NCBI GenBank assembly: GCA_024228575.1
Contig: JAAETH010000426.1
Span: 1 to 64,000 of the forward strand
Direction of reading: 5' to 3'
DNA length: 64,000 bases
Source of the DNA: Actinomycetes bacterium
GTDB taxonomy: Bacteria; Actinomycetota; Acidimicrobiia; Acidimicrobiales; Poriferisodalaceae
Shown here piece by piece: positions 1-64,000 of the stretch. The position numbers and the translations under genes were made by a program. Positions within the stretch are counted from its first letter, which is position 1; each line of letters begins with the position of its first letter. A model generated the notes under the pieces. That model saw only the letters and a program-made list of their open reading frames with translations, made no database searches and was not told the origin of the DNA.

Positions 1-120
1 CTTGGGCTTGGTCGTCGTCGTGGTCGTCGCCTTGGGCTTGGTCGTCGTCGTGGTCGTCGCCTTGGGCTTGGTCGTCGTCGTGGTCGTCGCCTTGGGCTTG
101 GTCGTCGTCGTGGTCGTCGT
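1..120. repeat. 30-bp tandem repeat encoding ATTTTTTKPK
   Basis: Four near-identical 30-bp units (1-30, 31-60, 61-90, 91-120) continue past the left edge and grade into a simple Thr-codon tract up to about 170. The units are directly adjacent with no spacers and keep the minus-strand reading frame, so they are a coding minisatellite in a secreted-protein linker, not a CRISPR array. Confidence 0.9.
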
Positions 121-1053
121 CGTGGTCGTCGTCGTGGTCGTCGTCGTGGTCGTCGTCGTGGTCGTCGGCTGGACCACGTTGCTGCGGATGGCAACGTCGA
201 GGGCCGAACTCGTCAGCGACAGCGACGCCAGCCGGGAATCGAACCCGGCAGCGGTGACGACCGTGATATTGCCGTCACGGCTCACGAGCACGTAGCCACC
301 GTCGATGACGGCCATTCCCGCATAGGTAGAGGTCGACGCGGCAAGCGAACCGAAGAATCGGTACGAGCCGAAGCCGAACACACCACCGTCGAAACCGACG
401 AGGCCGTAGCCGTTTCCATCGGCAGACAGCACACCGCCCACTATCCGACCTGCGAGGTCACCACGGCCAATCCCGAGGGCTGGCAGCGATCCGTAGAATC
501 GTGACCTGCCGAAGTTGAACACACCACCGTCATCGAACACGACTGCGTAGCCTCGACCGTCTCTCCTGACGACCAGGCTGACAGCGTTGCCCTCGAGCGA
601 GTCTGCGGGAACGATCTCAGGAGCGCTGCCATGGAACACGGCCGAGCCGTAGGCGAACACGCCCCCGTCGGCGGACAACAGCAGGTAGCCCAGACCGTCG
701 TGGGCAAGGGCGATGTCGGTGATGTCGGAGTCGAGGTTGTGGTCTCGGGCATCACCCAGGTGTTTGGCGTCGCCGAAAACGAGCACGGTTCCATCGGTGA
801 GAGCGACCAGGTATCCCTGGCCCGTAGGGGTGGCGATGATGGCAACCGCTGCCGATCCGGCACTTCTGGCGTCGCCGAGATGCGGGGCGTCTCCGACAGC
901 GGTGATCGAGCCATCCTGAGACAGAACCCAACCCGAAACGTCGGATCCTGCGGCCTGAGCATCGGCGCCTTCCGTAGGTCCGAGCGCGAGCAGCGCCGCG
1001 GTCATGACAATCGCAACGAACGCGGCTAGGCCTGTGTTGAGTCGACGTCGCAC
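1..1053 (-). CDS. Secreted six-repeat protein with Thr/Lys-Pro linker (3' end outside window)
   Basis: The frame is open from a GTG at 1053 through the window edge, so only the first 351 codons are visible. A GGGAGGG ribosome site lies about 8 nt before the GTG. Residues 1-34 look like a Sec signal peptide (three Arg, hydrophobic core, ending ADAQA). Six imperfect repeats follow, with cores such as GYLLLSADGGVFAYG and GYGLVGFDGGVFGFG. This repeat is widespread in actinobacterial secreted proteins and probably forms beta-propeller blades (inference). From about residue 294 a poly-Thr tract leads into ten-residue ATTTTTTKPK repeats that run off the window. It is a tandem paralogue of the next gene. 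The missing C-terminus may hold a different domain. Ligand and function are unknown. Confidence 0.85.
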   Translation of the reverse strand, partial: MRRRLNTGLAAFVAIVMTAALLALGPTEGADAQAAGSDVSGWVLSQDGSITAVGDAPHLGDARSAGSAAVAIIATPTGQGYLVALTDGTVLVFGDAKHLGDARDHNLDSDITDIALAHDGLGYLLLSADGGVFAYGSAVFHGSAPEIVPADSLEGNAVSLVVRRDGRGYAVVFDDGGVFNFGRSRFYGSLPALGIGRGDLAGRIVGGVLSADGNGYGLVGFDGGVFGFGSYRFFGSLAASTSTYAGMAVIDGGYVLVSRDGNITVVTAAGFDSRLASLSLTSSALDVAIRSNVVQPTTTTTTTTTTTTTTTTTTTTTTKPKATTTTTTKPKATTTTTTKPKATTTTTTKPK

Positions 1054-1182
1054 GGCGCCATCCCTCCCATGTTGGGTGCCCTCGCCGTATCGATCTGGCA
1101 TGTTACGACTAGATGTCAGCGCGGGTTGTAGCGACACACCCTAGGTGACTCAGTGGGGCCGATTCAACACCGAGTGCAGCAT

Positions 1183-1234
1183 TTCTCCACACTTGTGTCT
1201 AATCAATGACAACAAGGTGGAGGACTGTGGAGAA
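1183..1234 (-). terminator. Candidate hairpin downstream of the 1241-2851 gene
   Basis: The arms TTCTCCACA (1183-1191) and TGTGGAGAA (1226-1234) are perfectly complementary over 9 bp. They lie just past the stop codon of the minus-strand gene ending at 1241. The loop is long (about 34 nt) but holds a smaller complementary pair (CTTGT/ACAAG). There is no clear T-run, so a terminator role is tentative. Confidence 0.35.
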
Positions 1235-1240
1235 GGACTC

Positions 1241-2851
1241 CTACCACGGATTGCCGACCCAATCGGCTGGAGGCGTGAAGGAGGCACCGGATTTCGTGAA
1301 GATCAGTTCCAGATCCACCACGACCGGCAGGTGGAGGTTGATGTCCTCCTCCTGGTTGTCCATCTGACCCCAGCAGGCTCCACCACAGTTGTTGATGGCA
1401 ATGATGGTGTCGTCGGTCGGATCCTTGAGGAACAGCCGACCAACACTCGGCTCCACCGACCACAAGAAGTCGCCCATGATGACGCTGCCTCCGGCCGGCG
1501 CATTCCACCAGCCCTCAGGCATCGGCAGCCAGAAGTAGTACACGCCGACCTCGCTGAACGAGAACCTGCTGGCGGGCCCGCAGGTCTCCTCGTACTCGGA
1601 GAAGTTGCCGTTGTACTGGTACCAGAAGCAGAACTGCCCTTCCATCAGCATGTCGGACGGCTTTTCGAGAACCTCGATCCGGGCATACGCCCTCCCCAGA
1701 GCGAGGTCGGCGAGGGTGTTGGCCTCGGGCCATTGCACCGGAGGCTCGATCCAGAGGTTCGGCTGAGAGATCCTCTGATCGAGGCCCGAACCTTCGAGCA
1801 CCGTGAACTGGTTCGGCGTGGGAATGGTGGTCGTAGTCGTCGAGGTGGTCGAAGTGGTAGTCGAGGTGGTCGTGGTAGTCGACGTCGTGGTCGTGGTCGG
1901 TTGAGTGGTCGTGGTCGTCGTGGTCGTGGTCGTCGTGGTCGTGGTGGTGGTGGTCGTCGTCGGCTCGACGACCTCGGGACGAAGGGCGATATCGACCGCA
2001 TCGGCGGCGAGCGAGAATTCGGTCAGGGTCTGGGCTGCCAATGCGTCGACCGCAAATCCCACGACAGCTCCGTCGACGCTGACCAACACATATCCACCGT
2101 CGTCGCCCACATCCATACTGACGTAGGTCTTGCCGGTGGCGGCGAGGCTGCCGAGGAACTGGTACGACCCGAAGGTGAAGACGCCCCCGTCGTCGCCCAC
2201 CATGCCATAACCCTCACCATCGCCGGACAAGACGGCGCCGACCACCGGTCCAGCGAGGTCGTCCACCGATATCCCGAGACCGGGGACCGAGCCGAAGAAC
2301 GGCGAGTTGCCGAAGTTGAATATCCCCCCATCGGAGAAGACGATTCCGTACCCGTCGCCCGCAGGCGAGGACAACAGACCCACCGCGGCGCCGAGAAGTT
2401 GGTCGACAGGGACGATCTGAGGTGCCGAGCCCCAGAAGTTGACATCTCCATAGACGAAGACACCACCGTCGGCAGCGAGGATCGTGTAGCCCCCGCCGGA
2501 ACTCGACAGGACCATGTCGACGATCGGTCGGGTGAGCTCGAAGCTCGAGGGATCGCCCTGCGACTCGGCATCGCCAAACGCCAGGATACGACCATCCGAC
2601 ATCGCCACGTAATAACCCAGCCCGGTGTGGGTCGCTTCCAGAGCCACGGCGGTGCCACCGGCGAACCGTGCGTCACCCCATGTAGACGCACCGCCAAATG
2701 GCGTGATGATGCCGTCGGCAGAGAGGATCCATCCCGAAGGCGATGCACCCGCAGACGAAGCCGGATCCTGGTCTTGGGCGATGAGCACGGCAGAGGCAAA
2801 CGCCACCAGTGCCAACAGAGCCAGGAAGGCTCGATTACGAATCGTCGACAT
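1241..2851 (-). CDS. Secreted six-repeat protein with poly-Thr linker and unknown C-terminal domain
   Basis: A 536-residue protein. The ATG at 2851 is preferred over upstream starts because GGAG sits 5 nt before it and it gives a clean signal peptide (residues 1 to about 27). Residues about 35-290 hold six repeats, including GYTILAADGGVFVYG, GYGIVFSDGGIFNFG and GYGMVGDDGGVFTFG. Residues about 295-340 are a Thr/Ser linker. Residues about 345-536 form a compact domain with four cysteines (FCFWYQYNG, ETCGPAS, NNCGGACWG) and many aromatics, which I do not recognise; a beta-sandwich or ligand-binding fold is only a guess. It is a paralogue of the adjacent gene and of the repeat half of the gene at 12352-14331. 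Probably exported and surface-associated. Confidence 0.85.
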   Translation of the reverse strand: MSTIRNRAFLALLALVAFASAVLIAQDQDPASSAGASPSGWILSADGIITPFGGASTWGDARFAGGTAVALEATHTGLGYYVAMSDGRILAFGDAESQGDPSSFELTRPIVDMVLSSSGGGYTILAADGGVFVYGDVNFWGSAPQIVPVDQLLGAAVGLLSSPAGDGYGIVFSDGGIFNFGNSPFFGSVPGLGISVDDLAGPVVGAVLSGDGEGYGMVGDDGGVFTFGSYQFLGSLAATGKTYVSMDVGDDGGYVLVSVDGAVVGFAVDALAAQTLTEFSLAADAVDIALRPEVVEPTTTTTTTTTTTTTTTTTTTQPTTTTTSTTTTTSTTTSTTSTTTTTIPTPNQFTVLEGSGLDQRISQPNLWIEPPVQWPEANTLADLALGRAYARIEVLEKPSDMLMEGQFCFWYQYNGNFSEYEETCGPASRFSFSEVGVYYFWLPMPEGWWNAPAGGSVIMGDFLWSVEPSVGRLFLKDPTDDTIIAINNCGGACWGQMDNQEEDINLHLPVVVDLELIFTKSGASFTPPADWVGNPW

Positions 2852-3037
2852 GGGGACTCCATCGTCATAACGCTCCGATTTGTTTGCCATACCCCCGAAA
2901 GTACCGAGGAACCTGGAGCCAGTCAACGCGCTATGTAGTTAGTCTAGTACTCTCCGTCACCGTCTGGAGACTGATTCCAGCCGCGATGCTCATCCTGCTC
3001 AACGCAGCGCACCTGCTGGGGTGACAGCCGTGGTGAT

Positions 3038-4234
3038 TCAAACCGATGTGAGTCTTGCAGAAACTCCGAGACGATCGAGGTCATTGCGGATCTCCTCCAC
3101 ATAGATCGGGTTCATCGCCACGACCAGCTGAGGCTGGTACTCCGCGAGGAATTCCGGTCCGACTATCTGCTGGCCTGTTCCTGCCATGAAGAACCCGTGT
3201 TTGGTCGGGTTGATGTCGACGGCGAACTCGATCGCCTCGGTACCGAGGTTCGTGAGAAACGAGACACCCTTCGAACCAGCACCCCAGATCACCGGCTTGC
3301 CACCGACTGCGGCGAGATTCTCAAATTCCTCTCCCCAGTGTTCGAGGGTCCTGGCATAGTCGACGCGATAGGTCTCGACACCCGCCGTCAGGCCGTCCAT
3401 GTCGTCCTCGAGCGGCAACGGATCACCTGCTGCGGGCACTGTCGACGGGCGAGCCTCGATGAGCAGGTACTGATCGTCGTAGTCCAGCTCGATGTGCAAG
3501 ACCTCGAAGCCCGTGAGGCGGAACAGGCGGGCGAGCGAACCAAGCGAGAAATACGAGCAGTGTTCGTAGTAGACGTCCCAGAAAGCGACCTCGTTGAGAA
3601 CTCGTCTCACGTCGGGCAGCTCGAACAACACGATGGTGTCGGGACGGTCACCGATCGAACGGCGCACCATTTCCATGAACTCCTTCACAGGAGAGATGTG
3701 TTCGAGGGTGTGCCGACACACGACCGCGTCCGCCTGGAGGTGGGTGTACCGCTCACTGTAGAAATCGGGGATCCACTCGAACTTGTCCGGCGTTTCGTGC
3801 TCGATGCGCTCTACGTTGAGCGCAGGATCGATTCCGATTCCTTTGCCCGCGCCCGCATCGACCATGAACTGGAGGAACTCGCCCATGGAGCCGCACCCGA
3901 TCTCCAGCACGTTCTTGCCGGCCAGGTCGTACTTGTCGACCCAGCTCGATGCGAGGTCACGAGCGAACTCGACAAACCTGGCCGAGTACCCCTGGGTCTC
4001 CTCGTATCGTGCCGAGTACTCCGACAACGTGGCGTCGAAGTCGGCGTTGAACAAGAAACCGCAGTCCTGACAAAACGTCAGCGCCATGTCGCCGCGTGGA
4101 TATCCCTCGGCCTCGTCGCGGCTCTCGAGCAACAGGCAGCTGTTCGTCGGGATCTGATCCTCGGTTGCGACCAGCTCGAGATTGGCGCCGTCGCAAGCGG
4201 GACAAGCCGTAATGCGGCGGGTCGCTTCTGACAT
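3038..4234 (-). CDS. SAM-dependent C-methyltransferase (zinc ligands intact)
   Basis: A 398-residue protein starting 2 nt after the stop of the upstream methyltransferase, with GGAG just before the ATG. The N-terminus has a Zn-binding pair of motifs, CPAC (Cys11/14) and CQDC (Cys55/58), as in the Methyltransf_13 family. A Rossmann SAM site reads EIGCGSMG (111-118). A C-terminal segment with IWGAGSKG matches the Methyltransf_14 type. Family members C-methylate nucleotide-linked keto-sugars or act on related glycan precursors. It is the last gene of a four-gene operon with rfbF, an epimerase and a second methyltransferase, which supports a deoxy- or branched-sugar role. The exact substrate is not determinable. 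Confidence 0.85.
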   Translation of the reverse strand: MSEATRRITACPACDGANLELVATEDQIPTNSCLLLESRDEAEGYPRGDMALTFCQDCGFLFNADFDATLSEYSARYEETQGYSARFVEFARDLASSWVDKYDLAGKNVLEIGCGSMGEFLQFMVDAGAGKGIGIDPALNVERIEHETPDKFEWIPDFYSERYTHLQADAVVCRHTLEHISPVKEFMEMVRRSIGDRPDTIVLFELPDVRRVLNEVAFWDVYYEHCSYFSLGSLARLFRLTGFEVLHIELDYDDQYLLIEARPSTVPAAGDPLPLEDDMDGLTAGVETYRVDYARTLEHWGEEFENLAAVGGKPVIWGAGSKGVSFLTNLGTEAIEFAVDINPTKHGFFMAGTGQQIVGPEFLAEYQPQLVVAMNPIYVEEIRNDLDRLGVSARLTSV

Positions 4235-4236
4235 GT

Positions 4237-5466
4237 TCACTCCACGATCTGCGGGGTTGGGACTGGAACGATGAATTTTCCACCACGCGCCAGGTAGTCG
4301 GCCTGTTGAGCCATGATCTCGTCCTTGAAGTTCCACGCGAGCAACAGCACGTAGTCGGGCATTTCATCCACGAGGGCGAACGTGTCCTTGACCACCTGGT
4401 GAGTGCCTGGCATGTGCATGCCCTGCTTGTGGACGTTGCGGTCGACCACAAAACCCATGAGGTCTGTGCCGATACCCACATAGTTGATGAGGGTGGCACC
4501 CTTCGCGGCTGCACCGTACCCGGCAACCGTCTTGCCCTGGGCCTTCAGGTCGGTGAGCAGGGCGAGCAGGTCGCGCTTCACGCCCTTTACCCGATCGGCA
4601 AACGCTTCGTAGTACTCGAAGGTGTCCATTCCGGCAGCGACCTCGTCGTCGAGGTATTTCTGCACGGTCTCCGAACGTTGGTCGGAGCGGCTGCAGTGCC
4701 AGCGGAGTGTGCCGCCGTGCAACTTCGGGAAGTACTCGACGTGATTGAGGAACAGGCCATGGCGACGCATCTGTCGATCGATCGATGTGCACGAGTGATA
4801 GTAGAAGTGCTCGTGATAGATCGTGTCGAACTCGCAGTGTTCGATGAGGTCGCGCACATACGGATTCTCGATGTGGATGACGCCGTCATCGGCCAGAAGG
4901 GTTTCCATTCCGGCGGTGAAGTCGTTGATGTCGGGAATGTGGGCAAAGACGTTGTTCGCAACGATGACGTCGGCGCGCTTGCCGCCGCGGACGAGTCTCG
5001 TCGCAAGATCGTTGCCGAAGAATTCGACCATCGTCGGGACACCGATATCGTTCGCTGCCTTGGCCGGAGCCGACGAAGGGTCGATACCCAACACCGGAAT
5101 GCCAACCTCGACGAAGTTCCTCAACAGGTATCCGTCGTTCGATGCCAGCTCGACGACGAGGTTGTCCTCGGTGAGGCCGCGCTCGTCGATCAGTGACATC
5201 GCGTGTTCACGCGAGTGTTTGAGCACCACGTCGGAGAACGACGAGAAGTAGAGGTAGTTGTCGTCGAAGAGCACGTCCTCGGGGACGTCCTCGGTGATCT
5301 GCACCAAGGCACTCTCGGGACAAAACACCAGCTCGAGCGGGAACCTGGCTTCAGGCCCATCGATGTCTTCGGGTTTCACGAGTGCATCGGCGAGGGGGGT
5401 GATACCGAGATCGAGGAACGATCGGAGATCCTCGCTGCCCGACGCTCGACATTTTGAGATTCGCAT
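4237..5466 (-). CDS. Sugar C-methyltransferase, Methyltransf_13/14 type, zinc ligands altered
   Basis: The 409 residues align in plan with TylCIII/NovU-like dTDP/CDP-keto-sugar C-methyltransferases. There is an N-terminal cap domain with the YLYFSSFSD signature, a SAM site with VELASNDGYLL (105-115), and a C-terminal GYGAAAKGATLINY segment. The usual CxxC...CxxC zinc site is degenerate: the motifs read CRAS (Cys6 to Ser9) and CPES (Cys49 to Ser52), so two of four ligands are replaced. A GGAG lies about 11 nt before the ATG. The gene follows the epimerase by 24 nt in the CDP-sugar operon. Loss of two ligands could change or abolish zinc binding; the rest of the domain looks intact. Confidence 0.88.
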   Translation of the reverse strand: MRISKCRASGSEDLRSFLDLGITPLADALVKPEDIDGPEARFPLELVFCPESALVQITEDVPEDVLFDDNYLYFSSFSDVVLKHSREHAMSLIDERGLTEDNLVVELASNDGYLLRNFVEVGIPVLGIDPSSAPAKAANDIGVPTMVEFFGNDLATRLVRGGKRADVIVANNVFAHIPDINDFTAGMETLLADDGVIHIENPYVRDLIEHCEFDTIYHEHFYYHSCTSIDRQMRRHGLFLNHVEYFPKLHGGTLRWHCSRSDQRSETVQKYLDDEVAAGMDTFEYYEAFADRVKGVKRDLLALLTDLKAQGKTVAGYGAAAKGATLINYVGIGTDLMGFVVDRNVHKQGMHMPGTHQVVKDTFALVDEMPDYVLLLAWNFKDEIMAQQADYLARGGKFIVPVPTPQIVE

Positions 5467-5490
5467 GACTATTGATGCTCCGGTCGGAGG

Positions 5491-6522
5491 TCAGGCGCCG
5501 GCTGCCCAGCGCAGATCGGCGTCGAGAAGGTTCTCATCGAGCTTTCGGTTGATCGTCTTGACGCGCATGAAGCGGTTGCCCTCCAGCTGCTCGAGGGTCA
5601 GACCCAGACGCTGGTAGTCGGCGAGCAACTGCTCGATGCCGCGCCTCACGGTCCACTGTGGCTTGAAGCCTGGGACCTCGCGGGCAATCTTGTCGCAGCT
5701 GACGCGATAGTTGCGGATGTCGTTGAAGGCCCCGTCCGACAGGGTCACAACACTATTCGGGACAATCTCCTCAACCAGGAGTGCCACATCGCGGATCTGA
5801 TAGTTCTCGGTCGTCGTACCGACGTTGAAGGGCTCGTCGTGGATGACGTCGCGCGGCGCCTCCATCAAGGCCAGGAAGGCACGCGAGATGTCCTCGATGT
5901 GTACAAGCGGGCGCCACGAAGTCCCGTCGCTCTTCAGGAACACCTTCCCGGTAGTGAAGGCAAACCCGGTGAGGTTGTTGACGACAAGGTCGCCGCGAAG
6001 GCGACTCGACGATCCGTAGGCGGTGGAGTTTCGCAGGTAGGTCGGGCTGAAGCCATCGTCGGCCAGATCGTGCAGGGCAGCCTCGCTCATCACCTTCGAC
6101 TCGCCATAGGGGGTGACGGGGTTGAACTCGCTGCTCTCATCCAGGGGTGCATCGCTCGAGGCGCCGTAGAGCGAACACGACGATGAGTACAAGAACCTCC
6201 GTACTCCTGCCTCCTTGGCCATCTCGGCCAAGCGAGCCGTGGCACCGTAGTTGATGTCGTACGTGCACTGAGGATTGAGGTCGCCGAGGGGATCGTTGCT
6301 GATGGCGGCGAGATGCACGACCGCATCGACCCCCTTCAACATCTCGCGGTCGATATCGCGCACATCGACACGAAACGATGAGATCTCGGCCGGATCGGTA
6401 CCGAACTTGCACTCCTCGAACAAGAAGCTGTCGGCGCCGACGACCTCGTGACCCGCTGCCTGGAATATCGGAACCAGGACCTGGCCGATGTAGCCGTCGT
6501 GGCCAGTGACAAGAACCTTCAT
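5491..6522 (-). CDS. NAD-dependent epimerase/dehydratase (extended SDR)
   Basis: A 343-residue protein with the N-terminal NAD motif TGHDGYIG (residues 6-13), the SSSCSLYG strand near 113-120 and the catalytic pair Tyr139/Lys143 in YGESK. It is shorter than, and lacks the opening signature of, RfbG CDP-glucose 4,6-dehydratase, so I call only the superfamily. It lies between rfbF and two C-methyltransferases, which suggests reduction or epimerisation of a CDP-keto-sugar. Four Cys residues in the N-terminal half are unusual but not clearly functional. Confidence 0.88.
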   Translation of the reverse strand: MKVLVTGHDGYIGQVLVPIFQAAGHEVVGADSFLFEECKFGTDPAEISSFRVDVRDIDREMLKGVDAVVHLAAISNDPLGDLNPQCTYDINYGATARLAEMAKEAGVRRFLYSSSCSLYGASSDAPLDESSEFNPVTPYGESKVMSEAALHDLADDGFSPTYLRNSTAYGSSSRLRGDLVVNNLTGFAFTTGKVFLKSDGTSWRPLVHIEDISRAFLALMEAPRDVIHDEPFNVGTTTENYQIRDVALLVEEIVPNSVVTLSDGAFNDIRNYRVSCDKIAREVPGFKPQWTVRRGIEQLLADYQRLGLTLEQLEGNRFMRVKTINRKLDENLLDADLRWAAGA

Positions 6523-6604
6523 GTGAACCCTCGTTGAACCCTTGTGATCGATCGTCTGGTCGGCCGCGAATCGGCCGGATTGAGGAGGTGGGTGGAACTC
6601 CGTG

Positions 6605-7378
6605 TCAGCTCCACAGCTTCCACGGAGCCCCTGTCGTCCAGAGATCTTCGAGGCGCTTCTTGTCGCGGACGGTGTCCATACACTGCCAGAAGTCGTGGTG
6701 TTTGAAGGCCATCAGCTGTCCATCTTTGGCAAGACCCTCGAGAGGCTCGCGCTCGAACATGATGTCGTCACCATCGATGTAGTCGAAGACACCGGGTTCG
6801 AAGACAAAGAAGGCTCCGTTGATCCAACCCTCACCGGTCTGAGGTTTCTCGTTGAACTCGAGAATGCGGTTTCCGTCCATCTCCATGTGACCGAAACGAG
6901 CCGGCGGCCGGACCGCCGTCAGGGTGGCGAGTTTGCCGTGCGACTTGTGGTAGGCGAGCAGTTCGTGAAGGTCGACGTTGGACACACCGTCACCCCAGGT
7001 GACCATGAAGGTCCCTTCACCGAGGTACGGCTGGAGCCGCTTGATACGGCCACCCGTTGCGGTCGGCAAACCCGTGTCGACAAGATCGACCCGAAAATCG
7101 ATGCCGGACGGCCTGTCGCCATGAGGTTGAACCTCACCCTTCGCGAAGTCGACGGTGAGGTTGCCCGTCGTCGAGACGGCATCAGAGAACCAGCGCTTGA
7201 TGTAGTCGGCCTTGTAACCGCAGGCAACGACGAACTCGTTGAAGCCGTGGTGACCGTAGTACTGCATTATGTGCCAGAGGATCGGACGACCGCCGATCTC
7301 GACCATGGGCTTAGGCTTGAGTTCTGTCTCCTCGGACAGTCTCGTTCCGAGTCCACCCGCCAGGATTCCTACCTTCAT
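6605..7378 (-). CDS. rfbF: Glucose-1-phosphate cytidylyltransferase
   Basis: A 257-residue sugar nucleotidyltransferase that makes CDP-glucose from CTP and glucose-1-phosphate in the cytoplasm. It has the signature AGGLGTRLSEET near the N-terminus, then ELKPKPMVEIGGRP and the RfbF-type WHIMQYYGHHG. The length is normal for the family. It is the first gene of the operon running leftward to 3038 and faces a divergent glycosyltransferase across a 231-bp gap. CDP-glucose normally goes to a 4,6-dehydratase (RfbG), which is not in the window. Confidence 0.93.
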   Translation of the reverse strand: MKVGILAGGLGTRLSEETELKPKPMVEIGGRPILWHIMQYYGHHGFNEFVVACGYKADYIKRWFSDAVSTTGNLTVDFAKGEVQPHGDRPSGIDFRVDLVDTGLPTATGGRIKRLQPYLGEGTFMVTWGDGVSNVDLHELLAYHKSHGKLATLTAVRPPARFGHMEMDGNRILEFNEKPQTGEGWINGAFFVFEPGVFDYIDGDDIMFEREPLEGLAKDGQLMAFKHHDFWQCMDTVRDKKRLEDLWTTGAPWKLWS

Positions 7379-7609
7379 GTCACTCCACTCCTCGAGGTTG
7401 CCCGGGGCCTACACCGCCACGCTACTGAGACTGCAACGCCGAACTTCGCCGAGCACTGCACCCTGTCGGCCAATACTTGGCATCATCAAGTCGGCGGGGT
7501 TCGAATCGGGCACCTCTCGCCGTTCACTTCATCGTCTCGATGTTGTACCGATAGGGATTCGAGTGCACCATCGACAAGCCGAGGCGTTCCTTTGGGACAG
7601 CACAACCCA
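7379..7609. promoter_or_regulatory. Divergent intergenic region between rfbF operon and glycosyltransferase operon
   Basis: The 231 bp separate two divergent operons and must hold both promoters. I see no convincing -35/-10 pair on either strand and no strong inverted repeat, so the call rests on position alone. Confidence 0.5.
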
Positions 7610-8749
7610 GTGAAGATCGCGATGATCGACCCATCCCGCATGACGCCGAACTACGACGCGTCCTTGTGTGAAGCCCTGGCTCATTCCGGATGTGAGGTCA
7701 CTTTGCACGTGAGACGGGGTCGCCCCGGCGAACCGGGCTTGACACTCGAGGCTGCTACCAACGGCCATGTCTTCTACCGGGTCACCGAGTGGTTGCGCGA
7801 ACGCCTAGGCGCTCGGCCTTCGCAGATCTTGAAGCCGATCGAACACATCATCGACCTGCTCCGCATGCTACGACGTCTCAGATCAGAACGACCCGAGGTG
7901 GTTCACATCCAATGGCTCGTGATCCCGTTGCTCGATCGATTGTTCATCGAGGCCATCAAACGATCAGTAGCGCCCGTGATCGTCACGGTTCACGACACAA
8001 ACACACTTCACGGCGTCAGCCGGTTCTCCCCGCAGAGCCTGGGAATGACCGGTGCCCTCAACGCAGCGAACGCCCTCGTCGTGCATACGAACCACAGCAT
8101 CGCCCAGCTCGGCGAACGTCCATCGGGACAACAGGTCGCTCTCACACCACACGCTGTGTGGGAGGTGCCCCGTTCGGCGACACCCGAAGACGGCGTCCTG
8201 CGGATCCTGATGTTCGGACGCATTCGTGAATACAAGGGTGTAGATGTACTCGTCGAGGCCTTGGGAATGATCGATTCCAGCCTTCAGGTTCGTGCCCTGG
8301 TGGCCGGCGACCCGATGATCGACACAGAGCCCCTGCAAAAGCGCTCAGCAGAGCTGGGGCTCGACGATCGCATCGAATGGCAACTTCGATTCCTCGACGA
8401 TGACGAGACCCACGCCGCCTTCAACAGCGCCGATGTTGTCGCACTGCCCTATCGCGACATCGACGCGAGTGGGGTTCTGTGCCAGGCCTTCGGTTATGGC
8501 GTTCCGATCGTCGCCACACGCATCGGTGGCTTCGTCGACCAGCTGGTCGACGGGGACACGGCACTGCTCATCGAACCAGAGTCACCCGCCGAACTCGCAC
8601 GAGCGCTCGAACGCCTTGCCTCCGATCGCGACCTGGCCGATCATCTGCGACGCCGGCTGGAAGAGGAAGCCGCCGAGAACACCTGGGACGCTCAAGCCCG
8701 TTCGACTCGCGATCTCTATGACGTTCTGCTCGCTGGGAGCCGGCGATGA
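7610..8749 (+). CDS. Glycosyltransferase family 4
   Basis: A 379-residue GT-B enzyme. The GTG at 7610 gives the usual opening (M)KIAMIDPSR; an ATG at 7622 is an alternative. The C-terminal half has FGRIREYKGVDVLVEAL (the nucleotide-sugar domain lead-in) and the donor-binding E-x7-E-like region around GVLCQAFGYGVPIVATRIGG. It would transfer a sugar from a nucleotide donor to a growing lipid-linked glycan on the cytoplasmic face. Its stop overlaps the start of the next GT4 gene by ATGA, so the two are translationally coupled and probably act in sequence. Confidence 0.88.
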   Translation: MKIAMIDPSRMTPNYDASLCEALAHSGCEVTLHVRRGRPGEPGLTLEAATNGHVFYRVTEWLRERLGARPSQILKPIEHIIDLLRMLRRLRSERPEVVHIQWLVIPLLDRLFIEAIKRSVAPVIVTVHDTNTLHGVSRFSPQSLGMTGALNAANALVVHTNHSIAQLGERPSGQQVALTPHAVWEVPRSATPEDGVLRILMFGRIREYKGVDVLVEALGMIDSSLQVRALVAGDPMIDTEPLQKRSAELGLDDRIEWQLRFLDDDETHAAFNSADVVALPYRDIDASGVLCQAFGYGVPIVATRIGGFVDQLVDGDTALLIEPESPAELARALERLASDRDLADHLRRRLEEEAAENTWDAQARSTRDLYDVLLAGSRR

Positions 8750-9975
8750 GAATCCTGGTATCAGCTCTCTACTGCAAACCGAACAGCGGGTCCGAACAAG
8801 CCTACGGATGGTGGTGGGTCACCGAACTCGCAAGACACCACGATGTGGTGGTCATGACCGGCAGCGACCAGCGGCCAGCCATCGAAGAGGCCCTCGCCGA
8901 TCGCACCGACCTGCCCAGACTCCATTTCGAATACGTGACCAGTCTTGTGCGCCAGTCTCCATCGGGGACCGAGCAACGATTTGAACGCCTGGCTCAGTAC
9001 CTCTGGCAGCTCCTGGCAGCCCCCAGAGCCAGACAGGTCGCCCGCAGGTTTGAGCCCGATGTTGCCCATCACGTGACCAGCGGAACGTGGCGCCAGCCAA
9101 GTTGCCTGGCTGCAACAGACATCCCGTTCGCGATGGGGCCATTGGCCGGATCGGAACGCCTTCCAGCCGGCTTCGCCAAGGCCTTCGGCCGCGAAGCCCT
9201 TCTGCGAGACCGTCTCCGCGGAGCGGCGATCAGCGTCGCTCGCGTCGATCCGCTGGTCAACTTCAGCCTTCGTCGCAGCAAAGCAATCATCGCTGCTGGC
9301 ACTCACACCAAGCACGAAATGCAGCGTCGTTTCCCGGACAAGATCGCGACGTTCTCCCAGGTCTTCAGACATCCGGGGGTGGCGCCGGGTTCGGTGAGGA
9401 TTCGCTCGTGGACACCAGATGAGGAACTCCGCATCGTTTGGGTCGGTCGAATCGTTCCATCCAAAGGCCTCCAGATCCTGCTCGACGCCTTGTCCGACCC
9501 AAGGCTCCCGACACTGCGGCTCGATGTTCTCGGAGCCGGACCCGAGCGTGAACGGATGGAGGCTCTGACCCACGCCCTCGGATTGGAGGATCGCGTCCAC
9601 TTCCGCGGCCACGTGGATCATGTCGAGCTCTTCGACACGATCCACTCGGGGCACCTGTTCGTCTTCACCTCACTGCAGGAACTCATGGGTCAAGCGCTTT
9701 CGGAGGCCATGCAACTCGGCATCGGCTGCATCGTGTTCGACTATTCCGGCGCGAGCGTTCTCGCCGGCTCGAACGGGGCCGTGAAGGTTCCCATCAGATC
9801 CCCTCAACTCGCATCGAGTGATCTCGCAGATGCGATCGTTGACGTGATCGACAACAACAGTATCGACGAGTTGTCGCGTATGGCGCTGGATCGATTCGCG
9901 GCTCTCGCCGACGATGGGACCCCGCAGGAACGTATGGAGCGGCTGTATCGGTTCACGCTCGGCGAAACCAAGTGA
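8746..9975 (+). CDS. Glycosyltransferase family 4
   Basis: A 409-residue GT-B glycosyltransferase. The N-terminal acceptor domain has the glycine-rich opening PNSGSEQAYGWWW, typical of a GT4 subset. The C-terminal domain has WVGRIVPSKGLQILLDAL and the donor-site region FTSLQELMGQALSEAMQLG. It overlaps the genes on both sides (ATGA upstream, GTGA downstream), forming a tight GT-GT-sulfotransferase operon. The sugar donor and linkage are unknown. Confidence 0.88.
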   Translation: MRILVSALYCKPNSGSEQAYGWWWVTELARHHDVVVMTGSDQRPAIEEALADRTDLPRLHFEYVTSLVRQSPSGTEQRFERLAQYLWQLLAAPRARQVARRFEPDVAHHVTSGTWRQPSCLAATDIPFAMGPLAGSERLPAGFAKAFGREALLRDRLRGAAISVARVDPLVNFSLRRSKAIIAAGTHTKHEMQRRFPDKIATFSQVFRHPGVAPGSVRIRSWTPDEELRIVWVGRIVPSKGLQILLDALSDPRLPTLRLDVLGAGPERERMEALTHALGLEDRVHFRGHVDHVELFDTIHSGHLFVFTSLQELMGQALSEAMQLGIGCIVFDYSGASVLAGSNGAVKVPIRSPQLASSDLADAIVDVIDNNSIDELSRMALDRFAALADDGTPQERMERLYRFTLGETK

Positions 9976-10877
9976 CAGCTGAAGGCCTTCCCGATCTCGA
10001 CTTCTTCGTGATCGGCGCATACAAGGCTGCGACGACCACCCTTCACTACGCCCTGAGAAGCCATCCCGACGTGTTCGTCCCGAGGCGCAAGGAACCGTCG
10101 TACCTGGCCTATGTCGGGCTCTCGCCAGAAGAAGTGCGAACAAATCCTGCCCACTCAACGTCGGTCACGAGTCGCGACGAGTATCGATCCCTCTACGAGC
10201 GTCCCGAGTCGTCGACGCGGCTCTGCGGCGACGTTTCACCCGAATACTTGAAGAACGAACGTTGTGCCGCAACCATCAAGACCTACTACCCGCAAGCCCG
10301 ACTCATCGCTATCCTGCGAGAGCCCGTCTCAAGGGCCTTCAGCGACTACCTGATGTATCGCCGCGATGGCCTCGAGCCGCTCGACGAATTCGCGGCGGCC
10401 CTCGACGATCAGGCAAACCGATCTGGTCAAGCCAACGGCCAATACCTCGAAACCGGAATGTACGGCAAGCAGCTTGCCCGCTACTACGACCTGTTCGACG
10501 ATGACCAGATCCTCGTGCTCTTGCAGGAAGACCTGAAAAGCGACCGCGACATCGTTCTCGCGCGGCTCGCAGACTTCTTGAACATCTCGCCAACGGGCTT
10601 CGAGGACAGCCCCGACGAGTCGAACCGCAGCGGGGTACCGACCTCGACGATCGCCAAAGCCGCCTGGGCGGTTCGCCGAAGCCTGCGAGGAACAGCGAAG
10701 TACCTCCCTGAGGATGCGAAGAGGTTCATCGACCGACAGCTACAGAAGGGGCTCGATCGCCCCGAGCTGAGCCAGGCAGATCGGACTCGATTGGCCGGCT
10801 ACTTCTGGGACGACATCGAACGCGTGGAAGCGTTGACCGACCTCGACCTATCCCGTTGGAAGGTCACCGCCCCGTAG
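9972..10877 (+). CDS. Sulfotransferase (PAPS-dependent)
   Basis: A 301-residue protein starting at a GTG that overlaps the upstream stop by GTGA. The N-terminal 5'-phosphosulfate loop reads GAYKAATTTLH (residues 15-25). The 3'-phosphate-binding motif is in ILREPVSRAFSDY, with the expected Arg and Ser. These are the two PAPS-binding signatures of the Sulfotransfer superfamily. It is coupled to two glycosyltransferases, so the likely acceptor is a glycan hydroxyl. The 3' end overlaps the convergent O-antigen-ligase-like gene by 14 bp. Confidence 0.88.
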   Translation: MTAEGLPDLDFFVIGAYKAATTTLHYALRSHPDVFVPRRKEPSYLAYVGLSPEEVRTNPAHSTSVTSRDEYRSLYERPESSTRLCGDVSPEYLKNERCAATIKTYYPQARLIAILREPVSRAFSDYLMYRRDGLEPLDEFAAALDDQANRSGQANGQYLETGMYGKQLARYYDLFDDDQILVLLQEDLKSDRDIVLARLADFLNISPTGFEDSPDESNRSGVPTSTIAKAAWAVRRSLRGTAKYLPEDAKRFIDRQLQKGLDRPELSQADRTRLAGYFWDDIERVEALTDLDLSRWKVTAP

Positions 10878-12267
10878 CCCGAGCGGGCAGCGACTCGACG
10901 TCCTCGTCGAGGTCCACCGCCCCATCGTCGGGATCGTGTCTCGCGTAGACAAGCACGATGCCGACGGCCACACCAAATGCAGTCGCTTGTCGGAACTGGT
11001 CGAGGGCAGACTCGACCTGGCCCTTCGTCAAGATGGCGACGAGCGCGAGGAAGGCAGACAACAACGCCGCCGCGTGCACCCCATCGAGTTCGAGCCACCG
11101 CTTCCAGCAGGTGATGAACGTGACCGCCAGCGCACCCACGAACAGGATCAGCCCGGGAAGCCCAGAACGTAGCGCTATGTCCAACGTGACGTTGTGAGAC
11201 GCTGCCTGGCCGGCCTCGTCTGGCCATCTCGCCGGGACATCGAGAAGGTGACCGACGCCCTGACCGATAAGGGGCGACTCCTGAACGAGACCCACAGCGT
11301 CGGCCCACAGGATGCGACGAATCTCGGTGGTGCGCCCCTGAGCATCGGAGAACAGGGCCTGTTCGAACGAATCGACCAGTTCGAGTTCTTCGCCAACAAC
11401 AACTTGACCCATCAGGCCAATACCGACGGCCGCAACGGCAAACAGGGTCAGCTCGGTACCCGTCACCTTGATGCGGCTGCGCCAAGAGTTCGTGAGGCTG
11501 ACGACCGCCAGGGCCCCGAGCATCATCCCGACCGCCACGATCGAAGCCGCCTGGGTCTGGAGGAGGGGATTCAGAACCAGCAGTACGCCACCTGTCGCCG
11601 ACATCAGCTCACGCTCACTGGACATGAGCTGGTGCATGAGCACATAGATCCCGAGGCAGGCGAGGATGAGAGAAGCCTCGGCGCTGATGATGCCGAGTTG
11701 GGGCGCTCCGATCAGTGGCACGTCGAACGCGATGTGGCCGACGGTGAACCGAAACCCGTAGACAAATAGGGCGGCTGCGAGCGCAACCTTGCCGATGTGA
11801 CGGTTCGCCTTTTCCAGTGCCGCGGTCGAGGGCTTGAGTCCGCCGACCAGGATCATCACGCCGATTATGAGGGATATGCCCCTGAACTGGTTGACGAGAC
11901 GCGCGGTGTCGTTGTTCTGCACATACCCCCAGTACGCGCCGACGGTGTACCAGACGTAGAACAGCAACCACGTGAGCGCAAAGCGCGAGATATGGGCAAT
12001 TTGGGTTCGTACCAGGAGCCTGGCCGTCAGCGCCATGGGAAGCAGCAGGTCGATCGGGCGAACATCGAGAGGGCCGAGTGGGATGCGCCAGATGCCGATC
12101 GGCACGTTGGTCGACGCTCTTTGAACGAGGGCCTCCAGCAGCGCCACGCCGAGAACGAGGGCAACCGAGCGCCCCGAGCGCCCCTCGGCCTCCCAACGGA
12201 TCATGAGAAGCAGTAGACCAAGGCCCGCAAAGGCTGCGAGTAGGAGGTAGATGAGAGTCGTCAACAT
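10864..12267 (-). CDS. O-antigen ligase/polymerase-like membrane protein
   Basis: A 467-residue polytopic membrane protein with roughly ten to twelve hydrophobic segments. A longer extracytoplasmic loop around residues 295-360 contains SPLIGQGVGHLLD and SHNVTLDIALRSGLPG. The xGxG and H-N-xx-L pattern is characteristic of the Wzy_C/WaaL superfamily, which polymerises or ligates undecaprenyl-linked glycans outside the membrane. In an actinobacterium without LPS it more likely polymerises an exopolysaccharide or attaches it to the envelope (inference). The C-terminal 25 residues are acidic and cytoplasmic. Confidence 0.8.
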   Translation of the reverse strand: MLTTLIYLLLAAFAGLGLLLLMIRWEAEGRSGRSVALVLGVALLEALVQRASTNVPIGIWRIPLGPLDVRPIDLLLPMALTARLLVRTQIAHISRFALTWLLFYVWYTVGAYWGYVQNNDTARLVNQFRGISLIIGVMILVGGLKPSTAALEKANRHIGKVALAAALFVYGFRFTVGHIAFDVPLIGAPQLGIISAEASLILACLGIYVLMHQLMSSERELMSATGGVLLVLNPLLQTQAASIVAVGMMLGALAVVSLTNSWRSRIKVTGTELTLFAVAAVGIGLMGQVVVGEELELVDSFEQALFSDAQGRTTEIRRILWADAVGLVQESPLIGQGVGHLLDVPARWPDEAGQAASHNVTLDIALRSGLPGLILFVGALAVTFITCWKRWLELDGVHAAALLSAFLALVAILTKGQVESALDQFRQATAFGVAVGIVLVYARHDPDDGAVDLDEDVESLPARATGR

Positions 12268-12351
12268 GTGATAGCGAGCCGGGCTGCCGTACCACCTGAG
12301 GAAGGCCAGCGGCGACTCACCAGAGGAGGGTACCGCTATTGGACGCTTGAA

Positions 12352-14331
12352 TCAGCCTGCAGCAAAGCCGACTACGGGTGAGGCAGCATCGTAGGCATGC
12401 CCGACCTGGGGTGCATCTCCGAAGGCATAGACGAGACCTTGCTGATCCACAACCCAGTAGCCGTCGCCCGATGCGGTCGGCTCGAGGTGGACGGCGTTCG
12501 GTTGACCACAACCCTCATGTTCGGGGATCGAGCCGTGGAAGGGGACTCCGAAAGCGAATACGCCACCATCGGCCGCGTACAACCAGTAGCCGGTTTCCGA
12601 AGAGGGAACGGCCATTGCGACAACAGGTGCCGCCAGATCCCATCCCCCCGTCGAGCCGGCGAACAATGCCCGACCGAAAGCGAAGACTCCGCCGTCGCTG
12701 CCCACCAGCCAGTATCCGTCTCCGGTGCGATTGGCTGCGATGCTGATGACCGGGGCCTCGAGGTCAATCCCGCCCATCGATCCGAGGAACGGAAGACCGA
12801 AGGCGAACACGCCACCATCGGACCCCACAACCCAGTACCCGCCGTCGGTGGCCGGGGATGCAACACCTCGTGCCGGAGCCGCCAGCGGGACCGCCGACAG
12901 GTCTCCATGGGAAACGGCATCGCCGAAGGGGTGTACTCGTCCATCTGCAGCCAGGATCCAGTACCCGGCCCCAGATGAGGTCGCTTCGATGGACACGGCT
13001 GCGGTACCGGAGTTTCGGATGTCTCCGAGGAACGGAACACCCACGGCATCGACTCGACCATCGGAACGCAGCACCCAGTAGCCACTGTTGGTCGACCCCG
13101 TGCTGCGCTGAGCCGCCGGTGCACAGACGCGTCCAATCGGATGGTCGAGACCGGCCGATGGCGTCGTTGGGGTCGGCTTGGCCGTCGTTGGGGTCGGCTT
13201 AGCCGTCGTTGGGGTCGGCTTGGCCGTCGTCGCAGTCGGCTTGGCCGTCGTCGCAGTCGGCTTAGCCGTCGTCGCAGTCGGCTTAGCCGTCGTCGCAGTC
13301 GGCTTAGCCGTCGTTGGGGTCGGCTTGGCCGTCGTTGGGGTCGGCTTGGCCGTCGTCGCAGTCGAAGATGGCACCGACGGCGCGTTCCCGAACAGCTGCT
13401 TGAACAGCGCAGCCGACTTCTTGAAGGGTGTATCGGAGTTGCTCAATCCGAAGTAGCCCTGGCTGTTTTGGGCGCTTTCGAAGTAGTTGGCGAATGCGAC
13501 CCGATCACTTCTCGCCACAAGCCAGTCATAGAAGTTCTGGATGAACAGGGTGTTGTCCGGATCGACGCCGGTGTAGTGGTTGGTCGTCACCGACCACTCG
13601 GCGAAGCCAATCTTCTTGTTGTGAGCGGCTGTGAACTCGTCGAGCCACCGCAAGCTCGTACCGTAGGTGGACGACATACGCTCCCAGCGTTCGACTGGGT
13701 CGGCCTCCTTGACCCACGACGAGCGGTCATAGAAGGACAAGCCAACGATGTCCACGTAGGCGTCTCCGGGATAGGCCGCCACGTCCACCTCGGGGACGCG
13801 CTTCGCAACGTCCCACATGAACTGGAAGTTCTGGTTCGGCATCGATCTGAAGATGCCAACGATGCGGCGGAAGTAGTCGCGATAACCCGTTGGGTTGTCG
13901 CCCCAAGCCCAATCGAACCACGGTCCGTTGGCTTCCCAGCCAAGTCGGATGATGCCATCGGGATCGTTCTGAGAGATGCGGCTCGCTATCGCGCGCCAGT
14001 ATTCGTCGTAGCTGCCCGCGTTGCCCTTCGTGATGGTCGCGTCCGACGGGAGCATCTCGACGCTATAGACGGCCGTGCGAGAGGATCCCCTCCAGCTGCC
14101 CGATGCCCAACCGGCCTGCTGCTCCATGTTCGCCCAGGTCCCACCACCAACAAAAGCGGTCACATGAGTCACATCGCGCCCAAGCCAGGCTTCGTAGCTG
14201 GCTACTTTCGACTCGCTTCCGGCGAGAACACCAAGTGGAGGCAGCTTCGCACCCGCAGCTTCGGATGGCGCGGCGAATGCGAGAGACGACGCGAGGATGA
14301 CGGTTGAAAGCAGGGCGAGGCGGATCTTCAT
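12352..14331 (-). CDS. Secreted GH26-like glycoside hydrolase with repeat linker and six-repeat C-terminus
   Basis: A 659-residue protein. Residues 1 to about 25 are a signal peptide ending in SEAA. Residues about 30-310 resemble GH26 endo-mannanases/glucanases: candidate acid/base Glu in RLGWEANGPWFDW and candidate nucleophile Glu in KIGFAEWSV, with the conserved-type NPDGIIRLGWE and WDEFTAAHNKK surroundings. Residues about 326-390 are nine TTAKPT(P/A) heptapeptides. Residues about 400-659 are six repeats such as GYWLVGSDGGVFAFG. It could cleave or remodel a mannan- or glucan-like surface polymer, perhaps the one made by the surrounding genes. Catalytic assignment is by motif only. Confidence 0.85.
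   Translation of the reverse strand: MKIRLALLSTVILASSLAFAAPSEAAGAKLPPLGVLAGSESKVASYEAWLGRDVTHVTAFVGGGTWANMEQQAGWASGSWRGSSRTAVYSVEMLPSDATITKGNAGSYDEYWRAIASRISQNDPDGIIRLGWEANGPWFDWAWGDNPTGYRDYFRRIVGIFRSMPNQNFQFMWDVAKRVPEVDVAAYPGDAYVDIVGLSFYDRSSWVKEADPVERWERMSSTYGTSLRWLDEFTAAHNKKIGFAEWSVTTNHYTGVDPDNTLFIQNFYDWLVARSDRVAFANYFESAQNSQGYFGLSNSDTPFKKSAALFKQLFGNAPSVPSSTATTAKPTPTTAKPTPTTAKPTATTAKPTATTAKPTATTAKPTATTAKPTPTTAKPTPTTAKPTPTTPSAGLDHPIGRVCAPAAQRSTGSTNSGYWVLRSDGRVDAVGVPFLGDIRNSGTAAVSIEATSSGAGYWILAADGRVHPFGDAVSHGDLSAVPLAAPARGVASPATDGGYWVVGSDGGVFAFGLPFLGSMGGIDLEAPVISIAANRTGDGYWLVGSDGGVFAFGRALFAGSTGGWDLAAPVVAMAVPSSETGYWLYAADGGVFAFGVPFHGSIPEHEGCGQPNAVHLEPTASGDGYWVVDQQGLVYAFGDAPQVGHAYDAASPVVGFAAG
13163..13351. 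repeat. Nine tandem 21-bp repeats (TTAKPTP/A linker)
   Basis: Nine exactly contiguous 21-bp units (consensus GTCGTTGGGGTCGGCTTGGC plus C on the plus strand). They alternate between a TTGGG and a TCGCA variant and encode the seven-residue linker of the minus-strand GH26-like protein. Frame is preserved; a partial tenth unit follows at 13352. Copy number could vary by slippage. Confidence 0.92.
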
Positions 14332-14369
14332 ATCTCTCGTGGGAGTTGTCGTTACCGAACTGTGATGAC

Positions 14370-14387
14370 TGTAACGAAATTGTTACA
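14370..14387. promoter_or_regulatory. Inverted repeat TGTAAC-N6-GTTACA upstream of the GH26-like gene
   Basis: The arms TGTAAC and GTTACA are perfect 6-bp complements around GAAATT, 39 bp upstream of the minus-strand ATG at 14331. Another GTTAC lies at 14351-14355, giving three GTAAC half-elements in about 37 bp. Clustered GTAAC elements recall MtrA-type binding sites of actinobacterial cell-envelope genes; that link is inference. Confidence 0.45.
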
Positions 14388-14476
14388 TAGATGCAACCGA
14401 ATTTCTCACAGACCGTCACGCGCGCCCACCTGGTGTGTCGATGTTGGGTCGTTGAAGGGACTCAATGCCCGTCGAC

Positions 14477-14500
14477 AGCGTTCACTCTAGAGTGAACGCT
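14477..14500. promoter_or_regulatory. Perfect 24-bp palindrome, candidate operator
   Basis: The sequence from 14477 to 14500 is a perfect palindrome with half-site AGCGTTCACTCT and no spacer or mismatch. It lies in the divergent region between the GH26-like gene and the sulfotransferase, 36 bp before the ATG at 14537. There is no T-run after it, so an operator for a dimeric repressor (TetR-like geometry) is more likely than a terminator. Confidence 0.55.
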
Positions 14501-14536
14501 TCCCAGATGAAAGCCCAAACCCGTACCCTCGCGACA

Positions 14537-15478
14537 ATGACCTCTCCGTCTGCGGCCGCACGGCCCGTACTCATCACCGGAGCAAACCGCAGCGGCACCA
14601 CTTGGGTCGGCGACATGCTCTGTCGTGGAGACGGAATCGTGTACATGCACGAGCCCTTCAACCCCCAGGTCAGGCCGCAGTGGTTCACAGGCTTGCCCTT
14701 CGAAAGAACTCAGTACATAGACGACTCGAATGCCGATCTCTACAAACAGCGGCTGGAAGGACTCGTCAGTGCCAGGCCTCCGTGGCGGCATCTGTTGAGC
14801 GACATGGGTTCAGCTTCCTCGGTTCGTGGGGCCAAGACCCTGAACGACATTTCGAGGAGCGTCCGCAAGGGTGCCCGTCTCGTCTTGAAGGATCCGTTGG
14901 CGGTGTTTGCCTCCAAACACCTCAGCTCGGCCTACGAGGTCGATGTGGTCGTTTGTGTCCGACAACCCACCGCCTATGCGGGATCGCTGAAGCGGATGGG
15001 CTGGGCATTCGATTTCGGCAACTGGACGCGTCAGTCCCAGTTCCTGGAAGGTCCGGCACAGCCTTGGGCCGAGGAGATCGAGCGAGCAGCCAACTCGTCA
15101 ATCGACCTGGTCGATACCGCAATTCTGCGATGGAAGGTCACCTATTCGATCCTCGACCGATGGCGCAGGGAGGATCCCCGCTGGACGGTTGTGGATCACT
15201 CGACGCTCGCCAAGGATCCCGAGCGAGGGTTCGAGGATCTGTATGCCACCCTGAAGATTCCCTTTGTTGACGGAGTCCGCCACGAGATCGTCAAGGTCAA
15301 CGCTCCGGGCAACACGTTCCTTGTGGCGGACCATGACAAGGGCGGAACCGAGCGCGACTCGGCGGCCACGATCGACACCTGGAAGAGCCGCCTGACACCT
15401 GCCGAAGTCGAGCGAGTACTCGAAGCGACCGCCGGGGTCGCCCACGCATACGCCGACATCGGCAGCGACGACTGGTAG
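14537..15478 (+). CDS. Sulfotransferase family protein
   Basis: A protein of 313 residues from the ATG at 14537. The PAPS loop is ITGANRSGTTWVGDML (residues 13-28). A 3'-phosphate-type motif occurs in VVCVRQPTAYAGSLKRMG. In-frame ATGs at 14507 and 14465 also exist; the latter has a GAAGGG before it. I prefer 14537 because the upstream stretch contains the perfect palindrome at 14477-14500 and atypical TCT/AGA codons, but the start is unsure. The substrate is unknown. It ends 16 bp from the convergent DUF4012 gene and is the second of three sulfotransferases in this region. Confidence 0.85.
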   Translation: MTSPSAAARPVLITGANRSGTTWVGDMLCRGDGIVYMHEPFNPQVRPQWFTGLPFERTQYIDDSNADLYKQRLEGLVSARPPWRHLLSDMGSASSVRGAKTLNDISRSVRKGARLVLKDPLAVFASKHLSSAYEVDVVVCVRQPTAYAGSLKRMGWAFDFGNWTRQSQFLEGPAQPWAEEIERAANSSIDLVDTAILRWKVTYSILDRWRREDPRWTVVDHSTLAKDPERGFEDLYATLKIPFVDGVRHEIVKVNAPGNTFLVADHDKGGTERDSAATIDTWKSRLTPAEVERVLEATAGVAHAYADIGSDDW

Positions 15479-15494
15479 CTGCCCCAACCTCGAG

Positions 15495-17258
15495 CTAGAG
15501 CTCCGAAACCAGCACGGTTTCGGACAGGCCGTCGCGTCGGGACTCCCCACCGATCACCCAGGTCTCGATGGGAAAGCGGGCCGATGGTTCGAGGGTCAAT
15601 TCGGTGACCCGGTTCGGGAGATCGAATCGGACAATGACCACGGCTGACGAACCGCGCTCGATCAGCACTTCCGTGCCGACGACGCGCGTAGGCCCGTCTG
15701 GTCCGGCAACGGAGAGATCGTCGACATCGTCGATGCTGACGTTGATGGCAGCGCCCGGAACATTGAACGTGACAATTCCACGGTAGGCACCAGCGGGGGT
15801 GATGCTTCCCTGGACGGGCCCCTCGACGTATTGAGGCTGGCCCACGGGCGTGCGATTGGTGATGGTCGTCGTAAGTGTCACCGTTGCGAATCGGTCACCC
15901 TCACGGACCGCCGCTATCTCGGTACGAAGGTTCGTGAAGTAGTCGAGCTTGTTTGGCCCACGATTGATGAGAGACACAGCAATCGTCCGATCATCGAGGG
16001 CGCCGGATACGCCCACTCGTTCCCACACCTGCTGTCGATCCGTGTCGGCACTCCAGATCAGTAGGTGCCGGCCATCGACTACATCGCGTAGCTGATCGAA
16101 CAGCCGAGCTACGTCGATGTCGGCCGTGAACAACTTCTGCACGACGTTGGGCGCTACATCGGCCAGGCTGTCACGCCTCAGAACCTGATCACCCGTACCG
16201 GGCAGCGAGCCCTGATACTGGCCGTTGAGGAACAGCTCGATGACGTTCTGGGCGTCGACCGTGCCAATGGATGTCTCAACAGGGCCAGTGAGCCGGAGAA
16301 TGGTCCGCAGCGCAAACGGATCGACAACCACGATTCCCTCGGCCAGCTGGTCGCTTTGAGCATTCCACATGGCGACAGCGTGTTCGGCCGTGGCCGGGAA
16401 CCGCGGCGACATCCAGTTCAACAGCCAGTTCTGACCATCGGTGAGCCAGCCCCACCTCGAGCGAAGGTCGGCGTCGGGGATTGCGACCGGACTACCGAGG
16501 TTGCGCGTCCAAGACGGGGTCATCTCGGTGACAAGGACACCACCAGAGCCGGCCACTATCTCTCCAGCGCTGAGCACCAGTCCAGACCCGGCGCGCATTT
16601 CGGCATTGTTCGCAGCGCCCAAGACGTACCGGCTCGGACCGTCGAGAAGGGCGGCCACCTCGCCGGCAACCTCTGAGCCGACCTCCATGGTGTGGAGTCC
16701 TTCTTCGATCGCGTCAGACAGATCTGTGCGAACCTCGCGAAGCTGCGAGAGCAGGTTCTCCTCGGGGCCGAGATCGAGAGAGCCAAGCGTTGCATGAGCC
16801 TCGGCCATCTGAGCCGCGAGCAACCGCAACGTGGCGACCCTCTTGTCGGCCGCCTGGAGGCCCGGACCCGCTTCATCGATGACCACGAGAAGGTCGTCGA
16901 CCACGCCGATCATCTGCGAACCGGACTCGGAGAGAGCATCGGCCGAACGAACCTGTCTGCCGACAAAGGGCACGATCCTCACCGGTGCCATCAGTGGGCC
17001 GGAGAGACTCGAGTGGACTTTTTCGAGCGAGGAGCGCACAGAGGCGATGTCGGCGTCGAATTGATCGTCGCCGGCCATCCAAGCCCGATAGTCGAGGTCC
17101 ACGGAATCGAGCGCACCGCGAGCGTCGCTCGCGGCACTGACAGCACGCGTCAGTCGATATCCCGCGAACACGCACCACAACAGGAGGACGAGGATGAGGA
17201 AGTTGACGACATTTCGACGGCTGAACCCCTGCCATCCGCCGACCTGAGACGAAGTCAT
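15495..17258 (-). CDS. DUF4012 membrane-anchored protein
   Basis: A 587-residue protein with one N-terminal transmembrane helix (about residues 18-38, VVNFLILVLLLWCVFAGYR) after a short positive cytoplasmic tail, then a large extracytoplasmic region. Residues about 75-200 are helical and likely coiled coil. The core contains RYVLGAANNAEMRAGSG, the recognisable DUF4012 signature, followed by VVVDPFALRTILRLTGPV. Family members are common in actinobacterial polysaccharide loci and share distant features with LytR-CpsA-Psr-associated genes, but no biochemical role is established. The position here suggests a part in glycan export or attachment. Confidence 0.87.
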   Translation of the reverse strand: MTSSQVGGWQGFSRRNVVNFLILVLLLWCVFAGYRLTRAVSAASDARGALDSVDLDYRAWMAGDDQFDADIASVRSSLEKVHSSLSGPLMAPVRIVPFVGRQVRSADALSESGSQMIGVVDDLLVVIDEAGPGLQAADKRVATLRLLAAQMAEAHATLGSLDLGPEENLLSQLREVRTDLSDAIEEGLHTMEVGSEVAGEVAALLDGPSRYVLGAANNAEMRAGSGLVLSAGEIVAGSGGVLVTEMTPSWTRNLGSPVAIPDADLRSRWGWLTDGQNWLLNWMSPRFPATAEHAVAMWNAQSDQLAEGIVVVDPFALRTILRLTGPVETSIGTVDAQNVIELFLNGQYQGSLPGTGDQVLRRDSLADVAPNVVQKLFTADIDVARLFDQLRDVVDGRHLLIWSADTDRQQVWERVGVSGALDDRTIAVSLINRGPNKLDYFTNLRTEIAAVREGDRFATVTLTTTITNRTPVGQPQYVEGPVQGSITPAGAYRGIVTFNVPGAAINVSIDDVDDLSVAGPDGPTRVVGTEVLIERGSSAVVIVRFDLPNRVTELTLEPSARFPIETWVIGGESRRDGLSETVLVSEL

Positions 17259-17346
17259 AGACGAGTCAATAGCCTATCGACCACAACCGACCAGCCGACA
17301 GGCACCCGAGACTGATTCATGCCGTCCGTCCGGCTCGAAGGAAACC

Positions 17347-18180
17347 GTGGCACTCCCAGACTTCATAATCATCGGCGCCCAGAAGAGCGGGACCTCGTGG
17401 CTCGGTTCGTGCCTGCGCCAGCGCGATGACGTCTTCGTTCACCGGGGTGAGATTCACTACTTCAACGACGACCGGAACTACAACCGAGGACCCGGGTGGT
17501 ACGAAACCCACTTCTCCGAGGCCCGAGATGATGTGCTGGTCGGCGAGAAGACGCCGAACTACTTGCCCAACTGTGTCTCGGTCGGCCAACCGGAGCGCAT
17601 CAAGGATCTTCTTCCCGACGTCAAGCTCGTGGCCATCGTACGCGACCCGGTCGAGCGTGCCATCTCGTCCTATCGCCATCTTCGCCAGCGCGGTCGCGTG
17701 TCGGCCCGAATGTCCATCGACTCAGCTCTCCATCAGATGATGAATGACGGGCACTGGGCGATCGGCTTCGGCTACTACTACCGGCATGTGCTCGACTACC
17801 ACCGGGTGTTCGATCCACAGCGGTTGCTGGTGCTCGGATACGAGGCCGATATCACCCAAGCGCCGGATGCAGCTCTGGCGTCGGTCGAAGCTCACCTCGG
17901 CCTCGACCCTGGATTCGACTACAAGAACCTGGATCGCAAGGTGAACGTTTCCTCCTACTCGCGAGCGCTGCTCCTCGCCAACCGCTGCCTCAAGAGTCCA
18001 CGATTTCGCGATCTCGCCACGCGAGCCGATCGAGCGCTCAAGCTTCCCGCCCTGGACGATCGTCCTTCCCGGGCGACCGTAGACCGCCTCGCCGCTCTGT
18101 ACGAAACGGAGAACGAACGGTTGTTCGACCTCATAGGCAAACGCTTCGAGTGGACTACGGCCTCGGGCTCCAGCACATGA
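17347..18180 (+). CDS. Sulfotransferase domain protein
   Basis: A 277-residue protein with GTG start at 17347 preceded by AAGGAA. The PAPS 5'-phosphosulfate loop is IIGAQKSGTSWLGS (residues 8-21, Lys13). The 3'-phosphate motif is AIVRDPVERAISSYRHL, with conserved Arg and Ser. A GEKTPNYL segment also matches the heparan/GlcNAc-type Sulfotransfer family. Its stop overlaps the next glycosyltransferase start by ATGA, linking sulfation to glycan assembly. It is the third sulfotransferase in 8 kb. Confidence 0.9.
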   Translation: MALPDFIIIGAQKSGTSWLGSCLRQRDDVFVHRGEIHYFNDDRNYNRGPGWYETHFSEARDDVLVGEKTPNYLPNCVSVGQPERIKDLLPDVKLVAIVRDPVERAISSYRHLRQRGRVSARMSIDSALHQMMNDGHWAIGFGYYYRHVLDYHRVFDPQRLLVLGYEADITQAPDAALASVEAHLGLDPGFDYKNLDRKVNVSSYSRALLLANRCLKSPRFRDLATRADRALKLPALDDRPSRATVDRLAALYETENERLFDLIGKRFEWTTASGSST

Positions 18181-19316
18181 GAAGAGTTGTCGTCGTAACC
18201 GCTTCCAAGGTGGTCTACGGGGCAGAACTCCTGATGTTGAGCAACGTCGCACCGCTCGCCCAGCGCGGATACGCGGTCGCCTTCATCGGACCCGACCGAG
18301 CAGAACTCGCATCCGAGGCCGACGGACTCGGTGCGCCGTTCACTGCGATCACCCTGTCGCAACATCACGGGTTGCGTAACTCCGACGGCGAGGGTCGACC
18401 GTCTCCGCTGGCACTGATTCGCGAGATGGTCACCACATTGAGCAATGCCTGGACGATCCGTCGCGAGTTGCCGTCCGACTCGATCGTCCACTCGAACTCG
18501 GGCGCCCTGCACCTTTCCACCGCACTGGCTGCGCGATCGCGACGCTTGCCCGTTGTTGTACACCTACACGACCTGGTCAGGCCGGGAATGGGCCGACGAC
18601 TCCTCGGATTGATAGTCGGGCTCGCGACCACTTCGATCGCCATCAGCGAGGCGGTGGCAGCGTGTGTACCCGACAAGCAGCGCTCGAAGGTGCATCTGGT
18701 GGGGAACGGCATCGACGTGGCGACAGACGTGCCGGTCGAGGACCTTCGCGCGGAACTAGGTCTCGACCCGGCGGCAGTACTGGTGGCCTATGTGGCGCGA
18801 TTCCATCCGAACAAACGTCAACGGCTCCTCGTGGAGGCTTGGTCCGCCGTCGTAGCCGCCCACCCGCACGCCCACCTCGTGTTGGTTGGAGGGCCCGACC
18901 CCGTCTACGCCGAATACTTCGACGAGGTGAGGCAGTTCGCCACCGGAATCGATTCGATCTCGTTTCTCGGCAGACGTGAAGACGTCGGGTCGATCCTCGC
19001 CAACACCGCCATCCTCGTTCATCCGGCAAAGGCCGAGCCCTTTGGCCTGACCGTCGTCGAGGCCATGGCTGCAGGTTGTGCAGTGCTCGTCTCGCGAAGC
19101 GGTGGCGCAATCGAGGTCATCGAAGACGGTGTCTCGGGCCTCACGTTCGAACCAGGTAATGCCGAAGATCTGGTGGATCGCCTGTCGGACCTTCTGGGCG
19201 ACGATGGTCGGCGCTCGGCTCTTGCCGACGCAGGCCGCTGTCGCGCTCTCAGCCACTACACCCTCGACCAACACGTCGACGATCTCGCTGCTGTCTACCA
19301 AAGCCTGCCGGGCTGA
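18177..19316 (+). CDS. Glycosyltransferase family 4
   Basis: A 379-residue GT-B enzyme starting at the ATG that overlaps the sulfotransferase stop. The N-terminal domain has SKVVYGAELLMLSNVAPL and VVVHLHDLVRPGMGRR. The C-terminal domain has YVARFHPNKRQRLLVEAW and the donor-binding E-x7-E region EPFGLTVVEAMAAGCAVLVS. Last gene of a two-gene operon, followed by a strong hairpin. Donor and acceptor unknown. Confidence 0.9.
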   Translation: MRRVVVVTASKVVYGAELLMLSNVAPLAQRGYAVAFIGPDRAELASEADGLGAPFTAITLSQHHGLRNSDGEGRPSPLALIREMVTTLSNAWTIRRELPSDSIVHSNSGALHLSTALAARSRRLPVVVHLHDLVRPGMGRRLLGLIVGLATTSIAISEAVAACVPDKQRSKVHLVGNGIDVATDVPVEDLRAELGLDPAAVLVAYVARFHPNKRQRLLVEAWSAVVAAHPHAHLVLVGGPDPVYAEYFDEVRQFATGIDSISFLGRREDVGSILANTAILVHPAKAEPFGLTVVEAMAAGCAVLVSRSGGAIEVIEDGVSGLTFEPGNAEDLVDRLSDLLGDDGRRSALADAGRCRALSHYTLDQHVDDLAAVYQSLPG

Positions 19317-19323
19317 ACCCGAA

Positions 19324-19348
19324 GAGCCCACCGCCTTGCGGTGGGCTC
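19324..19348 (+). terminator. Strong hairpin after the glycosyltransferase gene
   Basis: The arms GAGCCCACCGC and GCGGTGGGCTC are perfect 11-bp complements around a CTT loop, 8 bp past the stop at 19316. The T-run is weak, as is common in actinobacteria. It sits between convergent genes and could serve both strands. Confidence 0.75.
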
Positions 19349-19372
19349 ACTTCAGACTGGTATTCCACCCGA

Positions 19373-19394
19373 CCCGGCCAAACGGTTGGCCGGG
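19373..19394 (-). terminator. Second hairpin between convergent genes
   Basis: CCCGGCCAA (19373-19381) pairs with TTGGCCGGG (19386-19394) across ACGG. It lies 7 bp beyond the stop of the minus-strand gene ending at 19401, so it probably ends that transcript. No T-run. Confidence 0.6.
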
Positions 19395-19400
19395 CAGACT

Positions 19401-19796
19401 TCAGTCGTCTTCGTTCTTGCGGCGGCTGGCCGCCATGAGGAGAGCACCGGCACCAACGGCCGCGCTACCGATGACTGCGAGAGACAGAGCATCGCCTCCG
19501 GTGAAAGCAAGCTCACCTTCGTCGACCTGTCCGAGATCGTCGTCTGCGCCGGTCGTGCCACCGTTGTTGGTTGGCCCATCGGTATCTGTGCCGGCATCGG
19601 TATCTGTGCCGGTATCTGTGTCTGTATCGGTGTCGGCGTCGGTGTCGCCGGGGTTGTCGACGATCGTGCCGGTGTTGTTGCCGCCGCCGTCGCTGTATGT
19701 CTGTGCGCCCGCCGGTGCCGCAACCATCAGCATTGCGACAAACGCCGCACTGACAATAAGGCCCAGCCGCTTGACTGATGTTCGTGTCGTTGCCAT
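19401..19796 (-). CDS. Secreted LAFTG-anchored Asp/Thr-rich surface protein
   Basis: A 131-residue protein. A signal peptide spans residues 1-31 (ends AGAQ). Residues 50-75 are a DT-repeat tract (DTDTDTDTGTDTD). The C-terminus has a sorting signal LAFTG (96-100), a hydrophobic helix and a basic tail ASRRKNEDD. LAxTG is typical of class E sortase substrates in actinobacteria, so the mature protein is probably linked to peptidoglycan. The ATG at 19796 lies exactly where transcription should begin from the promoter at 19804-19832, so the mRNA may be leaderless. The acidic repeat could bind Ca2+; this is inference. Confidence 0.82.
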   Translation of the reverse strand: MATTRTSVKRLGLIVSAAFVAMLMVAAPAGAQTYSDGGGNNTGTIVDNPGDTDADTDTDTDTGTDTDAGTDTDGPTNNGGTTGADDDLGQVDEGELAFTGGDALSLAVIGSAAVGAGALLMAASRRKNEDD

Positions 19797-19803
19797 GAGC
19801 ATT

Positions 19804-19832
19804 ATCCTAATACCAGCCTTTTGACCTGTCAA
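19804..19832 (-). promoter_or_regulatory. Consensus sigma70-type promoter
   Basis: On the minus strand TTGACA (19832-19827) is followed by a 17-bp spacer and TAGGAT (19809-19804). Only 7 nt separate the -10 from the ATG at 19796, so the predicted transcript starts at or beside the A of the start codon. This is the clearest promoter in the window. Confidence 0.75.
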
Positions 19833-19840
19833 CACTCTCC

Positions 19841-19855
19841 GTGAGGATTCCTCAC
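19841..19855. promoter_or_regulatory. Inverted repeat GTGAGG-ATT-CCTCAC upstream of the LAFTG gene
   Basis: Perfect 6-bp arms with a 3-nt centre, 8 bp upstream of the -35 box at 19827-19832. It could be an operator or a weak hairpin after the phosphatase gene that ends at 19901. No T-run. Confidence 0.4.
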
Positions 19856-19900
19856 ACTGCGTGATGCTGCGATGGTTGCTTGTTTCCCCTGATTATCGCC

Positions 19901-20455
19901 TCACGGGTATAACGCCACCAGAGTCTTTTGGATTTCAGTCTCGATTTCGGCTGCAGCCTGTTTATAGGCGCGTTTGCGTCGCCCATACGGATCGGCGATG
20001 TCGTCTCCGCTCCCGCCAGAACCCAGTTGAGACGACATCCTCCCCTCCCCGATCATCGAGATGTAGCCGGCTACCTCCTGCCCCGGATGCCTCGGGCCGG
20101 CGATCGACAATCGTTTGCCGAACTCACGCAACGTGAAGATTCGTGGAATCGACTCCATGTCGAGAAGTGCAGCCTCGCGCGCGTGCCGGCCAGTCATCGT
20201 CAGAATCAGGTCTGCGCTGCCGACCAACTCCTGTGTAATGGATCGACTGCGGTGAGCCCGCGCGTCGAGGCCGCGCTCGTCGAGAACCGAGAGTGTGTGC
20301 GGCGGTGGTGGTTGCTCGGGTGCTGCAAGGCCCGCCGAGCGAGCGACGAGCGGCAGACCTCGATCGCGAGCCGCACCGTTCAGCATGTACTCGGCCATGG
20401 TGCTACGACAGATATTGCCCGTGCACATGAAGAGCACACGCAGTTTGGCGTCCAT
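19901..20455 (-). CDS. Low-molecular-weight protein-tyrosine phosphatase
   Basis: A 184-residue cytoplasmic protein with the LMW-PTP active-site loop MCTGNICRSTMAE (CX5R, nucleophile Cys, residues 10-22) near the N-terminus and the general-acid motif DDIADPYGR near residue 155. Family members dephosphorylate protein tyrosine, often bacterial tyrosine kinases controlling polysaccharide export, although some are arsenate reductases. It lies 23 bp after prmC, where many actinobacteria carry sua5/tsaC, and borders the polysaccharide region. Confidence 0.88.
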   Translation of the reverse strand: MDAKLRVLFMCTGNICRSTMAEYMLNGAARDRGLPLVARSAGLAAPEQPPPPHTLSVLDERGLDARAHRSRSITQELVGSADLILTMTGRHAREAALLDMESIPRIFTLREFGKRLSIAGPRHPGQEVAGYISMIGEGRMSSQLGSGGSGDDIADPYGRRKRAYKQAAAEIETEIQKTLVALYP

Positions 20456-20478
20456 CTACATGAGTCTAGAAGACTCGA

Positions 20479-21387
20479 TCACGGTGCGACCGCCACAATT
20501 ATCCGATCCTTGCCGGCGAGATCCTTGACCACCTCGATGGAATCAAACCCCCGCTCGATGGCCGCTGCCGCTATCGACTCGACCTGGCTGGGATCCATCT
20601 CGAGCATCAGATATCCACCACGCACCAGCCAGCGGGGTGCACCAAAAACAATCGACAGCAGGTCCTCGGTGCCGGCATCGCCCGCGATCAAGGCATTGGA
20701 TGGCTCGTGATCGGCGACCGAGGGATCGAGCTGATCGTCTGTCGCGATGTAGGGAGGGTTCGACACGATCGCGTCCACCGCACCCACCAATTCGCCAGGA
20801 AGGGCACCGAACCAATCACCCTCGACGATCACCACGCGTGAACCGGGACGACCGAGACCGGCGAGATTTGCCCTCGCGACCCGGACAGCTTCGGAATCGT
20901 GATCGGTCAGCCAGACGTTGGCGGTTGGGTGTTCGAAGGCTACCGAAAGCCCGATGGCACCACTTCCGGTTCCCAAGTCGACCACGTTCGGGCCGGTGTG
21001 ATCCGCCAGCAGATCGATGGCCACCCCCGCCAGGACCTCGGTTTCGGGTCTCGGAATCAGCACCCTGTGATCGACCATCAGATCGAGCGTCCGGAACTGC
21101 CAGTGTCCGAGCACGTATTGAATCGGAACACCCTCTAGGCGCCGCTCGATCATGGTGTCGAACCTGGTGATACCCCTGACGGTCACGAGTTCGCGCTGCC
21201 TCGCGTGCAGGTCTCCTGGGTCAAATCCTGCCGCTTCTTCGACCAACCACCTGGACTCGAGATGTGGATCGCCGACCCCCGCTTCGGATAGCCGGCGAAG
21301 CGCCTCGGCAGCAAGCGACCGCCATTCGACGATTCCGTCAAGACCTGGGTCGGTCTGTGCCTCATCGCTCGGTTGCATGTCAATCAC
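20479..21387 (-). CDS. prmC: Release factor glutamine methyltransferase PrmC
   Basis: A 302-residue SAM-dependent enzyme that methylates the Gln of the GGQ motif in RF1/RF2. SAM motif DLGTGSGAIGL (137-147); catalytic NPPY (210-213) in VSNPPYIA. The GTG at 21387 overlaps the prfA stop (TAGTG), giving translational coupling with its substrate gene; an ATG at 21378 is an alternative start. Confidence 0.95.
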   Translation of the reverse strand: MIDMQPSDEAQTDPGLDGIVEWRSLAAEALRRLSEAGVGDPHLESRWLVEEAAGFDPGDLHARQRELVTVRGITRFDTMIERRLEGVPIQYVLGHWQFRTLDLMVDHRVLIPRPETEVLAGVAIDLLADHTGPNVVDLGTGSGAIGLSVAFEHPTANVWLTDHDSEAVRVARANLAGLGRPGSRVVIVEGDWFGALPGELVGAVDAIVSNPPYIATDDQLDPSVADHEPSNALIAGDAGTEDLLSIVFGAPRWLVRGGYLMLEMDPSQVESIAAAAIERGFDSIEVVKDLAGKDRIIVAVAP

Positions 21388-22444
21388 TAGAGCTGAGTTG
21401 ACGTTGCCGCTCGTCGTACAACAGTGCCTCGACCACTTCTTCGAGTTCGCCGGAGAGCACCTTGTCGAGCTTGTAGAGGGTCAAACCTATGCGATGATCG
21501 GTGACCCGATTCTCCTTGAAGTTGTAGGTCCGAATCTTCTCGCTGCGCCCTCCGCCGCCGACCTGATCACGCCGTGCAGCCGAAAGTTCGGCGGCCTGCG
21601 CGTCTTGTTGGGCCTTGAGCAGACGCGATCGCAACACCCGCAGCGCCTTGTCCTTGTTCTGAAGCTGGCTCTTCTCGTCTTGCATCGACACCACGAGCCC
21701 TGTGGGTTTGTGGGTTATCCGAACAGCCGAATCGGTCGTGTTGACGGACTGGCCTCCCGGGCCCGACGCCCTGAACACGTCTATGTCGAGGTCGTTTGTG
21801 TCGATCTGGATCTCCACCTCGTCGGCCTCGGGCAACACCGAGACCGTGGCAGACGAGGTGTGAACCCGCCCCTGTGACTCGGTGACCGGTACCCGCTGAA
21901 CGCGATGGGGACCGCCCTCGTGTTTGAGACGCGACCACGCTGCATCACCTCTGACAACAGCGGTCACGTCGCTGAAGCCGCCAAGATCGGATGGGTCCGC
22001 GTTCATGATCTCGAACTTCCAACCCTTCCCAGCTGCATAGTTGCGATACATCTCGAACAGGTCACGAGCAAACAGGTTCGCCTCCTCGCCACCCTCGGCC
22101 CCGCGAATCTCGAGAATGACGTTCTTGCCCGCATTCGGATCCTTTGGCAGCAATAGGAAACGAAACTGCCCCTCCAGACCGGCGACCTCGGAATCGGAAA
22201 GCTCGGCCATTTCTGTCAGCTCTGCCTTCTCATCGCCGGAGGCCTCGGCGAGCATCTCGCGCGCCGTAGCGGCGTCCTCGCCCGCAGCGCGCCATCGGCG
22301 ACCGACCTCGACGATCTCGCTCAGCTCGGAGTGTCGCCGGCCGACCTCTGCGAAGCGGATCCGGTCGGTGACGATGCCGGGGTCACCGAGCTGGGCTTCG
22401 ACCACGGTGAGTTCGTCTTCGAGTTGAACCAGTCGGTCGAGCAC
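21380..22444 (-). CDS. prfA: Peptide chain release factor 1
   Basis: A 354-residue RF1 recognising UAA/UAG. The stop-codon-reading tripeptide is Pro-Val-Thr (186-188, usual PxT) in QRVPVTESQGRVHTS. The peptidyl-hydrolysis motif GGQ is at 230-232 in ASGPGGQSVNTTD. A GTG start at 22444 lies 12 nt after the stop of the upstream conserved gene. The length is standard. Confidence 0.97.
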   Translation of the reverse strand: MLDRLVQLEDELTVVEAQLGDPGIVTDRIRFAEVGRRHSELSEIVEVGRRWRAAGEDAATAREMLAEASGDEKAELTEMAELSDSEVAGLEGQFRFLLLPKDPNAGKNVILEIRGAEGGEEANLFARDLFEMYRNYAAGKGWKFEIMNADPSDLGGFSDVTAVVRGDAAWSRLKHEGGPHRVQRVPVTESQGRVHTSSATVSVLPEADEVEIQIDTNDLDIDVFRASGPGGQSVNTTDSAVRITHKPTGLVVSMQDEKSQLQNKDKALRVLRSRLLKAQQDAQAAELSAARRDQVGGGGRSEKIRTYNFKENRVTDHRIGLTLYKLDKVLSGELEEVVEALLYDERQRQLSSSD

Positions 22445-22455
22445 GGAGGCCGAGG

Positions 22456-23445
22456 CTACAACCCGAACCAGTCGTTGGGCACTGTCGCCAGCTCGGCTCC
22501 GTCGCGAACCGAGCCGACCAACCCCCTGGTGAAACCAACAGCGTCGCGCTCGGGGACGACGATGACCAGGCCTCCAGAAGGTGCAAGGTGCAGACGAGCA
22601 TCAGCCGCGAACGGGACCAGCTCGAGATCGACCCCGCACGAGATCACAACAACAGCTTCGGCCCCGCCGCGTGCTCCGAGGGCAACGGCCGGCGCAGGAT
22701 CGGACAGGTTCACTCTGGCAGCCGGAGGTGGCGCTGCCGCCAACCAATCGAAGCCGACAAGCGACGGCTCGTCGATCAACATGCTGCGCAACCAGCGCTC
22801 GCGGCTGAGCCTGTTGAACGGATGCGGATCCGCTCCCCTGGTCCGGTGTGGGGCTACCGCTTCCACGACCTGGGCCAGAACCGACTGGGCCGGTTGCTCG
22901 GGGTGGATCAGCTCGTTCATGATTCGATCGTCGGTGCTGACACCGACCAGCAGTCGAGGCCCGCCTTCGTCGACGACAACTCTGGCGACCTCGAGTCCTC
23001 TGACCTCGCCGACGACGACGCCGTGTTCGACCACTGCGGTGGCTCCAGCCGCCTCGATCGAAGGGACGAATGCCAGTGCCACATCCGGTGGAGGGACCGG
23101 GTCGCCCACCGGCTCGGCCTCGGCTTCCGACAAGGACGTTCCGTCTATCTGCCACACCGACGTGGGCGCCTCGAAGGGGCCACAGCGACGGGCGACAAGA
23201 CCAGCACCTTGTTGACACAGAATGTCGATCTGGGAAGCCCCGTGTTTCCTCGCCACGCCGAAGGCGCGGCCGACCGCTCGGTCGGGTCTCGACTCGACGA
23301 GAGCGACAACATGTCCGTCGCAGTACCCGACCGCGCCGGTGTCAGAACCGATCGTGTCGTCGAGTTCCAAGCCCAGATTTGCACGCGCCAAAAAGACCAG
23401 TTTGGCCGAGTGAAGCCGAGACCTCTGCCCTGGATCGAGCGCCAT
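22456..23445 (-). CDS. Conserved protein of unknown function between rpmE2 and prfA
   Basis: A 329-residue protein, Ala/Val/Asp-rich, with no signal peptide or membrane segment. The N-terminal third has SAKLVFLARANLGLELDD and an acyltransferase-like alternation of strands (GHVVALVESRPDRAVGRAFGV), which might be a GNAT-like remnant; I cannot support that further. The second half has ARVVVDEGGPRLLVGVSTDD and PSGGLVIVVPERDAVGF. Located inside a translation-gene cluster (rpmE2, prfA, prmC) with 13- and 11-nt spacings, so it is co-transcribed. Function unknown. Confidence 0.8.
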   Translation of the reverse strand: MALDPGQRSRLHSAKLVFLARANLGLELDDTIGSDTGAVGYCDGHVVALVESRPDRAVGRAFGVARKHGASQIDILCQQGAGLVARRCGPFEAPTSVWQIDGTSLSEAEAEPVGDPVPPPDVALAFVPSIEAAGATAVVEHGVVVGEVRGLEVARVVVDEGGPRLLVGVSTDDRIMNELIHPEQPAQSVLAQVVEAVAPHRTRGADPHPFNRLSRERWLRSMLIDEPSLVGFDWLAAAPPPAARVNLSDPAPAVALGARGGAEAVVVISCGVDLELVPFAADARLHLAPSGGLVIVVPERDAVGFTRGLVGSVRDGAELATVPNDWFGL

Positions 23446-23458
23446 CAGGCGCTAGCGA

Positions 23459-23716
23459 CTACTTGGACTTACGACGAGAGCCGTAGCGCTTCTCGAAACG
23501 CTCGACGCGACCGGCAGTATCGACGATCTTCATCTGGCCGGTGTAGAACGGATGACTGGCGCTGGTCAGCTCGGCTTTGGCGAGCGGATACTCGTTGCCG
23601 TCTTCCCAGACCACGGTCTCGCGCGTATTCACTGTCGACTTGGTGAGGAACGAGAAATCGGTTGACGTGTCCTGGAACACGACTGGCCGATACTCGGGAT
23701 GGATTCCGTCCTTCAT
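23459..23716 (-). CDS. rpmE2: 50S ribosomal protein L31, type B
   Basis: An 85-residue L31. It opens [16 protein letters not shown] and lacks the CxxC zinc motifs of type A, so it is the zinc-independent type B form. It contains the family signature [21 protein letters not shown]. In many actinobacteria the rho-prfA locus carries the type A gene; here the B form sits in that place. I see no Zur-like box in the 121 bp upstream. Confidence 0.95.
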
Positions 23717-23837
23717 GGGTCAACTTTCCTGGTAGGTCCGACCGCCGCCCTCTGGGCCGACCGACGATGTTATCAATTGTGTCCCCCAGCCGTCGCTCAG
23801 GCGAGGCGCCGATCTCAGCCCGGGGTTTGGTATCAGG

Positions 23838-25832
23838 TCAGAGACTGGGCGCTTTGGCGATCTCGGCGAGGAATTCGTCATTGTTGCGGAAGGTCTTCAG
23901 ACGGTCGACCAGAAGCTCGAGACCGGCACCGGATCTGCCATCGCCATCGCCCCCCGCCAAGCCCGAAAGGACTCGGCGCAGTTTCCAGACCTGCTGGAGT
24001 TGCTTGCGTTCGAACAAGAGCTCCTCGTGACGGGTGCTCGAAGCATCGACATCGATAGCCGGATAGATGCGGCGCTCGGCGAGGCGCCGATCGAGACGCA
24101 GCTCCATGTTGCCCGTTCCCTTGAACTCCTCGAAGATGACCTCGTCCATCTTCGAACCGGTCTCGATGAGGGCGGTGGCGAGGATCGTGAGCGAACCACC
24201 TTCCTCGATATTTCGGGCCGCACCGAAGAACTTCTTCGGCGGATAGAGGGCACCGGTATCGATACCGCCCGACATGATGCGGCCAGTGGCCGGGGCAGCC
24301 AGGTTGTAGGCCCTGGCTAGGCGAGTGATGCCATCGAGAATGATGACAACGTCCTTGCCATCCTCGACCATACGTTTGGCCCGTTCGATGGTCACCTCGG
24401 CGACCTGGGTGTGCTCGTCGGACGGCCTGTCAAATGTCGACGCGACAACCAACCCTTTCACGGACCGACGCATGTCTGTGACTTCCTCGGGCCGTTCGTC
24501 GATGAGCAGGACGATGAGCTCGACCTCTGGGTTGTTGGCCTCGATCGACTGGGCAATCTGCTTCATGACGGTTGTTTTGCCCGCCTTCGGCGGCGAGACG
24601 ATGAGCCCTCGCTGACCCTTGCCGATCGGTGACACCAGATCGATGATGCGAGCGCTCATGTTGCCGGGATCGGTGGGTGTTTCGAGCCGGAGCCTCGCGT
24701 CGGGGAACAACGGCGTCAGATCCTCGAAGCGAGGACGCTTCTTGGCTTCCTCGGGATCGATGCCGTTGACAGTGTCGATCTTGAGCAGAGCCGGGTTCTT
24801 CTCGCTGCGGTTTGCAGGCCGGCTCGTGCCGGCGATCGTGTCGCCCTTGCGCAGACCATGCTGGCGAACGAGCTTGGCCGGCAGATAGCAGTCCTCCTTG
24901 GACGGAAGGAAGCCTCGCGTGCGAAGGAACCCGTAGCCTTCGTCGCGCAGATCGACAACACCCTCGACAGGGACAGGCTCGCCGGTGAAGGGTTCCTCGC
25001 GCTCGCGATCGCGACCCCTGCGCCGACGCCGACGTTTGTTGCCCGACTCTGACTGCTCGCCGTTGTCGCCACCGTTCCTCTGATCGTTCTTGTCTTGACC
25101 AGAGCCCCCGCCCTTGGCATCGCCACCCTGCTTTGCATCACCACTCTGCTTCGCATCGCCACCCTGCTTGGCATCACCACCGGACTTGGTATCACCAGAG
25201 GGTTTACCGCCCTTCGGGTTGGCCTTGGCGGAGTCGGCACGCTGTTCCCCAGACTCGCCCTTGGCGTCGTCTGTGGTCGATTTGGCCTTCCTCGCTTTTG
25301 CCTCACCTGATTTGGGCTTCGTCTCGGACCCGGCGACCTTCGACGGCGCTTCGGTCTGGGGATCGGAACCCTCGGACTTGGTGGCCGAACGAACACGACG
25401 GCGTGTACCGGTCGATTCACCCGCCTCACCCGGCGAATCGGATCCGCCGGAGCCGTTGCTCGAAGAAGCACCATCGGACTCCATGGCGAGCTCCCACTCG
25501 GCCTTCGGTTCCTCGTCTGGACCATCGACGTCTGGCGCGCGCACCTCGGGTTCTGGCACAGGCGGGGTCGAGTCGGTGATGACATCCAGGTCGTCTGAGT
25601 CGAACAGATTCCCCGCGCTGCGCACCCTTGTGCGCGCCCGAGGTTTCGCCGGAGCCTCAACCGCTGCCTCCACGTCTCCACCACCAGCGGCAGTGAGTAT
25701 GGCGTCGACGATGTCGGCCTTCTTGGCACGAGACGAAACGGTGGCACCGATGGCGCCTGCGATCTGCTGAAGCTCATCGCGAGCTTTGCGCTCGAGCACA
25801 CTCCGGTCGAGTGTTTCGGGCTGAGTGCTCAT
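23838..25832 (-). CDS. rho: Transcription termination factor Rho with long disordered insert
   Basis: A 664-residue protein from the ATG at 25832 (GGAGAG 7 nt upstream). The Rho_N domain spans residues about 8-48 ([15 protein letters not shown]). Residues about 60-290 are a low-complexity basic/acidic region with [14 protein letters not shown] repeats and an [12 protein letters not shown] patch, as in actinobacterial Rho. The cold-shock-like RNA-binding domain follows ([19 protein letters not shown]). The ATPase has Walker [14 protein letters not shown] (about residue 414), Walker [16 protein letters not shown] and the Q/R-loop region [19 protein letters not shown]. The hexamer terminates transcription using ATP hydrolysis. 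Confidence 0.97.
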
Positions 25833-26046
25833 TAAGCATCTCTCCGAGTAGTGGAGTAAACGAATGGCCTCGGACGCCAGGACGCGATTGTTGAGTTCCT
25901 CATGGGTGACCGGCGCAAATCCGAATGAATTCAGGGGCCGGACGCCGGGATTGAACTCAACCGGCGGTGGCTTGAGACCACGACGAAATGTATCGCCATG
26001 ATTCCCAGTCGACAACCTCGAACCACAAAGAAGGTATTCGCCCTCA
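25833..26046 (-). promoter_or_regulatory. rho leader region
   Basis: 214 bp between thrC and rho. In-frame codons extend upstream of the rho ATG as far as a TTG at 26015 without a stop, but the composition is unlike Rho_N and the ATG at 25832 has a good ribosome site. Long rho leaders are often autoregulatory in bacteria; no specific structure is evident. thrB, which lies here in many actinobacteria, is absent. Confidence 0.45.
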
Positions 26047-27435
26047 TCAACTTCTGAGATCGGCGACGAAGGATTGAACCGTGGCGAGGTCCTGATCGAC
26101 GACGAGACAACGTTCGTCCATTTCGAGGATCGGCTTCACGTGATCGGGAAGATCGGGTTCCACCCCGGTCGCCTCGACTACGGCATCGGGGAACTTCGAC
26201 GGGTGGGCTGTGGCCACGTACACCATCGTCTCGCCCTCGAGCCTTGAACGACGTCCTACGTGTAGGCCGACAGCCGTGTGCGGATCGACCAGCAAACCAT
26301 GGTCGTTCCACATTGAGGCGATCGTCTCGATCACCTGGGTTTCGGTTGCCATTCCCGCCGCGAGTGCCCCGCGCAGCGATTTGGGAACACCATCGGGCAG
26401 GCCGAGCCGCCCGACGGACCTGAACTCGGTCATGTCGTTCGCTATCGCTTCGCCATCGCGGCCGTAGAACTCGAACAACAGACGCTCGAAGTTCGAGGAA
26501 ACCTGTATGTCCATCGCCGGTGAGCTCGTGGCGACCACACCCTCCATCGACATCACGCCGGTGTCGAGGGTGCGATTGAGAATGTCGTTCGAGTTGGAGG
26601 CGATGACGAGACGCCCGATCGGCGCACCCATCAGCTTGGCGATGTGAGCGGCCAGAACGTTACCGAAGTTGCCGGTAGGGACCGTGAACGAGACGGGCGT
26701 TCCGCCGCCCAAACGTATGGCGGTACGCACGTAGTAGACAACCTGCGCCGACACACGAGCCCAGTTGATCGAGTTGACCGCTGCCAGGTTCACGGCTTCA
26801 CGAAATGGCCTGTCGGCGAACATCGCCTTGACCATGTCCTGACAATCGTCGAAGGTGCCACGAACCGCCATGTTGTGGATATTGGCCGACGTCACCGTCG
26901 TCATCTGGCGGCGCTGGACATCGGAGACTCGACCGTCGGGATGGAGCATGACCAGCTCAATACCGGCGCGATCTCGGCAGGCTTCTATCGCGGCCGATCC
27001 CGTGTCGCCCGACGTTGCACCGACGATGGTCACGTAGTCGTCGGTTCGGGTCAGCTCGTGCTCGAAGAGGCGGCCGAGCAGCTGCAAGGCAACGTCCTTG
27101 AACGAAAGTGTCGGTCCCCAGAAGAGCTCGAGAAGGTGCTCATCGTCGCCCAGAGAACGCGTGGGAACGACTTCGGGATCTCGGAAGGTCGCGTAGGCGG
27201 CTTCACAGATCGCGTCGAGTTCGGGGCGTTTGATGGCCGACCCCGCGGCAAACAGCCAGATGATCTCGGATGCACACCGGTGGTAGGGCTCGTCGCGGCA
27301 GAACTCGAGCTGGTGGTCGCTCAGTACCGGCCACGATTCGGGAACATACAACCCGCCGTCGAAGGCGAGCCCGGCCAGGAGTGCGCCGGTGTAGTCGACG
27401 ATCGGAGCATCGCCGCGGGTCGACACGTATCGCAT
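26047..27435 (-). CDS. thrC: Threonine synthase
   Basis: A 462-residue PLP enzyme converting O-phosphohomoserine to threonine. It opens MRYVSTRGDAPIVDYTGALL like the E. coli/Corynebacterium-type long ThrC. The PLP lysine is Lys113 in TLSFKDVALQ; a phosphate-binding GATSGDTGSAA follows. This differs from the shorter (about 360 aa) ThrC of mycobacteria. 12 nt downstream of hom, so operonic. Confidence 0.95.
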   Translation of the reverse strand: MRYVSTRGDAPIVDYTGALLAGLAFDGGLYVPESWPVLSDHQLEFCRDEPYHRCASEIIWLFAAGSAIKRPELDAICEAAYATFRDPEVVPTRSLGDDEHLLELFWGPTLSFKDVALQLLGRLFEHELTRTDDYVTIVGATSGDTGSAAIEACRDRAGIELVMLHPDGRVSDVQRRQMTTVTSANIHNMAVRGTFDDCQDMVKAMFADRPFREAVNLAAVNSINWARVSAQVVYYVRTAIRLGGGTPVSFTVPTGNFGNVLAAHIAKLMGAPIGRLVIASNSNDILNRTLDTGVMSMEGVVATSSPAMDIQVSSNFERLLFEFYGRDGEAIANDMTEFRSVGRLGLPDGVPKSLRGALAAGMATETQVIETIASMWNDHGLLVDPHTAVGLHVGRRSRLEGETMVYVATAHPSKFPDAVVEATGVEPDLPDHVKPILEMDERCLVVDQDLATVQSFVADLRS

Positions 27436-27447
27436 GATCGCCGACCC

Positions 27448-28731
27448 CTAGGATCCGATGACCCGGATGAGATTGCCAACCCGCAACACCGCGTCGAGAT
27501 CCTTCAGCTCGGCAATCGTCGCCTGCATGTCGGCCTCGCGAGCCACATGGGTGATCAGGAGGATTCGGGCATTGTCACCCTGTCCCTGCTGTTCCATCGA
27601 TCCGATCGACACGCCATTGCGACCAAATATCGTCGCGACCGCAGCGAGGACACCGGGTTCGTCGACGACGTCGAGGGGAACATAGAACGCCGACGAGGTC
27701 TCATCGATCGGTGTTACGTCGGCGGCCTCGAGGTGCCCGAGCTCGATGTGGGTGCCCCGCTGCAGGTTTGCCGCGGCCTCGATGAGGTCGCCGAACATGG
27801 CGCTGGCCGTCGGAGCGCCGCCGGCTCCGCGCCCGTACAGCATGAGGTCGTCGACCGCTTCTCCCCTGACGAACACCGCGTTGAAGCTGTCGCGCACAGA
27901 CGCGAGAGGGTGGGTCAGCGGAACGATCGCCGGATGTACCCGCGCCGACACCTTGCCGTCGGCCTGCTCAACGATGGCCAATAGCTTGATGACATGATCC
28001 AGTCGTCGCGCCGCCTCGATGTCTTCTGAGGAGATGCGGCTGATGCCTTCCTGGTGGACATCACCGGGTACCACGCTGGATCCGAACGCGATGGTGGCCA
28101 TGATCGCCGCCTTGGCTCCGGCGTCGTGACCCTCCACATCGGCGGTGGGATCTGCTTCGGCATAGCCGAGCTGCTGAGCGTCGGCCAGAACCTCGGCGTA
28201 GGCGGCACCGTCCTCGGTCATCTTCGTGAGGATGTAGTTCGTGGTGCCGTTGACGATTCCCATCATCGTGATGATCCGCTCGCCAACCAGCGACTCGCGC
28301 AACACACGAATCAGCGGAATGCCACCGCCGACGGCGGCTTCGAACTGGATATCGACCGAGTTTCGCCCCGCGGCCTCGAACAACTCGGCCCCACAATTGG
28401 CCACCAGCTCCTTGTTCGCTGTCACGACCGGTTTCCCGGCTTCGAGCGCAGCAAGGATCAGCTGTCGAGCCGGCTCGATGCCACCCATGGTCTCGACGAC
28501 GACGTCGACCTCTGGATCCTCGACCAACGCTCGCGGATCGCGCGTCAACACGCCAGGCTCGAAATCGATGCCACGGTCTGTCGAGAGGTTGCGGACCGCA
28601 ACCCGCGTGACCGTTAGATCGACTCCAGTCCGATCCTTGACGGCAGCGGTCTCGTCGCGAATCAGCTTCACCAGGGCAGAACCGACCGTTCCGCAACCCA
28701 GGATGCCTACTCGGATTGGTGCCTGGCTCAT
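27448..28731 (-). CDS. hom: Homoserine dehydrogenase with C-terminal ACT domain
   Basis: A 427-residue enzyme reducing aspartate semialdehyde to homoserine. The NAD(P) motif is GILGCGTVGSALV near the N-terminus. Catalytic-domain signature YAEADPTADVEGHDAGAKAA. Residues about 350-427 form an ACT domain (VPLDVVDEPGVLAAVATIFG), consistent with threonine feedback inhibition in the family. GAAGGTG precedes the ATG by a few nt. Confidence 0.96.
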   Translation of the reverse strand: MSQAPIRVGILGCGTVGSALVKLIRDETAAVKDRTGVDLTVTRVAVRNLSTDRGIDFEPGVLTRDPRALVEDPEVDVVVETMGGIEPARQLILAALEAGKPVVTANKELVANCGAELFEAAGRNSVDIQFEAAVGGGIPLIRVLRESLVGERIITMMGIVNGTTNYILTKMTEDGAAYAEVLADAQQLGYAEADPTADVEGHDAGAKAAIMATIAFGSSVVPGDVHQEGISRISSEDIEAARRLDHVIKLLAIVEQADGKVSARVHPAIVPLTHPLASVRDSFNAVFVRGEAVDDLMLYGRGAGGAPTASAMFGDLIEAAANLQRGTHIELGHLEAADVTPIDETSSAFYVPLDVVDEPGVLAAVATIFGRNGVSIGSMEQQGQGDNARILLITHVAREADMQATIAELKDLDAVLRVGNLIRVIGS

Positions 28732-28823
28732 CCTTCACCTTCGCGTTCTGGTCGCCTGACGGCGCCACCGTGCGGCTATTGGCCGCCAACGGTACCCGCC
28801 GAGTGGCCGACCCAGTCTCGGTT

Positions 28824-30122
28824 TCAACCGATGTCGGTGGCGAGCAGGTCGGCCACTGTCTCGCGCCGCACGACTTCGCGCACCTGACCATCGCGCACGA
28901 ACACCACGGCCGGTCGAAACACCTTGTTGTAGTTGCTGCCCATCGAGTGACCATATGCCCCGGTCACCGGGGTTGCGAGGATGTCCCCGACGGTGAGATC
29001 GGGTGGCAGGTGAGCGTCGCTCACGAGCACGTCGCCGCTCTCGCAGTGTTTGCCGACAACCCTGGCGACCAGCGTGCGATCGGCGCCGGGACATCGGGGC
29101 AGGAAGGTCGTGTAGTCGCTCCCGTACAACACAGGGCGAGGATTGTCGCCGTACCCACCGTCGACGGCGACATAGGTCCGGATTCCCGGAAGCTCCTTGA
29201 TGGTCCCGACCTTGTAGAGCGTGACCGCAGCCGAGGCTGCGATCGCCCGGCCGGGTTCAGCTCCGATCGATGCCCCGATGCACAGCCTGTCGGCGACTTC
29301 ACGGGTCATCGCACCCCACTTCGAAATCGACGGAGTCGCTTCCCCTTCGACGTAGGCGACACCCAATCCCCCGCCGATCGACAGCTCGGGCAGACCGTAC
29401 GGCTCGCTGAAGCGTGCGATGACCTCGAGCGCCTCGGCAAGACTCTCGACCCGAAACACCTGCGATCCGATGTGGCTATGGATTCCCACGACGTTCATTG
29501 CGTCGCTGGCAATCGCTCGCTCCACGCCTGTTGCTGCGGCACCGCTCGACACGCCGAAACCGAACTTCGAGTCGTTCTGGCCCGTCGAGATGAAGTCGTG
29601 TGTCTCCGCCTTCACGCCTGGGGTGACCCGCAGCAGAACATCGGGTGGCTGTGCCCCGGCCGAGACCAGCGCCTCGATCTTGTCGAGTTCGTCGAAGCTG
29701 TCCACGACGATTCGGCCCACACCGGCCTCGAGCGCTTCGGCAAGCTCGGATGTGTCCTTGTTGTTGCCGTGCATCACCAGCCGGTCGGCTGGCACATCGG
29801 CGGCCAGCGCTACGTGCATCTCGCCGACCGTTGCGACGTCGATGTGCATGCCCTCCTCGTGGGCTATTCGCGCCATCGCCCTGCACAGGAATGCCTTCGA
29901 TGCATAGGCGACACCCTCGCCAAACGCGTCTACTGCCTCGCGGCAGCGCGCCCGCAGATGATCCTCGTCGTAGACGAACAGTGGGGTTCCGTAGTCATAG
30001 GCGAGTTCGACCAGATCGACTCCCGCTACGTGTAGATGCCCGTTGGCTCCAACCTGTGCGTTATCGGGCAGCAGGTTCGAAGGCACTGGGCCGAGGGCCG
30101 CAGCCGCGCTCGACGCGGTCAC
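28824..30122 (-). CDS. lysA: Diaminopimelate decarboxylase
   Basis: A 432-residue PLP enzyme making lysine from meso-diaminopimelate. The GTG at 30122 overlaps the argS stop by GTGA and gives the usual start near the family's N-terminus. The PLP lysine is Lys76 in YASKAFLC. A glycine-rich phosphate loop SIGGGLGVAY and the C-terminal Cys motif KHCESGDVL (a substrate ligand from the second subunit) are present. Confidence 0.96.
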   Translation of the reverse strand: MTASSAAAALGPVPSNLLPDNAQVGANGHLHVAGVDLVELAYDYGTPLFVYDEDHLRARCREAVDAFGEGVAYASKAFLCRAMARIAHEEGMHIDVATVGEMHVALAADVPADRLVMHGNNKDTSELAEALEAGVGRIVVDSFDELDKIEALVSAGAQPPDVLLRVTPGVKAETHDFISTGQNDSKFGFGVSSGAAATGVERAIASDAMNVVGIHSHIGSQVFRVESLAEALEVIARFSEPYGLPELSIGGGLGVAYVEGEATPSISKWGAMTREVADRLCIGASIGAEPGRAIAASAAVTLYKVGTIKELPGIRTYVAVDGGYGDNPRPVLYGSDYTTFLPRCPGADRTLVARVVGKHCESGDVLVSDAHLPPDLTVGDILATPVTGAYGHSMGSNYNKVFRPAVVFVRDGQVREVVRRETVADLLATDIG

Positions 30123-31720
30123 AGCTCTTCTGGGGCAGAAACGCCGACGATTCCGAGACCCGAGGCGAGCGTCGAACGCGAAGCCTCGACCAGCCACAAC
30201 CTTGCCGTGGTGACCTCGGGAGAGGTGTCATTGCCGAATACGTAGCAGTCGTGGAAGAAGCCGTGGAAGGCCGCAGCCAACTCTCGCAGCCAGGTGATGA
30301 CCTTGTGCGGAGCCCGGTCGCGCACCGCCAGTATCATCACGTCGTTCATCTCGCTGATCGCCCGCAGCACATCGAGCTCTCGCGCGTCGCTCAGGAGGGT
30401 CAGGTCGGCATCGGCCAATGCAGGACGCCGAAATCCTTCCGCGCTCTCTTTTCGCAGGATCGAACATGCCCGGGCGTGGGCCATCTGCACGTAGTAGACG
30501 GGATTCTCCATCGACCGAGCGGCCATGGCGGCCAGGTCGACCGTCTGCTGAGAATCGATGCCCTGGAGCAGATAGGTGAATCGGGTCGCGTCGGCGCCCA
30601 CCTCGTCGATCAGGTCGGCCAACTCGATGAACACACCACTGCGCTTCCCGATCTTGACCTCTTCGCCATCGCGCTCGAGCCGCACCATCTGGGTGATGCG
30701 TACCTCCAGTTCATCGGGGTCGTGTCCAAGAGCCTCGACGGCAGCTCTGAGACGGGTGACATAGCCGTGATGGTCGGCGCCGAAGACGTTGATGAGAAGG
30801 CTGAACCCGCGGGCGTACTTGTTGCGGTGATAGGCGATGTCGGGGGTGATGTAGGTGAACTCGCCGTCGGACTTGACCAACACCCTGTCCTTGTCGTCGC
30901 CGAAGTCGGTCGACCGCAGCCACAGGGCACCTTCGGCTTCGACGACCACACCCCTTTCGCGAAGGTCGGTCAGGGCCTCCTCGATGGAGCCACCACCGAC
31001 CATCGAACGTTCGCTGAACCACGAATCGAACGTGACGCCCAGACGCCTGAGTGTCTCGTCGATGTAGCCGAGACACCGCTCGTAGCCCCACTCGAACGGA
31101 TCGGCATCGGCCGGCATCTCTGCGGCCCACTTCGCTACGTAGGGCCCGGCGTACCCGTCCGCGGGGACGCTCTCGCCAGCCCTCATAGCCGAGAGCGAGG
31201 CGGCGAAGTTCTGCATCTGCACGCCGCGATCGTTGATGTAGAACTCGCGTGTCACATCGTGACCCGTCGCTTCGAACAGGCGCGACAGCGCGTCGCCGTA
31301 GATCGCCCCGCGGGCATGGCCCGCGTGCAGCGGGCCGGTCGGGTTCGAGGACACGAACTCGACGAGGACCTTCCTTCCCGCTCCGATGTCTGGCTTGCCG
31401 TAGGTGTCCCCGGCATCGATTACGTCGACCAGCACGTCGAACAGCCAGGTGTCGGCGAGACGGAAGTTCACGAACCCGGGCCCGGCTATCTCGAGGGAAT
31501 CCACATGGGCCACGTTCTGCGACTCGAGTTGGGCGACGAGATCAGCTGCAAACTCGCGCGGATTCCGACCGTGTATCCCTTTCGAAGCCAGGGCCACGTT
31601 GGTCGACCAGTCACCGTGTTCGCGTCGCGCCGGGCGCTCGAGATGCACGTCGGGGCGCGGCTCGAGGCCCATCGCATCGAGTGCCGAACCGATTGCGGCG
31701 GTGAGGGATTCGCGGATCAC
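30119..31720 (-). CDS. argS: Arginyl-tRNA synthetase
   Basis: A 533-residue class I aaRS with GTG start preceded by GGAGAG. The HIGH-type motif is NPTGPLHAGHARG (HAGH at 132-135). The KMSKS region is degenerate (VKIGKRSG), as usual for ArgRS. The C-terminal DALR anticodon-binding domain ends the protein. First gene of the argS-lysA-hom-thrC run. Confidence 0.96.
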   Translation of the reverse strand: MIRESLTAAIGSALDAMGLEPRPDVHLERPARREHGDWSTNVALASKGIHGRNPREFAADLVAQLESQNVAHVDSLEIAGPGFVNFRLADTWLFDVLVDVIDAGDTYGKPDIGAGRKVLVEFVSSNPTGPLHAGHARGAIYGDALSRLFEATGHDVTREFYINDRGVQMQNFAASLSAMRAGESVPADGYAGPYVAKWAAEMPADADPFEWGYERCLGYIDETLRRLGVTFDSWFSERSMVGGGSIEEALTDLRERGVVVEAEGALWLRSTDFGDDKDRVLVKSDGEFTYITPDIAYHRNKYARGFSLLINVFGADHHGYVTRLRAAVEALGHDPDELEVRITQMVRLERDGEEVKIGKRSGVFIELADLIDEVGADATRFTYLLQGIDSQQTVDLAAMAARSMENPVYYVQMAHARACSILRKESAEGFRRPALADADLTLLSDARELDVLRAISEMNDVMILAVRDRAPHKVITWLRELAAAFHGFFHDCYVFGNDTSPEVTTARLWLVEASRSTLASGLGIVGVSAPEEL

Positions 31721-31768
31721 GGTGCTCTCCGGGTCGTCTTGAGCGAAACCCAGAGGTTACCGGTGGTG

Positions 31769-32758
31769 TCAGACGCCCGAACCCCAATTCGAGCTGTGCC
31801 AACTCCACGCCGTGCGCACGATGTCGTGCAGGTCTGATGAGGCTGGCTCCCAACCGAACTCGGTCCGAAATCTGGTCGAGTCGGCGACCAACTCGGCCGG
31901 ATCACCCGCACGGCGATCGGACTCGGTGTAGGGAACGGGTGTCCCGACCACAGCACCGATGGTCTCGAGCACTTCGCGGTTGGACCTGCCAATTCCCGTT
32001 CCGAGGTTGTAAGCACCGCTTGAAACTCCTCCGATCAAGCCCTCGACCGCAAGTACGTGGGCCGACGCGAGGTCGTTCACGTGGATGTAGTCGCGGATGC
32101 AGGTGCCGTCGGGTGTCGGATAGTCGGTACCGAACAGCGTCATCCCGGGATGTCGCCCGGCAGCGGCCGCGATTGCGAGTGGGATCAGGTGGGTTTCGGG
32201 ATCGTGATCCTCGCCCAGGTCTCCCGCTGGATCGGCGCCACACGCGTTGAAGTAGCGCAGGGCAATCCAGGGAAGCTGGTGAGCATGGTGCACGTCGGCA
32301 AGGACCTGCTCGAGCATGGCCTTCGATGATCCATAGGGATTGATCGGAGCTATCGGCGCCGATTCGGGAATCGGTTGCTCTTCGGGGATGCCGTAGACCG
32401 CTGCGGTCGAGCTGAACACAAACGCCTTCACACCATGTTCGATGCTGCGGTCCACCAAGCTTGCAGCCTTTGTGAGGTTCGTTTCATAGAAGGCCAGCGG
32501 GTCCACAACCGAGCGAGCGACCTCGATGAAGCCAGCGAAGTGGATCACCCCGTCGAATGGTCCATGGGCCTTGAACACCGAATCGACGAATGCGGCGTCG
32601 CCGACATCTCCGACGGCCAGGAGGCACTCTCCGACCGAGCCAGTTCGGCCTGCGGACAGGTCATCGAGGACGACCACGTCATGTCCGGCCTTCCCCAATG
32701 CCCTCACCGTGTGCGAACCGATGTAGCCCGCGCCACCTGTTACCAGCAATCTCGACAT
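31769..32758 (-). CDS. galE: UDP-glucose 4-epimerase
   Basis: A 329-residue extended SDR. NAD motif GGAGYIGSH (8-16); catalytic SST at 117-119, Tyr142 and Lys146 (YGSSK); GalE signatures IALRYFNACGADP and YIHVNDLASAH. It interconverts UDP-glucose and UDP-galactose and may supply galactose for surface glycans. It sits between argS (49 bp away) and the divergent MBOAT gene. Confidence 0.94.
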   Translation of the reverse strand: MSRLLVTGGAGYIGSHTVRALGKAGHDVVVLDDLSAGRTGSVGECLLAVGDVGDAAFVDSVFKAHGPFDGVIHFAGFIEVARSVVDPLAFYETNLTKAASLVDRSIEHGVKAFVFSSTAAVYGIPEEQPIPESAPIAPINPYGSSKAMLEQVLADVHHAHQLPWIALRYFNACGADPAGDLGEDHDPETHLIPLAIAAAAGRHPGMTLFGTDYPTPDGTCIRDYIHVNDLASAHVLAVEGLIGGVSSGAYNLGTGIGRSNREVLETIGAVVGTPVPYTESDRRAGDPAELVADSTRFRTEFGWEPASSDLHDIVRTAWSWHSSNWGSGV

Positions 32759-32844
32759 ACTCCCAGTATGGAGCCGTTTGAAACAGACTAATTACGAACC
32801 TCATCCGGCCGACCGACAAACTGCCAGACGACGCAGGATTCTCG

Positions 32845-34251
32845 ATGCTCTTCAACAGTTTCATCTTCGCGGGCTTCTTCGTTGTTGTCCTCGCGTTGTA
32901 CAGGCTGGTCGGCCACGACTGGCAGAACCGGCTGCTGCTGGTCGCCTCGTACGTGTTCTACGCGGCGTGGGACTGGCGCTTCTGCAGCCTGTTGTTGATC
33001 TCGACCGTCGTCGACTACTACGTGGGTGGCCGGCTCCACACCACCGACGACGAGAGATCGCGAAAACGTCTGTTGCGCCTCTCGATGATGACCAATCTCG
33101 GCATCCTGGCGACCTTCAAGTACTTCAACTTCTTCATCGACTCTGCGACGTCCTTGTTGTCATCGGTCGGCCTCGACGCCTCCTCACCTGTGCTGAAGGT
33201 GGCGCTTCCGGTCGGCATCAGCTTCTACACGTTCCAAACCATGAGCTACACGATCGACATCTATCGCAGACGCCTCGAGCCGGTCGACTCGATCCGCGAC
33301 TTTGCCGTGTTCGTCGCCTACTTCCCCCAGCTCGTCGCGGGACCGATCGAGCGCGCATCAAATCTCCTGCCCCGCATCCAAAGGGATCGGGCCCATTCGA
33401 GGCAGCAGGATCTCGAAGGTCTGTGGCTCATGTTGTGGGGCCTGTTCAAGAAGATCGTCATCGCGGACAACGCAGCAATCGTCGTCAACGAGGTCTTCGC
33501 CTCCGACACACCCAGCAGCGGATTTGTGGGCCTCGTCGCCGTCTATGCGTTCGCGCTCCAGATCTACTGCGACTTCAGCGGATACTCCGATATCGCCAGG
33601 GGCGCTTCGAAGCTGCTCGGGATAGAGCTGATGCTCAACTTCGAAATGCCCTACCGCAGCCAGAACCCGAGCGAGTTCTGGCGTCGCTGGCACATCAGCC
33701 TCAGCACGTGGCTGCGCGACTACCTGTACATCCCCCTCGGGGGCAACAGGGGTGGCGAGCTGCTCACCTACCGCAACCTCTTGCTAACGATGACCATCGG
33801 GGGACTGTGGCACGGCGCGGCCTGGACCTTCGTCGCCTGGGGGATGTTCCACGGCCTATGGCTGGGTGCACATCGATACCTATCCGAGAAACGACCCGCT
33901 GCAAGTCCGACACCGGTGTTGCGTCTGCTCAAGCAGATCGGAACGTTCCATATGGTCTGTGTGGGGTGGCTGTTCTTCAGGGCCGAGTCGTTCGGTCAGG
34001 TGTTCAACTTCCTCGAGACGATGGTTCTCGACCTCACGATCACATCGGACCTGGGGCGGTACGTGTTCATTGTGGTCGTCTTGTCCGCAGCGCTGCTGTT
34101 GCTCGAGGGATGGCATCGCTCCGTCGATGATCCCTCGGCCAGCCTCGGCTGGCATCGGGGTCTGGGACCCACGATCGTCACCGGGCTCGTTCTCACGATG
34201 ATCGTCCTCGCGCCACCAGCAGGTGGCCAATTCATCTACTTCCAGTTCTGA
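32845..34251 (+). CDS. MBOAT family O-acyltransferase (AlgI-like)
   Basis: A 468-residue polytopic membrane protein. It opens with FNSFIFAGFFVVVLALYRL and has the AlgI/DltB-type signatures NYFNFFIDS-like YFKYFNFFID, FWRRWHISLSTWLRDYLY and the invariant His in GGLWHGAAWTF (His323). The family moves acyl groups from a cytoplasmic donor to extracytoplasmic polysaccharides. The next gene starts 1 nt after its stop and encodes an SGNH-like protein, the usual partner for completing O-acetylation. Confidence 0.92.
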   Translation: MLFNSFIFAGFFVVVLALYRLVGHDWQNRLLLVASYVFYAAWDWRFCSLLLISTVVDYYVGGRLHTTDDERSRKRLLRLSMMTNLGILATFKYFNFFIDSATSLLSSVGLDASSPVLKVALPVGISFYTFQTMSYTIDIYRRRLEPVDSIRDFAVFVAYFPQLVAGPIERASNLLPRIQRDRAHSRQQDLEGLWLMLWGLFKKIVIADNAAIVVNEVFASDTPSSGFVGLVAVYAFALQIYCDFSGYSDIARGASKLLGIELMLNFEMPYRSQNPSEFWRRWHISLSTWLRDYLYIPLGGNRGGELLTYRNLLLTMTIGGLWHGAAWTFVAWGMFHGLWLGAHRYLSEKRPAASPTPVLRLLKQIGTFHMVCVGWLFFRAESFGQVFNFLETMVLDLTITSDLGRYVFIVVVLSAALLLLEGWHRSVDDPSASLGWHRGLGPTIVTGLVLTMIVLAPPAGGQFIYFQF

Positions 34252-34252
34252 C

Positions 34253-35329
34253 ATGAAGCTCGGCAGGCCAATGAAACCCAAATGGCGAACCCTTCAATGG
34301 ATCATCATCCCGGTGATCATGATCATCGCGGTCGAGGGTGTGGCGCGGGTGGGTCTGTCGAACTACGAGGAGTGGTACGACTCGTCGGCGACCCACAACG
34401 CAGACATCGTCTTCATCGGCAGCTCCCGCGTGGCATCTGGCATCAATGCTCCGCTCGTGAGTCAGGTCGTGTCCGACGAGGTCGAATACCGGGTCAAGGT
34501 CACCAACCAAGGACGTGGCGGGTCCACGATCGTCACCCACTACCTGGAGCTTCGCGAGCTCATCGAATCCGGAAGACTCGAGCAGCCGATCGTCCTGCTC
34601 GAGCTGGCCGGTGAAGTCCCAGCGCCTCTGATGCGAGGAACCTGGGATGAGCGCTGGTTCCACCCAAAGTTCCCAAGCCTTCTGGCCAGGGCGATGACTG
34701 GCGACGATGTCGATCCCTTCCTCGAAGCCGACCACTCTCGTTCCGAACGTTTTGCGGTGCTGTCACGCTACGCGTTCAACAACAGCGATCTGATCTCGTT
34801 CAAGGACGGATGGCGAGACCTGTTCTTCGATCGGGGTGGAAAGGCAACAGGCGATGTTCTCGACCTGTTCTTGCCGACCACCAAAGGCGACGGATCAGGC
34901 CTGTCCGATGCCGGTGGTGTCGCAACCGATGCAGCGGGCGTCGAACGAGCTCGCGAACTCGCACTCGAACGACTCGAGAACGAGTCGCGTACGGGTGTGG
35001 TTCTCGACGACTGGAACGCGACCGTGTTGGCCAGCCTGGTCCAACTCGTCCACGACAACGGAGGTCGGTTCGTCTTCTTCCAGATGCCCGTGTCCTCGGT
35101 ATTCGAGATCGACTTCGAGACCGATGTGCACAAGGAGAACAGGACCAATTTCGCTTCCTCGATGAACGAGTGGGGCACACCTCTCATCGAGTTCGATCCC
35201 GGCCTGGACGACGAGTCCTTCCCCGATCTCTGGCACCTCGGCAAGGACGGCGCCGACATCACCAGCGAACAGCTGGGAGAGCTGCTCGCCCAGATGATCG
35301 CTGCTGGTGAACCAGGACTGACAGAATAG
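34253..35329 (+). CDS. SGNH/GDSL-like protein, probable partner of the MBOAT acyltransferase
   Basis: 358 residues: an N-terminal transmembrane anchor (about 13-31) then an extracytoplasmic domain. It has an SGNH block-I-like nucleophile motif FIGSSR (Ser57 or Ser58), an Asn/Gly motif NQGRGGST, and the C-terminal Asp-x2-His pair DLWH (Asp325, His328). This arrangement matches AlgJ/AlgX/DltD-type proteins that complete acyl transfer to polysaccharide. The ATG at 34253 follows the MBOAT stop by one base. Acceptor unknown. Confidence 0.8.
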   Translation: MKLGRPMKPKWRTLQWIIIPVIMIIAVEGVARVGLSNYEEWYDSSATHNADIVFIGSSRVASGINAPLVSQVVSDEVEYRVKVTNQGRGGSTIVTHYLELRELIESGRLEQPIVLLELAGEVPAPLMRGTWDERWFHPKFPSLLARAMTGDDVDPFLEADHSRSERFAVLSRYAFNNSDLISFKDGWRDLFFDRGGKATGDVLDLFLPTTKGDGSGLSDAGGVATDAAGVERARELALERLENESRTGVVLDDWNATVLASLVQLVHDNGGRFVFFQMPVSSVFEIDFETDVHKENRTNFASSMNEWGTPLIEFDPGLDDESFPDLWHLGKDGADITSEQLGELLAQMIAAGEPGLTE

Positions 35330-35398
35330 CCATCACGAATCGAGGCACCGACAGCTCCTCGAAGCGCTACATTGACCCTCCGGTCGAGTTCGACCGAT

Positions 35399-35470
35399 GC
35401 CCTCGTAGCTCAGGGGATAGAGCAGTGGCCTCCGGAGCCATGAGCGCAGGTTCGAATCCTGCCGAGGGCG
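35399..35470 (+). tRNA. tRNA-Arg (anticodon CCG)
   Basis: A 72-nt cloverleaf: acceptor GCCCTCG/CGAGGGC, D stem GCTC/GAGC, anticodon stem GTGGC/GCCAT with loop CTCCGGA (anticodon CCG at 35432-35434), T stem GCAGG/CCTGC with TTCGAAT loop, discriminator G. CCA is not encoded. It reads CGG codons. Its 3' half is the attachment site of the integrated element. Confidence 0.96.
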
Positions 35471-35479
35471 CATTCCGCA
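35430..35479. repeat. attL: 50-bp direct repeat in the tRNA-Arg 3' half
   Basis: Identical over 50 bp to 38902-38951, starting in the anticodon loop and running past the tRNA end (…GCGCATTCCGCA). Similarity continues 12 more bases with two mismatches (to 35491). Overlap with a tRNA anticodon/T-arm half and a linked tyrosine integrase identify it as an attachment site. The left copy rebuilds the intact tRNA. Confidence 0.93.
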
Positions 35480-35607
35480 GAATGGGCTCTGATCAGGGCA
35501 AAAGCCCCAGGTCAGACCCCTTTCGCTTTCTCCGCCACTCTTCCTGGTTCCACCCCATTTCTCGCCGGTTTTGGGGGCCCATTGGGAGGAAGACCCGTCC
35601 GTGGCGT

Positions 35608-35931
35608 TCACCTGGGGCCATCCGAGGGTCGCCAGCCGAGCTTGCGGGCCTCGTCCTCGACGACGATGCCGACCAACCTGGCAACCGGCACTTCGAGCTG
35701 TGTTGCCCAGGTGCGGAACCGGGTCCACGCGTCGTCGTCGACGAACAGGCGGGCGAATCGCTTCTGTCGCCGTAGGTGCGATCGGGGCGCCGAAGCCTTG
35801 GGCGAATCGGCGTTGTGCACTGCTTGGTGCACATGTTGGCGCACTGCCCGGGCGCTCAGCGACCGGTGCACCAGATCGCCAACCTGCTTGGCTACCGCCC
35901 GACGCCTCTTCACGGCATCGGCCTTGACCAC
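35608..35931 (-). CDS. Small basic protein with ribbon-helix-helix-like C-terminus
   Basis: 107 residues from a GTG at 35931; an in-frame stop lies 45 bp upstream. The N-terminal half is basic (KADAVKRRRAVAKQ). The C-terminal half has one predicted strand followed by two helices (KRFARLFVDDDAWTRFRTWA then EVPVARLVGIVVEDEARKLG), which fits the RHH DNA-binding fold. Such proteins on mobile elements act as copy-control regulators or relaxosome accessory factors; nothing here fixes which. It lies next to attL. Confidence 0.6.
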   Translation of the reverse strand: MVKADAVKRRRAVAKQVGDLVHRSLSARAVRQHVHQAVHNADSPKASAPRSHLRRQKRFARLFVDDDAWTRFRTWATQLEVPVARLVGIVVEDEARKLGWRPSDGPR

Positions 35932-36010
35932 CGTCCAGGCCTCGGGGTCGACTTCGACTTGAGTGGGTCGGTTGGGTTACCGCTTCTCCCCCCACATACA
36001 TGCCGCCCTG

Positions 36011-36313
36011 TTAGCGACGCCGCTTGCGTTCGAGCCGTGTCTGGTGCGCCCGCACGGACCGTTCGATCTTGCGGGCCACGACATCGTCGGCCCACTCCTC
36101 GTGCAGGGCACGGTCGTAGGCGTCGGCGAGGTCCTGGAGGCTTCGCCGGACGTCGCTCGCGCGAACGATCCACTTTCTGACCTCCTCGGGTGTGGAGCCT
36201 CGGGCTGCCCGGAGCTGGAGCTCGGCGGCGACAGCGAGCATGGTGTTGACCGCTTCCTCGGTGGTGAGCTGGGCGTCCTCCACAGACATGCTTCCGGTAG
36301 TTCGTCTGCTCAC
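36011..36313 (-). CDS. Small helical protein of unknown function (element-borne)
   Basis: 100 residues, GTG at 36313 (an ATG at 36289 is also possible). Predicted all-helical and charged (EEVRKWIVRASDVRRSLQDL), ending in RLERKRRR. No family recognised. It lies upstream of, and on the same strand as, the RHH-like gene (79-bp gap) and is divergent from the excisionase. Confidence 0.55.
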   Translation of the reverse strand: MSRRTTGSMSVEDAQLTTEEAVNTMLAVAAELQLRAARGSTPEEVRKWIVRASDVRRSLQDLADAYDRALHEEWADDVVARKIERSVRAHQTRLERKRRR

Positions 36314-36410
36314 CTACGGGAAGGCGCGTCGGGACGGCCAGACGCGACAGGGAATCTGAAGAAATCAGCGGTGGCGGTGTCGCGTTCGGTCGGATGCGCC
36401 TACCAGGGTC

Positions 36411-36650
36411 ATGCCCAGCGATTCCCACAGCCCAGCGCTGCTGACGGTGCCCGAAGTCGCCGACCTCATGGCCGTCGGCACCGCCTACGTCTACCGCCTC
36501 GTCAGCGAACGCCGAATCCCCTACCTCAAACTCGGCCACCACGTCCGCTTCGACCCGAGCGAGTTGGCGGAGTGGCTGGACAACTCACGAGTCGGGCCAA
36601 CCACCGTGCGATGCTCTCGGCGCGCCGACGGCCAAGTTCGACATCGGTGA
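36411..36650 (+). CDS. Excisionase-family DNA-binding protein (winged HTH)
   Basis: A 79-residue protein of the excisionase/HTH_17 type: LLTVPEVADLMAVGTAYVYR then RLVSERRIPYLKLG and VRFDPSELAEWL, the standard MerR-like winged helix. It should bias the integrase toward excision and may regulate the element. The stop overlaps the next ORF by TGATG. Confidence 0.88.
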   Translation: MPSDSHSPALLTVPEVADLMAVGTAYVYRLVSERRIPYLKLGHHVRFDPSELAEWLDNSRVGPTTVRCSRRADGQVRHR

Positions 36651-36814
36651 TGACAGCGGCGCAGTGGAAACGGGCAGTGCTTCCTCTGCTAGCTGATCCT
36701 TCCGGTTGGGCGTTCCGCGGGAAACTCGCCTACAGAACTCCTGTCGACTGGGTACTCACCGGAATACACCGAGGCGCTCGAACGCGCACTCGCAGGGTTG
36801 GAAACCCAGGATGA
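36650..36814 (+). CDS. Small protein, probable truncated remnant, coupled to excisionase
   Basis: 54 residues starting at an ATG that overlaps the excisionase stop. The first 38 residues (WKRAVLPLLADPSGWAFRGK, then LAYRTPVDWVL) look like the opening of a conserved bacterial protein. The last 15 (HRGARTRTRRVGNPG) look out of frame, while the +1-overlapping frame (SPEYTEALERALAG) continues plausibly into 36798-37067. It may be a broken or recombined gene. Confidence 0.45.
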   Translation: MTAAQWKRAVLPLLADPSGWAFRGKLAYRTPVDWVLTGIHRGARTRTRRVGNPG

Positions 36815-37067
36815 TGCGCTTGGGCGTATGGCGGCAAGCGATCGTGAGGAGAACGCCTACGCAATGCTCCTCCTCGGACGGAGGCGACGGGCGCAGCGGT
36901 CCCCGGCTCGACCCTTCTTTCCCACAGACAACCGGGCTTTCGTCGAGGACGAGCGCTCGCGACGAGCTCAGATCCTCAGCCTGGTCGAAGCAAGAGATAT
37001 CGACGGGGCCCTCGCGTTCCTGCGAGCGTGGCGCGACTTCACCGCATCAGCACTACGTGTCGAGTAG
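36798..37067 (+). CDS. Small hypothetical protein (element-borne)
   Basis: 89 residues from a TTG; the frame is open further up to about 36700 without an ATG or GTG. Charged, Ala/Arg-rich and helical (DREENAYAMLLLGRRRRAQR and EARDIDGALAFLRAWRDF). No family recognised. Overlaps the end of the previous ORF by 17 bp in a different frame, so it may once have been joined to it. Weak start; moderate coding likelihood. Confidence 0.4.
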   Translation: METQDDALGRMAASDREENAYAMLLLGRRRRAQRSPARPFFPTDNRAFVEDERSRRAQILSLVEARDIDGALAFLRAWRDFTASALRVE

Positions 37068-37214
37068 CAGCTCCCGACAGTGGATAGACACAGGCAGCGA
37101 CCGACCGCCAGAAGCGCAGAACCCGGTGGCTCCTCAAACGGGGGAGAACACCGGGTCCACTTCCAGCTCCGAGTGGAGCCGTCTTGTTCAGTATCGCCAG
37201 ATGTGCCGGCGACT

Positions 37215-37772
37215 TCAACCTAATTCGTCGATTTCGCGAAGTGTTGTGACGGGCTCGATGAGCCTCCGCCACTCGCCGCCTCGGCCGAACGCCCAGCCGA
37301 TTGCGTCGGGTAGCGCCAGCAGGCAGTCATCGCCCGAAGCACGATGGATGAACCCGAACCGCTCAACACACGCTGTACGCATCGCCTCGTGAAGTGTGAA
37401 CCGGTCCTGGCGGTCCCGAAGCTCGCCGCGGGTGTCGAGCACTGCGGACACGACGTCGAGCGTGGGCACATCGGCAACCAGCCCTTGCAGGCACCGATCC
37501 CGCGAAGCCTTGTCATCGCCACGACCGGCGTATGGCGTCTCGTACACGGTGGCGCGAATCTCGAGGCTGGCAAATCCTCGAAGGATCTGCCGGCGCCTCT
37601 GCTTGCCTTCGTCGGACATGTGCGGCCGCCGCTGGCCTTTCGGGATTCGTTGCCGGACGTCACGGGTCACGACAGCAAGGTCCTTCGAACGGACCCGAAC
37701 GGATGTGAGCCGATAGGTGCGGCCCCTGATGCTCTCGTCGATGAATGCGTGGAACGGTCCTCGTTCGATCAT
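37215..37772 (-). CDS. DUF3800-like / RNase H-fold protein coupled to the integrase
   Basis: 185 residues; the ATG overlaps the integrase stop by ATGA. It opens HAFIDESIRGRTYRLTSVRV, with Asp12-Glu13-Ser14 on the first strand. A second Asp (Asp113, VLDTRGELRD) and a third (Asp156, LLALPDAIGWAFGRGGEWRR) follow. This acidic layout is that of the DUF3800 group, which has an RNase H-like fold and a proposed but unproven nuclease role. Basic loop GQRRPHMSDEGKQRRRQIL. It could process element DNA/RNA or act against competitors; both are inference. Confidence 0.65.
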   Translation of the reverse strand: MIERGPFHAFIDESIRGRTYRLTSVRVRSKDLAVVTRDVRQRIPKGQRRPHMSDEGKQRRRQILRGFASLEIRATVYETPYAGRGDDKASRDRCLQGLVADVPTLDVVSAVLDTRGELRDRQDRFTLHEAMRTACVERFGFIHRASGDDCLLALPDAIGWAFGRGGEWRRLIEPVTTLREIDELG

Positions 37773-38832
37773 GCGAGGATTGCCTCGATGCGCGCGTTGG
37801 CGAGTTCCTCGTCACCATCGATGGCGCCGACGTAGGTCGATACCAGAACCTCGACCGAATGGCCCAGGCGACGGGCGACCTCGCCGAGCGGGACTCCGGC
37901 ACGAAGCCAAGTCGTGGCCGCTGCGTGGCGGCAATCGTAGACCCGCAACCTCGGATGCTCGATCGAGCGCAGTGCTCGCTGCCAACACCTGGCCCAGTTC
38001 GATGCAGTCGGGCGCCGACCGGTCCGAGTGCGAAACAGCAGGTCATCGGCGCCGAACTCGTTCTCGTCGATGAATTCGGCGAGGATCTCGACGAGCACAG
38101 GCGGAATGGGCACCGACCTGGCCCCGGTCTTGGGCTCTCCGGGCTCGTCGAATGAGATGTCGGCCTCGGTGACGTCGATGCGACCCCAGCCGGCCTCTGG
38201 CAGCTCCAGAGCCGAGGGACGCAGCATGATGACCTCGGACGGGCGGAGCCCGGCGTAGTACGCCACCGCCGTCATCACCCGGTAGGTGCGGCTGGCCGGC
38301 TGGTGGCTGACCATCGCGTCGAGCGCTTTCGCCATCGTCGCGGGACCGGGCAGCTTGCGCAGGTCGACCATGCGCTTGGCCCGCATCGCCTTGCGCTGAG
38401 AGCGACCCCGATCGTTGGGCGGCCATGGATCGGCCGGGATCAGCTCGAGGCCACGGCTCGTCTGATGCACGCCTTGGCCGTCTTGTGGAACCGCCCGGCG
38501 GTCGATGCCGCCAGAAGGGCACCGTTCTCGCCGAGGCCCAACGACACGTCGACTCCGGCCAGAACCTGGCGGTTCAGGTCGCTCAGGCGCAGCGACCAGC
38601 GCTCGAGCCACTCGGGCCACTGCTCGGCCAGATACGACCGGTAGCGGTCGACCTCGACCCTGGTGTGGAATGCTCGGCTGTGCTGGGGGCCGTCAACGGA
38701 CCAGCGGACGATCCAGGGACGCTTGATGCGGGCGTTGCGATTGCGGTGCTGGAGCCCGAAGATCTTGACGTCCTGCATCGGCCGACCGATCGCCTCCGGC
38801 ACAAACGCCGCCCGATTCATTGGGAGGAGCAT
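37769..38832 (-). pseudogene. Tyrosine integrase interrupted by a -1 frameshift
   Basis: The N-terminal SAM-like core-binding part (ATG 38832 or 38820) reads to a stop at 38440 and contains VRWSVDGPQHSRAFHTRVEV and LLAASTAGRFHKTAKACIRR. The catalytic part continues in another frame to 37769: first Arg in YYAGLRPSEVIML, YDCRHAAATTWL (HxxR box with Tyr for His), RLGHSVEVLVSTY with the nucleophile Tyr. Homology switches frames near 38445-38455. Loss of one base is the simplest explanation; no good slippery site is seen. The protein would match typical phage-type integrases if repaired. Confidence 0.8.
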
Positions 38833-38901
38833 GGGAGGAACCTACCCAGCGGGCGGGACACAACGCTCTGACCAGGGCCTATTCCCCGAAAGAGGTAAGT
38901 G

Positions 38902-38951
38902 CTCCGGAGCCATGAGCGCAGGTTCGAATCCTGCCGAGGGCGCATTCCGCA
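38902..38951. repeat. attR: 50-bp direct repeat, tRNA-Arg 3' fragment
   Basis: Identical to 35430-35479. It carries only the anticodon loop onward, so it cannot fold as a full tRNA. It marks the right end of the element, 69 bp beyond the integrase start. Confidence 0.93.
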
Positions 38952-39013
38952 AAGTGGGCTCTGCGACGGTCGCCAGCCGAGCACTCCTCGTTGGCGTCAT
39001 CACGATCGGATCG

Positions 39014-39160
39014 ATGAGAGAGTTCATGCCCTACTCCACCGACGCTGATTGGGTAGAGGAATTCCACAACCGCATCGACGAGATCATCACCCACCACGAG
39101 GTCACGGTCATCGCGCAGACCGACCCCCGATCGAAGACCTACCATCGATTCGTCAAGTAG
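39014..39160 (+). CDS. Small hypothetical protein outside the element
   Basis: 48 residues (ATG 39014; or ATG 39026 with GAGAG before it), starting 63 bp right of attR. Content DADWVEEFHNRIDEIITHHE then VIAQTDPRSKTYHRFVK is ordinary coding-like helix and strand. No family recognised. The only possible gene between attR and the membrane protein at 39221. Confidence 0.35.
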   Translation: MREFMPYSTDADWVEEFHNRIDEIITHHEVTVIAQTDPRSKTYHRFVK

Positions 39161-39220
39161 CCGCATCTTGCATATCCGACACGGCTGATCACATTCAACG
39201 GCACGCCCGACGCGCGCCGG

Positions 39221-39460
39221 TCAGTCGGCGGTGAGCTCCTCGGGCCGTGAAACCGCCGGGTTCTTCGGCTGTTTTGCCGGAGCGAACATGGCCCACAGAA
39301 CGCCGACGGCGATTCCCACGACGATCAACACGATCGGCATGATCGAGTCGAGGGTGATCATCTTTCGACCGACGGCTACGAGCGCGAGCCCGATTCCTAG
39401 AACGACTCCATAGATGGCACCACGGATCGGATGACGTTTCACGGTGGTCTCGGCGGTCAC
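39221..39460 (-). CDS. Small two-helix membrane protein
   Basis: 79 residues from a GTG at 39460, chosen because GGGGAGG lies 6 nt upstream and the GTG overlaps the previous stop by GTGA. Two transmembrane helices (AIYGVVLGIGLALVAVG and IMPIVLIVVGIAVGVLWAMF) separated by a short loop, with a Pro/Lys-rich tail. Coupled to the secreted protein upstream. Function unknown. Confidence 0.75.
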   Translation of the reverse strand: MTAETTVKRHPIRGAIYGVVLGIGLALVAVGRKMITLDSIMPIVLIVVGIAVGVLWAMFAPAKQPKNPAVSRPEELTAD

Positions 39461-40506
39461 TTCGAACCTCCCCATGTCAGAGCCGGTCTGGCGTTGAACA
39501 GCAGGCCGATCGCGGCGATGGCGGCGAGGGCAACTCCGGGAAGTGTGGGATCGAGATCGCCCGACAGATCGACGAACCCAGATCCGACACAGCGGAAGTC
39601 ACCGCCTTCAGCTTCCATCTGGCCGTTTGCACCGAGTACCGCATTGATCTTGGCTGCTGCGGGCAGGTCGTCACGAAGGTTCACCGCACCGGCGTTTCGG
39701 TTCTCACCAGCACCGTTGGGATCACCGCCCGCATCGAGTGTCGTGCCTGTCCCGAAGAGCTTGAGCTGGAGGAACCAGTCGTGATCTCGAGGGCCCGATC
39801 CCAGTTCGAGTCCGCCTGCGACCCCGGTGTAGATCACAAACCCATTGGCATCGACCCGGAACGGATTGCTCGACGTGAACGCCTGCGAACCAGCTCCATC
39901 GCCGAAGAGATCGACCGGGGCGTTGGCGAAGCTCCAGTCGGCAGCCTGATCGAGTGGCAGGCCGTTCTTGTCGTACGACCATGCCATGCCCATACATGGC
40001 CCCGACAGGGCGGATCCCGAACCGGCGATCAATCCAGGATCGCAGCCCGACCGCCGCACCTGGGTCTCGGCTTGCTGGACTAGTGCATCGGTGGCCTGGA
40101 TGGTCACGGCGCCATCCTCGTCGATGGTCACGACATTTGAGTTCTCGCCCGGACTGATGTCTCTCACGCCCGGCTCGCCAAGCAGACGATCCAGCGCGTC
40201 GAAGTCGGGATTGCCCTCGGCATCGTCGGGCAGGTCGGGAAAGCCGTCTCCATCCGCGTCTGGAAGGCGTGCGTACACTTCGGCGAGGATGCCTGCGACC
40301 TCGCCGCTGCCGAGCACAGAAGGAAGGGTCCCGCCTTTTCCATCCTTCGCTGGGTCGAGGCTGAGGTCCTCGATGGGAACCTCGTCGGGAATGTTGTCGA
40401 GACACGGGTCGTCGGTCTGAGCTGCTACCCGAGGAGAAAACCCGACGAGCAGAAGCGACACGATCCCAAACAGACCACCGACGAGCGTGTAGCGGCGCAA
40501 CGACAT
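39457..40506 (-). CDS. Secreted/anchored protein with Asp-rich calcium-type motif
   Basis: 349 residues from the ATG at 40506 (AAAGG 7 nt upstream). Signal peptide to about residue 27 (ends RVAAQ). Near residue 85-110 a DADGDGFPDLPDDAEGN segment resembles EF-hand/thrombospondin-3-type Ca2+ loops. Four or more Cys (CLDN, CDPGL, PCMGM, FRCVG) suggest disulfides. A C-terminal hydrophobic helix (LPGVALAAIAAIGLLFNA) followed by a short basic tail anchors it. It is coupled by GTGA to the small membrane protein. No family identified. Confidence 0.75.
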   Translation of the reverse strand: MSLRRYTLVGGLFGIVSLLLVGFSPRVAAQTDDPCLDNIPDEVPIEDLSLDPAKDGKGGTLPSVLGSGEVAGILAEVYARLPDADGDGFPDLPDDAEGNPDFDALDRLLGEPGVRDISPGENSNVVTIDEDGAVTIQATDALVQQAETQVRRSGCDPGLIAGSGSALSGPCMGMAWSYDKNGLPLDQAADWSFANAPVDLFGDGAGSQAFTSSNPFRVDANGFVIYTGVAGGLELGSGPRDHDWFLQLKLFGTGTTLDAGGDPNGAGENRNAGAVNLRDDLPAAAKINAVLGANGQMEAEGGDFRCVGSGFVDLSGDLDPTLPGVALAAIAAIGLLFNARPALTWGGSK

Positions 40507-40841
40507 GGACATACCTTTCGTCGTCCGCCGTAGCTCGAACGGTCCGAACCCCTTCCGTTTGGCACGGCGGTCGTCCACAACCATCCTGTCGTCTCGATGG
40601 GGTCTGGGCAAGTCTCTGTCCCTGTGCGTACACCGTTGAACACACGGACACAGATCACGACGAGCTGAAGTATCGATCGCAAGACGAGGTGCTCAAAGGA
40701 GTCGGCGGCATCGAACATCCCAAGCCCAGCCCATATTTCGACCCCTAACGTACATTTTAGACCTCGAACGTATGAGCTGGATCTGAGCTCCCTCCAAACC
40801 TTTGGCATCATTGCTGTTGCGGGATGACAAGGGAGGCGAAC
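40507..40841. promoter_or_regulatory. 335-bp divergent intergenic region with a nested hairpin
   Basis: No convincing gene. Near the minus-strand gene, CCGCCGT (40525-40531) pairs with ACGGCGG (40564-40570) and encloses AACGG (40538-40542) with CCGTT (40555-40559), a possible structured 5' leader. I compared it by eye with c-di-GMP-I and cobalamin riboswitch cores and found no match. A TAAAAT on the minus strand near 40761 could be a -10 box. Confidence 0.4.
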
Positions 40842-41033
40842 GTGAACACAAGAGACGCCTACTGCCGGGCGCTCGCGCTTGCACGTGAGGCGGAGGAACT
40901 CGCTCTGATCGGACGGCTCGGGGGCAAGACCCTCGACGAACTCAGGGTCGAGGCGCTCGACTGCGTTCTCGCCATGGCCCACAGCTACGCAGCCGAGCCA
41001 CTCACAATGCCACTCGCCGACGAGCGGAGCTGA
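40842..41033 (+). CDS. Small conserved-looking helical protein
   Basis: 63 residues from a GTG at 40842 with GGGAGG 6 nt upstream, a strong ribosome site for so small a gene. Sequence MNTRDAYCRALALAREAEEL then ALIGRLGGKTLDELRVEALD is helical and amphipathic. One Cys pair spaced widely. No family recognised; not obviously linked to the neighbours. Confidence 0.55.
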   Translation: MNTRDAYCRALALAREAEELALIGRLGGKTLDELRVEALDCVLAMAHSYAAEPLTMPLADERS

Positions 41034-41150
41034 AGTCCCCAGACGTCGTCAGAACCTCGGATCAGGTTCACCCGATGGTCTCCATAGCCAGAAGGCCCGA
41101 TGGCCAGCAATGACCGCAGCTTGGTTGGTCCGGCACCTTCCTGACACAGT

Positions 41151-42683
41151 GTGCCGGTGAGCGATTCGCCTCCACCGGTCAACAGCACCGACCTGACCAA
41201 ACATCAGACGTTGCTCATCTTCATCGGCATGTTGATGGCGACGTTCCTCGCGTCTCTCGACGGCACCGCTGTGTCGACGGCCCTGCCGACGATCGCAGGA
41301 GAACTGGGCGGTATCGACCAACTGCCCTGGGTTCTCACGGCCTACCTTCTCGGTTCGGTCGCCGCGACCCCCCTGTACGGGAAGCTGAGCGACCTCTACG
41401 GCAGAAGGGCACTGACCGAGGTCGCCCTGGTCGTCTTCGTTGCGACGTCGCTGATGGCAGCCACATCACAATCGATGCTCCAGCTGGTCGTCTCGCGCGG
41501 GCTGCAAGGAATCGGTGGTGGCGGCCTGATGGCCATGGGTTTCATCGTCATCGGTGACATATTCTCCCCGCGCGAACGCGGGCGGTACATGGCGTACTAC
41601 ACGATGAACTTCACGTTCTCGGCTCTCGTCGGGCCGGTCATCGGTGGTGTGTTCGTCGACGTTGCCTCGTGGCGCTGGATCTTCCTGGTCAACATCCCTT
41701 TGGGGCTCGCCGCGTGGTTGATGATCCATCGCAATCTCACATTCACCCTCCCGCCTCGCGAACACTCTCTGGACATCGTCGGTTCGACGGTTCTGGTAGC
41801 CGGGGTGACCGCCCTCGTCCTCGGCCTCGCCTGGGGTGGTGAGACGTACCCGTGGGCATCGATCCAGGTCGTCGGGCTGCTGGTCGGGGCAGTCGTCGCC
41901 TCGGTCGCTTTCGTATTGTGGGAGCTGCGGGCACGAGAGCCCGTGTTGCCCATGCGCCTTTTTCGGAACCCAACATTTCGAATCCTGATCGGCGGCAACA
42001 TCGTCTACGGCAGTGCGGGGATGGCCGCTGTGGCCTTCATGCCCCTCTTCTTCCAGGTCTCACTCGGAGAAACAGCTACCAGAGCCGGCTTGATATTGGC
42101 ATCGATGTCGATAGCGGTGACCGCCGGCTCGTACATCGCAGGAAGGGTCACGACCGGTACGGGTAGATATCGCTGGCTTCTCCGCACGGCGCCGATTCTG
42201 ACGCTCGTCTCGCTGCTCGCGTACACAACACTCGACGAACACTCATCGGCCGTGGCGGTCATTCCCTGGCTCGGCCTGGCAGGTCTATCGATGGGGACGG
42301 CGTTTCCGACCATGACCACGGCAACCCAGAACTCGCTCGAGCTACCCGACCTGGGTGCTGGAACGGCAGCCATCAACTTCTTCAGAACACTCGGCCAAAC
42401 CGTTGGTGTAGGTGCCTACGGCGCACTCCTCACCGCCCGCATCAAGGGTGAACTCGACGACCTCGCGGGCTCGATCGACGTCGACGAGCTCCTGTCGACG
42501 CCCGACGAGATCCAGTCGCTGGAACCACAACTTCGCGATGCCGTCGAACACGCTGTCGCGGTAGCTTCGAATTCGATCTTCTGGGCGGCAGTTCCGATCA
42601 TGGCCGCAGCGTGTGTTGCCATGTGGTTCCTGCCCGAACTCGAGCTGCGCACGACCACGGCTCTCGCCGCCCAGTCCGACTGA
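41151..42683 (+). CDS. MFS drug/solute exporter, DHA2 (14-TM) family
   Basis: A 510-residue membrane protein. Motif D1-like FLASLDGTAVSTALPTIA in TM1, motif A-type GKLSDLYGRRALTE in loop 2-3, and GGGLMAMGFIVIGDIFSPRERGR, typical of EmrB/QacA transporters with fourteen helices. A long gap between TM6 and TM7 fits the DHA2 class. Substrate not predictable. GTG at 41151 (or 41157). Confidence 0.92.
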   Translation: MPVSDSPPPVNSTDLTKHQTLLIFIGMLMATFLASLDGTAVSTALPTIAGELGGIDQLPWVLTAYLLGSVAATPLYGKLSDLYGRRALTEVALVVFVATSLMAATSQSMLQLVVSRGLQGIGGGGLMAMGFIVIGDIFSPRERGRYMAYYTMNFTFSALVGPVIGGVFVDVASWRWIFLVNIPLGLAAWLMIHRNLTFTLPPREHSLDIVGSTVLVAGVTALVLGLAWGGETYPWASIQVVGLLVGAVVASVAFVLWELRAREPVLPMRLFRNPTFRILIGGNIVYGSAGMAAVAFMPLFFQVSLGETATRAGLILASMSIAVTAGSYIAGRVTTGTGRYRWLLRTAPILTLVSLLAYTTLDEHSSAVAVIPWLGLAGLSMGTAFPTMTTATQNSLELPDLGAGTAAINFFRTLGQTVGVGAYGALLTARIKGELDDLAGSIDVDELLSTPDEIQSLEPQLRDAVEHAVAVASNSIFWAAVPIMAAACVAMWFLPELELRTTTALAAQSD

Positions 42684-42720
42684 GCCGGCAACTGGATCGG
42701 TCGCAGCGGGGAATCTGCGC

Positions 42721-43953
42721 ATGAGCGACCTCTGGGTCGCGAACTCGCAGCGGGATACAGTTGCAGCCATGGCGGCTACCGATACCTCAGATGCAACGGG
42801 CTCGACCACACCGACCAAACGAGAACGGTGGATGCACCAGTGGAAAGAGCTCTATAGCGAGGTCATCACAACAGGTCTGTGTACCGGTTGCTCTGGCTGT
42901 GTGATCTCTTGCCCGCACAATGTGATCGGCTACGACCACGGCCAGGGTGGCTTCAAGCCGTTCCACCTCGAGGAGGAGCTCGGCCCCGACAACTGCGTGC
43001 GCGGAGAGAGAGGCTGCACAAGCTGCACAAGGGCTTGTCCCCGGTTCCGCACTTGGGAGGAAGAAGCCGAGACTCGTCTCTTCGGCCGCACCCGCGAGGC
43101 CGGCGACCCGGCCGGCATCTACAGGGACATCATCCTCACCCGAGCCAGCGACGACTTCGTCCACGAACATGGCCAAGATGGTGGGTTGGTCTCGGCAATC
43201 CTGATCTGGGCCCTCGAGAACGACTACATCGACGCGGCACTCACGTCATATGTCGGCGAGGGTGACGGGTCACAGTGGACGGCTTCCCCGGGGGCCGCCT
43301 TCAACAAGGATGACGTGATTCGCGGGGCCGGAAGCCGCTACACCTACTCGGCGAACCCACTCGCGTTCGATGAGGCCATCGAGGCCGGCGCCCGCAAGAT
43401 CGCGCTGGTCGGCATGAGTTGCCAGAGTTCGATCGTGCCGGTGATGAAGAGCCGAAAGATCGGCAAGGTCGGCAACCGATTCGCCCTGAACATCGGCCTG
43501 CTGTGCTCGAAGAGCTTCGACGAAGCGATCTTCGAGGAGTTGTTCGAGCTGAAGTACGGCCTCGATCGGCGCGACATCAAGAAGACGAACATAAAGGGTG
43601 TGTTCCAGATCTGGACTCACGACGGGGGCTACCACGAAATCAACCTGAAGGAGTGCCATGCCTGGACTCGTGATGGGTGTAACCACTGCCCCGATTTCGC
43701 CGCACAACACGCCGACATCTCAACCGGCGGAATCGGCAAATTCGACGACTGGACCTTGACGATCGTGCGCACCGACCTCGGTAGCGAGATCATCGACAAG
43801 ATGCTCGAGGACGGGTCTCTGATCGGCCGTCCTGGTGACGACGATCCAGGAGCGATCGCCCTGATGCAGAAGCTCGCGGCCAAGAGTCGTTCGCGGTGGC
43901 CCGAGTTTGCGTGGGAAAAGCCGGCACTCTTGCCCGCTCCTGCCAAGAAATAG
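42721..43953 (+). CDS. Coenzyme F420 hydrogenase/dehydrogenase beta-subunit family protein (FrhB-like)
   Basis: 410 residues from the ATG at 42721 (GGGGA 8 nt before); the ATG at 42769 is an alternative. Two ferredoxin-type clusters near the N-terminus: CTGCSGCVISCP (Cys54/57/60/64) and CTSCTRACP (Cys99/102/106). The FrhB/FdhB N and C domains follow (GGLVSAILIWALEN, GMSCQSSIVPVMKSRKIGKV, CHAWTRDGCNHCPDFAAQHADIS). The family reduces or oxidises F420 using FAD and [4Fe-4S] clusters. No hydrogenase partner is nearby, so it may use ferredoxin. Confidence 0.9.
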   Translation: MSDLWVANSQRDTVAAMAATDTSDATGSTTPTKRERWMHQWKELYSEVITTGLCTGCSGCVISCPHNVIGYDHGQGGFKPFHLEEELGPDNCVRGERGCTSCTRACPRFRTWEEEAETRLFGRTREAGDPAGIYRDIILTRASDDFVHEHGQDGGLVSAILIWALENDYIDAALTSYVGEGDGSQWTASPGAAFNKDDVIRGAGSRYTYSANPLAFDEAIEAGARKIALVGMSCQSSIVPVMKSRKIGKVGNRFALNIGLLCSKSFDEAIFEELFELKYGLDRRDIKKTNIKGVFQIWTHDGGYHEINLKECHAWTRDGCNHCPDFAAQHADISTGGIGKFDDWTLTIVRTDLGSEIIDKMLEDGSLIGRPGDDDPGAIALMQKLAAKSRSRWPEFAWEKPALLPAPAKK

Positions 43954-43963
43954 CTCCTCCGCT

Positions 43964-44566
43964 TCAGATCTGGCAACGCTCGACCAGATCGGCCAACGAC
44001 GGTGACACATCCATCGCGGTTCGATACTCGTCGATCAGGTCCGACGGAACGATCTGCACCGCTCTGACGCCGGCACAACGACAGACAGCCAGGTCTGCTC
44101 CTCCGGCTACGCATACATCGCTCAGTGCCTCCACCGCAGCGATGTCGAATGGCTGGGGTTCGGCGGTACGGCACGCTACCAGCGCATCGGCGAGAGGCTC
44201 TGGCAGGCTTTCGTCCGCCCCGAGCCGGTCCTCCATGACCCGCCATTGATCAGCTGGCACCGACCTTGCCATCTCGGCCAGGGCACACCGGCAGGGGGCG
44301 GCCAGTCCGTCGGCCGTGACACACCGATCCATGAAGGCCACCGAGATAGCGATGTCGGGTCGCGGCGGCAGAGTTGTGGTCGTGGTCGAGGTCGTGGTGG
44401 TGGCCATCGTGGTCGTTGTCGACATCGTCGTGGTCGAAGCCTGCTCGATGACCCGCGTCGACGATCCGCTGCAGCCGAGAAGGACGACCAGAATCAAGGC
44501 GATGACGCCGCAGCGCGAGCCACTGGTTAGCTTGTTTCGACCGATAACCACAGATCTGAACACCAC
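43964..44566 (-). CDS. Putative lipoprotein with Thr-rich linker
   Basis: 200 residues. The N-terminus has a lipoprotein signal (VIALILVVLLGCSGSS, lipobox LLGC) about 30 residues in. A TTTT-rich linker spans about residues 43-66. The C-terminal domain has six cysteines, several in CR/CRC pairs (DRCVTADGLAAPCRCALAEM; DVCVAGGADLAVCRCAGV), forming an internal two-fold repeat. Starts are GTG only. Function unknown; probably a small secreted disulfide-rich domain. Confidence 0.75.
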   Translation of the reverse strand: MVFRSVVIGRNKLTSGSRCGVIALILVVLLGCSGSSTRVIEQASTTTMSTTTTMATTTTSTTTTTLPPRPDIAISVAFMDRCVTADGLAAPCRCALAEMARSVPADQWRVMEDRLGADESLPEPLADALVACRTAEPQPFDIAAVEALSDVCVAGGADLAVCRCAGVRAVQIVPSDLIDEYRTAMDVSPSLADLVERCQI

Positions 44567-44606
44567 ACCTCACCCAAACGTCGACGACTTCGACGAGGAT
44601 GGCACG

Positions 44607-45626
44607 ATGACGCTGCTTCCGCTGCCCACCCAGCCAACGAACCAGTCCTGGCCGACCGACACCTGGCCGCTCCGACAACCGGACGTCGCCGATCTCGGGG
44701 CTCTCGACACAGCGGTTGCCGAGTTGTTCGACGCCGGCCGACCCGAGCTCGGGCGCACCGATGCCCTGGTCGTCGTGCAGGCCGGAGCAATCGTGGCCGA
44801 GCGCTACGGAGCCGAGGTGTCGGCAGAGTCGACACTTCCCTCTTGGTCCATGGCCAAGTCGATGACCGCTGTTCTGGGTGCCATCGCCGGGGTCGACTGG
44901 AGTGGCACGGTCGACGCGCCAGAGTGGGTCGACGAGAGATCGGTCATTACCGCTGGTCATCTCCTGACGATGACCTCTGGCCTCGAATGGTCGGAGATCT
45001 ACGAGGTCGATCAGCCGAGCGACGTGGTGACGATGCTGTTTGGTGACGCGAGGGCCGACGCCGCTCACTACGCAGCTGACAAACCCCTGACCTCTGCTCC
45101 CGGATCGACGTACCAGTACAGCTCGGGTACTTCCAACGTTCTCGCTCGCCACATCGCGACGAAGCTTGGGCTTGGCCACAACTCGGCCGGGTTCGAGCAC
45201 TACATGCGAACGAAGCTGTTCGAGCCGATTGGAATGAATTCACCAGCCCCGAGGTTCGACGATGCCGGCACCTTCATCGGATCTTCGTTTTGCGATTGCA
45301 CCGCGCGCGACTTCGCCCGCTTCGGCTTGTTGTGTCTACGCGACGGGGTTTGGGAGGGCGACAGGATTATTCCCGAAGGTGCGATCGACCGATTCCGCAC
45401 GGCGACCGAGGTATCGCGCGGGATCGACGACTTCGTGCACGGCGCACACTTCTGGGTGCACGAGGACGGTCTTGGCACCTTCGCCTGCCACGGATTTGAG
45501 GGTCAGTACATCTGGATGGTGCCCGCAGCCGATCTGGTATTGGTCAGATCGGGTGTACGACCCGAACAAGACAAGGCCACCCTGGTCGAGGCCCTCCGGG
45601 ATATCGTTCGCGAGTTCGCTCGTTAG
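44607..45626 (+). CDS. Serine hydrolase, beta-lactamase/PBP (class C-like) family
   Basis: 339 residues from the ATG at 44607, with GAGGA 7 nt upstream. Catalytic Ser-x-x-Lys SMAK (81-84), a second-motif YSSGTSN and a third-box-like CHGFEGQ near the C-terminus. No signal peptide, which argues for a cytoplasmic esterase/peptidase rather than a secreted beta-lactamase. Its 3' end overlaps the UDG gene by 4 bp. Confidence 0.88.
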   Translation: MTLLPLPTQPTNQSWPTDTWPLRQPDVADLGALDTAVAELFDAGRPELGRTDALVVVQAGAIVAERYGAEVSAESTLPSWSMAKSMTAVLGAIAGVDWSGTVDAPEWVDERSVITAGHLLTMTSGLEWSEIYEVDQPSDVVTMLFGDARADAAHYAADKPLTSAPGSTYQYSSGTSNVLARHIATKLGLGHNSAGFEHYMRTKLFEPIGMNSPAPRFDDAGTFIGSSFCDCTARDFARFGLLCLRDGVWEGDRIIPEGAIDRFRTATEVSRGIDDFVHGAHFWVHEDGLGTFACHGFEGQYIWMVPAADLVLVRSGVRPEQDKATLVEALRDIVREFAR

Positions 45627-46294
45627 CCGGCCAACTCCTTGGCCCTGACGAACACCGAATCGAGCATCGGCTCGGTGAGCCTGCCGGTGAAGGTGTTCTG
45701 CTGGCTTGGATGGAACGAGCAGACGATGGTCCGACCATCGGGGGTAGCGATCTCTGCACCATGGCTGAATTTGGGTCTCGGACGTACGCCGAGCAATGTG
45801 GTGGCCACGCCACATCCGAACTGACCGAGGGCTACGAACACGCTGACGCGGTCGAGTAGCTGCAGCTCGCGCTCGAGGTACACACGGCATTGATCACGCT
45901 CGTCGACTGTCGGCTTGTTGGCCGGCGGCGCACAGCGAACGGCAGCCGTGACGTAGGCACCGATGAGCTCGAGACCATCGGAGGAATCGATCGATGTCGG
46001 TTGGTTGGCGAACCCGGTCCGATACATGGACGCGTAGAGGAAGTCGCCAGACCGGTCGCCGGTGAACACACGGCCTGTCCTGTTGGCACCATGGGCTGCC
46101 GGGGCGAGCCCGACCACCATCACGTGGGCCGATGGATCACCAAACCCGGGGACCGGTCGACCCCAGTAGGTCTCGTCGCGATAGCTCGCGCGCTTCTCGA
46201 CCGCCACCTTCTCGCGCCACTCGACGAGACGCGGGCACGCCCGGCAGTTGGAAATCTCCTCGTCGAGGATCTCGAGGTCGGTTCGTCGAGCCAT
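45623..46294 (-). CDS. Type-5 uracil-DNA glycosylase (UdgB-like)
   Basis: 223 residues. N-terminal Fe-S cysteines CRACP; active-site motif GLAPAAHGANRTGRVFTGD, the family-5 form; second motif SFHPSQQNTFTGR; another Cys in AVRCAPP. Family-5 UDGs remove uracil and related lesions from DNA and suit high-GC genomes. ATG at 46294; divergent from the phosphatase at 46387. Confidence 0.92.
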   Translation of the reverse strand: MARRTDLEILDEEISNCRACPRLVEWREKVAVEKRASYRDETYWGRPVPGFGDPSAHVMVVGLAPAAHGANRTGRVFTGDRSGDFLYASMYRTGFANQPTSIDSSDGLELIGAYVTAAVRCAPPANKPTVDERDQCRVYLERELQLLDRVSVFVALGQFGCGVATTLLGVRPRPKFSHGAEIATPDGRTIVCSFHPSQQNTFTGRLTEPMLDSVFVRAKELAG

Positions 46295-46386
46295 GTGAGG
46301 CGACCCTAGCGGCGCGCGACTCTCGACACGAGGGGGTGCGACTTCGACACAATGGGACGCGGTCCGACAAGAACTAGCCTCTCAGT

Positions 46387-47025
46387 GTGGCGAAACCAAA
46401 ACCGACATTGGTGCTACTGGTGCGCCACGGCAAGACCCCGACAACCGGAGACGAGCTCCCGGGCAGAACACCTGGCCTGCATCTGGCCGAGCAGGGAGCC
46501 CAGCAAGCTCAGGCTGCCGCCGACCGAATCGCAACCCTTGGGTCGAAGGTCACCACCGTCTACGCGTCACCCCTCGAACGAACCCGCGAAACAGCTGCGC
46601 CGATCGCCAAAGCCCTCGGGTTGAAGGTGAAGCGTCACAGCGGGCTCCTCGAGTTGGACGTCGGCGATTGGACAGGTCGCAAGCTGACGGAACTCAACAA
46701 GCTGGCCGAGTGGAAGACGGTTCAGAAGTACCCGAGCGGGTTCAGGTTTCCTGGTGGTGAATCGTTCACGGCGATGAACGCACGAATCAATGACACCGTG
46801 ACTACCTTGGCCGCCAAACACCAGGGAGAGGCCATCGTCTGCGTGTCTCACGCGGACCCGATCAGAGCCCTCCTGGCAACCGCCATGGGGACACACCTCG
46901 ACCTGTTTCAGCGGGTTGTCGTGTCACCCTGCTCGATCTCGGGAGTGTTGTTCACCGCCGAGGGCCCGGTTGTACTGATGGTCAACTCGATCAGCGGACC
47001 GCTGACCGATCTCGCGCCCGCCTAG
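46387..47025 (+). CDS. Histidine phosphatase, MSMEG_4193 family
   Basis: 212 residues. Phosphoglycerate-mutase-like fold with the catalytic RHG in LLVRHGKTPTTGDEL and second His in VCVSHADPIRALLATAMG. The surrounding GRTPGLHLAEQG is typical of the actinobacterial MSMEG_4193 subfamily, which co-occurs with DUF3090 and SCO1664 proteins, as here. Physiological substrate unknown. Confidence 0.9.
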   Translation: MAKPKPTLVLLVRHGKTPTTGDELPGRTPGLHLAEQGAQQAQAAADRIATLGSKVTTVYASPLERTRETAAPIAKALGLKVKRHSGLLELDVGDWTGRKLTELNKLAEWKTVQKYPSGFRFPGGESFTAMNARINDTVTTLAAKHQGEAIVCVSHADPIRALLATAMGTHLDLFQRVVVSPCSISGVLFTAEGPVVLMVNSISGPLTDLAPA

Positions 47026-47044
47026 AGAAACAGATGGTTAGAGA

Positions 47045-47491
47045 ATGAGCGAATCGTTCGAGTTGCTGAACACAACAAATGTGGTCGCTGGAACTGTCGG
47101 CGCACCCGGCGAACGCATCTTCTTTCTTCAGGCTCGCGACGAGACAACACTGGTCTCGGTCAAGCTCGAGAAGGGACAGGTCCAGGCGTTGGCCAGCGGG
47201 ATACTCGAATTGCTCGAGCAGATCGGCGACGAGAGTGATCCCCTGAAACCCGCCGACCTCGTCGAACCTGTCATGGCGATCTGGACCGTCGGATCGCTCG
47301 GGGTCGGTATCGACGAGGAGGCAGGAAGGTTTGTGATCCTCGCGGAGGAACTGGTCGAGGGCGAGGAGGAGGCATCGACGTGTCGTTTTCACACGAGGTT
47401 TGCTCAAGCGAGAGGGTTCGCCACACACGCCTTGTTGTTGGCCGAGTATGGACGCGATTTCGGTCGCCGGAACGGCCATCGGCGTCATTGA
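47045..47491 (+). CDS. DUF3090 family protein lacking the C-terminal zinc ribbon
   Basis: 148 residues: FELLNTTNVVAGTVGAPGER then FFLQARDETTLVSVKLEKGQ and VGSLGVGIDEEAGRFVILAEE match the DUF3090 (TIGR03847) core. Family members usually continue with a Cys-rich CxxCGxPLDPxGHxC tail; here the protein ends GRDFGRRNGHRRH with no Cys, so the zinc motif is lost or replaced. Second gene of the conserved trio, 19 nt after the phosphatase. Confidence 0.88.
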   Translation: MSESFELLNTTNVVAGTVGAPGERIFFLQARDETTLVSVKLEKGQVQALASGILELLEQIGDESDPLKPADLVEPVMAIWTVGSLGVGIDEEAGRFVILAEELVEGEEEASTCRFHTRFAQARGFATHALLLAEYGRDFGRRNGHRRH

Positions 47492-47495
47492 CGAG

Positions 47496-48209
47496 ATGAC
47501 CGACTTCGACCAGGCGATGGTCGCCAACGAGGCATCGCTGCGCGCAGGCGACATCGAGGTGCAGGGCCGGATGCCCTGGTCCTCGAACCAGACCTTCCTC
47601 GTCCACGTACTTCACGAGGAAGGCCATCTGGCGGCGGTGTACAAACCCGCGGCCGGCGAACGTCGGCTTTGGGATTTCCCTTCGGGCCTCTACCGCCGCG
47701 AAATCGCAGCGTTCGAATTGTCACGTGCGTTGAATTGGCACCTGGTTCCGCCCACGGTCGAACGTGACGGACCCTTCGGCCAGGGATCGTTACAGTTGCT
47801 GATCGAGGCGGACTACGAGCAGCACTTCTTCACGCTCGTCGAGAACCCCGCACACCACCACCAGTTGCGCCGGATGTGCACGTTCGATCTCATCGCGAAC
47901 AACACCGACCGCAAGAGTGGGCACTGTCTCATCGACCGAGCAGGGCACATCTGGGGCATCGATCACGGCCTGTGCTTCGCCGAGGAGTTCAAGCTTCGAA
48001 CGGTCATCTGGAACTTCGAGCACCAGCCGATCGACGACGACATGATCGACGATCTGGGCGATCTGGGGACCGGGTTGCCCGATGCAATTGCCGATCTGTT
48101 GGACCGTGACGAGCAGGCCGCACTCCTGCGACGACTGAACATGGTGCTCGACGAACCAACCTTCCCCCACGACCCAACCGGGCGTCGTTGGCCCTGGCCG
48201 CTGGTATGA
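47496..48209 (+). CDS. SCO1664 family protein (PI3K/PI4K-like kinase fold)
   Basis: 237 residues from the ATG at 47496, 4 nt after the DUF3090 stop (ATG 47448 possible). Signatures RMPWSSNQTFLVHV, PAAGERRLWDFPSGLYRREI, and catalytic-loop-like LIANNTDRKSGHCLID with a DFG-type IWGIDHGLCF. This matches TIGR03843, a PI3/4-kinase-like family with unknown substrate. Overlaps the next gene by ATGA. Confidence 0.9.
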   Translation: MTDFDQAMVANEASLRAGDIEVQGRMPWSSNQTFLVHVLHEEGHLAAVYKPAAGERRLWDFPSGLYRREIAAFELSRALNWHLVPPTVERDGPFGQGSLQLLIEADYEQHFFTLVENPAHHHQLRRMCTFDLIANNTDRKSGHCLIDRAGHIWGIDHGLCFAEEFKLRTVIWNFEHQPIDDDMIDDLGDLGTGLPDAIADLLDRDEQAALLRRLNMVLDEPTFPHDPTGRRWPWPLV

Positions 48210-49189
48210 ACACGATCGATCACGCCATCGACCGCGGTGCTCTGGACGACATCATCCGTTCGATCGACGGCCTCTGCGAACACGACGACTGGAACGAGGT
48301 TCTGCGCGTCGCCTTTCGGTGCCGACGAGCCCACGAACGGGGTCACCAGCTATGGCCGGCTGCTATGTACGCCGAGTACCGAGCCGTGTTGGGCGCTCCA
48401 CCGGCGACGTCAGCGCGGGTCGCGTCCGACTCTCCCGGGATCTTCTCGTTGGGTCCCCTGTGTGAGGTGGCCGCGTTCGCTCACCTATGGCCCGACATCG
48501 ATCCACACCTACCGGATGGTCCCATCAGAACCCAGATCGCTGCCGAGGCCGTGGTCAGGGGCGATGTCGTCGACCCATCCACGGTCGACCTCGAGTTGCC
48601 CGGCGCACTTCAGGGGTGGGAACCCGACTACGACCTGGCCGAATACTCGGCCGAAGGTGTTGTATCCGAAGCACCATTGCCGCCGCATCTGTCCGAGGTG
48701 ACCCGTGGGTCGACAACCGCTCTCAGAACCGACGAGGAGGTCGAACTGGCGCTACGCGATCTCGTGGCGCCATGGTTGAGCAGCTCGGAGGGAGCATGTG
48801 CAACCGTCAGTATCCATGGCCCTGCCTTGGGCGCGGTAGCCGTCCTCACCTCGGGTCCGATACGGGCAGCCCGTATCGAGCCGGGGTTGGCTCTCCGGGT
48901 GATGGCATGGGCAGGTGCCTCAGGCGGAGCGCAGGGACGGCGTCGCGGAGCCGCCGCCGGGCGCGCGGGCGCCTGGCACGCAGTGGCAGCGCTGGGGGGT
49001 GATTCGACCTGGCCTCCCAACCCTGATGACATCGGCGAATGGGTCGAAGAACTCGAGTGGTGGTGGTGGGATTCCACCGACGAACACAAGGGCTGGCGTT
49101 TGCGCCTGGCTGTGAGAGACCCGGCCCACGATCTGGCATGGGCCATCGACGCCCACGACCACAAAAACAACGGCGGAGCGCAGGATTGA
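48206..49189 (+). CDS. Conserved hypothetical protein of the MSMEG_4193 operon
   Basis: 327 residues from the ATG overlapping the SCO1664-family stop. N-terminal helical part (RSIDGLCEHDDWNEVLRVAF) resembles an all-helical scaffold; the C-terminal part has GRRRGAAAGRAGAWHAVAAL and a WVEELEWWWWDSTDEHKGWR segment, unusually Trp-rich. mshC often occupies this position in actinobacteria but this is not MshC. Function unknown; co-translated with the trio. Confidence 0.75.
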   Translation: MNTIDHAIDRGALDDIIRSIDGLCEHDDWNEVLRVAFRCRRAHERGHQLWPAAMYAEYRAVLGAPPATSARVASDSPGIFSLGPLCEVAAFAHLWPDIDPHLPDGPIRTQIAAEAVVRGDVVDPSTVDLELPGALQGWEPDYDLAEYSAEGVVSEAPLPPHLSEVTRGSTTALRTDEEVELALRDLVAPWLSSSEGACATVSIHGPALGAVAVLTSGPIRAARIEPGLALRVMAWAGASGGAQGRRRGAAAGRAGAWHAVAALGGDSTWPPNPDDIGEWVEELEWWWWDSTDEHKGWRLRLAVRDPAHDLAWAIDAHDHKNNGGAQD

Positions 49190-49219
49190 CCCGCGCTCCT
49201 GATCCGTTGTCGTCGCCGC

Positions 49220-50176
49220 TCAGGAGGCAGACTTGATTGCCTCGATTAGAGCAGGCATGACCTTGTTGATGTCGCCGACGATTCCGAGGTCGGCAACACC
49301 GAAGATCGGTGCTTCCTCGTCCTTGTTGATGGCGATGATCGTCTTCGAGCCCTTCATGCCCACCAGGTGCTGGGTTGCACCCGAGATGCCACACGCGATG
49401 TAGACGTCGGGTTTCACGACCTTGCCGGTCTGTCCGACCTGATAGGCGTAGGGAACCCAGCCGGCGTCGACGATGGCTCGCGAAGCACCCGGGGCCGCAT
49501 TGAGCAGCGACGACAGCTCTTCGACCATGGCGAAGTTCTCGACACTGCCCATGCCCCGACCGCCCGCCACAACAATCGGTGCAACGTCGAGCTGTGGGCC
49601 CGAACGCTCTTCGACGTGACGAGCGACGATCTTCGCTTCGCCCGACTCGGGGACATCGATGGACACGACCTCGGCCGCACCCCCACCGGTTTCGGCCGGC
49701 TCAAATGACTTGGGACGGAACAGAGCCAGCTTGACGCCTTCGTTGCGGAAGGCGGTGGAGAGGGTCTTTGTTCCGCCGAAGACCGGCTCGTCGCACACGA
49801 GGGTGTCGCCATCGACGCGAGCGTCGGTGTTGTTGGTGACGAGCGGTTGATCGAGCATGACCGACAGACGCGACGCAACGTCGCGAGCTTCGTAGGTCTG
49901 ACCGAAGAAGATGGCGTCGGGACTGGTACCACCATCGATGAGCGCGGCGAGCGCCGACGCGACGGGAATGCCGGGGAGGGACCCGCCGAGATCTCCGGTC
50001 GCGTAGACCTTGGACACGCCGTGAGCACCGAGGGCTCCAGCCATAGCGGCTGCGTCGCCACCGACGATCGCACAGACATCGGATGAAAGCTCACGGGCCT
50101 TGGTGAGCATCTCGAGGGTGAGAGCAGTCGGGACGTCGCTGCCTTCTGCGTAGACCCAGATGGAGTTGATTGACAC
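49220..50176 (-). CDS. etfA: Electron transfer flavoprotein subunit alpha
   Basis: 318 residues. GTG at 50176 with GAGGAG 6 nt upstream is the real start; longer frames are not coding. C-terminal FAD domain motifs: [14 protein letters not shown] and [20 protein letters not shown], the classic EtfA FAD signature, plus [21 protein letters not shown]. Works with EtfB to pass electrons from acyl-CoA dehydrogenases to the quinone pool. 10 nt after etfB. Confidence 0.96.
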
Positions 50177-50186
50177 TTGTTGCTCC

Positions 50187-50966
50187 TCAGATGACCTTGA
50201 GCTCGGCCAGGAAATCGGCGATGCGCTGGAAGCCCTCGCCTTCATCGATGACGATCTCGCCGGCCTCGCGCGCTTCGGCGTCGACAACTGCGACCGTCTC
50301 TTGGCGGCTACCGGCGAAACCGACAGCAGATGCATCAATTCCGAGATCGGCGATACCGACCTGGTCGACCGGCTTCTTCTTGGCGGCCATGATGCCCTTG
50401 AACGATGGATACCTGGGCTCGACCACACCACCGGTGACCGACACCAGGGCCGGCATCGGGCATGTGACCTCGTCATAACCGTCATCGGTTTGACGCTGGA
50501 TGCTGAGCATTCCGTCGCTGGCTTCGATCTTTTTGGCGAACGTGACCGACGCGATGCCCATGACGCCGGCGATCTGTTCTGGCACCGTGCCGGTATAGCC
50601 GTCGGAGGACTCGACGCCTGCCAGGATCAGATCTGGCTCGACGCGGCCAAGAGCAGCGCCCAGCACCTTGGCGGTGCCGAGGGCGTCGGTGCCCGCGAGA
50701 GCATCGTCTGAAACGAGCACTGCGTCGTCGGCTCCCATTGCAAGAGCTGTTCGGAGGCCTGAGACCTCGCTGCGGGGAGCCATCGACACCAATGTGACCG
50801 AACCGCCTCCGGCCGCCTCGACCAGCTGAAGGGCGAGTTCGACACCGAAGGAGTCGGACTCGTCGAGAATCAGCTTGTCGTCGCGATTGAGGGTGTTGGT
50901 CGATGGGTCGAGCTCACCGGGAACCGCTGGATCCGGAATCTGCTTCACACATACTGCGACTTTCAT
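50187..50966 (-). CDS. etfB: Electron transfer flavoprotein subunit beta
   Basis: 259 residues. MKVAVCVKQIPDPAVPGELD opening, AMP-binding region GADDAVLVSDDALAGTDALG, and the AGVESSDGYTGTVPEQIAGV signature of EtfB. First gene of etfBA; the 88-bp gap to the divergent lipid kinase gene holds the promoter. Confidence 0.96.
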   Translation of the reverse strand: MKVAVCVKQIPDPAVPGELDPSTNTLNRDDKLILDESDSFGVELALQLVEAAGGGSVTLVSMAPRSEVSGLRTALAMGADDAVLVSDDALAGTDALGTAKVLGAALGRVEPDLILAGVESSDGYTGTVPEQIAGVMGIASVTFAKKIEASDGMLSIQRQTDDGYDEVTCPMPALVSVTGGVVEPRYPSFKGIMAAKKKPVDQVGIADLGIDASAVGFAGSRQETVAVVDAEAREAGEIVIDEGEGFQRIADFLAELKVI

Positions 50967-51054
50967 AAGTCACAGAGTTTGGCTCTTGGGGATCCTCAGG
51001 GCAAGTGCGCAAGGTGTGAAATCCTACACTCGCCACTCTGCGACACTTGGAGAC

Positions 51055-51969
51055 GTGAAGATCACCTTGCTCGTCAACGGAGCCGCCTCGTCGGTGACCG
51101 CCAGAACGCGGGTGATGATCAGGAAGACCTTGTCGCATCACCACGACGTAACGGTCGCAACCACCAGCCGACGCGGCCATGCCAGCCGTTTGGCCAGGGG
51201 GGCCGCCGCAAAGGGAACCGACGTCGTGGTCACCCTGGGTGGAGACGGAACCCTGAACGAGGCCGCGAACGGGCTGGCCGGAACCGGCTGCGCCCTCGCG
51301 GCTCTACCCGGTGGAAGCACCAATGTGTTTGCACGCACGATGCACACTCCCGACGATCCCGTGGTAGCCGCTCAGGAGGTACTCGAGGCGATAGACCGGG
51401 GATCCCTTCGCCGAGTCGGACTGCCGTCGGTCAACGGTCGGTACTTCCTCTTCCATGCCGGGTTGGGGTTCGACGCCGCTGTCGTCGAACAGGTCGAGAA
51501 ACGATCCTGGCTGAAGCGATACGCGGGACATCCCTTGTTCATCTGGGCGGGATTCTCGACATGGGTGCATCACTACGACAAAAGTCGGCCGCGCATGTCG
51601 TTCGAGTACGGCGACGGAACGGGCGTCCACGACGTGTATCTGGGCGTTGTCCTGAACACGGATCCCTACACATACCTCGGGAGCAAACCCCTGAGCATCG
51701 ACCCCGAAGCCACGATCGACACCTCCCTCTCGACGGTCGGGGTTCGAACGATGCAGTTCAGGCCGATGATGCGCCTGGTGGGCCATCTGGTGAAGGGCAA
51801 CGGACGACTGATCGAAGACCCCTTGGTCGAGCACCGGCGCGATGTTGCCGATCTCGTCGTCCGCGGCCACGGCCCATTTCCCTACCAATTGGACGGCGAC
51901 CACCTGGGCGACACCGAGGAACTCACGTTCACTTGGCGTCCCGACGTCTTGACCCTCGTCGTCCCCTGA
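51055..51969 (+). CDS. Diacylglycerol kinase family protein
   Basis: 304 residues from a GTG at 51055. DAGK catalytic signature VVVTLGGDGTLNEAANGLAG (GGDGT 62-66) followed by LPGGSTNVFARTMH. The family phosphorylates diacylglycerol or related lipids. It lies next to a glycerophosphodiesterase gene, suggesting membrane-lipid turnover. Confidence 0.92.
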   Translation: MKITLLVNGAASSVTARTRVMIRKTLSHHHDVTVATTSRRGHASRLARGAAAKGTDVVVTLGGDGTLNEAANGLAGTGCALAALPGGSTNVFARTMHTPDDPVVAAQEVLEAIDRGSLRRVGLPSVNGRYFLFHAGLGFDAAVVEQVEKRSWLKRYAGHPLFIWAGFSTWVHHYDKSRPRMSFEYGDGTGVHDVYLGVVLNTDPYTYLGSKPLSIDPEATIDTSLSTVGVRTMQFRPMMRLVGHLVKGNGRLIEDPLVEHRRDVADLVVRGHGPFPYQLDGDHLGDTEELTFTWRPDVLTLVVP

Positions 51970-51984
51970 GCCCGGGATTCCGGG

Positions 51985-52671
51985 TCAGCCGTCGACGACA
52001 GTTCTGGCCACATCGGGCACGTTTGTCACGATTCCGTTCACCCCCAGAGCGACCAGTTCCCGCATACGAGCGGAGTCGTCGACGGTCCAGACGTTCACCA
52101 TGATGTCGAGCCGTCGGGCGTGGGTCATGAAGTTGGCATCGACCTGGGTGTCGTGTGGGTGGATGGCGCCATGCCCCTTGCGGGCGCACAACTCGAGTAG
52201 TTCGCCCGGCTCACCGCCGAAGACCAGCAGCGCGGTTGGGATCGAGGGATTCAGTTCGCGCACCAGGTCGACGGTGTCGAGATCAAACGACGAGACGAGC
52301 ACATTGTCTTGTTGACCTCGTTGCACGACCAGGTCGACCACCTGGGCCGCAAGACGCCTATCCGGATCGTGATCGGGTTCGGTCTCGCTGTTCTTGATCT
52401 CGATGTTCACCAATAGCTTGCCGCAGGCGTCGAGAGCGGCTGCCAGGCCCGGAACATGGTCGGGCAGGTCGGCTGTCGAGGTGTCGGCGATCAACCTGCC
52501 ATCAGACAGGTGGGCGTCGTGGTGAACGATCATCTGGCCGTCGGCCGAACGTCTCACATCAAGCTCGACGGCGTCTGAGCCAAGGGCCACAGCGAGCTCG
52601 AACGCAAGGATCGTGTTTTCGCGTTCGGCATTCGATGCACCGCGATGAGCGACAACAAGGAGATCGGGCAT
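51985..52671 (-). CDS. Glycerophosphodiester phosphodiesterase
   Basis: 228-residue TIM-barrel GDPD: VAHRGASNAERENTILAF with catalytic His-Arg and Glu, and VELDVRRSADGQMIVHHDAHL with metal-binding Glu/Asp and the second His. Cleaves glycerophosphodiesters to glycerol-3-phosphate. No signal peptide, so cytoplasmic. Convergent with the lipid kinase (15 bp apart). Confidence 0.92.
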   Translation of the reverse strand: MPDLLVVAHRGASNAERENTILAFELAVALGSDAVELDVRRSADGQMIVHHDAHLSDGRLIADTSTADLPDHVPGLAAALDACGKLLVNIEIKNSETEPDHDPDRRLAAQVVDLVVQRGQQDNVLVSSFDLDTVDLVRELNPSIPTALLVFGGEPGELLELCARKGHGAIHPHDTQVDANFMTHARRLDIMVNVWTVDDSARMRELVALGVNGIVTNVPDVARTVVDG

Positions 52672-52855
52672 TTCACCATCATGGCGCGGATCACCAAATT
52701 TGTTCCATATTCGAAATATCGCGTTGAAACCCTTGTCGAGGTATTCCCTGAATGGCTAATCTGCACACTGCGTGCAGGAACTTTGTTGATCGGATCTACT
52801 GTCCGGCGGCTCCTCACCACGGGGCACTGCCTTGGCGGTGCGAGGGAGGCAACAC
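52672..52855 (+). promoter_or_regulatory. whiB upstream region with inverted repeat
   Basis: 184 bp. It contains a perfect inverted repeat CTGCAC-ACTGC-GTGCAG (52761-52777) about 80 bp before the ATG. A weak TTGTCG-N17-CTAATC pair lies at the left of the repeat. No TGTGA-N6-TCACA Crp site like that of mycobacterial whiB1 is seen. Confidence 0.4.
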
Positions 52856-53137
52856 ATGGCGCTCAAGGCGAGCATGCTGCTCGACAGCAAGCTCTGGTGG
52901 GACCAGGCGGAATGCCGCAACACCGACCCGGGCCTGTTCTTTCCCGTTGGCACTACCGGCATCGCTATCGACCAGATCGCGACCGCCAAAGAGGTATGTG
53001 GCGGCTGCAATGCCAGAGAACTCTGCCTCGAGTTTGCCTTGAGAACGAACCAGGACGCGGGAGTCTGGGGCGGCACCTCAGAAGAAGAGCGTCGCGAGAT
53101 TCGCAGAGCGCGCCGCCGCGCAGTCCAAGCGAGCTGA
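52856..53137 (+). CDS. whiB1: WhiB-family Fe-S transcriptional regulator (WhiB1-like)
   Basis: 93 residues; ATG with GGGAGG 6 nt upstream. Four cluster cysteines: Cys20 (QAECRNTDPGLFFP), Cys48/51 (CGGC) and Cys57 (ELCLEF). The GVWGG turn (69-73) and basic tail EERREIRRARRRAVQ complete the family. A [4Fe-4S] NO-sensitive regulator that partners with sigma-A. Near pdtaS, as whiB1 is in Mycobacterium, which supports the WhiB1 assignment. Confidence 0.92.
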   Translation: MALKASMLLDSKLWWDQAECRNTDPGLFFPVGTTGIAIDQIATAKEVCGGCNARELCLEFALRTNQDAGVWGGTSEEERREIRRARRRAVQAS

Positions 53138-53165
53138 CACCAACCTCGTCGGTCAGTCTCCAAAC

Positions 53166-54191
<1,026 letters not shown>

Positions 54192-54215
54192 CGCCGATCC
54201 CCAACCCGTGGGTTC

Positions 54216-55691
54216 CTACTCGCGGCGGTAGGGCGGAACCGTGAGCATGACCAGAGCGCCGCCGTCGGGCTTGTTGGCCATCTCCAGATCGCCGCCGAGT
54301 TCGCTGGTGACGAGAGTCTTCACGATCGATGTGCCCAGACCGCTCGAACGATCCGGATCGAAGTCCGGAGGAAGCCCGACCCCGTCGTCGTGAACCCGGA
54401 TCGAGAGGCCGGCCCTGACCGAGCCGTACAGCTCGACAACGACCGTTCCGACTACGCCCTCGACTGCCTCGCGGCCAGCTGGGAAGGCATGATCGACGAC
54501 GTTCTGGAGCAACTCGTTGATCACTACCGCGAGCGGGGTCGCCACCTCGGCGGGCGCCAGGCCGACGTCGCCCGCAACGGTGATCACGATCTGTCGATCA
54601 ACGTCGATGAGACTCGACTCGATGGTTCGACTCAACTGTCTGACGATTTCGAGCAGCGAGATGTCCTCGCCGGTCTCGTGAGCCAGTGTTTCGTGGACGA
54701 GCGAGATGGCGGCGATACGCCGAACAGATTCCTCGATGGCGAGCTTCGCTTCATCGCTCTCGAGTCGCCGCCCTTGAATCCGCAGCAACGATGAGATGGT
54801 CTGGAGATTGTTCTTCACCCGGTGATGAATCTCACGAATGGTCGCGTCCTTGGACATCAGCAGCCGATCTCGGCGCCTCAACTCGGTGACGTCGTGCATC
54901 ATGACCAGCGCACCGCGCTCGTTTCGCCCACCGGTGAGAGGAACGGCTACGAGCTGGATGAACACACCCCCGCGATCGAGTTCGGTCGCCATCGGAGACG
55001 TCAGGCTGATCGCATCCCTGACGGTTCTCTGATCGAGGCCCAGATCGCTGAGGCGCCGCCCTTCGACCACCCCGGCGAACCCGAGCCGATGCAGCGTCGA
55101 CACGGCGTTCGGTGAAGCGAACACGATTCGTGCCTGCTCGTCGACCACGAGGGCACCGTCGCCGATTCGAGGAAGATCCTCCGGGTCGACCCCGCTGTCG
55201 ATGAACGGGAAGTCGCCCATCTCGATCATCTTCGCGAACCGCTCGTAGATGTCGAGGTAGCTGCGTTCGAGCTGCCCGAGCAGTCGAACGCGTTCGAAGT
55301 CAGGCCGTAGTTCGCGAGACAAGACACCGATGACGTTGCCCTCGAAACGAATCGGGATGCAGTGCACCCGGGCCCTTGGCCCGTTTCCCGATGCAAGTGT
55401 CACCTCACCATCGACGATCTCGCCGAGGCGAAACGCTCTCGCAACCAGGGGCCTCTCGACTTCGGTGAAGACACGTCCCACCTCGTCATCGCGGTAGAGG
55501 GTCTGTGCTGTCGACGGGCGAATCTGCCCGACGACAACAAATCGGTTGTCGCGCACGGGGGCGAACAACAACAGGTCGGCGAAAGAGACATCGGCGAGTA
55601 GGCCCCACCACGCCACGACGCGCTCGAGGTGGCCGAGCTCGTGTGTCGTGACGTTCGCGCCCAGACGCGCCATACCCGTCATGCGAGTCAT
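54216..55691 (-). CDS. pdtaS: PdtaS-like sensor histidine kinase
   Basis: 491 residues; ATG at 55691 (AGGGG about 9 nt upstream). Domains: N-terminal H_kinase_N/GAF-like region (WWGLLADVSFADLLLFAPVR), a PAS domain (GALVVDEQARIVFASPNAVS), HisKA_2 with the phosphoryl His in IREIHHRVKNNLQTISSLLR, and HATPase (NELLQNVVDHAF; GLGTSIVKTLVTSELGGDL). It is soluble, like mycobacterial PdtaS, which phosphorylates the antiterminator PdtaR. No response regulator is adjacent. Confidence 0.92.
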   Translation of the reverse strand: MTRMTGMARLGANVTTHELGHLERVVAWWGLLADVSFADLLLFAPVRDNRFVVVGQIRPSTAQTLYRDDEVGRVFTEVERPLVARAFRLGEIVDGEVTLASGNGPRARVHCIPIRFEGNVIGVLSRELRPDFERVRLLGQLERSYLDIYERFAKMIEMGDFPFIDSGVDPEDLPRIGDGALVVDEQARIVFASPNAVSTLHRLGFAGVVEGRRLSDLGLDQRTVRDAISLTSPMATELDRGGVFIQLVAVPLTGGRNERGALVMMHDVTELRRRDRLLMSKDATIREIHHRVKNNLQTISSLLRIQGRRLESDEAKLAIEESVRRIAAISLVHETLAHETGEDISLLEIVRQLSRTIESSLIDVDRQIVITVAGDVGLAPAEVATPLAVVINELLQNVVDHAFPAGREAVEGVVGTVVVELYGSVRAGLSIRVHDDGVGLPPDFDPDRSSGLGTSIVKTLVTSELGGDLEMANKPDGGALVMLTVPPYRRE

Positions 55692-55726
55692 GGCCAAGAA
55701 CCCCTACAACTACCGGACAGAGGCCG

Positions 55727-55957
55727 TCAGCTACCGGCGAAACCGATGCGACCGCGGGCCTGCGCTCCGATTTCGACATAGGCGATCTTGTCGCCGGGCA
55801 CAGCGATCTGGCGATCCTGTTTGTCGGTGATCCACAGGATCGATCCGCCGGTCATGGCCGACTCGACGTCGGCTTTGACCGCGTCGGCGTCGGTGTCGTC
55901 GGCCACCTCGAAGTTGAGCTCGCGGGGCGAATGGATGACGCCAATGCGTACGTCCAC
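55727..55957 (-). CDS. DUF3107 family protein
   Basis: 76 residues from a GTG at 55957 preceded by CAGGAGA. VDVRIGVIHSPRELNFEVAD and ILWITDKQDRQIAVPGDKIA then YVEIGAQARGRIGF match DUF3107, a small conserved actinobacterial protein near tRNA/ATPase genes. Function unknown; cytoplasmic. Confidence 0.9.
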   Translation of the reverse strand: MDVRIGVIHSPRELNFEVADDTDADAVKADVESAMTGGSILWITDKQDRQIAVPGDKIAYVEIGAQARGRIGFAGS

Positions 55958-56084
55958 GAAGGTCTCCTGTTTCTCGTGAGAGTCCGCCGCCCATGGTAGG
56001 CGGCTATGGCCACGTTCGGTTGCTGGGACCCCACCGAAACATCCGGTGAGGACAAGCAACCTCTTCAGCACTACCGTCGACGGC

Positions 56085-57524
56085 ATGACCCCAGAAGTTG
56101 CGTACTCGTCGGCAATCGAACAGGCGGCGGCGGTGGCTGCTCGGGAAGTGAGCAGTCGAGAGCTGGTACTTGCCGCCGCCTCTCGGATCGCCGAGATGGA
56201 CACCGATGTCAATTCGGTTGTCCGCGTCGACATCGATGCAGCACTCGCAGCCGCCGCAGAGGCCGACTCTGCGGTGGCGGCAGGTCAAGATCTCGGTCCA
56301 CTTCACGGCGTTCCGCTCACCATCAAGGACTCGTTCCAGACCAAGGGCCTCATCACCACATCAGGGGCACCAGAACTCGCCGACTTCGTGCCAGAGGTCG
56401 ACGCCGACCCGGTGGCCAGGTACAGGTCGGCTGGAGCCGTCGTTCTCGGGAAGACAAATCTGCCCATCTGGGCCGGCGATGTTCAGAGCTTCAACGATGT
56501 CTACGGTACGACGTCGAACCCCTACGACCTGCGGCGGTCTCCAGGTGGATCGTCCGGTGGGTCAGCCGCAGCGTTGGCCGCCGGGCTCACGCCACTCGAG
56601 ATCGGATCCGACATCGGCGGCTCGATCCGCAACCCCGCGGGAATGACCGGGGTGGTCGGCCACAAGCCGTCGTACGGGCTCTGCAGTGCCAGAGGCCAGA
56701 TACCGGGAATGCCTGGGACCCTGACCCAGGCCGACATCGCTGTCGTTGGCCCGATGGCTCGCACCGTCGACGACGTCGAACTCGGGCTCGACCTGTTGAC
56801 CGGTCCCGACGACTGGCACGCGACCGCTTGGTCGGCCGAACTTCCGCCGGCCCGCACGACCGATCCGAAGAAGCTGAGAGTCGGCGCCTGGCTCGACGAT
56901 CCGGGTTGTCCGGTATCGGCCGAGGTGGTTGCCCTGCTCGAGACTGCCGTTCGCTCCCTGGACGAATTGGGAGCCGCCGTGGATGTGGACACGCGACCCA
57001 CCCTGACGTTCGAGAAGTCCGTCAGGACTTTCGACGAGCTCATCGGAGCAGCATTGTCCGGAGGGTGGAGCCTCAGCGAACTCGAGGAGATGGCCCAGCG
57101 TGACCACACTCAGGGAGGACTCGGAGTTGCTCACGCCGCCCAGCGACACCGCTCGTGGCTCGCGTCGAACGAGCGTCGGCTGCAACTGAGGAAGCGGTGG
57201 CGCGAGTTCTTCACCGAACACGATGTGATGATCATGCCGGTGTCGCCCCGACCGGCGATCGAACACGACCACTCGATGCCCTTGACCAAACGCACCATCG
57301 ACGTCGATGGTGAGGCGAGGCCATACACCGATCTGATGGCGTGGATGGGCCTGACCGGTGTCGTCTATTTGCCGGCGACCGTCGTGCCGGTGGGGCTCAC
57401 CGCCGATGGGTTGCCGGTGGGCGCCCAGATCGTCGGGCCCTTCCTCGAGGATCGGACCCCCATTGCAGTAGCCCGCATGCTCGAGCAAACACTCGGCGGG
57501 TTCAGACGCCCACAGGGTTTCTGA
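56085..57524 (+). CDS. Amidase signature family hydrolase
   Basis: 479 residues from the ATG at 56085. Ser-cisSer-Lys triad visible: Lys81 (TIKDSF), cis-Ser156 (GGSSGGSAA) and nucleophile Ser180 (GSDIGGSIRNPA). This is an amidase rather than GatA: it lacks gatC/B neighbours. Substrate amide unknown. It starts 127 bp after the divergent DUF3107 gene. Confidence 0.9.
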   Translation: MTPEVAYSSAIEQAAAVAAREVSSRELVLAAASRIAEMDTDVNSVVRVDIDAALAAAAEADSAVAAGQDLGPLHGVPLTIKDSFQTKGLITTSGAPELADFVPEVDADPVARYRSAGAVVLGKTNLPIWAGDVQSFNDVYGTTSNPYDLRRSPGGSSGGSAAALAAGLTPLEIGSDIGGSIRNPAGMTGVVGHKPSYGLCSARGQIPGMPGTLTQADIAVVGPMARTVDDVELGLDLLTGPDDWHATAWSAELPPARTTDPKKLRVGAWLDDPGCPVSAEVVALLETAVRSLDELGAAVDVDTRPTLTFEKSVRTFDELIGAALSGGWSLSELEEMAQRDHTQGGLGVAHAAQRHRSWLASNERRLQLRKRWREFFTEHDVMIMPVSPRPAIEHDHSMPLTKRTIDVDGEARPYTDLMAWMGLTGVVYLPATVVPVGLTADGLPVGAQIVGPFLEDRTPIAVARMLEQTLGGFRRPQGF

Positions 57525-57530
57525 ACAAGC

Positions 57531-58670
57531 TCAGATCAGCTTGAGTTCAGGGTGGTATCTACGTGTGGACTGAAGTTCCTCGTCGATGACCCTGGCCATC
57601 TCGACAAAGGTCATCGCTGCCTCACTGTCGGGATCAACAACCGTGACCGGCGCACCCGTGTCGCCGCCCTCGCGCAGCTCGGTGACGAGCGGGATACGTC
57701 CGACCAGAGGAACGTCGAGCCGTTCGGCCAAGTCCTGGCCACCACCGGCACCGAAGATCTCGTAGCGCTTGCCGTCGTCGCCCGTGAACCAACTCATGTT
57801 TTCGATGACACCGCGCACCAACAGGTTCACCTTCTCGGCCATGAATGCCGCCCGCTGAGCAACCTTTTGGGCCGCCGGTTGCGGGGTCGTGACAACGAGC
57901 ACCTCGGCCCGAGGAAGGAACTTCGAGATCGACAACGAGATGTCGCCCGTCCCAGGCGGAAGATCGATGAGCAGATAGTCGGGTTCATCCCAGAACACAT
58001 CTGTCAGGAACTGCTCGAGAGCCTTGTGGAGCATGGGTCCCCGCCAGATGACCGGCTGATCCTCGTTGGCGAAGAACCCCATCGAGATACACCTCACACC
58101 GTTGGCCTCTGCGGGCACCAACATCTGATCGATGGCGACCGGTGGATGCTCGACACCCAACATTCGCGGGATCGAGAACCCCCAGACATCTGCATCGATG
58201 ACCGCTGTGCGCTTTCCGGCGGCGGCCAGGGCGACGGCGAGATTTGTTGTCACCGACGACTTGCCCACACCACCCTTGCCCGAAGCGATGAGCAGGATCC
58301 GGGTCTTCGAACCGGGGTCGGAGAAGGGAATCTCGCGCCCCTCGGCGTGGCCGTGACCCACATGTGATCCCGCAGTCGCCGCAGGATCGCCGATGAGTTG
58401 GATCCGAAGTGCCCGCTGCTCGTCTTCGGAAAACACGGAGAACTCGACGTCGACACCCGCCAGGCCAATGGACTGACCTGCCGAGTTCAGCAATGCTGCG
58501 AGCTCGGAGCGGTTCGGGTAGTCCTCGGCCGGGACAGCGACGAGGCAGTGGCCACGATCGCCGGCGACGGTGCCAGACCTGAACATTGCGAGTCGACCTA
58601 TTTCGCGGCCGAGCATTGGATCGGTCACCGCTACTAGAGCGTCGATCAGATCCGATTCGCTGACGGGCAT
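57531..58670 (-). CDS. mrp: Mrp/NBP35-type Fe-S cluster carrier ATPase
   Basis: 379 residues; ATG 58670 with AGGAGA 4 nt before. An N-terminal MIP18/DUF59-like domain (ESDLIDALVAVTDPMLGREI) precedes a deviant Walker A GKGGVGKSS (131-139), then DADVWGFSIPRMLG and DLPPGTGDISLSIS. The protein delivers [4Fe-4S] clusters to apoproteins. Divergent 73 bp away from a SufR-like regulator, suggesting linked control. Confidence 0.93.
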   Translation of the reverse strand: MPVSESDLIDALVAVTDPMLGREIGRLAMFRSGTVAGDRGHCLVAVPAEDYPNRSELAALLNSAGQSIGLAGVDVEFSVFSEDEQRALRIQLIGDPAATAGSHVGHGHAEGREIPFSDPGSKTRILLIASGKGGVGKSSVTTNLAVALAAAGKRTAVIDADVWGFSIPRMLGVEHPPVAIDQMLVPAEANGVRCISMGFFANEDQPVIWRGPMLHKALEQFLTDVFWDEPDYLLIDLPPGTGDISLSISKFLPRAEVLVVTTPQPAAQKVAQRAAFMAEKVNLLVRGVIENMSWFTGDDGKRYEIFGAGGGQDLAERLDVPLVGRIPLVTELREGGDTGAPVTVVDPDSEAAMTFVEMARVIDEELQSTRRYHPELKLI

Positions 58671-58743
58671 CGGTTCTCCTGAGACGTGTCGTGGGTCGAG
58701 CTGGGCGCTCGGGCCCAATAGGCCCGTAGAATCTACTTCCGTG

Positions 58744-59493
58744 ATGCCAAGTCCCAACCCTGCCTCACCGCTCGCGGCCGGATCTTCGAGCGACTCACCC
58801 CTGACCCCCGAAGAATTCAACGCCGCCGTCACGTCCATCACGTCTGCGTTCGGCGACCCGACAAGACGCGACATCTACCTGAGGGTTCGCGAGTCCGAGG
58901 CCGGCATGACCGCGGGCGAGGTCGCCGGCGCGGTCGACCTCCACGCCAACGTCGCTCGACATCACCTCGAGAAACTCGTCTCGGCCGGGCACCTCACCGT
59001 CGAGACAGCCCCCTCGTCCGGGAGCGCAGGACGCCCGTCGAAGCAATACACCGCAGCCCAGACCGGAATCCGCCTCGCCTTCCCGGTGCGGCGCGATGAC
59101 CTCTTGGGGACATTGCTCGGTCGGGCCTTGACCCGCCTCCCTCGCGACGAGGCCGAAGAAATCGCCGAAGAGGTCGGCATCGAGTACGGCACAGCACTCG
59201 CCCATTCGGTCGAGCCGGGCGACCCTCACGGCTCGCTCCAGGCGGCGGTCGCGACCGTTGCCGACGCTCTCACCTCCCACGGATTCATGGCTCGCTCCGA
59301 AGGAGCCGCAGGCGAGCTGAGGATTGTCTCCGAGCACTGCCCGTTCGGGCACGCCGCCGTAGAACATCCCGTATTGTGTGCAATCGACCGAGGCTTGGTA
59401 CGGGGCATGCTCGCCGGTCTTCACGGCGAGCACAGCCCAGAGATCGCCGGGTCGGTGCCGATGGGTGACACCGTGTGCACCACAACCGTCTAG
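58744..59493 (+). CDS. SufR-like helix-turn-helix regulator with C-terminal cysteines
   Basis: 249 residues (ATG 58744; a GTG at 58741 is also present). The N-terminal winged HTH (SAFGDPTRRDIYLRV; LHANVARHHLEKLVSAGHLT) is ArsR/SufR-like. A GRPSKQYTAAQTG wing follows. The C-terminus has Cys199 (HCPFGHA), Cys212 (VLCAIDRG) and Cys245 (TVCTTTV), a spacing that resembles Fe-S-binding SufR repressors. It may sense Fe-S status and control mrp; that is inference. Confidence 0.85.
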   Translation: MPSPNPASPLAAGSSSDSPLTPEEFNAAVTSITSAFGDPTRRDIYLRVRESEAGMTAGEVAGAVDLHANVARHHLEKLVSAGHLTVETAPSSGSAGRPSKQYTAAQTGIRLAFPVRRDDLLGTLLGRALTRLPRDEAEEIAEEVGIEYGTALAHSVEPGDPHGSLQAAVATVADALTSHGFMARSEGAAGELRIVSEHCPFGHAAVEHPVLCAIDRGLVRGMLAGLHGEHSPEIAGSVPMGDTVCTTTV

Positions 59494-59526
59494 CAACCAC
59501 TTGACCCGAGGGACGATCATCAAACG

Positions 59527-59988
59527 ATGCTGGTTCACCTGATCCGCCACGCCAACGCCGAATCACGCAAGTCCTGGACAGAGCCCGACTCCGCTCGTCC
59601 ACTTTCGCCCAAAGGGATTTCCCAGGCCGAGGTCATCGCAAGGTTCGATGTTGGCGACGCAACCATCCACACCAGTCCAGCGGTCAGATGTCACTCGACG
59701 ATCGAGCCGATGGCGACCCGCCTCGGCGTCAAGGTTCACATCGACTCACGACTTGCCGAAGGAGCCGATCCTCAGGCGGTGGTCACATGGATCTGCGAGG
59801 GTGAACACGAAACCGATCTGGTCCTGTGCGCCCATGGAGACGTCCTGCCCCAGGTTCTGCGACTCATGGCCTTGCGGGGCATGACCCTCGACGGTCCGGG
59901 AACCGTCGGCAAGGGATCGATCTGGACCTGCAAGGTCGAAGGTGGACACCCGGCCCACGCCTCGTATCGTCCTCCCCCCGCCGTTTGA
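59527..59988 (+). CDS. SixA-like histidine phosphatase
   Basis: 153 residues. Catalytic RHA (7-9) in LIRHANAESRKSW and second His in VLCAHGDVLPQVLRLM; the short length fits SixA/PGAM-like phosphohistidine phosphatases. Substrate unknown; 33 nt after the SufR-like gene and on the same strand. Confidence 0.86.
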   Translation: MLVHLIRHANAESRKSWTEPDSARPLSPKGISQAEVIARFDVGDATIHTSPAVRCHSTIEPMATRLGVKVHIDSRLAEGADPQAVVTWICEGEHETDLVLCAHGDVLPQVLRLMALRGMTLDGPGTVGKGSIWTCKVEGGHPAHASYRPPPAV

Positions 59989-60015
59989 GTGACCCTCGGA
60001 AGAGGTTCGAACAGG

Positions 60016-60849
60016 TCAGGAATCGAGCAGTGCCACCAAATCGGTGATCAGGCCTTCCACGACCGACTTCATGGCCTCTGGCGGGTTCCGATCCAGGACA
60101 CCCTCGTAATAGGAGATGGCCGCTTCGGGGTCGTCCTCGATATCTACCGCCGCCGAAGCTCGCAACATGTGGGCCTCGAACGTCAGGGGGTCCTGGGCGA
60201 TGGCGCGGTCGAGCAGCTCTATCCCCTGCTGTTGGATCTGCGGCTCGTCGGGGATGCTGACGAACAGCCGACCCTTCTGCACCAGCGCATCGAAATGGTC
60301 TGGTTCGCCGGTGAGAGCCTGTTCGTACAGCTGGAGTGCGCCGACGGCGTCGCCCGCCTGGAAGAGCACACGACCCTTCAACACCAGTGCGTCGGGATCA
60401 TCGGGTGACAGGGCGAGAGCCTCATCGACGCTTTCGACAGCCTCGGCGATGAGGCCCTGCGAGAGTTCGTTCTCCGCTTGGACGAGATAGTCGCGTGAAC
60501 TGAGCGCAATGTCGCCCGTTGCCCCACCCGACCCCCTGACCCCGGCGAAGGAGGCCACGACAAGTCCGAGACCCGCGGCGGCTGCAACGACAACGCCGAT
60601 GATGACAACGGTCCTGGTATTGAGTCGCGACGTCGAGTTGTGACGCGGTGTGGGATCGACGTCGTCGAGGCGACGCAGGACGCGGGCGGTACGCCGGGTC
60701 AGATCGTCGCTGAGGGTGGCATGGTCGACCTCGTCGATCAGGCCGCGTGCAAGTTCCTCATCGAGCCTGTCGAGAGCCACCAGCAGCTCGTCGCGCTGGG
60801 CGATCAACCTCTGCCGTCGTTTGACGAGCAAGCCTCCTCCATCGCTCAT
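60016..60849 (-). CDS. ccmI: Membrane-anchored TPR protein, CcmI-like
   Basis: 277 residues: a cytoplasmic coiled-coil-like N-terminus (RQRLIAQRDELLVALDRLDE, as in CcmI), a transmembrane helix (about 80-102) and extracytoplasmic TPR repeats (SVDEALALSPDDPDALVLKG; LYEQALTGEPDHFDALVQKG). In System I, CcmI chaperones apocytochrome c to CcmF/H. The ATG overlaps the ccmH stop by ATGA. Confidence 0.82.
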   Translation of the reverse strand: MSDGGGLLVKRRQRLIAQRDELLVALDRLDEELARGLIDEVDHATLSDDLTRRTARVLRRLDDVDPTPRHNSTSRLNTRTVVIIGVVVAAAAGLGLVVASFAGVRGSGGATGDIALSSRDYLVQAENELSQGLIAEAVESVDEALALSPDDPDALVLKGRVLFQAGDAVGALQLYEQALTGEPDHFDALVQKGRLFVSIPDEPQIQQQGIELLDRAIAQDPLTFEAHMLRASAAVDIEDDPEAAISYYEGVLDRNPPEAMKSVVEGLITDLVALLDS

Positions 60850-61313
60850 CGCGATGCCCTCGCCTCCGCAACAAGAACACGGTCAGCCTCCGTCGCCCGC
60901 CGATCTGCCACCGACGACCAACGGCGGAACGCAAGCACCAGCGCTGCCGCGCCGACCGCGAGCGCAACGATGGGCAGCACCCACACCAGCCCACCGAACC
61001 CGTCACCCGGCGGAATCGCCGACAGGGCCTGACCGGGGAAGGTGTTCTCGACCACTTCTCTGACCTGGGCATCGGTATCGCCCGCTGCGACCCGCTCGTC
61101 TATCAGAGCCCTGATCGAGGCTGCCGCAGGGACGTTCGACTCGACCACTGTCTGGCCGTCGCACACCGGGCAGAGCGTCGTCTCCTTGAGCGCCTGGGCT
61201 CGCTCGGACAACGTCGGCGGACTCGAGTCGGCCCTGGCGAGTCCGACACCCATGACCACCACAACAGCTAACAAGACGCCCATCCAGGCACGATTTCGGG
61301 CGGTTGGGCTCAC
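60846..61313 (-). CDS. ccmH: Cytochrome c maturation protein CcmH
   Basis: 155 residues from a GTG overlapping the ccmG stop by GTGA. Signal/anchor helix (about 10-28), then the thiol motif LCPVC (Cys48/51) in ALKETTLCPVCDGQTVVESN, the CcmH LRCxxCQ-type site, then a three-helix bundle and a second TM (VLPIVALAVGAAALVLAFR). It reduces apocytochrome c thiols. Confidence 0.92.
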   Translation of the reverse strand: MSPTARNRAWMGVLLAVVVVMGVGLARADSSPPTLSERAQALKETTLCPVCDGQTVVESNVPAAASIRALIDERVAAGDTDAQVREVVENTFPGQALSAIPPGDGFGGLVWVLPIVALAVGAAALVLAFRRWSSVADRRATEADRVLVAEARASR

Positions 61314-61876
61314 GACAGTGCCTGGATTATCTCGTCGGCGGAGTCGGCGGTGAAGTCGGTCGTCCAATGGCCGGCAACCAGACCCGACGGCGACACCAGG
61401 AAGGTTTCGGGAACCTGGGGGACCGAGAACCGTGCAGGGGCCGAATCGGCGTCGATGATGACCGGCCAGTCGCCCCCGCGAAGATCGAAGAAGGCCCGGC
61501 CGTTCTCGGGGGTGTCGCCCATCAGCACCGACACGACCACCGCAGAACCGTCGTCGTGTCGTTCGGAGAAGTCGACCAACTCGGGGTGCTCCACCTCGCA
61601 GGGGACACACCAGCTGGCGAAGAAGTTGACGAGCACCCACCGACCGCGGGCCGCATCGATGTCGAACGATCCACCGTCGAGGGTTGTGCCCTCGAGTTCG
61701 GGAACGGCCCGCCCGAGAAGTCTTGAAACACCCGATCCTGCCTCGTCGTCTCGGGTCGCCAACAAGGCGATGAACCCGACCAACACAAGGCCCACGATGA
61801 CCGTGCCGACCTTTGCCCACAGAGGCGAGCCCGTGGTTTCGGAGTCGTCTGCGCTGCGATCGACTTCGCCGCTCAC
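61310..61876 (-). CDS. ccmG: Thiol-disulfide oxidoreductase CcmG/ResA-like
   Basis: 188 residues; GTG overlaps the ccmF stop (GTGA). One TM anchor (about 22-42) and a thioredoxin fold with WCVPC (Cys90/93) in LVNFFASWCVPCEVEHPEL and the cis-Pro region VPQVPETFLVSPSG. Keeps apocytochrome cysteines reduced for haem attachment. Confidence 0.93.
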   Translation of the reverse strand: MSGEVDRSADDSETTGSPLWAKVGTVIVGLVLVGFIALLATRDDEAGSGVSRLLGRAVPELEGTTLDGGSFDIDAARGRWVLVNFFASWCVPCEVEHPELVDFSERHDDGSAVVVSVLMGDTPENGRAFFDLRGGDWPVIIDADSAPARFSVPQVPETFLVSPSGLVAGHWTTDFTADSADEIIQALS

Positions 61877-63855
61877 GCTGATGCCCCTGTGAACTCGCCC
61901 CCGGTGGTGACACTCTTGTCGGGCCGATTCTCCGACGACGCGATCGGGTCGGGTTTCGATCGCCTGCCTGAGGGTGTGAGCGCAAGTGCCGTACCGAGGG
62001 CCATGATCAGACCGCCCGCCCAGATCCACCCTATGAGTGGCCGGACGATGACCCTGATGAGGGCTGAGTCGCCTGAATCGGACACATCGAGGACCACCAG
62101 ATAGACATCGTCGCTCCAGCCGGTGGCCACCGAAGGTGTCCCGACCGCCATCGCATAGTTGATGTAGGTGGTGAGCGCCGGACGGTGGATCTCGTCACCG
62201 TCGACAACCAGGCTGACCTCGGTCACGGGATTCCCGCCGTCGATCCGGTCGATCCGGTCGATCAGCTCGATCTTGTGTCCCGCCACCGATGCCGATTCCC
62301 CAGGAGAGAGGCTGGCCTCGACCTCGGAGGTGTGACTCTGGCTGGCCACGAAACCGAGAGCCAACACGGCGAGCCCGATGTGGGCGACCATACCCCCGCT
62401 CGCCCGGCCGGTGAGGCCCGCCATTCCGCGGCGACGGACCGCTGCAAGCAGCTGTTGACCCGCGGAGCCGAGCACCATGCCTGCGAGGAAGTAGGCGAAC
62501 ATCTCGGCGATGCTGTCGGCACCCGCTGCCACCGAGACCACCAAGACGACCACCCCGGTGACAGCGGGCATGAGGGCTCGTTCGCTCAGCACGTCCGGGG
62601 TCGTCGAGCGCCACGACAACAGGGGCGAAATTGCCATGAGGAACAACAGGGCCAGCCCGATCGGAGCGGTGAGGCGATCGAAGTAGGGCGAACCCACCGA
62701 GAGCTGGTCTCCGTTGAGCGCCTCGACCAACAAGGGGAACATCGTTCCCAACATGACGACAAATGCAAACCCGGCAAACAACAGATTGTTGCCGAGGAAG
62801 CTGCCTTCGCGAGAAACCGGTGAATCGATGGCACCCGTGGAACGCAGGATGTCGACCCGCCAGAAGATCAGGGCGATCGACACACCAACAACAACTCCGA
62901 AGAGACCGAGCAACATCGGGCCTACCTCGGACTCCGAGAACTCGTGGACCGACTCGAGCACTCCGGAGCGGGTCACGAACGTTCCGAGGATCGTCAACGC
63001 AAACGTCGAAACGATCAACGACAGGTTCCAGACCCGCAACATCCCCCTGCGTTCCTGGACCACGACCGAGTGGATGAACGCTGTCGACGTGAGCCAGGGT
63101 AGGAGCGACACGTTCTCGACGGGATCCCACGCCCAGTAGCCGCCCCATCCCAGCACCTCGTATGACCACCACGCGCCGAGCACGATGCCGAGGGTCAAGA
63201 AGCCCCACGCAGCAACCGTCCAAACCCGGGTCTCGATCAGCCACCCCTCGCCCAGACGGCCGGTGGCCAGCGCTCCGATGGCAAACGCGAACGGGACCGT
63301 GAACCCGACATATCCGAGGTACAACATGACCGGATGGATGGCCATGAGTGGGTGATTCTGGAGCAGTGGGTTGGGCCCCAGGCCATCGAGGGGAGGGTTG
63401 GCCTGTGTGCCAAACGGGCTGGCCACGTCGAGCATCAACCCGAAAAAGAAGGCAGCGACGACAAAGAGGGTGAGCATGGCAAACCCGAGCAGGCGATCGT
63501 CGAGCCGCTTGGAGAACCACCATGCAACGGCTGCGATATAACCACAGAGCACAAAGGTCCAGAGGATGATCGAACCTTCGAGCGACGCCCACAATGCGGC
63601 GATCTTGTAGAGCAGGGGCAACGAGCGGGTGCTGTTCCTGGCCACATAGTTCATCGAGAAGTCGTCGGCGAGGAGCGCGTACTCCATCGCCACCGTCGCT
63701 CCCGTGGCTGCGAGGAGAGTCCAGATCGACCACTTGCCCGACATCGAGACCAGCTCGCTGCGATCGGTGGCGAGCCCAATGGATATGGAGATCGCGGCGA
63801 GTGCGGCCGACACGAACCCAAAGACCACGAACAATGAACCCAGAGATGCTGCCAC
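61873..63855 (-). CDS. ccmF: Haem lyase subunit CcmF
   Basis: 660 residues from a GTG at 63855, 2 nt after the ccmE stop (another GTG at 63882 would overlap ccmE). About fifteen TM helices; the WWD haem-handling motif GWGGYWAWDPVENVSLLPW is intact; SLPLLYKIAALWASLEGSII and TRSGVLESVHEF are CcmF-typical. It ligates haem from CcmE to apocytochrome c. The operon continues with ccmG, H and I. Confidence 0.94.
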   Translation of the reverse strand: MAASLGSLFVVFGFVSAALAAISISIGLATDRSELVSMSGKWSIWTLLAATGATVAMEYALLADDFSMNYVARNSTRSLPLLYKIAALWASLEGSIILWTFVLCGYIAAVAWWFSKRLDDRLLGFAMLTLFVVAAFFFGLMLDVASPFGTQANPPLDGLGPNPLLQNHPLMAIHPVMLYLGYVGFTVPFAFAIGALATGRLGEGWLIETRVWTVAAWGFLTLGIVLGAWWSYEVLGWGGYWAWDPVENVSLLPWLTSTAFIHSVVVQERRGMLRVWNLSLIVSTFALTILGTFVTRSGVLESVHEFSESEVGPMLLGLFGVVVGVSIALIFWRVDILRSTGAIDSPVSREGSFLGNNLLFAGFAFVVMLGTMFPLLVEALNGDQLSVGSPYFDRLTAPIGLALLFLMAISPLLSWRSTTPDVLSERALMPAVTGVVVLVVSVAAGADSIAEMFAYFLAGMVLGSAGQQLLAAVRRRGMAGLTGRASGGMVAHIGLAVLALGFVASQSHTSEVEASLSPGESASVAGHKIELIDRIDRIDGGNPVTEVSLVVDGDEIHRPALTTYINYAMAVGTPSVATGWSDDVYLVVLDVSDSGDSALIRVIVRPLIGWIWAGGLIMALGTALALTPSGRRSKPDPIASSENRPDKSVTTGGEFTGASA

Positions 63856-63857
63856 GA

Positions 63858-64000
63858 TTAGGAGTCCGCCGCGATACCGCACTCGGCGAAGTAGTCGGCG
63901 GGCACAACAACCTCGACACGTTCGGAGTTCTCGGCCGCGTACTCGTTGGTGTGTTTCACGATCATGCGATCGCTGACGAACTGGTGATCGTCAGTTCCGG
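63858..64000 (-). CDS. ccmE: Haem chaperone CcmE, C-terminal fragment (5' end outside window)
   Basis: The last 46 or so codons are visible, ending in TAA at 63858. FVSDRMIVKHTNEYAAENSE contains the VKHxxxY motif in which the His covalently binds haem in CcmE and the Tyr is an axial ligand. Its place directly before ccmF agrees. The 5' end lies to the right of the window. Confidence 0.85.
   Translation of the reverse strand, partial: GTDDHQFVSDRMIVKHTNEYAAENSERVEVVVPADYFAECGIAADS

Follow-up and report, generated by a model that had tools for sequence, protein, structure and literature searches.

AICEs of the pSAM2/pMEA300 type combine a tyrosine integrase and a small HTH excisionase with a replication initiator (RepSA, RepAM or Prim-Pol) and an FtsK translocase, and insert into the 3′ half of tRNA genes (PMC3218068). 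PICMI phage satellites, which span a few kb, carry int, an AlpA/HTH_17 gene and a mandatory primase at a fis site, and in 21 of 35 PICMI subfamilies a gene overlapping int by a few nucleotides ('iolg') is present (PMC10803314). In iMOB and iOriT elements, int and xis occur without a transfer channel of their own; iMOBs have a relaxase of their own, and iOriTs an oriT on which a relaxase acts in trans (PMC11389934).

The locus described here, 3.5 kb long, lies in a window of 64,000 nucleotides from an uncultured actinobacterium, which is the whole stretch of DNA that was analysed. Its attL and attR repeats enclose 3.4 kb (Table 1), and the left copy completes an intact tRNA-Arg(CCG), an arrangement that the preliminary description had proposed and that was confirmed by ARAGORN, Rfam and the repeat coordinates. 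The two copies of the repeat are identical over exactly 50 bp, beginning in the anticodon loop, and remain 97% identical when extended to 62 bp. In a genome of the same genus (G001), the tRNA gene is preceded by the same gene and followed by the same genes with no insert between them, giving an empty site. The insert is also absent in 60 relatives, and the insertion is therefore real. DNA matches to the insert in family members are limited to its tRNA part. A fixed chromosomal segment, the reading that the preliminary description had named as its own refutation, is contradicted by the empty site and by homologous genes that other genomes carry at different tRNA genes.

Table 1. Features of the element and its flanks (positions in the window).
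Feature	Position	Strand	Basis or remark
tRNA-Arg(CCG), intact, integration target	35399–35471	+	ARAGORN and Rfam
attL core: tRNA 3′ half from the anticodon loop, plus 8 bp	35430–35479		50-bp perfect direct repeat
Terminator-like inverted repeat, CTCTGATCAGGGC aaaa GCCCCAGGTCAGA	35487–35516		16 bp past tRNA-Arg(CCG)
Coiled-coil and tandem ribbon-helix-helix (RHH) gene, broken	35608–36313	−	Intact homologues at L021, L177 and L068
HTH_17/AlpA-type excisionase gene (xis), intact, 79 aa	36411–36650	+	Pfam HTH_17, 5e-13; PHROG excisionase, 8e-10
Gene without assigned function, frameshifted near 36750	36650–37067	+	Two overlapping frames
Non-coding stretch 3′ of the DUF3800-like gene	37068–37214	−	Minus strand folds somewhat better than its shuffles, z −2.9
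DUF3800-like RNase H-fold protein, intact, 185 aa	37215–37772	−	AF2 model; ATG overlaps the integrase stop
Tyrosine integrase gene, in two frames owing to a 1-nt shift near 38450	37769–38832	−	Pfam Phage_integrase, 5e-14 (C-terminal part); frames; homologues
attR core: partial tRNA copy	38902–38951		50-bp perfect direct repeat
Candidate remnant of a second, tandem element	38952–38982		12 bp left-arm-like, then 19 bp resembling the RHH gene 3′ end

The inverted repeat that follows tRNA-Arg(CCG) may be the terminator of the tRNA gene. A sharper form, CCTGACCAGC-N-GCAGGTCAGG, is found at about the same distance in element-bearing tRNA-Arg(CCG) sites of four other genomes (G088, G060, G135 and G263), and 8 of the 9 places at which the repeat was found adjoin tRNA-Arg or a partial copy of it. 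The possibility that it is an arm specific to the element was rejected, since the same repeat follows tRNA-Arg(CCG) in G313, where no recognizable element is present.

The insert contains five genes, encoding a tyrosine integrase, a DUF3800-like protein, an excisionase of the HTH_17/AlpA type, a coiled-coil/tandem-RHH protein, and one protein without assigned function. The earlier count of seven was revised: the integrase frames (38440–38832 and 37769–38620) form a single gene, as do ORFs 36011–36313 and 35608–35931, which correspond to one intact 263-aa homologue in G060 (L021, 2533–3324). The RHH gene is interrupted by TAA codons at 36011–36013 and 35977–35979 and by a frameshift between 35980 and 36010. 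For the C-terminal part of the gene without assigned function, no homologue was found in 247 other genomes of the order. Only xis and the DUF3800-like gene are intact, the other three being broken by frameshifts or stops. Lesions are confined to the element, and 94% of the window consists of long intact ORFs. Set against this background, the three broken genes show that this copy is decaying, and to judge from its sequence, the insert is what is left of a very small mobile element, in line with the degraded form that had been suggested. Assembly errors are an unlikely cause of the lesions, given the intact coding of the window and the stop codons in the RHH gene. A programmed frameshift in int was rejected, since the site (GTG GCC TCG AGC) lacks a slippery heptamer and int is not the only broken gene.

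No replication initiator (RepSA, RepAM or Prim-Pol), FtsK/SpoIIIE protein, relaxase or primase was detected among the element ORFs using Pfam and PHROGs, which upholds the reported absence of the first two and extends it to the relaxase. The element shares with AICEs its integrase (here frameshifted), small HTH excisionase and insertion into a tRNA 3′ half, but lacks their replication initiator and translocase, and carries DUF3800-like and RHH genes. It resembles iMOB and iOriT elements in having int and xis with no transfer channel, and in having integrase kin in TrwC-bearing elements, but lacks the relaxase of an iMOB. The resemblance to PICMI includes the size of a few kb, the ATGA overlap between int and the gene that follows, and the AlpA/HTH_17 excisionase. 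This layout, together with the absence of conjugation genes, would suit a minimalist phage satellite of the PICMI kind, with one or two further unknown genes, that a helper phage would induce and package. Such a satellite is nevertheless unlikely: the mandatory primase is absent, the site is tRNA-Arg rather than fis, a tandem-RHH gene is present in addition, there is no known helper phage, and the integrase kin sit with relaxases. Furthermore, IMG/VR scans returned no DUF3800-like or RHH relative, and among phage records the DUF3800-like protein was found only in Mycobacterium phage Gaia.

The AF2 model of the DUF3800-like protein (pLDDT 91.6) is nearest in fold to RNase H2, then weakly to MutS and RuvC, and also matches a viral DUF3800 protein. 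In common with DUF3800 (PF12686), the protein has an RNase H-like fold, a DES motif at its start and a late D motif; it differs in scoring below the Pfam cut-off and in being joined to an integrase gene. PF12686 matches were obtained for 3 of its 16 relatives (best E-value 3e-4) and none for the protein itself, and PADLOC and NCBIfam gave nothing useful. The four-nucleotide overlap with int (ATGA, 37769–37772) recurs at two other loci, L068 and L061. DUF3800-like genes without int or a tRNA gene are found in many other actinobacteria, and in the tree of the family the int-linked members fall into several supported groups; the coupling to int may have arisen more than once, or may be old and often lost. 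Position and fold together suggest a role for the protein in the element. A DUF3800-associated ncRNA was considered for the non-coding stretch beside the gene and was set aside, as Rfam matched no such RNA either in the window or in the 19 relatives; the folding score of this stretch may still be meaningful.

The RHH family is present in 14 of 397 genomes, and of its 13 places outside the window, 10 have a tRNA gene within 3 kb, compared to an estimated expectation of ~8%. A complete 6.57-kb element in tRNA-Pro of G039 is bounded by an att repeat of 64 bp and carries int, HTH_17 and RHH genes, and no rep, FtsK or relaxase gene was found in it. In G199, a locus adjoining tRNA-Leu (L068) contains four genes that the element also has (int, DUF3800-like, HTH_17 and RHH). 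An att search in L068 and several other loci gave no clear right end. RHH genes are also found next to a serine recombinase (L181). Relatives of both the RHH and the DUF3800-like gene of the element recur beside tRNA genes in this order. The preliminary description had pointed to four small unknown genes as candidates for an undescribed system; this is partly right, in that the DUF3800-like and RHH genes form a recurrent set with int and xis. Two of the four, however, are parts of a single broken gene, and the class of most of the genes is recognizable.

The model of the L021 homologue contains two beta-alpha-alpha units, giving a double RHH fold. Its top 11 PDB matches are all F relaxosome entries, although the matches are weak (E-value 0.04). 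F TraY is itself a double RHH in one chain, and the match may reflect only this property. The protein is like F TraY and enterococcal PcfF (PMC12117103, PMC6514445) in its RHH DNA-binding fold, having two RHH units per chain as in TraY and a helical stalk as in PcfF; it differs in that no sequence similarity to them was found, the fold match is weak, and its gene is not beside a relaxase gene.

The closest integrase homologues are 68–72% identical, and 2 of the closest 5 are located in larger elements that also encode a relaxase of the TrwC (MOBF) type. Further kin occur on a complete AICE-like Streptomyces plasmid with FtsK, Prim-Pol and DUF3631. Both observations, like the three broken genes, would fit a deletion derivative of a large TrwC integrative element or AICE, a chance remnant between att sites that was never a small element. 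We consider this origin doubtful. The RHH gene was absent from the TrwC elements examined; simple deletion therefore does not yield the gene set of the element. Small sets of a similar kind also accompany different integrases at other tRNA genes (L068, L186). The same assembly contains two contigs with TrwC, one with int, DUF3800-like and HTH_17 genes (C960) and one with int and HTH_17 (C150). These are possible helpers in the same cell, as for an iOriT, with the caveat that the assembly is a MAG and contamination is possible. Against a link with such helpers, TrwC was present at none of the 14 RHH loci examined, so that RHH and relaxase were not found together; in blastn comparisons with C960 and C150, the element shared no stretch beyond HTH_17, and no oriT was identified in it. 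As the element has neither transfer nor replication genes, it is nevertheless plausible that it depended for movement between cells on another, larger element, as the preliminary description had suggested, and elements of this kind are present in the same genome.

The short piece beyond attR is suggestive of a second tandem element, with none of 150 control pieces scoring as high. A CIME-like cis-mobilizable island, moving only by recombination with a resident element that shares the tRNA-Arg att site, would explain such a piece, and has parallels in the partial int and att copy in tandem in G263 (L218) and in the published tandem AICEs in tRNA-Arg (PMC3218068). We regard it as very unlikely, since the element has int and xis genes of its own (int now broken), the window holds no further full att copy, and the tandem remnant is short.

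We favour, with a probability of about one half, a relaxase-less, non-autonomous integrative element that hitchhikes on conjugation and is now decaying, and that is neither an AICE nor a PICMI. It would have entered tRNA-Arg(CCG) by tyrosine-recombinase integration into the half from the anticodon loop to the 3′ end, with the tRNA rebuilt at the left, and would have been excised by its integrase acting together with the HTH_17 protein. The DUF3800-like protein, whose translation would be coupled to that of the integrase, might assist recombination or DNA processing, in the place taken by 'iolg' in PICMI satellites. The tandem-RHH protein might mark and bend a site on the element once it is excised as a circle, in the manner of TraY in the F relaxosome, and the MOBF/TrwC relaxase of a larger sibling element would then nick and move the circle in trans. 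Since int, the RHH gene and the gene without assigned function are broken, the element should now be immobile unless complemented.

As a speculative extension, which we think improbable in its full form, Acidimicrobiia and their kin may harbour an undescribed class of 3–7-kb tRNA elements, consisting of int, an AlpA-type excisionase, a DUF3800 RNase H-fold nuclease that is translationally coupled and acts in excision, and a double-RHH protein resembling TraY, through which the MOBF relaxase of larger siblings would be recruited. Such elements would be conjugation hitchhikers that have no relaxase and bring their own relaxosome accessory protein. Many integrase-only small genomic islands have no known way to move, and DUF3800 is widespread and unexplained. 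Two testable partner genes are offered here: the integrase-coupled DUF3800-like gene, and a double-RHH gene whose product resembles a relaxosome accessory factor, TrwC elements being present in the same genome. The copy in the window is in decay; the idea can be tested in intact relatives, among them the 6.6-kb element in tRNA-Pro of G039.

The preliminary description had proposed a 50-bp direct repeat, an intact tRNA-Arg(CCG) and an insert between the repeat copies, and all three were confirmed at their coordinates (see table). The repeat begins in the anticodon loop, runs to the 3' end of the tRNA and continues for another 8 bp, as is usual for tyrosine recombinases. The empty site that the preliminary description had suggested looking for exists: in G001, a genome of the same genus, the tRNA lacks the insert but shares the gene on its 5' side and the genes on its 3' side, the latter matching over 39273-40529 at 74%. 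DNA matches to the insert in family members cover the tRNA part only, and partial matches in the more distant genome G060 reach further into it. In G001 the tRNA directly follows a gene from which, in the window, it is separated by an MBOAT acyltransferase gene and another gene of SGNH/DltD-like appearance, so that the sequence 5' of the tRNA is variable too. An inverted repeat after the tRNA may be its terminator, and a remnant of a tandem second element is suggested beyond attR.

Coordinates of the features in and beside the insert
Feature	Position	Strand	Observation
MBOAT and SGNH/DltD-like-looking genes	32845-35329		
tRNA-Arg(CCG)	35399-35471	plus	intact
attL	35430-35479		
RHH gene	36011-36313 + 35608-35931	minus	two halves of one gene, by the G060 homolog
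HTH_17	36411-36650	plus	intact; matches excisionases
Split gene	36650-37067		split by a frameshift near 36750
Non-coding stretch	37068-37214		behind the DUF3800-like gene
DUF3800-like gene	37215-37772	minus	start within the integrase stop (CTCGCATGATCG)
Tyrosine integrase	37769-38832	minus	C-terminal catalytic domain (Pfam 5e-14); N-terminal part in another frame
attR	38902-38951		

Five genes were counted in the insert instead of the seven short genes first described; among the five is the ribbon-helix-helix (RHH) gene, whose two halves had been taken separately. The absence claimed for a replication initiator and an FtsK-like translocase held up: Pfam and PHROG scans of the insert found neither, nor a relaxase, primase or phage packaging gene. 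The window copy is decaying. The integrase lacks one base near 38450, and the G060 homolog of the RHH protein reads ...RRRVEGGLYAGEKRSPNRPTQVEVDPGAW... across the spot that is interrupted in the window by a TAA, a frameshift and another TAA. For the C-terminal part of the split gene, no homolog was found in the 247 other genomes searched. Only the DUF3800-like gene and HTH_17 are intact, and two of the lesions are stop codons rather than indels. Outside the insert the window lies in long open frames (called ORFs cover 94% of the window, median 341 aa), and the lesions are therefore concentrated in the element.

The AlphaFold2 model of the DUF3800-like protein (pLDDT 91.6) best matched RNase H2 in the PDB (E 2e-5), with weaker matches to MutS and RuvC; in BFVD it matched a DUF3800 protein from a phage (TM 0.72). 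Pfam DUF3800 was matched weakly by 3 of 16 relatives. In the alignment of these 16, S14, R16, H51, E55, R91, H143, L152 and D156 are invariant, and D12, E13, R59 and R60 nearly so. A published AlphaFold analysis likewise assigned DUF3800 to the RNase H fold and noted a rearranged catalytic site (PMC10910872). Of 298 genomes of the order, which its named relatives identify as Acidimicrobiales-like, 23 have the family; 9 of 20 loci studied have a tRNA gene no more than 3 kb away, and at several the gene comes after that of an integrase, with an overlap of exactly four nucleotides in the window (ATGA) and at L068 and L061 (GTGA). Members from Pseudonocardiales, Nocardia and Rhodococcus nearly always lack a neighbouring integrase or tRNA. 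The iolg gene of PICMI satellites also overlaps int by ATGA and is required for excision (PMC10803314); the analogy with the DUF3800-like gene is one of position. The minus strand of the non-coding stretch folds better than shuffles (z -2.9) and matched no Rfam family; structured RNAs are known near DUF3800 genes.

Twelve RHH sequences have a long helix and a basic linker besides a beta-alpha-alpha unit that occurs twice; in the model of the intact G060 protein the two units are strand 151-158 with helices 160-172 and 177-188, and strand 217-224 with helices 227-239 and 244-258. The top 11 PDB matches of this model are F-plasmid relaxosome chains, all weak (E 0.04 and up), followed further down by VirC2 and single-chain Arc. 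We take the F chains to be TraY, given their length, their occurrence in a structure that lacks TraM, and the fact that the published complex has three copies of TraY. The family is present in 14 of 397 genomes, and at 10 of its 13 places outside the window a tRNA gene is no more than 3 kb away (Arg(CCG) twice, Arg(ACG), Leu(GAG) twice, Leu(TAA), Cys, Ala, Glu and Pro), against ~8% expected by our own estimate from ~46 tRNA genes per genome. Tyrosine integrases are neighbours at four places; at least one has a recombinase that its sequence marks as of the serine type. The gene is kept beside tRNA-Arg(CCG) in G060 and G088. Gp49-like (HigB/RelE type) toxin genes were also seen near tRNA-Arg(CCG) in two genomes, namely G060, where an HTH antitoxin gene accompanies the toxin gene (L021:3335-4020), and G135 (L219:7647-7979); tRNA-Arg(CCG) seems to be a hotspot.

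Similar gene sets recur at other tRNA genes; kinship is judged here by gene sets, not DNA identity, among genomes that are mostly MAGs. In ~3.1 kb, L068 (G199) holds tRNA-Leu, int, a frameshifted DUF3800-like gene, HTH_17 and RHH, and the att search found no right end. An 8.3-kb element in tRNA-Gly (L063, G316; 33-bp repeat) carries int, DUF3800-like and HTH_17. We put the probability that the insert is a small integrative element in decay, and that its type is a recurrent one, at roughly 85%.

AICEs were ruled out by the missing rep and FtsK, PICMIs by the lack of a primase and the different site, and iMOBs by the lack of a relaxase. The closest integrases (68-72% identity) are in five genomes of other families, including G263, where the contig has an attR copy of tRNA-Arg(CCG) and, some kb away, a TrwC relaxase, and G186, where AbiE genes accompany a TrwC relaxase. 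At a tRNA-Arg(CCG) att site G263 also has, in tandem, a truncated second integrase with an att copy (L218:9389-12180). One stretch next to tRNA-Gly (L051, G063) combines int, DUF3800-like, HTH_17 and TrwC. The source assembly itself (G000; 6.15 Mb, 960 contigs, some of which may be foreign) has int, a divergent DUF3800-like gene, HTH_17 and TrwC on contig C960 (L244), and int, TrwC and HTH_17 on contig C150 (L243). No TrwC was found near the RHH loci examined. In the plasmid collection, the closest match to the integrase (34%) is on a complete 13.5-kb AICE-like Streptomyces plasmid.

The element would work most like a relaxase-less mobilizable element, a class in which membership turns on an oriT. 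The open-access literature yielded nothing on such elements in Acidimicrobiia. Its ancestor would have been an integrative element with int and xis, in which the DUF3800-like protein, coupled to int, would help recombination and the TraY-like RHH protein would allow mobilisation by a resident TrwC element; we consider this hitchhiking on conjugation tentative, with the odds somewhat against it. A complete element in tRNA-Pro of G039 (L186:4550-11185), with a 64-bp att repeat 6.57 kb away, carries int, HTH_17, RHH, a DUF5615 gene and genes of unknown function, with no rep, FtsK or relaxase found in its scanned ORFs, and offers a good intact model for tests.
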